Shown piece by piece: positions 1-23,922 of a stretch of DNA of 23,922 nt (within the stretch, counting starts at the first letter, position 1; each line of letters starts with the position of its first letter). The notes beneath the pieces were generated by a model, which was given only the letters and a program-made list of their open reading frames with translations, ran no database searches and was not told where the DNA came from. Source of the DNA: Spirogloea muscicola (lineage: Eukaryota; Streptophyta; Zygnematophyceae; Spirogloeales; Spirogloeaceae); contig WELB01000028.1 in the NCBI GenBank assembly GCA_009602725.1, forward strand, positions 127,095-151,016, written 5' to 3'. The position numbers and the translations under genes are program-made.

Positions 1-463
<463 letters not shown>

Positions 464-3441
464 ATGGACATGCGGCGCATGCACACCTCGCCGAGGATAT
501 CCGGCGGCAAACGGGTGCAGGCTGCCAAGCGGCGGGCGCCCGACGACTCGGGCAACGCCGTGCGCAAGCTGCTGCGGCGCGAGATCTCGCGCGCGGGCAA
601 CTGCGCGTTCAACCACAGCAACGCGCAGGAGAAGTTCCGCAACGCCCACCTCCAGGTGGGGCTCGCCTCCGGCTTGCACCCCTCGCACTGCCGCCTTCCC
701 TCTAGCACAGCAACGCCCAGCAAGCCCTCTCGCTCTGTCACACAAACCCATGTCAAGCTCTTCACTCGACCACTCAGGCCCTCCATCACTCGATACACAC
801 TCCAAAGCTAGTTCAAGCTCTTTTGCTCTGCCCACGTAATCCCTTTCCTTCTGCCTGCAGCCCCACTTCTACTCTCCCACCTTCCTCGCCTTCTCGCTTT
901 ACCTCATTGTCTCGCACTCCTGTCCCGCTGTCCCAACCACACACCAAGATGCACAGCAACGCTTTCATGCCCGCCTCTGAAGGCAGCAGCTTCTAGTTCT
1001 TGCCCACACGGCTCTTGTCCTTCTGCACTTGGGCTCCCTGCCTGTGCTGCAGCAGGTGATATGCATCCATGCGGGTGCTTGTCGTTGTGCTCGGCTACTC
1101 AGGCCCTCCTTCACCAGATACACGTCTTGATGCCTCCACTGCTCAGTCCTATACTTGGCCTTGGTCCTGTGCCCTCACTGTCCCAGTCCCCTCTCGCCCC
1201 ACACCTTCCCTGCTTACTTTCTTCAACCCTCTTTCTCAAACCCCGTCCGCCCCATCACCATCTCCTCCCCTCCAGCCTTGCCCTCGGGCCCCGCCCTCCA
1301 TCACTTCCCTCCACCCACACCTCTTCTTGTCACAGGCTGACTCCGCATTTCCTCCTACCCCTTCTCCACGTGCCTTTCCTGCTGCAGGAGGAGTTTGACA
1401 CACATGACCCCAAGGCGCACCAGTTTGTGAAGCTGCCCTTCCTCAAGAAGCGGTCGCGCATTGTGGAGATCGTGGCGGCGCGCGACGTCATCTTTGCGCT
1501 CGCGCACTCCGGCGTCTGTGCTGCATTTAGCCGAGGTGCCAGGCCCGCCGCCGCAACTGGCCTGGCATTGCCATGCTGACCGCTTCCTTTCACATTGCCT
1601 GTCACCTTCCTTTGCTTTGCCCTCTGCCTTCAGCGCAAGGGCAGCTCTGTGGAGGTCCTCCTCCCTCCGCCCTACTCCTCAGTCCTCCTCCAGTGCCCAC
1701 GTTCTCTGAAAAACTCCAGCTGTCCCCCCTCTCCCCCTCACCTCTTATCCCACGCGCCCCTCGCTCTCCCTCCTTGTCAAGACCTAACCAGTCCTCCTTA
1801 CTTGATTGGTCACTGGCGCTGTTCGTGTCCAGAGACAAACAAGCGCATCTGCTTTCTGAACATCCACGCGGACGAGGTGATTCGGTCGCTTTTCCACAAC
1901 AAGAACAACGACTCACTCATCACTGTATCTGTGTACGAGAGTGACAACTTTTCGTCACTCAAGTGCCGGACAACGCCGATCGAGTACATTCGGCGCGGCC
2001 AGCCTGACGCCGGCTTCCCGCTGTTTGAGTCTGAGTCGCTGCGCTGGCCGGGCTTCGTTGAGTTCGATGACGTCAACGGCAAGGTTCTCACCTACTCCGC
2101 TGCCGAACGCATCTACAAGGTCTTTGACCTCAAGAACTACAACCTCCTCTACTCGGTCGCCAACAAAAATGTCCAGGAAATCAAGATAAGGTGAGGGGTC
2201 GCTGCCGCTCGTTTGTTGGCTTTTCATCTGGCTCGCCTTGCCGTAGTGAGAGTCTGGGAGAGGGGATGGGTCCATCACTAGCCCTGACTTGCAAACATGG
2301 CCAATTACTTGTGTTGATTGCTTACGCCACCAAGCTCTTGCTGGCGTGTGATGGTACATTCTGCAGCCCGGGCATCATGCTGCTCATCTTCAACCGGCAG
2401 CCGAGCCACGTGACGCTGACGATCCTGTCCATTGAGGACGGGACGGTGCTCAAGCGCTTCAACCACCTGCTGCACCGCAACAAGAAGGTGGACTTCATTG
2501 AGCAGTTCAACGAGAAGCTGCTTGTGAAGCAGGAAAACGAGAACCTCCAGATCCTCGATGTGAGTCAACTCGGCTGGTGCCTGGCCGCTGCCACTGTCGT
2601 ATGTTGTTCCCATGTCACCGTGATTGAGCTTCAAGGACCTGGACTGAAGTAAGGACAGTCGGGCTACTTGCGCAGGTGCGGAACCTGCACCTGACGGAGG
2701 TGAGCGCGACCGAGTTCATGACACCGTCGGCTTTCATATTCCTGTACGAGAACCAGCTCTTCTTGACGTTCCGTAACCGCACGGTGGCCGTCTGGAACTT
2801 CCGTGGTGAGCTCGTCACGCAGTTCGAGGACCACCTGCTTTGGTACCCCGACTGTAATACCAACAACATCTACATCACGTCCGAACAGGACCTGATCTTC
2901 TCTTACTGCAAGGCCTCCCCCCTTGCCTTTCCTGATGCTGCTGGCTGCGGTGAGCCCGCCATCTTCAGCTGCCGTCATGCTGCCGGCTCTAGTAATGTGC
3001 TGCTCTCTGCTGCTGTCAGTACAGTTTACTTGTGCACTTGGGCATTGCCGTTACTGCTCACCTGGCGAAGCGCTTGAGGTTCCAAGACTCAACTGCTGAG
3101 GGTTGCATGTATAGCTAGACTTCGGATTATGTAGAAGCTGAAGGCAGAAGACCCAGAGGAGCCGTTCTGTGGAGACTGATATGTGCATTGGTACTGGCGC
3201 ACTGTTTGCTTGGCCAGGTTCGATCAACATAAGCAATATACTTACAGGTCGTTGCATGGCAAAGATTCGGGCGGACAACAAGAGCGTGCGTATCGCGCCG
3301 CGGGCGTCAGCAAACTCATCAGTCATCCGCTCAAGCGTCGCCGAGGCGCTCGAAGACGTGACAGCCCTCTTCTACGACGAGGAGCGCAATGAGATTTATA
3401 CAGGCAACCGCAACGGACTTGTGCATGTCTGGTCCAACTGA
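464..3441 (+). CDS. Conserved plant/algal WD40-like (transducin-family) protein of unknown function
   Basis: Exons are 464-655, 1388-1535, 1833-2190, 2367-2559, 2676-2949 and 3218-3441, giving 462 residues. Every junction is GT-AG and every phase matches. The first in-frame ATG, at 464, has a G at +4; GTG at 431 lies in the same frame but is not a eukaryotic start. Residues 1-64 form a basic, Arg-rich N-terminus. The rest reads as beta-propeller strands, with landmarks KLPFLKKRSRIVEIVAARDV, NHLLHRNKKVDFIEQFNEKL and the C-terminal GNRNGLVHVWSN, whose terminal VWSN resembles a last WD40 blade. From memory, close relatives occur throughout land plants, are annotated only as transducin/WD40-like, and have no established role. 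The least certain boundary is the exon 5 donor at 2949. It adds about a dozen residues (ASPLAFPDAAGC) after the conserved SYCK, and the region before the conserved VAEALED also diverges. Confidence 0.88.
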
Positions 3442-4105
3442 GGCGGCGCTGCCGCCCCTCCTGGCTCGCTGCGCTGCCCTGTGCCGCCGCTGACTGAGCA
3501 GACTCGCCGCTGCCAGTTGAGAAGCCATCGCCAGGCCCTCAAGCAGGTCGGCGAGTGGCAGCAAGTGAGTTCGTCAGGCGGTTGTGGGCTGGCGCTGCTT
3601 GTCTGTCTGAGCTGCGGGGAAGCTGGTCGCTCCAAGCAGCAGCCATGTTGCACCGTGCGGCGCACATGTCAACCCGAGCTGAGACGTGAGGCCCAGTGAC
3701 AAAGACTGCCAAAGCGAGCATGATGGATGCCAGAAGCTGGCATTGCTCCAAGAGCCTGCGAGCAAGTGCCAAAGCCCAAGCCTGCTTGACTGTCAGACGT
3801 GCAACATCCCCCTCTGCCTAAGCGCTGGCCTGCGCAGCTCCTACCAAGCAGTGAGACTGCTCTAGAAGGGGAGCACCGAGAGTGCAGACGCCAGGGCATT
3901 GCTTAGGCCTAGTAGTTCTGCCTTGCATTATGCAGGCCTTTAGTCCATGGAATGATGCTCAGGACAAAAGGATTAGGCAAGAGTGGAGCTCAAGCTTCTT
4001 TAACTCCAGAGTTGCGGCGGGGTCCAAGGCCTTGCACCCTGATCCATGGCCCAGTCAGCAGCTCCCTGTCTTGACTGAGTCTGGCTGGACATGACTTGAA
4101 TTTCG

Positions 4106-4143
4106 GTGTCAATCAAGTCAGACCGTGTCAATCAAGTCAGACC
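4106..4143. repeat. Perfect 19-base tandem duplication
   Basis: GTGTCAATCAAGTCAGACC occurs twice head to tail with no mismatch (4106-4124 and 4125-4143). It lies in the non-coding spacer. The small size and perfect identity suggest a recent slippage duplication. Confidence 0.9.
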
Positions 4144-4200
4144 ACTCAAGAGAAGTGTATGATCACTGTGGCGGCTGTGGCTCTGGTCGACTGAAGACGA

Positions 4201-4451
4201 AGCTCTTCCGTATGAGGCAATGGCTGTGAAAGGCCAGCCCAAGAGGGATGGTCAAAGTCCAGGTTCTCCCGGAAGAAAGTGGCTCTTTCAGAGGGGGCGA
4301 GGGCTGTGAACAGCCAGCCCGAAAGCAAGTGACGAGGTCCGAAGGTGCCGAAAGCGAAGATCTAAGGTCGAGGCAAGGCCGACTGATCGCAACAGTGAGA
4401 AGAACAGACTCTTCCAGGAGAGGTGATGGCTGCGACTGGCCAGCCCAAAAA
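4201..4451. repeat. Three degenerate copies of a ~45-base element with a GGCTG...CAGCC inverted core
   Basis: Related segments lie at about 4201-4245, 4281-4325 and 4407-4451. Each has a CTCTT(C/T)C-like start and an inverted core of the form GGCTG(N)nCAGCC, followed by a C- and A-rich end. The spacing is 80 and 126 bases. They may be remnants of a minisatellite or of a small mobile or structured element; no coding function is visible. Confidence 0.55.
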
Positions 4452-5182
4452 GAACACCGAACGAACTACGCAAGCGGCCAGCGTTATAGCACGCAGCTGC
4501 AGTGCAAAGCTGCAGCAAACCAGCTGGGTGCGAGTGCGCTCTACTCATTCTCAGAATACAAGTCTGACGTTAGTCCTGGTAACGGGGCAATGAGCTGGCT
4601 AAGCTAAGGTGGTCACTAGTACGCACGAGCGAGCACACACACGTCCAACGAGCTGAGCTGAGGAGCCAGAGCACCACGCTCTTCCTCCCCTCAGCTCATC
4701 TGACTTCCTACTGCTGACACGGGGTTACTAAGAGCGCCCTGGCTGCCCAGCCTGTGGCTCCGTCATGAACACCCGTATGCATCTGGCTGGCTTTCACAGC
4801 CGCTCTTTTAATATCAGCAGCCGCTTTCAGCTCTTCACCACGCAAGCCCATCAGCCGGGCCCAGTGCGCGCCCAGCGCGCTGGCGTGCCGCGAGTGCCTG
4901 GGAGCACAGAGCGCGCAGGTCGGCCGCCACGCCACAGTGGCTTGCTGTGCATTCTGACACAGCCAGGCTGGAGCCGCCTGCGCCACTCGCGGCTGCACTT
5001 CGGAAGCGCAACAAGTGGCTCCGGCTTCGTAGGCTGGTGCAGCAGACCTCACCACATCGCAGCACTCCCCGGGCGGCCTTGACGGCGTGGGCGTGGGAGT
5101 GGCTGCCGAGGCCCGCGGAGAAGCCAGGACTCGGGACGGCGGTCCTTGCGGCAGGGCCTGAGCAGCCGGACCTGACAGCACC

Positions 5183-7412
5183 ATGATCAAGCGGCGCAAC
5201 TACCGCTTGCTGCACGGCTCTGGCGGCGGCGGCGACGGCGGCAGCGCCTCCGGCAGCTCCAGCTCGAGCTCCGACTCCAGCTCCGGCGTTGAGCCCGGCG
5301 GCGACGAGCCCTGGCCAGGCGAGCACGCCACTGACTGTGCCGGCGCCGAGGTCTTGCTGCGGTGGGGCAGCCGGTTGCGCCCATGTCTTGCAGCTCCATG
5401 GCCGCCTGCGCTTTCCGCCGACCCATCAGAGCCCGCTCGGTTCTGGGCCTGACTGTGGTGGGCCGTACGCAGCTTCGGAGCACGAGAGCGACGTGGAGTC
5501 ACCAGATGCAGATCACGCGAGCGCTCACACAGGTATGTCATGGCGCTTGGCTGCCCGCTTCCTTCACAATCAAGAAAGGACCGAAAGTCCTTCCTTGTGA
5601 GCAACCAGGAGCAGTATCTGTGTAAACCCAAGTGGCTTGCGAATTCGCTGCACTCCCAGTGGTGCCAGCAACCCTCTGTGACTGGCTCTGGTGGGGTCCG
5701 GGGGACAGTCTCACATGCTTCAGGTGGGCCCAATTCTCGCGGAAGTGTTGAGTCACTCACTTAAGTTGTGTCTCACCTTTGCGCAGGGGAGCCAAGGTCC
5801 GATGAGGGGGGTCACAGGGAAGCCAGGGTTAGGAGAGGCAGAAGCGTCCGAGTTGATGAGAAGTCAGCCAGCGATGTCATCAACGAGAATGGGACAGACG
5901 CAGCCGAGGAAGGCAACGAGGACGAAGACGCAGAAGAGAGCGAGGGCGCTGCACGGTCGCCGGAGGAGGAGGAGGAGGAGGAGGAGGAGGAGGAGGTGGA
6001 GGAAGAGCAGAGGCTGCTGCGCGCACCGCCCACTGCGCTCAAGCGGCAGTGGGCGGAGGCTGTCCTGGAGGACGAGGAGGAGGGCAGCGATGTCTGCAGA
6101 AGTGACACGGAGCTCGAGGCGGAGATGGAGGAAGGTGGCCTTGTGCTCTGTGTCGGGCCGGCCGGCCGCGTCCTCAAGTGCCGCATCTGCCCCCAGGCCG
6201 TCTGCCTCTCTGAGAAGTCCATGGCAGCCCACCTGGCGTCCAAGGTGCCACACAGCTTTCACTCTTGAAAGCGTCACATCCTTTGTTCCAAAACCTCAAC
6301 CCCCTAGGCTACCACTCATTCTTAAGTGCTCATTGTCATCTCAAAGCTCTGCACTGTATATTCCATCACAGACTGCGAGTAGATGGATGCTAGCAAACTC
6401 TGTTTGCGATCTCATTCTAGGATTTGTGAGACTGTCGTACCTGCGTCTGTCGTTACTACGGGCTGGCATTTAGCATTCTTGTCTTCTCCTCCTTGCGTCA
6501 GCTTGTTGAAGTCAATTTGCATAAACCCAGACATTGTACCCTGGCGTGCGGGGACACAGGGCCACGCTCGATCACTGAAGAAATCCAAAGAAGGGCGGCT
6601 AGCGGTAATGCTCAACAGCGAAGGCGAGGAGGAGGAGGCCACCGAGACGCACGCCGAGCGCCTCCAGCGACTGTCACAGGCTGCAGCACCAGTGAGCATT
6701 GCTTCCTGCAGGCAGTGAGAAAATCGGGAGCTTGTTGAAATACCAGCTATGATGGACAAAGGCAGAGGTCCTCACTACTTTGAGAAGTAATGAAGGAGAC
6801 ACTCATCACATTGGTCTTCTGAAAGTGGCAAACAGAGGTGTTTTTAAGTGGCGGGTCTCATGGCAGTAAGCCGGAAAAGCAGCTGCACCACATCAAGGAA
6901 GAACCGCACAAGAAGCTCACATCCACCGCACTTGCTTTATGTCATTGTCAGATGCAAGTGCACAGTGACCGGAAGAGCCGAGGGCGGCAGCGGCAGCGCA
7001 AGCGAGCCAAGCTGAAGGTTGGTGACCGACATCCCTGGTGGCGGGTGGCAAGCATTGGCTGCATGCAAGTGCATGCACCTTGATAGATGTCTCAAGTTTC
7101 TGTCTGCCATTTGAGATGGCATGGTTGCTCCCGCTAAGTGTGCTCATCTGCAATGAAATGGTCTGCTCTCGCCTTGCAATGAGGAGCTCTGCCGAGCTTG
7201 TTGGATTTCAGGAAATGGCTGCCAAGGAGGGCACAACTTCTACGGAAGCAACTGCCACAGTACAGAGTACGCCACCGAGGAACGATGCTGCATCGGCACG
7301 CCCAAGTGCTACCCGAGCTGCCGCTATAGCCGGTGCCGTTGCTTCTGTTATGTTACCAATTAAGCCCGCCACAAAGAAGCAGGGCAGAAAGTTGAGGAAA
7401 AGAACAGAATGA
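5183..7412 (+). CDS. Single U1/C2H2-type zinc-finger protein with acidic and basic tracts
   Basis: Proposed exons are 5183-5350, 5430-5532, 5787-6244, 6560-6691, 6952-7017 and 7212-7412 (375 residues, all phases consistent). The ATG at 5183 opens MIKRRNYRLLHG followed by a Gly/Ser-rich tract. From memory, a MIKRR-type start followed by Ser repeats also occurs in an uncharacterised plant zinc-finger family. Residues ~150-165 are poly-Glu, encoded by a GAG-type repeat. One zinc finger has C222, C225, H239 and H245 (C-x2-C-x13-H-x5-H), completed across the 6244/6560 junction. The C-terminus is strongly basic (RGRQRQRKRAK, then KKQGRKLRKR at the end), suggesting a nuclear or nucleolar RNA- or DNA-associated role, which is inference. 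Exon 2 is the least certain: an acceptor at 5393 keeps the same frame but implies a 43-base intron, so I prefer 5429. The exon at 6952-7017 could start further upstream. Confidence 0.75.
5962..5996 (+). repeat. GGA/GAG trinucleotide repeat encoding poly-Glu
   Basis: A pure GGA/GAG run lies inside exon 3 of the zinc-finger gene and encodes a continuous glutamate stretch within a longer acidic region. Trinucleotide repeats of this kind expand and contract without changing frame, so length polymorphism between strains is likely. Confidence 0.9.
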
Positions 7413-8101
7413 AATGGACGAGCTCATCCTTTAGGCATCATCCATGCGTGGAAAAGTTAGGCAAGCGACTGGGTTGTCGCTGAGCAGCCTGGCTTCAGCA
7501 TTGGCCATGGCAAGGCTTGGCCTTCTGCCTACTAATGTCACCTTGCATGATCCAAAGAGATATACTAAGCCGTGCATTCTTGGACATCCTTCTCGGGCTG
7601 GTCACTCAGCCACCGCTCCTGGTGGAGGAGCCCCTTCTCTCCTCCATCCAAGAAGTCGTAAGGTACACAAAGGACTCGCATGTTGGTGCAGGTCCAACAT
7701 GGGGGCAGGGTGCACAGGCGGCTCTGAGCTTTTTGAAACGCACATCTCCCTATGTAATTTACCTGTACATATGTTCGATCACATTCAGTCTGCATGATAT
7801 CATGTCTGGGTGAGCCAGGCACCATGCACACACTCTGCTCCTTGGAGCACCTTCTAGGTATGACATGGTCTCAGAGACCTCTGCATACTGTATCTCAAGA
7901 AGGTGCTCATTGCACAGCATCAAAGTAAAGAGATGGACCAAGCAAAAGCTCGCTCACAACAAGCTGACTACTACAATGTATGTCCACTGCGTAGGCAGAA
8001 CCTGCGCTTCTTCTTGACTATCGGAACTTGCTCACATTGAGGACTGCTGCCAAGAGCTTGTAGGTGACTCGGCGAGCTTGACAAGGGGCAGCCCATGCCT
8101 C
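7413..8101. other. Spacer between two convergent genes
   Basis: This 689-base stretch should hold the 3' ends of the zinc-finger gene (plus) and the CAP-G gene (minus). A TGTAA, the canonical green-algal polyadenylation signal, lies at 7753-7757, about 340 bases after the zinc-finger stop. The stretch also contains a coding-like open frame at 7517-7813 that I cannot assign and an imperfect 64-base hairpin at 7845-7908. Confidence 0.5.
7845..7908. repeat. Imperfect 64-base hairpin in the convergent spacer
   Basis: The outer arms GAGCACCTTCT (7845-7855) and AGAAGGTGCTC (7898-7908) are perfect 11-base inverted copies. Inside them, GTATG (7858-7862) pairs with CATAC (7884-7888), and GGTCT (7867-7871) pairs with AGACC (7875-7879) around a 3-base loop. 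The whole would fold as a long stem with small internal bulges. The location between two convergent genes is seen directly; any role is unknown. Confidence 0.75.
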
Positions 8102-11100
8102 TCAGCTTGCAGAAGAAGCTGCACTCTGCTCTTCACTGAGCCGCAGGTTCTCCATCAAAGCTGGCCTAATGTGAGTCTTGCCCCCCCCCTTGGTGGAGCA
8201 CCTCTTGGCAGCCACCATCATCAGCTGCGGTGGTTGACCACGTGACTGGACGTTCTTCACGTTCTCAATGTCACGCTCAGAATCTGTCATATCATTGACT
8301 GCCGCAGCACGGTGCCGTCTCGCATGTTGTATTCTCTGGCCAACTGCAAAGCCCACATCTGAGCTGTCTTCCGGTGCAACTTGATCTTCGCTCGAATCAT
8401 TAACAACAGCCTCAAGCGTACTCTGCGGCTCCAAGTCTCCAGCCAGCGAGAGCTCCTCAACTGCAGAGCCTGTGGAGGATGTCGACAGCCGGGCAAGTGC
8501 TTGGGCTTTGCTCTGCCGGCGAGGCTGTTGCCGCCTCGCCTTTGGCGCCTCGTCGCAACGGGCAGCTCGCGGCCCTGGATAGACTGGCAAATGCAGACAG
8601 TGAGCCTGCGGTCTTGAATGCATACACTGCAACAAACGCAAGTCACAAAAGATAGGAAGAACTAGAGGAGTGGACATAACAGATGTTACCTCTCTGTCAA
8701 GATTGCAGCTTGCTTGCAATGTCTAGAAATTTGCACATGTGAAGTTTACATCTGCAATCAGAGTAACAACAGCTGTCAATCACACCTGAGCGAGACATGC
8801 GGTGCTGCACTTCTGAGGACTGCTGAGGCTGCCTAAACTCCTCCAGAGTGCCACCGTCTTCCACCTCAACACCGTCGCCCTCCCGAGATGATGGAGCCGC
8901 AGCCAGACCTGACAGGAGCAGGATGCTTCCAAATCTTAGTGACCAACAAATGTGGGCCACCGCAGCACGGCGAGCCGGCTGCCAGCGCCGGTATGCGGGG
9001 ATGCAAGGACACAGACCATCCAGCAGAGCTTGGAGGTCATCGTTGGAGATGGGCGCCGCAGGTGCGCCGCTGCTGTCGAGCGACAGCTGCTCCAGCCTGG
9101 CCACCATGTCCTGCAGCTCCATGATCGCGGCACCATCGCCGGCAACCTCCTCTGCCATTCTGTCGCAACCAAGTTTGCAGCTCCATCAAACGACAAAAGT
9201 ATGACTCGATTGTAGTCAGTGGCCTGCAGTCGGGTGCCCGAAAAGCGTCCAGTATTACTGCGCACCTGGGAGCAAGGGCGAGGAGGACAGCTATCGGCTC
9301 CCGCTGCGATGGCCGGAGCGTCAGTGCCGATAAGCACTTCATAAGCAGTGCCGAGAGTGCGCGGCGGTCGGGCCGAGGGCGGCCGCGCACAACTTCTGCC
9401 GCCAGCTGGAGGGCAAGCGCCTCGTGGCCCCTGTCTGTGTCGTCCTCCTCCATGACAGGCGCCGGTGCGGCTGGGAGGCCCCTGTCGCCGGCCACCATCG
9501 GGTCACCTGCACTGTCAACGGCCTGCTGTGCTGCCAGCAGCGGCCGCTGCAGCAGGGCGACCATGAGCCGTGCGAGCTGCGCCGCCTGCCTGCGCACAGC
9601 GAGCAGCCGACGTCGGTGTCAGCTGCTGGCAAGGGCGGCCTTCGTGCCAAATTGGTGTTGCACATGAAGGCATCAATTTCATCACTTGATTGATAGTCAA
9701 GTATTTATGTAAGCATGTAAGACTGGTCTTAGTCATACTTGCAATGGCAGATTCTGGTTCTTAATTGGTGTAGTCACAGCGATACTCACTTGCGCTTGGC
9801 ACTCGCCACACGGGAGCCGTCGGTGAGCTGCGGCCAGCTCCGCAGGACCACCTCGAGGAAGACGGCGGCGATGGCCCCCTGCGCTCACGGCGGCACGCAC
9901 AGCGCCGGATTAGTAGGCCTGCTTTGGCGAAGGGGATTCTTGCTGTCGTCTGCTGGCGTAGATGTCCGAGCTCTGCGATGGAGGAGACGATAAGGGGAAC
10001 GGAAGATGGAGGGTCTGCAGGGCGAGGCGATGTCTTGCCTGGTTTGCAGCGGAGAGGACAGCGTAGTTCTCGAAAAAGATGTAGAGGCACTGCCGCAGCC
10101 GGGGCTTGCGGTCGCCGTCAAGGCCGCTGTACAGCGCCAGGAGCCGAGCCAGCGGCGTCGCCGTCTCGCTCGGCATCGGCGGGGCGTCCGGCGGCGGTCG
10201 GCAGAGCAGGAGCTTCGCCAGGCCCTCGGCAGCGAGGCCGTGGATGCCCTCCACGGCGCCCCCTCCTCTCTCCTCGTCCGGTCCATCGGCCTCCTCCCCT
10301 GCATGCCCTCCCTCCTCACCTCCCTCCTCACGTTCCTGGTCCTCATCTAGGAGAGCCACCAGGAGGGCCGAAAGCCGGAGGCCGGCTGTGCCACCACCGC
10401 CGCCGTCCTTTCCATCGAGGCCATCAGCACCGTGGCACAGCGTCAGGTCCACGAGGGCCTTGACCGCAGTGTGCCTCTCGCATGGTTTGGCGCTTGCGTC
10501 TGCTGCTACTCTCTCCAGCACCGGCAGCGCCAGCTGGGCGGCGCCCGCGTCCATGTGCCCGAGCAGCGCCAAGCAGCGTAGGCCCGCCGTGCGGACGTGG
10601 GCATCGCCGTGACCAGCCTGTGGCAGAAGCACAACAGCGAGCGTCACAACTGCTGGCTTGGCGGGACTCGCCACTCGGCAGACGAGCTGGCGGTGGTGAG
10701 AGGTGGCGGTGACTCTCACCGCCGGCAGGAGCAGGTGGTCGAGCAGGGCGGCGGGGCTGGCGCCGGCGGTCGCTAGCTGGCGCGGCCCGGTGGCGCTGGA
10801 AAGCAGCACCTCGGCAGCACCGAGGGCACGGCACCAGTCCGTGGCTCCCTGGGGAGCATCGGCGCCCGGCGGCAAGCCGCGGAGCTCGCCGAGCGGCGCC
10901 ACGACGGCGGCTGCCCACTCCGTGCCCTCGCCGTGCACGCGGCGCGAGAACCTGTCCACTGCGTCGCGCCACTGCAGGCGAGCGAGGCGACCGCAGCCAC
11001 ACATCATGCGACCGATCAGGCGAAGTCATGCCGGCAGCTCGAAGCGGCAGGGTGCGGCAGTGGACCTGCTTGTCAGCCAAGAGGAAGGGCCGGTCCGGCG

Positions 11101-12565
11101 GAGCGTCGTCGGAGCCAGGGCTGTCGCTGCTGCCGCCGTCGAGCAGGAGGCGGCGCACGAGGCCTGCGGCTGCTGCCCGCCCAGCCGCATCGGCGAAGTC
11201 CATGGGCACCGCCACATACAGGAGCTGCCGTGCGGTGAAGCGGGCCTCCGGCCCTGTCACAGCCCGACGCGGCGGCGGCGGCCGTCAGCAGCGCCGCCAA
11301 GTGCAGCAGCAGGTGGAGAGGAGGAGGGAGAGGAGCTCGGCTGCACCGCCAGTCGCGAGGTGCCGCTCCACGAGCCGCACGTGGCCCGTGACGGTCGCCG
11401 GCAGCATCGCCTCCAGGGCCGCGTTGACGGTCGCCGCCTCTGCGGCGAGCATCGCCGCCTCGCCGCCGCCTGTGGCTGCTGCTCTTCGGCCCTTGTCCTG
11501 CACCGCCGCCGGGCGCAGGGCAGAGGAGCCAGTCATAGCCATGTCAGCTCGACGGCGGCAGTCTCCCCCATTCCTCCCTCCTCGTCCTCCATCCTCCCTC
11601 CCAATATCAGGCTGCAGATCACAAGCAGCTCAGAAACGGCGGCGCTCGCCTCGGCCTCGGCGTACAGCGCCTCGGTGAGGACGCGAAAACACAGGGCGTG
11701 CTCCGGCTCGACACGTTCAGCACCGCCGCGGCTGCCAGCTCCCCCCTCCTCGGCCCACTCGGCCTGCTGCCGCAGCGTCGCCCCCGGGGACGGCCGGAGC
11801 AGCCCGGCCTCAACGAAGCGCCGTGCAGCCAGCTCGGCGACTGCCTCATTCTGCGGCCCCGCTGCCGGCGCCAGGCGCGCGAGCAGCAGCGCCACGTCGC
11901 CGCCGCAGTGGTGGCCGCACCACGACTCCAGCATGGCGGCACACTCGCTGCGGGCCGCCGGCGCAGGGTCCGCCAGACCCTCGCGCAGCACGCGCACGCG
12001 CTGGTCCACACTGCCGAGGTGAGAGGACAGACACCCACTTCAATCAGGAGGGGAGGGAGAGAGGAGGGAGGAGGGGGGCCGATGAGGGGACTTCAGATGG
12101 GTGCGGCTTGCCTGAGGGCCGTCATGGGCAGCTTGTGAGCGAGCCACGAGAAGGCGGCACGGCGGACGCCCTCGTTGATGTCGGTGACGCGCTCCAGCAC
12201 AGCCGCAGCAGCCGCCGGGCACGGCGGGAGGCTCGCCACGATCGCGCGCCGCACGTCCTGCAGCAGCCATGGCGGCCCGGAGGTGGAGCCGACACTTCTG
12301 GTCAGGCCGCAACTAAGGTCAGAGTAGACGACGGTGGTGGAGAAGGAGACATGGAGGTCTGCGCAGGGCCGTTGGCTCACGGCGCTCTTGTCGGTGCGGA
12401 GGAGCTCGCAGTAGAGCGCGAGCGTGGTGTCGCCGGCGTAGTCTCCGGCGTCGCCGGGGTCCGCCATGCGGGCGAGCCCGCGCACGGCCGCGGCGCGCGC
12501 GGCGGTGAGGCGGTCGCGGAGGCGGCCCTGCGTGGCGGCCTGGAGGTCGTCCCACACGTCGTCGG
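8102..12565 (-). CDS. NCAPG: Condensin I complex subunit 3 (CAP-G/NCAPG), 5' end lost in the assembly gap
   Basis: CAP-G is the HEAT-repeat subunit of condensin I that helps compact mitotic chromosomes. Exons in transcript order are 12565-12381 (partial), 12257-12112, 12010-11650, 11497-11347, 11253-11066, 10971-10720, 10617-10039, 9878-9790, 9589-9266, 9159-9017, 8908-8786 and 8574-8102, about 1,004 codons. Recognisable family blocks are DDVWDDLQ...RLRDRL, DVRRAIVASLPP, VLERVTDINEGVRRAAF and QRVRVLREGLAD in the N-terminal HEAT region, then MLPATVTGHVRLVERHL, ARQLLYVAVPMDFADA and RQCLYIFFENYAVLS of the Cnd3 C-terminal domain. The tail (8102-8574) is charged and divergent. Roughly 90 N-terminal residues are missing and would fit in the N gap. 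Two introns have clear GC donors. The exon ending at 11650 could instead end at 11623 (GT donor, same phase), and the 8909-9016 intron has a multiple-of-three length and might be retained. Confidence 0.92.
9879..10038 (-). other. GC-AG intron in the CAP-G gene
   Basis: The minus-strand exon ends AACCAG and the intron begins GCAAGA, ending GAGCGCAG. The join is in phase 0 and links SAANQ to GAIAAVFLEVV, a continuation of the Cnd3 domain. Reading on through the intron stays open for a while but leaves the family and runs into a stop. The nearest GT candidate is in the wrong phase. Confidence 0.8.
11498..11649 (-). other. Possible GC-AG intron in the CAP-G gene
   Basis: A donor GAG|GCGAGC at 11649 gives a join (AEAE to DKGRR) whose length matches what I recall of plant CAP-G. 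A GT donor (CTT|GTGATC) at 11622 keeps the same phase and adds nine residues. The sequence alone does not decide between them. Confidence 0.4.
12011..12111 (-). other. GC-AG intron in the CAP-G gene
   Basis: On the minus strand the exon ends CTCAG and the intron begins GCAAGC, ending CTCGGCAG before TGTGGACC. Joining at these sites is in phase 2 and restores the conserved family segment MTALSVDQRVRVL. No GT donor nearby preserves both the phase and the conserved residues. AG|GCAAG is the known consensus of the minor GC-AG class handled by the major spliceosome. Confidence 0.85.
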
Positions 12566-12960
12566 NNNNNNNNNNNNNNNNNNNNNNNNNNNNNNNNNNN
12601 NNNNNNNNNNNNNNNNNNNNNNNNNNNNNNNNNNNNNNNNNNNNNNNNNNNNNNNNNNNNNNNNNNNNNNNNNNNNNNNNNNNNNNNNNNNNNNNNNNNN
12701 NNNNNNNNNNNNNNNNNNNNNNNNNNNNNNNNNNNNNNNNNNNNNNNNNNNNNNNNNNNNNNNNNNNNNNNNNNNNNNNNNNNNNNNNNNNNNNNNNNNN
12801 NNNNNNNNNNNNNNNNNNNNNNNNNNNNNNNNNNNNNNNNNNNNNNNNNNNNNNNNNNNNNNNNNNNNNNNNNNNNNNNNNNNNNNNNNNNNNNNNNNNN
12901 NNNNNNNNNNNNNNNNNNNNNNNNNNNNNNNNNNNNNNNNNNNNNNNNNNNNNNNNNNNN
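12566..12960. other. Assembly gap (395 N)
   Basis: All bases are N. The gap interrupts the CAP-G gene just upstream of the conserved DDVWDD segment. Translations that run through it are meaningless. The true gap length is unknown. Confidence 0.99.
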
Positions 12961-12979
12961 TTTTTTTTTTTTTTTTTTT
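12961..12979. repeat. 19-base T tract beside the assembly gap
   Basis: A T homopolymer lies directly between the N gap and a GCC trinucleotide repeat. It has the same arrangement as the T run at the left edge of the window, so an artefact is likely. Confidence 0.85.
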
Positions 12980-13487
12980 GCCGCCGCCGCCGCCAAGCCC
13001 GGCGGGCGGGCTCGGTGGGCCGCGCCGTTTGAATTCGCGCGGCGGAACGGCAGAAAAGCGTCGCCGGGCGACGTCGCCCGGTGAGTCGCCGGGCGACCGA
13101 CCCCGCCTCGCACGTGCGCCGCCGTGCACGTGCCGGTCCGGCACTTGGAAAGCCGAACACCGGCCACGTGGCGTGCCCGCGCGCGTTGCCAGCTGCTCCC
13201 CTGCCGGATACCTCGCCGCCATTCCCGGCGCCAGCGGCGGCGGCGGCGGCGGCGGCGGCGGCCGCGGCGGCGAAGGCAGAACAGGGTCTGAGCTTCAGAG
13301 TTGCCGTCAAAGCCGCCGAGGTTCGCTGCTGGCCTGCTCCAGGGCCGCTGCGAGGTGGGCGCCGCCGGCTTCGAACGCTGTGCGCTCGGCGCCTCGGCGG
13401 CGGCTCTAGCCGTCGGCGGTGGCGGCGGCGGCGGCGGCAGCAGCCAGCCCGCCGGTCCCGAGGCTTGGGCCGCCCGCGGCGGCCGCC
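12980..13487. promoter_or_regulatory. G+C-rich divergent upstream region between CAP-G and farnesyltransferase beta
   Basis: The CAP-G gene reads left and the farnesyltransferase gene reads right from this ~500-base stretch, so it should contain at least the farnesyltransferase promoter and leader and probably those of CAP-G. It holds several CCG/CGG runs, the longest at about 13235-13272, and repeated GTCGCCGGGCGAC-type inverted words at about 13062-13097. No TATA box is seen. Part of the region may lie in the neighbouring gap. Confidence 0.5.
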
Positions 13488-16400
13488 ATGGACGACGATG
13501 GCCTGCCCACCAGGACGTCCAGGGAGCAGCGCCGGCTGGAGGCCGTGGTTGGCGAGATCTACGCCGCGCTCGCCGACGAGCCCGGCTACCTCGACCTGTG
13601 AGGCGGCGCCCTTGCCGCTCCTATGGCGGCGCCGCGTCGCCGGTGCTCAGCTGGGAGCGCCAGGCCGTCCAGCGCCGCCGCCGACCCAGCTCGCTGGCCT
13701 CGCCGCGGGCCTCGGCTCGGGCCTCGCCGAGCTGCGCTGCTGGCAGGGCCTGACGCGACGGCGGCGGCGGCGGCGGCGGCGGCAGGATCGAGCTGTGGAG
13801 GGGCCGCCACGTGGCGTTCTGCCTCCAAAGCCTGCAGCGCCTTTCTGGCCTCTACGCCGCGCTGGACGCCAGGTGACACAACGGCGGCGGCGGTGTTGGG
13901 CCCGCTCGCCAGTGCCGCACCGCCCTCGAGCCCGGCGGGGCACTGCCGCTCCTAAGCCACATTAGTCATACCCCTGTAACGCAAAGCCAAACACCCAAAC
14001 CCAGATTCCTAGATCCTCCCTCACGCCGCCTCCTCCGCCGCCCACCATGGCTGCGCCGCTGCCGGTCGTCTGTGCCAGCCGACCATGGGTGTGCTACTGG
14101 ATCCTCCACTCGCTGGCGCTGCTGGGCCACCGGCTGGAGCGCCGCCTCGTGGACAGCTGCGCGGCCTTCCTGGCCCGCTGCCAGGTGCGGCGTCTGCCTC
14201 ACCTCGGTGGCAGCGGCTTATCCAACGTCACACTCGGTGGCAATCACCGGCGCGGCGGATGGGTCTCGGTGCCTCTCCCGACATGCTCCGTCTTTAGGTG
14301 GCAGCGGGCTGTCTCTGATCAGCATGCGCTGCCATTGCTGGGTCCTGCCTGTGTTGCAGCACCCCGAAGGCGGCTTTGGCGGCGGGCCGGGGCAGGTGCG
14401 TGCTGCACCGCTGCCACTTCGCAGTGCTCAGCCACCCATAGCCATCATAGCGCAGTTGCATCTCAAGGCTGCTCCTCATCCTGCCCTCCTGACTGAGACT
14501 GGCAGCCTGACGCTCAAAGCTCCGGCTCTGTGATGCTCGTTACCGAGCATCGGTCTTGCAGATGGCGCATCTGGCGACCACGTACGCAGCCGTGTGCGCG
14601 CTGGTCACCATTGGTGGAGGCGAAGCCCTGGCGGTCATCGACAGGCGCGGTCCCTGCTCGCCCAACCTACTCTTGGGCTTGGCCAGTCGCGCTGCTTCAG
14701 AGACGATCTCCAGCCCAACTCAGCATAATGGCTGTGTTGCTCGGGCTCCACTTAGTGCGACGGTTGTTGCTGCTGATGACCCCTGCGTGTCGTGTGCTCG
14801 CTCCAGGCCCGCAATGGCGGCCTTTCTCGGGAGGATGAAGGCGCCTGGTGGCGGCTTCACGTAAGATTTGCCCTTCTTAAGCCTATCTCCTTGCCGTTTT
14901 TGCACAGATAGCCTTTAGCAGTTTGGCCTTCTTAGCAGCTAAGAGTCTTCAACTGTGTGTATTACAAGCTCAACACTAGCAGGATCCATTCCCTGACAGA
15001 CACACAGTCTATTTTGGCCGAGTTGAGCAGCATGCACGACGATGGGGAAATTGATATTCGTGGTAGCTACACCGCCCTTGCTGTGAGTCGCCCCTTTTGA
15101 CAAGTCTTGCGCAAACCGCCGCTGTCACGCAGACTCGAGCAGCAGCTGCGTGCTGCTGCTTCTTCCTCCAGCTCATAGTGGCCCGATGAAAGCACATGCT
15201 GCTCAGTGTCTGAGCCTCGTGCTTTGGCTTCTGCTTTGCTGTCGAGGGTCCTGCCTTGGACCAGTCCGTGTGTCCTTCTGCTTCGCTGTCGAGGGTCCTG
15301 CCTTGGACCAGTCCATGTGTCTGTCAAAGCAGTGGAATGCAGCGAGTGAGTTGACCTGCTTAGCGTGTTACATTAGGGGAAAAGTCGAGTCTGGGGTGCC
15401 GTTTGAAGCCGTGGTGCTGCTTCTCAAATCAGGTGGCTCACATTCTCAGTATCACAACGCCGGACCTCCTGAGAGGCGTTGGAGATTACCTGGCCAAGTG
15501 AGTCGCAGTCAGACAGTAGTTTCCTGTGATTTTGTGGCTTGGCAAAGCCAGGAAACTTACCTCGCCATCTCACTGGAAACCGTTCCTGAGAGCGATGTGC
15601 TGTAAAACAGTCAGTCAATTTGATGATCACATAGAACCAAGCGCTTCATACTTATCTGTATTCCAGTTTGTGCCAGCTGTCAGACATATGAGGGAGGGAT
15701 GGGGGGCGAGCCTGGCAATGAAGCACACGGCGGGTGAGCAACTGGTGAAGCTTTGAAAATCTGTCAATAACGGAGTCAACTTCACAACTGCGATATGGCC
15801 TGGATTCGGTGAATGGTACCCTTATCAGGTGGAGCTGGTAACGGAAGAAGGCTAGTTGGGCAGTGTCATTTCTGATGCTGCGCCGTTAAGTTGGTCCTCA
15901 AGTCACACTTGAGATATTGGCATTTTGGGCAGTTGCTTACTTGCACAAGAGGACGATTTTATCTAGGTACACATTCTGCGGCCTTGCGGCTGCCATTCTC
16001 GCCGGCGAGGTGGACAAACTCCACTTGACTTCCTTGCTGGTAAATGCAACGGGCGCTGGCTTTGTGCAACTTGCTTGAGATGGCAGACCGCCAACTGCTG
16101 CCTGGTACAATTATCTGAGACGTCAGAGTTGGCCATATATTGTAGAGTTGAGAGATGGAAGTTGAACCTGAAAGTCATTGATGGCCAGTTTCAGAATCAT
16201 CCCTGAGCACTATGATGATTTTTTGCGACTCGAATGTGAAGCATAGTGAGTGCTGAGTATGAGAGCTAGATGCTGAGCTCTCTGAGTTGCCCCAGGCCTT
16301 AACTCCCAATGTGAGTGGCTCGCAGGACTGGGCAGTGTTCCGTCAAGGCCAGGTGGAAGGCGGCTTCCAGGGCCGGACAAACAAGCTCGTGGATGGCTGC

Positions 16401-17899
16401 TACTCATTCTGGCAGGTCGGTCGAGACCAAATTGCTATACACCTTGACAACTGTGACAGAGGTCAGAGATGTAAGTGCAGCATGCATTATCAACATACTT
16501 GACTGTGTCATCTGGGACGCTGGATTGAATGGCAATTTTACGTGCGCGGCCCCCATCACGCTGACCATCTGCTTGCGCAGCCATTGCCAGGGTGGCCTCA
16601 TCCTCCTGCTAAACAGGCTGATGCCGCAACTGACTGACCACTTTGCGGTTCCCCGAAAGGCCATCAGGGCGGGTCTCTGGCAGCCTCAGGAGAGCCGCCC
16701 CTCAGACAGGGAAGTGCAGGATGGCAGTCAGGGCATGGCATCAAGCTGCCAAAACGGCTCTGTTGGCAGTAGGGACGGGGCAGAGGATGATGTTGGCCCA
16801 GATCTATGGCGTGCAAAGGCGGCTGCAGTGAACGAGCCTTCTGTGCGTCCAGCATCACAGACCGCGGCGGCAGAGGCAGGCGAGCAGGACAATAGCAGAG
16901 GAGGGCAAGTGGCAGGCAGTGTGACTGACGGCGCCAACGGGTCAAGCGCGCATCACAATCAGCGAGGGGAGGACACAGCAAGGAGGGCGGAGGTCAGCGG
17001 GCAGGGCGAGGCCACCAACGTGGGCTGCCGGCATGACGAGGAGGCTTCGCTGCCGCGCGCAGCGGCTGGGCTTGCAGGACTCGGCGGCCATCACTGGGGC
17101 ACGGATGGACCAGCTTCGCCGGACCACATGAGTTGTGTGATTGTCAAGGCCGCTGAGCTCTTCCCACATGTTTCAGACCGAGCGCGAGCAGGCCGCCACA
17201 AGGCTGAGATATTGGAAGAGGGCGGCAATGACGAGGTGGGCGCTGCTGAGGGCCAGGACGAGGATGGCGATGTGGACGTTGATGATGGGGAGGATGAAGC
17301 GTGGCCAGGATTCAACTCTCGTGCTCTCCAGGCCTACTTGCTGCTTTGCTCCCAGGTGCTTGCTGGTGTCCTTCAGAAACAGAATGGGCCGTAGGTCATG
17401 TGTCCATCACGTGCCGGCGGCGAGATTGTACCTATCTTCTGGCTGCATCCCTGTTGCGTGATCAGACTGCTATCCTTCTGGCGCACTTGGCAGCCTTCAG
17501 CGTTCCAAGCAGGTCTCTGTCTGGCCGCAGTGCATGTCAGGTAGAGATTAGAATCTGCTTCACTGCTGGAAGGATGGAGCAGGGAGTCACATGCTCGTGT
17601 CTGCATCTGTGGGCCAGGTAATCGACGGAGGCCTGCGGGACAAGCCCGGCAAGGCCCGCGACTATTACCACACTTGCTACTGCCTCAGCGGCCTGTCCGC
17701 TGCGCAGCACGCAGAGAGCATGCCGCACCAGTACAGCTGGGAGCTGGATGCTTTGGGGGTACCATGGCCGCCTCCCCCTCCTTGCGCCGTCCTCGGGCCC
17801 TACTCCAATCTCCTGGAGCCTGCCGAGCCGCTCTGCAATGTGCACATTGTCCGTTACCAAGAGGCTCGTGACTACTTCCTTAGTCTTGGCAGCATGTAA
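13488..17899 (+). CDS. FNTB: Protein farnesyltransferase subunit beta
   Basis: This is the catalytic beta subunit that, with the alpha subunit, transfers farnesyl diphosphate to the cysteine of CaaX proteins. Exons are 13488-13597, 13786-13872, 14079-14184, 14360-14395, 14562-14644, 14807-14860, 15031-15082, 15433-15497, 15677-15733, 15967-16039, 16326-16415, 16591-17355 and 17618-17899 (619 residues, all phases match). The start has a perfect GCCGCCATGG context. Alpha-alpha barrel landmarks are RPWVCYWILHS (67-77), HPEGGFGGGPGQ (exon 4, only 36 bases) and CQTYEGGMGGEPG. The zinc ligands are visible as D264 and C266 in NKLVDGCYSFWQ and H544 in YYHTCYCLSGL. About 225 acidic, low-complexity residues (~290-510) are inserted where plant enzymes carry a shorter acidic insert. 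A strong acceptor at 17175-17176 hints that part of that block may be an intron. The intron at 14645 has a GC donor. Confidence 0.95.
14645..14806 (+). other. Probable GC-AG intron in farnesyltransferase beta
   Basis: The exon ends ATCGACAG and the intron begins GCGCGG, ending CGCTCCAG. Only this donor gives the phase-2 join needed to link AVIDR to the conserved AMAAFLGRMK. The nearby GT at 14651 is in phase 1 and fails. The donor is a weak match to the GC consensus beyond the exon-side AG. Confidence 0.65.
15231..15324 (+). repeat. 47-base tandem duplication inside a farnesyltransferase intron
   Basis: Two nearly identical copies (15231-15277 and 15278-15324) share the core GTCGAGGGTCCTGCCTTGGA and differ at only a few positions. 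They lie within the intron at 15083-15432. The near identity implies a recent duplication. Confidence 0.9.
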
Positions 17900-18520
17900 A
17901 TGCTCAATATTAGCATATCTTGGAGGTCCATGAGCAGAACAGGCAAATGTGGTCTGCTTTTGCAACCTGATTGAAAGTGACTACCAAGCGGTGGCTGTCT
18001 GGTCAAATCGCAGATGGGCAATTTACCACCTTGTCACTCGACTCTCCTTATTAGTGCCCTGATCATACATGAGTTGCCACTGGGATCTGATGTAACTCGC
18101 AAGTCATGCTTATTGACGATAAAGCAAATAAGAGGAGGTTGACTTGCTAGACAGCCTGTACCTGTTGTTCTGCCCTGTGAGCTCATGATATGGCACAAAA
18201 CAATGACCTTTGAGCTGCTTTACCAGAGTTGACCTACAGCTAAGCAGGTCACAGCAATGTGCGCACATCAACGCACTGTTGAGCCCAATGAAAGGCATCC
18301 GCAGAGCAGAGCACTACTTGATAGCTGCAACTCCTACACGCCACGGGAGAGTGTGTGGAGGTTGAGAAAAGAGGATGTCATTGACCAAGTCACGGTTCTG
18401 ATCGCAATGAAACTCTGTCACAGGTGACTGCAAGGCCTAGTCTGCCAAGGTCAGCAAAAGCACCAGTGTGAGTTTTGTATGATCAGGCCTGCACATTCCA
18501 GGGGCTAAGCATTCATCGTG
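17900..18520. other. Spacer between convergent farnesyltransferase and SYCP2-like genes
   Basis: No coding exon is recognised in these 621 bases. A TGTAA at 18091-18095, 192 bases after the farnesyltransferase stop, is a candidate green-algal polyadenylation signal for that gene. No matching TTACA for the minus-strand gene was noticed. Confidence 0.5.
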
Positions 18521-21435
18521 TCAGTGTGTTGCATGAGATGGTGATGACATGACAGTATTGAATAGATCAAGATGACAAATGTGGCACCGGGCCTTGATCA
18601 CCTCATGTCGCAATTTCTTCAAGTGCAGGTGCAGCTCCTTCTTGGAACCCAGGATCTCTAGGTGAACTACACCTGACTGAGTCCTTGCATAGCCACGCAG
18701 CAGCAGCTGTAAAGTGCCTCGGCTCTTCTTGACGAGCTGCTTACGGTATGTATGACGTCTCGACGACAGTCCTCCTACAGCTTCTGTATGGCTTCTCATG
18801 TCCTTTTTGAAAGGGGAAACATGACTTGACAGTCCTGCTGCTGAGCCTCGTCTTGGTTGCCTTCGATGGACTGGTTCCTCTGATGAATATTGTAGCTCTT
18901 TGGGCGAGTGACAACAAAGCTGAGGACTAGTTGGTGAATGCGGCGTCCTAGGAAAGGCTCGACTTTCTGGTGTATTTACACACTTGGGCTGCTCATGAGA
19001 CTGTGAGGGGTGTTGCTTCAAGGGTTGCAATCTATCCGCAGCAACAGCTCCCGTAGTGGCGCCACTCCTTTCTGGGCCTTGTTGTCGTATAAGCTTGGGC
19101 AGTGCCGTGGGCTTCTTTTGCTTCAGTGTCAAGTCGCCTGAGGTTGTTATGCCAATGGAGGCCTTCTCCTTACACCACACTTTCACCTTCGGAAGAGTGC
19201 AAGCCTCAAAAAAATCTAGGTCTGGAGAAGGCAGCAGCAATATTGTGTGAGAGAGCACAATGAAATCTCCAACACTGCGCACTGATGTTACATGAAGGTT
19301 TTCAAGGTTGCAGTACTCTGGAAGCATAGGCCGATTACCTGAACACTTTAAGTGTACTGCCAGCGTCCATTGTCCTTGATGTTCCATTTGCAGCTGTTTG
19401 CAAGGCAGGAGGAGGGTGGAGTGAGGATGGAGATTGATCAGGTCCGCACTTGAAGAGTTTTAGACTCTCCTTGCGTATACTGCAGTCGTGGCACGGTCAG
19501 AGCTGGGACGCATAGGTCGCACGAGGTTTGACGAATGTACCTCCTGTGCAATACGATTTACAACATATTCTGTCGGCTGGATTGCAAGGATTTCATCTGA
19601 AAGCCCTGGTCAGGTAGACAATATCAATTTGAACATGTCAATTTCAAAGGTCCAAATTAGTCGTCAATAGTGTCAGGCATATGAATCTCATACACATGCA
19701 TGCAATGATTTTTCAAGGATACTGACATACTTTTGACAGACTGAAGATCTCGGTATTGTATGTCGAGCAGACGGGCTTCAGTTGTGTTGCTGGACACATA
19801 ACAACTCAACCCGCCATATCCAAAGTCAATCCACCTCTCGTCTCGAGAGGTGACATCCGCGCCACCAATCCTCAAACTCTTCAACACGAAGGAGTGCACA
19901 CTGCCACCACAGACGAAGAGCAGAACACCAATCACTGTCATTAGTGGTTGATGGTTTGACATGTAGGTCCATGTCTTGGAAAAAGTCAAGCTCCTTGATG
20001 ACATACCTCCTGTATGGAGCGTTTGCCTTGTTGACGATATTGACAAGTTGCCGGATCTCGGCAACAAGGTCATGCTGTTTCTTGCCGTGGACACTTTTCA
20101 GAAACTTGACAACTTGGGAGTTACTGAGTTGAGCAGTCAATTGGGGCGCCCTCCGGCTTAGCCTGAAGAGCATTTCTGCAACCAAACTCATACGTGCAGA
20201 AAAGTGACTGTTGTGCCTTGTCAAGAGCATGCTGCAGAAGGCAAGAGATGATGGGAGTGTTCAATGGCTCAACAATGTCATGGATACTCTTGCAAACTTC
20301 GAACCTGCAAGGGTTCCTTGCATGGTGAAGTCCCCACATTCAGCTAGTTGTCTGTTAAAGAGGTCGAGGCTGCACAGAGTAATGGTATTATGTGTACAGC
20401 TCGAGATGGATTTCATGTATTGCAAAGTGTGGCTACAAATGGTAGTAAAATGTTGCTGTGCTTGTTCCAAGGACTTAAATGATGTCGACTGCATTCACAA
20501 GGCAAGTGGGAGTGCCAGCACAGGAAGCAGATTATTGAGAAGCCAATACTTGGCACCGCTATTGTGTCACTTACCACCCTGGTTCCTGGAGCAACAAGCT
20601 CTGGTTGTAGGGTGAAAGGCTGATCAATGCGCACAGACAGTCAAGAAGTGCTCGGCGGACCTTCATGCTCAGGTGAGCATCATCTCCACCCATCGCAAGT
20701 CTTGACAACCTGCTCACGAAGACTTTGCCACACGCAGCTTTGCCTGCGCAGGAACAGCTCCACATGCAAATCAACACCTGCCTTTATCACAGCCTGCCAC
20801 AATCACAGCTGCATCAAGGGAATGCTGTGCTTCTCGGTTATGATTTAGCCATAGACCTTCCCAGCAGTTCCTGCGGGGAAGTGAGCGTGGTAAGGGCCGC
20901 AAGCTCACCTGATGCGGTTTCAGAAAGATCTTCAACGATGTAGTACACCTCTCCCAAGCAGTCCATGGTAGAGTTCACATCCATTGGTGATGCTACCTTG
21001 CGAGCCGGTACCAGATGATCGTGCATGGCACTAAGACAATTCACTAGCTGCGTTTGCAGAGTAAAATTTATTAAAGCTTCCATTGACGGCGGGTTGGCCG
21101 AGAGTAGACCACGGATGTTGCGAATGAGTCTTGCCGCTGCAGTCCGTGCTGTAGACATATTGGCCTCTGCAAGGCTGCTCATCTGGACCTGCAGCAGATC
21201 GCGCTCATGTGTATACGTCAGGACTACACACCTTCATATATAGCTCAGGATGTGCTGGACATCTTTGAGGCCGTGCAAGATTCTGGAAGATGTGCTGGTG
21301 GCCTGCCTTCTGCAGCAGACCGCACAGTGTCCTGATTCGGTCCTGGTTTGCCGCCAGCGGCATAGCGTGTCCAGCGGCCGCCGCCTGCACCTCCGCCTCC
21401 GCCTGGTCGAGCAGCTCATTGACATTGCCGTCCAT
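18521..21435 (-). CDS. SYCP2-like meiotic chromosome-axis protein (armadillo-like plus Spt16M/PH-like domains)
   Basis: Exons in transcript order are 21435-21232, 21188-20909, 20743-20575, 20304-20194, 20123-20007, 19900-19731, 19605-19541 and 19393-18521, encoding 662 residues with every phase consistent. The ATG at 21435 sits in ACCATGG. Residues ~1-290 read as paired helices like an armadillo repeat domain. Landmarks are NELLDQAEAEVQ, INFTLQTQLVNCLSAMHDHL, KVRRALLDCLCALISLSPYN and EIRQLVNIVNKANAPYR. SVHSFVLKSLRIGG followed by RWIDFGYGGLSCYV (W317) then matches, in order and spacing, what I recall of the start of the Spt16M-like domain in vertebrate SYCP2. Residues ~372-420 look like further beta strands. 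The rest is Ser/Pro/basic and probably disordered, ending in a short helical segment (KELHLHLKKLRHEVIKA). SYCP2 is a lateral-element protein of the meiotic axis that binds HORMA-domain proteins and SYCP3. The assignment is from memory of the family; no search was run. The intron at 20305-20574 may hide one more exon. Confidence 0.6.
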
Positions 21436-22361
21436 GGTTGCGCGGGCAAGAGTGGCCACCGGGCGCTCGACGTCCACACCCGGGGCCCCGGGGAAGAAGA
21501 GTTGTGCAAGGAGTGGTGGGAAGCCAGCCCTCGTCGGCCGATTGTTATATGATCATAATCTGATACCCCACGGCCGTCCGCTTCACCCGGTCTCGCGGAA
21601 GGGGCCAAAGCATGATATTCTTGCGAGGGCCCGTCACCCGAGATTTGGGATACCGTCAGGGTATTCTTCAGGGCCTCGCCTCTCGCCACGCGACCGGTCG
21701 GCAATTGAAATCCTCGCCGCCCGGTCACTGCACCGCGCTGCAGGCCGCCTGGCCAGTCCTCAATGTGTGACATTTAACGCCGCGCCGATCACTCACCACG
21801 CCAAAGACGGGCGCGCCATCCCACGGCGCGCGCCACTTCAGGCGCCACGCCTCGGATCCGGACAATGACCTCAGTGAACGACGCAAGCGCATGCTCATAC
21901 CGCTTGTGCTCATCTGTGCGATTCATGTGCATGCAGGTAGAGGAAGGGCTATTGTGGACACCAGGTCCATAGTGGTCGTGCCGGCTTCTTTGGATTCCCC
22001 ACATACGAAGGACTTAGGTGAATCACGGTCATAGATCCTCACTTAGGCAGATGGTAGTATCTGGCATAATATCTTCTGAGCAGTTCACCTTTCTTGGTCG
22101 TAGTTTTTAGGAGCTTGTGTGGGTAATGAAGGCATGGTGGCATCTGCTTGGTTTGTTACCTGCTGGACAATCCAGACAGTCTCCCCAGGTTACGTACGTG
22201 CTCGCAATTGTCTACGTTCATCCTGCAGCACACATGCAGCATCCTAAACCTTGCTAATTACTCCCCATATCTGAAGTAAAATCTTTCTGGATCTGAAGGA
22301 GAGGGGGTAGATGGAGAGTTGCACGAGATGCAGGGCTTGACACTGTGAAACAAAAACCACA
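21436..22361. other. Spacer upstream of the SYCP2-like gene and downstream of the cyclophilin gene
   Basis: Both flanking genes read leftwards, so this 926-base stretch should hold the cyclophilin 3' end and the SYCP2-like promoter. The part nearest 21436-21560 stays open in the SYCP2-like frame without an ATG. An ATG-started, coding-like segment with a strong GTGAGT donor lies at 21926-21797 on the minus strand. Bases 22010-22360 show nothing I can name. Confidence 0.5.
21797..21926 (-). other. Candidate upstream exon (43 codons) with a strong donor site
   Basis: On the minus strand an ATG at 21926 opens MNRTDEHKRYEHALASFTEV and continues as a helix-like sequence to a GTG|GTGAGT donor at 21797 (phase 1). 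It has the composition of a real coding exon. I found no convincing phase-1 acceptor that joins it to exon 1 of the SYCP2-like gene. One possible acceptor (AAGGCAG) lies inside that exon. It could be an alternative first exon, a small gene or chance. Confidence 0.35.
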
Positions 22362-23922
22362 TTATGGTAGCAAGGGTGCAAGTGACGTGGACACATTTAG
22401 CACCCCACACTTGGATATTACAACTGATTTCAATGGTCTATTCCAAGAACTGCGAGCTGAAGTGGCCCTCTCATCCCCCAAGAAAGAAGCGAAACTATTG
22501 AATTGCTGTATTCTCTCATTTGGCTTGTATGTCGGCACAGCTGCAATCCTCGATATGACGTCCATGCCTGCATTGTCACAAGGCAAGCTCAGTGAGTGGT
22601 ACCAACGAAGGTTGCAGGCTTCATTCTGGCAAGCCATGTCAATACTTGCCCACTGACTGATCATGTTGGATAGATCATAGTAAAGTGAAGCATATCACTA
22701 ACGCATTTGGCAGATGACTCGACAATCGCCCTTTCTGACATTTTCCACAACCAAGTGCAGAAGTGCACCTTCTAAGACCGTGCCGATGACAATGTTACCA
22801 TTGTCAAGCTGCGGCGCTGGCCCAGGACCTGCAGGTATTGCATGCAAACATGTCAAGGTGTTGCAGCACTGCCTGCTTCAAGTAACAAGGGTCCAGAATC
22901 AGAGTCGCAAGTGGTAGCGACTTGTAGAGAAAGTAGTCACAATGCCAGTAGCAAAAGCTACCGCGGATAGAAAACCTGAGAGGACGCAATGCCAATCATT
23001 GAAAGCCATGCTGACCTGTGGTTATGAGGAATTCCACGTTGCGGTAGTTGGGGCTAAGCTTACGGTCCTCCTCGTCGTCATTCGTGCTAAGAGCAAGCGA
23101 CACCGTACCAGGGCGCGTGTGTGTCAGCTTGAAAGACTTGCTATCAATGGTCTCTAGGTTAGGTTCAAACTTAAGGTCGCCGTCCACCTCCCCCCTCTCC
23201 TTGGACCCCTGCCTCCCGCCCTGCAAGCACGTCATGCCAAGCTATGGTTAGCCTCTATCGTCACTTTCGCAACAAGCGCCAACGCATTTCAATCAATGGA
23301 CATTTTGCAATTGGCAAGCCCTGAGGGTGTACGATGCAGTGACCACTGTGCTGAATTTCGAGCATAGACTGCAAGGCTCCGGCCTTTGCCAAGCTGCAGC
23401 AGGTGACTTGGTGAATGGAGGCACCAGTCGAAGGCGTTGGCACCTGGAGGTACTGGCCCGCGAGGATGCGGTGAATGATGGTGCCCTCGTAGGACGCGCC
23501 GGCTGCTCCGGAGCACATGGCCACGAAGTTGCTGACAGTCTTGGGCACCTGCTTGCCAAAGAGGCCGATGACAACGCGGCCCAGCGGCTCGCCGTCGCTG
23601 CAGATGAGGGAGCTGTCCCCGAGCGTGCGGTCCACCCGCGCGGCCGATGGACACAGCTTGAAGTCCATGAACACTCGCGCCGTCACCGTGCGCGGCGGCA
23701 GGTCCGCTACCGCCGCCGCCTCCGCCGCAGGTATCCGTGGCAAATCCTGGACTCCAGCCGCTGAAGCCGCGGGATCCAAGCCTCCTGCGATGGCCGCCTC
23801 CACGGCAGTGACACCGCTCGCGGGGCCGGCCGTCGCTAACCCCGTTCCAGCGAGCGCGGCCAGGGCCAGGAGCTCTCGCCGCCCGGCGCTCGCGGCGCGC
23901 GGGTGGGCGTCCGCCGGCCCCG
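22362..23922 (-). CDS. CYP28: CYP28-type thylakoid-lumen cyclophilin (peptidyl-prolyl isomerase), N-terminus beyond the window
   Basis: This is a cyclophilin-family cis-trans prolyl isomerase predicted for the thylakoid lumen. Exons in transcript order are 23922-23444 (partial), 23220-23016, 22828-22769 and 22567-22362, all in phase. The open frame runs to the window edge with no ATG, so the chloroplast transit peptide starts outside. It shows GRRELLALAALAGTGLATA, a twin-Arg plus hydrophobic lumen signal. The block RVFMDFKLCPSAARVDRTLG before EPLGRVVIGLFGKQVPKTV is characteristic of the plant CYP28 subgroup as I recall it. The cyclophilin fold continues with IHRILAGQYLQGGRQG, VEFLITTGPGPAPQLDNGNI and GTVLEGMDVISRI, and the CYP28-like tail PTYKPNERIQQFN. 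The catalytic-site Arg (HRI) and the QGG motif are retained, but the Phe expected after the Arg is replaced. Confidence 0.88.

Follow-up and report, generated by a model that had tools for sequence, protein, structure and literature searches.

The region 18521–21435 of the window (the whole 23,922-nucleotide stretch of DNA analysed here) raises the question of whether an alga encodes a meiotic chromosome axis protein built like vertebrate SYCP2. A spliced minus-strand gene occupies this region, and judging from its sequence it is very probably a nuclear green-algal gene whose product is one of the SYCP2/ASY3/Red1-type proteins that form the core of meiotic chromosome axes. If the protein behaves as its family does, its ARM-PH head would attach it to chromatin or cohesin, and a closure motif just behind the head would capture the alga's own ASY1/HOP1 by its HORMA domain.

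We searched the alga's own assembly (153 Mb, 471 contigs) at the DNA level and obtained at least three full-length matches to 18521–21435: the window itself (contig C28), C27 at 89% identity and C180 at 87%. The adjoining 4.4 kb was likewise matched three times on the same contigs, with the other two copies at 85%. Splice sites were placed by dynamic programming, using conserved GT/AG sites, frames open in all three copies and the silent/replacement pattern; nothing from SYCP2 entered this search, and the better SYCP2 match of the junction at 20304–20176 had been noticed by eye beforehand. The search placed exons at 20743–20575, 20369–20305, 20175–20007, 19900–19731, 19605–19541 and 19393–19339, and coding sequence from 19221 to 18602 divided once (19221–18980 and 18877–18602). 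Two of its choices were overruled by hand. The stretch 18602–19221 was kept as a single exon, since in 3/3 copies the reading frame runs on through the split and no indel breaks it; exon 2, whose start lies at 21136, 21203 or an ATG at 21158 in the three chains shown by the search, was kept as 21188–20909 on account of the conserved CTGCAG acceptor at 21189 and the conserved codons that follow. The supported core, joined from the three-copy model, comprises eight exons (2–9) and 531 aa, with no stop and no frame shift; it is listed here together with a probable first exon.

21261–21435 (end about 21261), minus strand: probably the first coding exon, about 58 aa; begins with ATG and stays open in 3/3 copies
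20909–21188, minus strand: exon 2; ARM-like domain begins
20575–20743, minus strand: exon 3; ARM-like (KVFVSRLSRLA...LLLQEPG)
20305–20369, minus strand: exon 4; ARM-like CLDLFNRQLAECGDFTMQGTLA, in the three-copy conservation chain; aligns to SYCP2 ...LDVGDYELQVGIVEAL (one of two alignments was limited to human SYCP2 and the C180 copy)
20007–20175, minus strand: exon 5; final ARM-like helices
19731–19900, minus strand: exon 6; SVHSF...WIDFGYGGLSCYV, PH-like (Spt16M-like) domain begins
19541–19605, minus strand: exon 7; PH-like domain, continued
19339–19393, minus strand: exon 8; PH-like domain, continued (WTLAVHLKCS), with a conserved GTAATC/GTAATT donor
18602–19221, minus strand: exon 9; end of the PH-like domain, fast-evolving linker and conserved C-terminal segment

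The sequence does contain the gene bounds given by the original prediction, a minus-strand ATG at 21435 and a TGA whose last base is 18521; the 662-residue hand-spliced protein of that prediction was not reproduced, the three copies supporting the shorter model above. Between exon 1 and exon 2 as placed, the three-copy alignment contained no convincing phase-compatible conserved donor. Past 18602 we observed no coding conservation: indels of 5 nt and 2 nt separate the copies, and 3/3 copies have a GT at the junction. Because these indels break the frame and the GT is present in all three, the TGA at 18521 is unlikely to be where the gene truly ends. Downstream exons proposed by the splice search (18441–18422, 18217–18144 and 18058–18051) were not accepted, being short and weakly supported, and no recognisable coiled-coil exon was found downstream of 18602 when all frames were read. 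An initial hand model (7 exons, 705 aa; one-base shift in an exon 20304–20007) was dropped, since the three-copy alignment identified 20304–20176 as an intron. That model had taken the intron stretches 20304–20176, 19540–19481 and 19338–19222 as exon and had missed the exon at 20369–20305; its apparent frameshift was an artefact of reading the intron 20304–20176 as exon.

Other features were observed along the window. A condensin-like subunit exon (PF12719 Cnd3, E 1e-21), which we take to be CAP-G, lies at 9913–11025 on the minus strand, so that two chromosome-structure genes stand within about 8 kb; an assembly gap of 395 N (12566–12960) is near this condensin-like gene. Two plus-strand exons at 1580–2649 encode a PF25463 DUF7899 protein (E 1.2e-69 and 5.1e-34), and a plus-strand exon at 17552–17896, probably the last one encoding a prenyltransferase subunit (PF00432, E 1.3e-10), is convergent with the axis gene. 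The minus strand at 23264–23920 encodes a peptidyl-prolyl isomerase of the cyclophilin type (PF00160, E 1e-8) that is extended at length on its N-terminal side. The window opens with a run of 122 T (1–122).

The similarity of the spliced protein to SYCP2 was far above chance from the ARM-like part through the start of the PH-like domain, where the aligned part is mainly the first ~45 residues; hhalign against SYCP2 returned a probability of only 45%, with 22% identity over 178 columns. The two proteins align collinearly, including GD[YF]..Q....E.L.R and WIDF....(x)LS.Y[IV]. The spacing originally described, SVHSF followed after exactly 18 residues by WIDFGYGGLSCYV, appeared once 20175–20007 was joined to 19900–19731 (window 20008–19888 and 19833–19795). 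Passages of Tromer et al. 2021 (PMC8131943) define SYCP2-type proteins by similarity over the last ARM and the PH, together with a coiled coil; we found this similarity, for the first part of the PH. Pfam models PF18581 (SYCP2_ARLD) and PF18584 (SYCP2_SLD) gave no match to the spliced protein, even with E allowed up to 10 (curated cut-offs 27.8 and 26.5 bits; mouse SYCP2, the control, reached 231 and 155 bits). An exon-by-exon search of the genome with the Pfam SYCP2 models gave no match, its controls being silent too; blastp of the three copies against two SYCP2s gave zero matches, and of 130 pattern matches from a search for relatives among genome contigs, none was confirmed. When the PDB was searched with phmmer at default settings, SYCP2 was missed; for 3/3 copies this comes from filtering, since each of the two SYCP2s gets through the MSV filter and is stopped by the Viterbi filter.

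Could this be an ordinary ARM/HEAT-repeat protein of another family, its SYCP2 likeness arising from generic helical repeats? The silence of the Pfam SYCP2 models would fit, as would exon 3, whose SYCP2 similarity is not significant by itself, and the tendency of ARM searches to drift to Vac8 and APC described in passages of Tromer et al. 2021 (PMC8131943). The collinear similarity extends through the ARM-like part into the PH-like domain, and resemblance to a beta-catenin ARM array or to a condensin-like open reading frame was tested and not found; we consider another ARM/HEAT family very unlikely.

A SYCP2-type protein would be expected to carry a coiled coil behind its head, and one segment near the end of exon 9 is a candidate for its beginning.

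18614–18724, minus strand: conserved C-terminal segment SRGTLQLLLRGYARTQSGVVHLEILGSKKELHLHLKK; possible coiled-coil start, few replacements among copies

This segment of 37 residues is proline-free, and the C180 copy carries one in-frame codon insertion within it. A crude heptad test over the last 70 residues peaked in another segment, with a score matched by 20/500 shuffles, and comparison of the C-terminal segment with coiled-coil pieces gave no significant match (ASY3 80/2000 shuffles, SYCP2 499/2000). The likeness to SYCP2 originally proposed is supported over the ARM-like part and into the first stretch of the PH-like domain; the C-terminal coiled coil is so far putative.

We compared the three copies for signs of selection. 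Exons 2–8 (973 nt) gave dN/dS values of 0.159, 0.217 and 0.223 for the three copy pairs, and are under purifying selection; the corresponding values were 0.617, 0.560 and 0.731 for exon 9, and 0.824, 0.215 and 0.441 for exon 1. Within exon 9, pairwise codon comparisons (omitting alignment columns with a gap in the window copy) showed 0/60 replacements in the first 20 codons, 19/60 and 20/60 in the two least conserved 20-codon bins of the linker, and 8/120 in codons 161–200, the last conserved block. Conservation is thus high in the head and in a tail piece, with a loose linker between them, which is the layout expected of the SYCP2-type family. Triplication was observed for the axis-gene region (window 14000–21435; C28, C27 and C180), and ASY1/HOP1, a DMC1-like gene and the Spo11/Top6A domain lie on three contigs each; the genome looks triploid-like and is perhaps hybrid.

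These data bear on a further alternative, namely that a SYCP2-type gene is decaying, or has lost its meiotic role, in an alga that is polyploid and vegetative. The presence of three diverged copies points to an allopolyploid with possibly impaired meiosis, and the last exon is fast (dN/dS 0.56–0.73), with a 3' end that differs among copies. However, the core is free of stops and frameshifts in 3/3 copies, which rules out a pseudogene reading of it; exons 2–8 are constrained (dN/dS 0.16–0.22), though most of this constraint may predate polyploidy; and ASY1 and the DMC1-like gene are likewise on three contigs each. Decay or loss of the meiotic role is unlikely, and a maintained axis protein the preferred reading.

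We investigated whether the genome carries the expected company of such a protein. RuBisCO small subunit (RbcS) exons were detected on four contigs, two pieces each (eight matches, with frames read for two contigs). This fits an intron-split, nuclear RbcS, which is a mark of the green lineage; together with a HORMA protein like land-plant ASY1, it makes the genome look green-lineage, in agreement with the origin originally predicted. In a profile search of the genome, HORMA exons gave ten matches on three contigs. Arabidopsis ASY1 matched 8/8 of the HORMA loci given, at 38–82% per piece, the loci being overlapping pieces on three contigs; human MAD2 matched 0/8. The RecA-family gene on C13, C87 and C65 scored 88.7 bits for DMC1 vs 85.2 bits for RAD51 (one exon, C13 only), and the gene on C62 is clearly RAD51 (114.7 bits vs 77.5 bits for DMC1). 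With the DMC1 model TIGR02238 there were 28 exon matches, all of them short of the whole-protein cut-off, and 12/14 control prokaryotes matched as well, as RecA relatives should. Two contigs carried two HOP2 matches between them, and three contigs three MND1 matches; the Spo11/Top6A domain was found on three contigs with a weak fourth, SPO11 and TOP6A not being told apart. The Cor1/SYCP3 family gave no match in the genome profile search, and its control was silent as well. Among the matches listed, the clearly RAD51-like gene was on C62 alone, and the DMC1-like gene on three contigs; the single RAD51-like contig possibly reflects copy loss or incomplete assembly. Taken from its gene content, meiosis in this alga is likely. 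Sexual reproduction, which the original prediction took to be implied, is plausible given the meiotic gene set, which also makes a sexual cycle in the alga testable.

Another alternative is a paralogue that has a non-axis job, as KKT17/18 have at kinetochores and SYCP2L at centromeres, and is not the main axis core. Passages of Tromer et al. 2021 (PMC8131943) describe recurrent duplications, two Chlamydomonas copies and a kinetochore role in kinetoplastids. Against such a paralogue, DNA similarity revealed one gene in three homeologous copies, divergent paralogues being invisible to such a search; we regard it as unlikely, and retain the main axis core as the probable identity.

Capture of ASY1/HOP1 would depend on a closure motif, for which there is one candidate.

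19136–19171, minus strand: candidate HORMA-binding closure motif KEKASIGITTSG; directly after the PH-like domain, invariant in 3/3 copies

The conserved head ends in this motif (19171–19136) and conservation falls off beyond; KEKASIGITTSGDLTLKQKKP belongs to the same candidate closure-motif region. In axis core proteins the closure motif binds HORMADs and the C-terminal coiled coil polymerises, the motif lying at 395–414 in SYCP2, directly behind the ordered head, and within residues 2–50 in Arabidopsis ASY3, as given in parts of West et al. 2019 (PMC6349405). The binding region of Arabidopsis ASY3 contains SRKISIGVMADS in an excerpt of a 2023 survey (PMC9957857). With the Arabidopsis ASY3 motif, the candidate site was the best 12-mer of the 531-aa core, but 265/3000 shuffles scored as well. 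The alga's own HOP1 motif ranked it second, at background level (1885/3000 shuffles reached its top score); with the Arabidopsis ASY1 motif it fell outside the best four places, and a summed three-motif score put it fourth, the HOP1 query being one residue out of register there. The C-terminus of the alga's HOP1 reads RTRKASI followed by TVDAINQAMKRFKSEP, divided by an intron as read and conserved in 3/3 copies (L024, L025 and L026); it closely resembles the Arabidopsis ASY1 sequence RKTSMVREPILQYSKRQKSQAN given in the same survey excerpt (PMC9957857). The KASI core apparently common to the alga's HOP1 and its axis protein is a lead, with a precedent for a shared core in brown algae, where C(S/G)LA is common to HOP1 and RED1 in passages of PMC12678776.

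A tentative and still doubtful extension is that the algal protein keeps the state ancestral to seed-plant ASY3, an ARM-PH head followed by an ASY3-type closure motif, with the head later deleted by seed plants and the KASI core acting as a single code for binding, used both in self-closure and in recruitment to the axis. Under this extension, deletion of the head would be the reason that the ASY3 closure motif now stands at the N-terminus. If the closure motif were confirmed, it would show how seed-plant ASY3 was truncated yet kept its HORMA-binding site.

An algal SYCP2-type gene had been presented as a surprise, and this fails because the family is already reported: passages of Tromer et al. 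2021 (PMC8131943) place SYCP2-type genes in all supergroups, describe two Chlamydomonas paralogues of 'the SYCP2-type gene ASY3' and name Marchantia in the SYCP2-type search path. The 2023 survey, in excerpt, detected ASY3 in chlorophytes (PMC9957857), and an excerpt of an older survey lists no SYCP2 match for Chlorophyta (PMC4132317). The algal gene is a further example of a known family, since earlier work had already described SYCP2-type proteins from green algae and from early land plants. What it adds is a well-supported, divergent green-algal case, under selection, of the ancestral ARM-PH axis protein. Neither Pfam nor HMMER at default settings detects it, and ASY1/HOP1, its probable partner, is encoded by the same genome.

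Compared with known systems, the algal protein resembles vertebrate SYCP2 (5iwz, mouse SYCP2 ARM-PH) in having an ARM-like domain followed by a PH-like (Spt16M-like) domain. Unlike SYCP2, it scores below the Pfam cut-offs and has a core of 531 aa plus further gene ends, vs 1500 for the mouse protein in an excerpt of PMC4132317. With the SYCP2-type ASY3 of Chlamydomonas and Marchantia it would share the green lineage and the SYCP2-type family named by the authors (passages of PMC8131943). Seed-plant ASY3, in contrast, has lost ARM and PH according to the same passages (PMC8131943), and its closure motif lies near the N-terminus, whereas the algal candidate follows the PH-like domain as in SYCP2 (parts of PMC6349405). 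The candidate motif itself is ASY3-like (algal KEKASIGI vs Arabidopsis SRKISIGV), and the partner expected from seed plants with ASY3, ASY1, is present in the alga. In passages of PMC12678776, Ectocarpus ecRED1 differs in its closure-motif core, C(S/G)LA, and in a coiled coil modelled at residues 1075–1291; it has ARM and then PH, as in the green-algal protein, followed by a closure motif whose core recurs in the brown alga's own HOP1, which may have its counterpart in the candidate motif described here.
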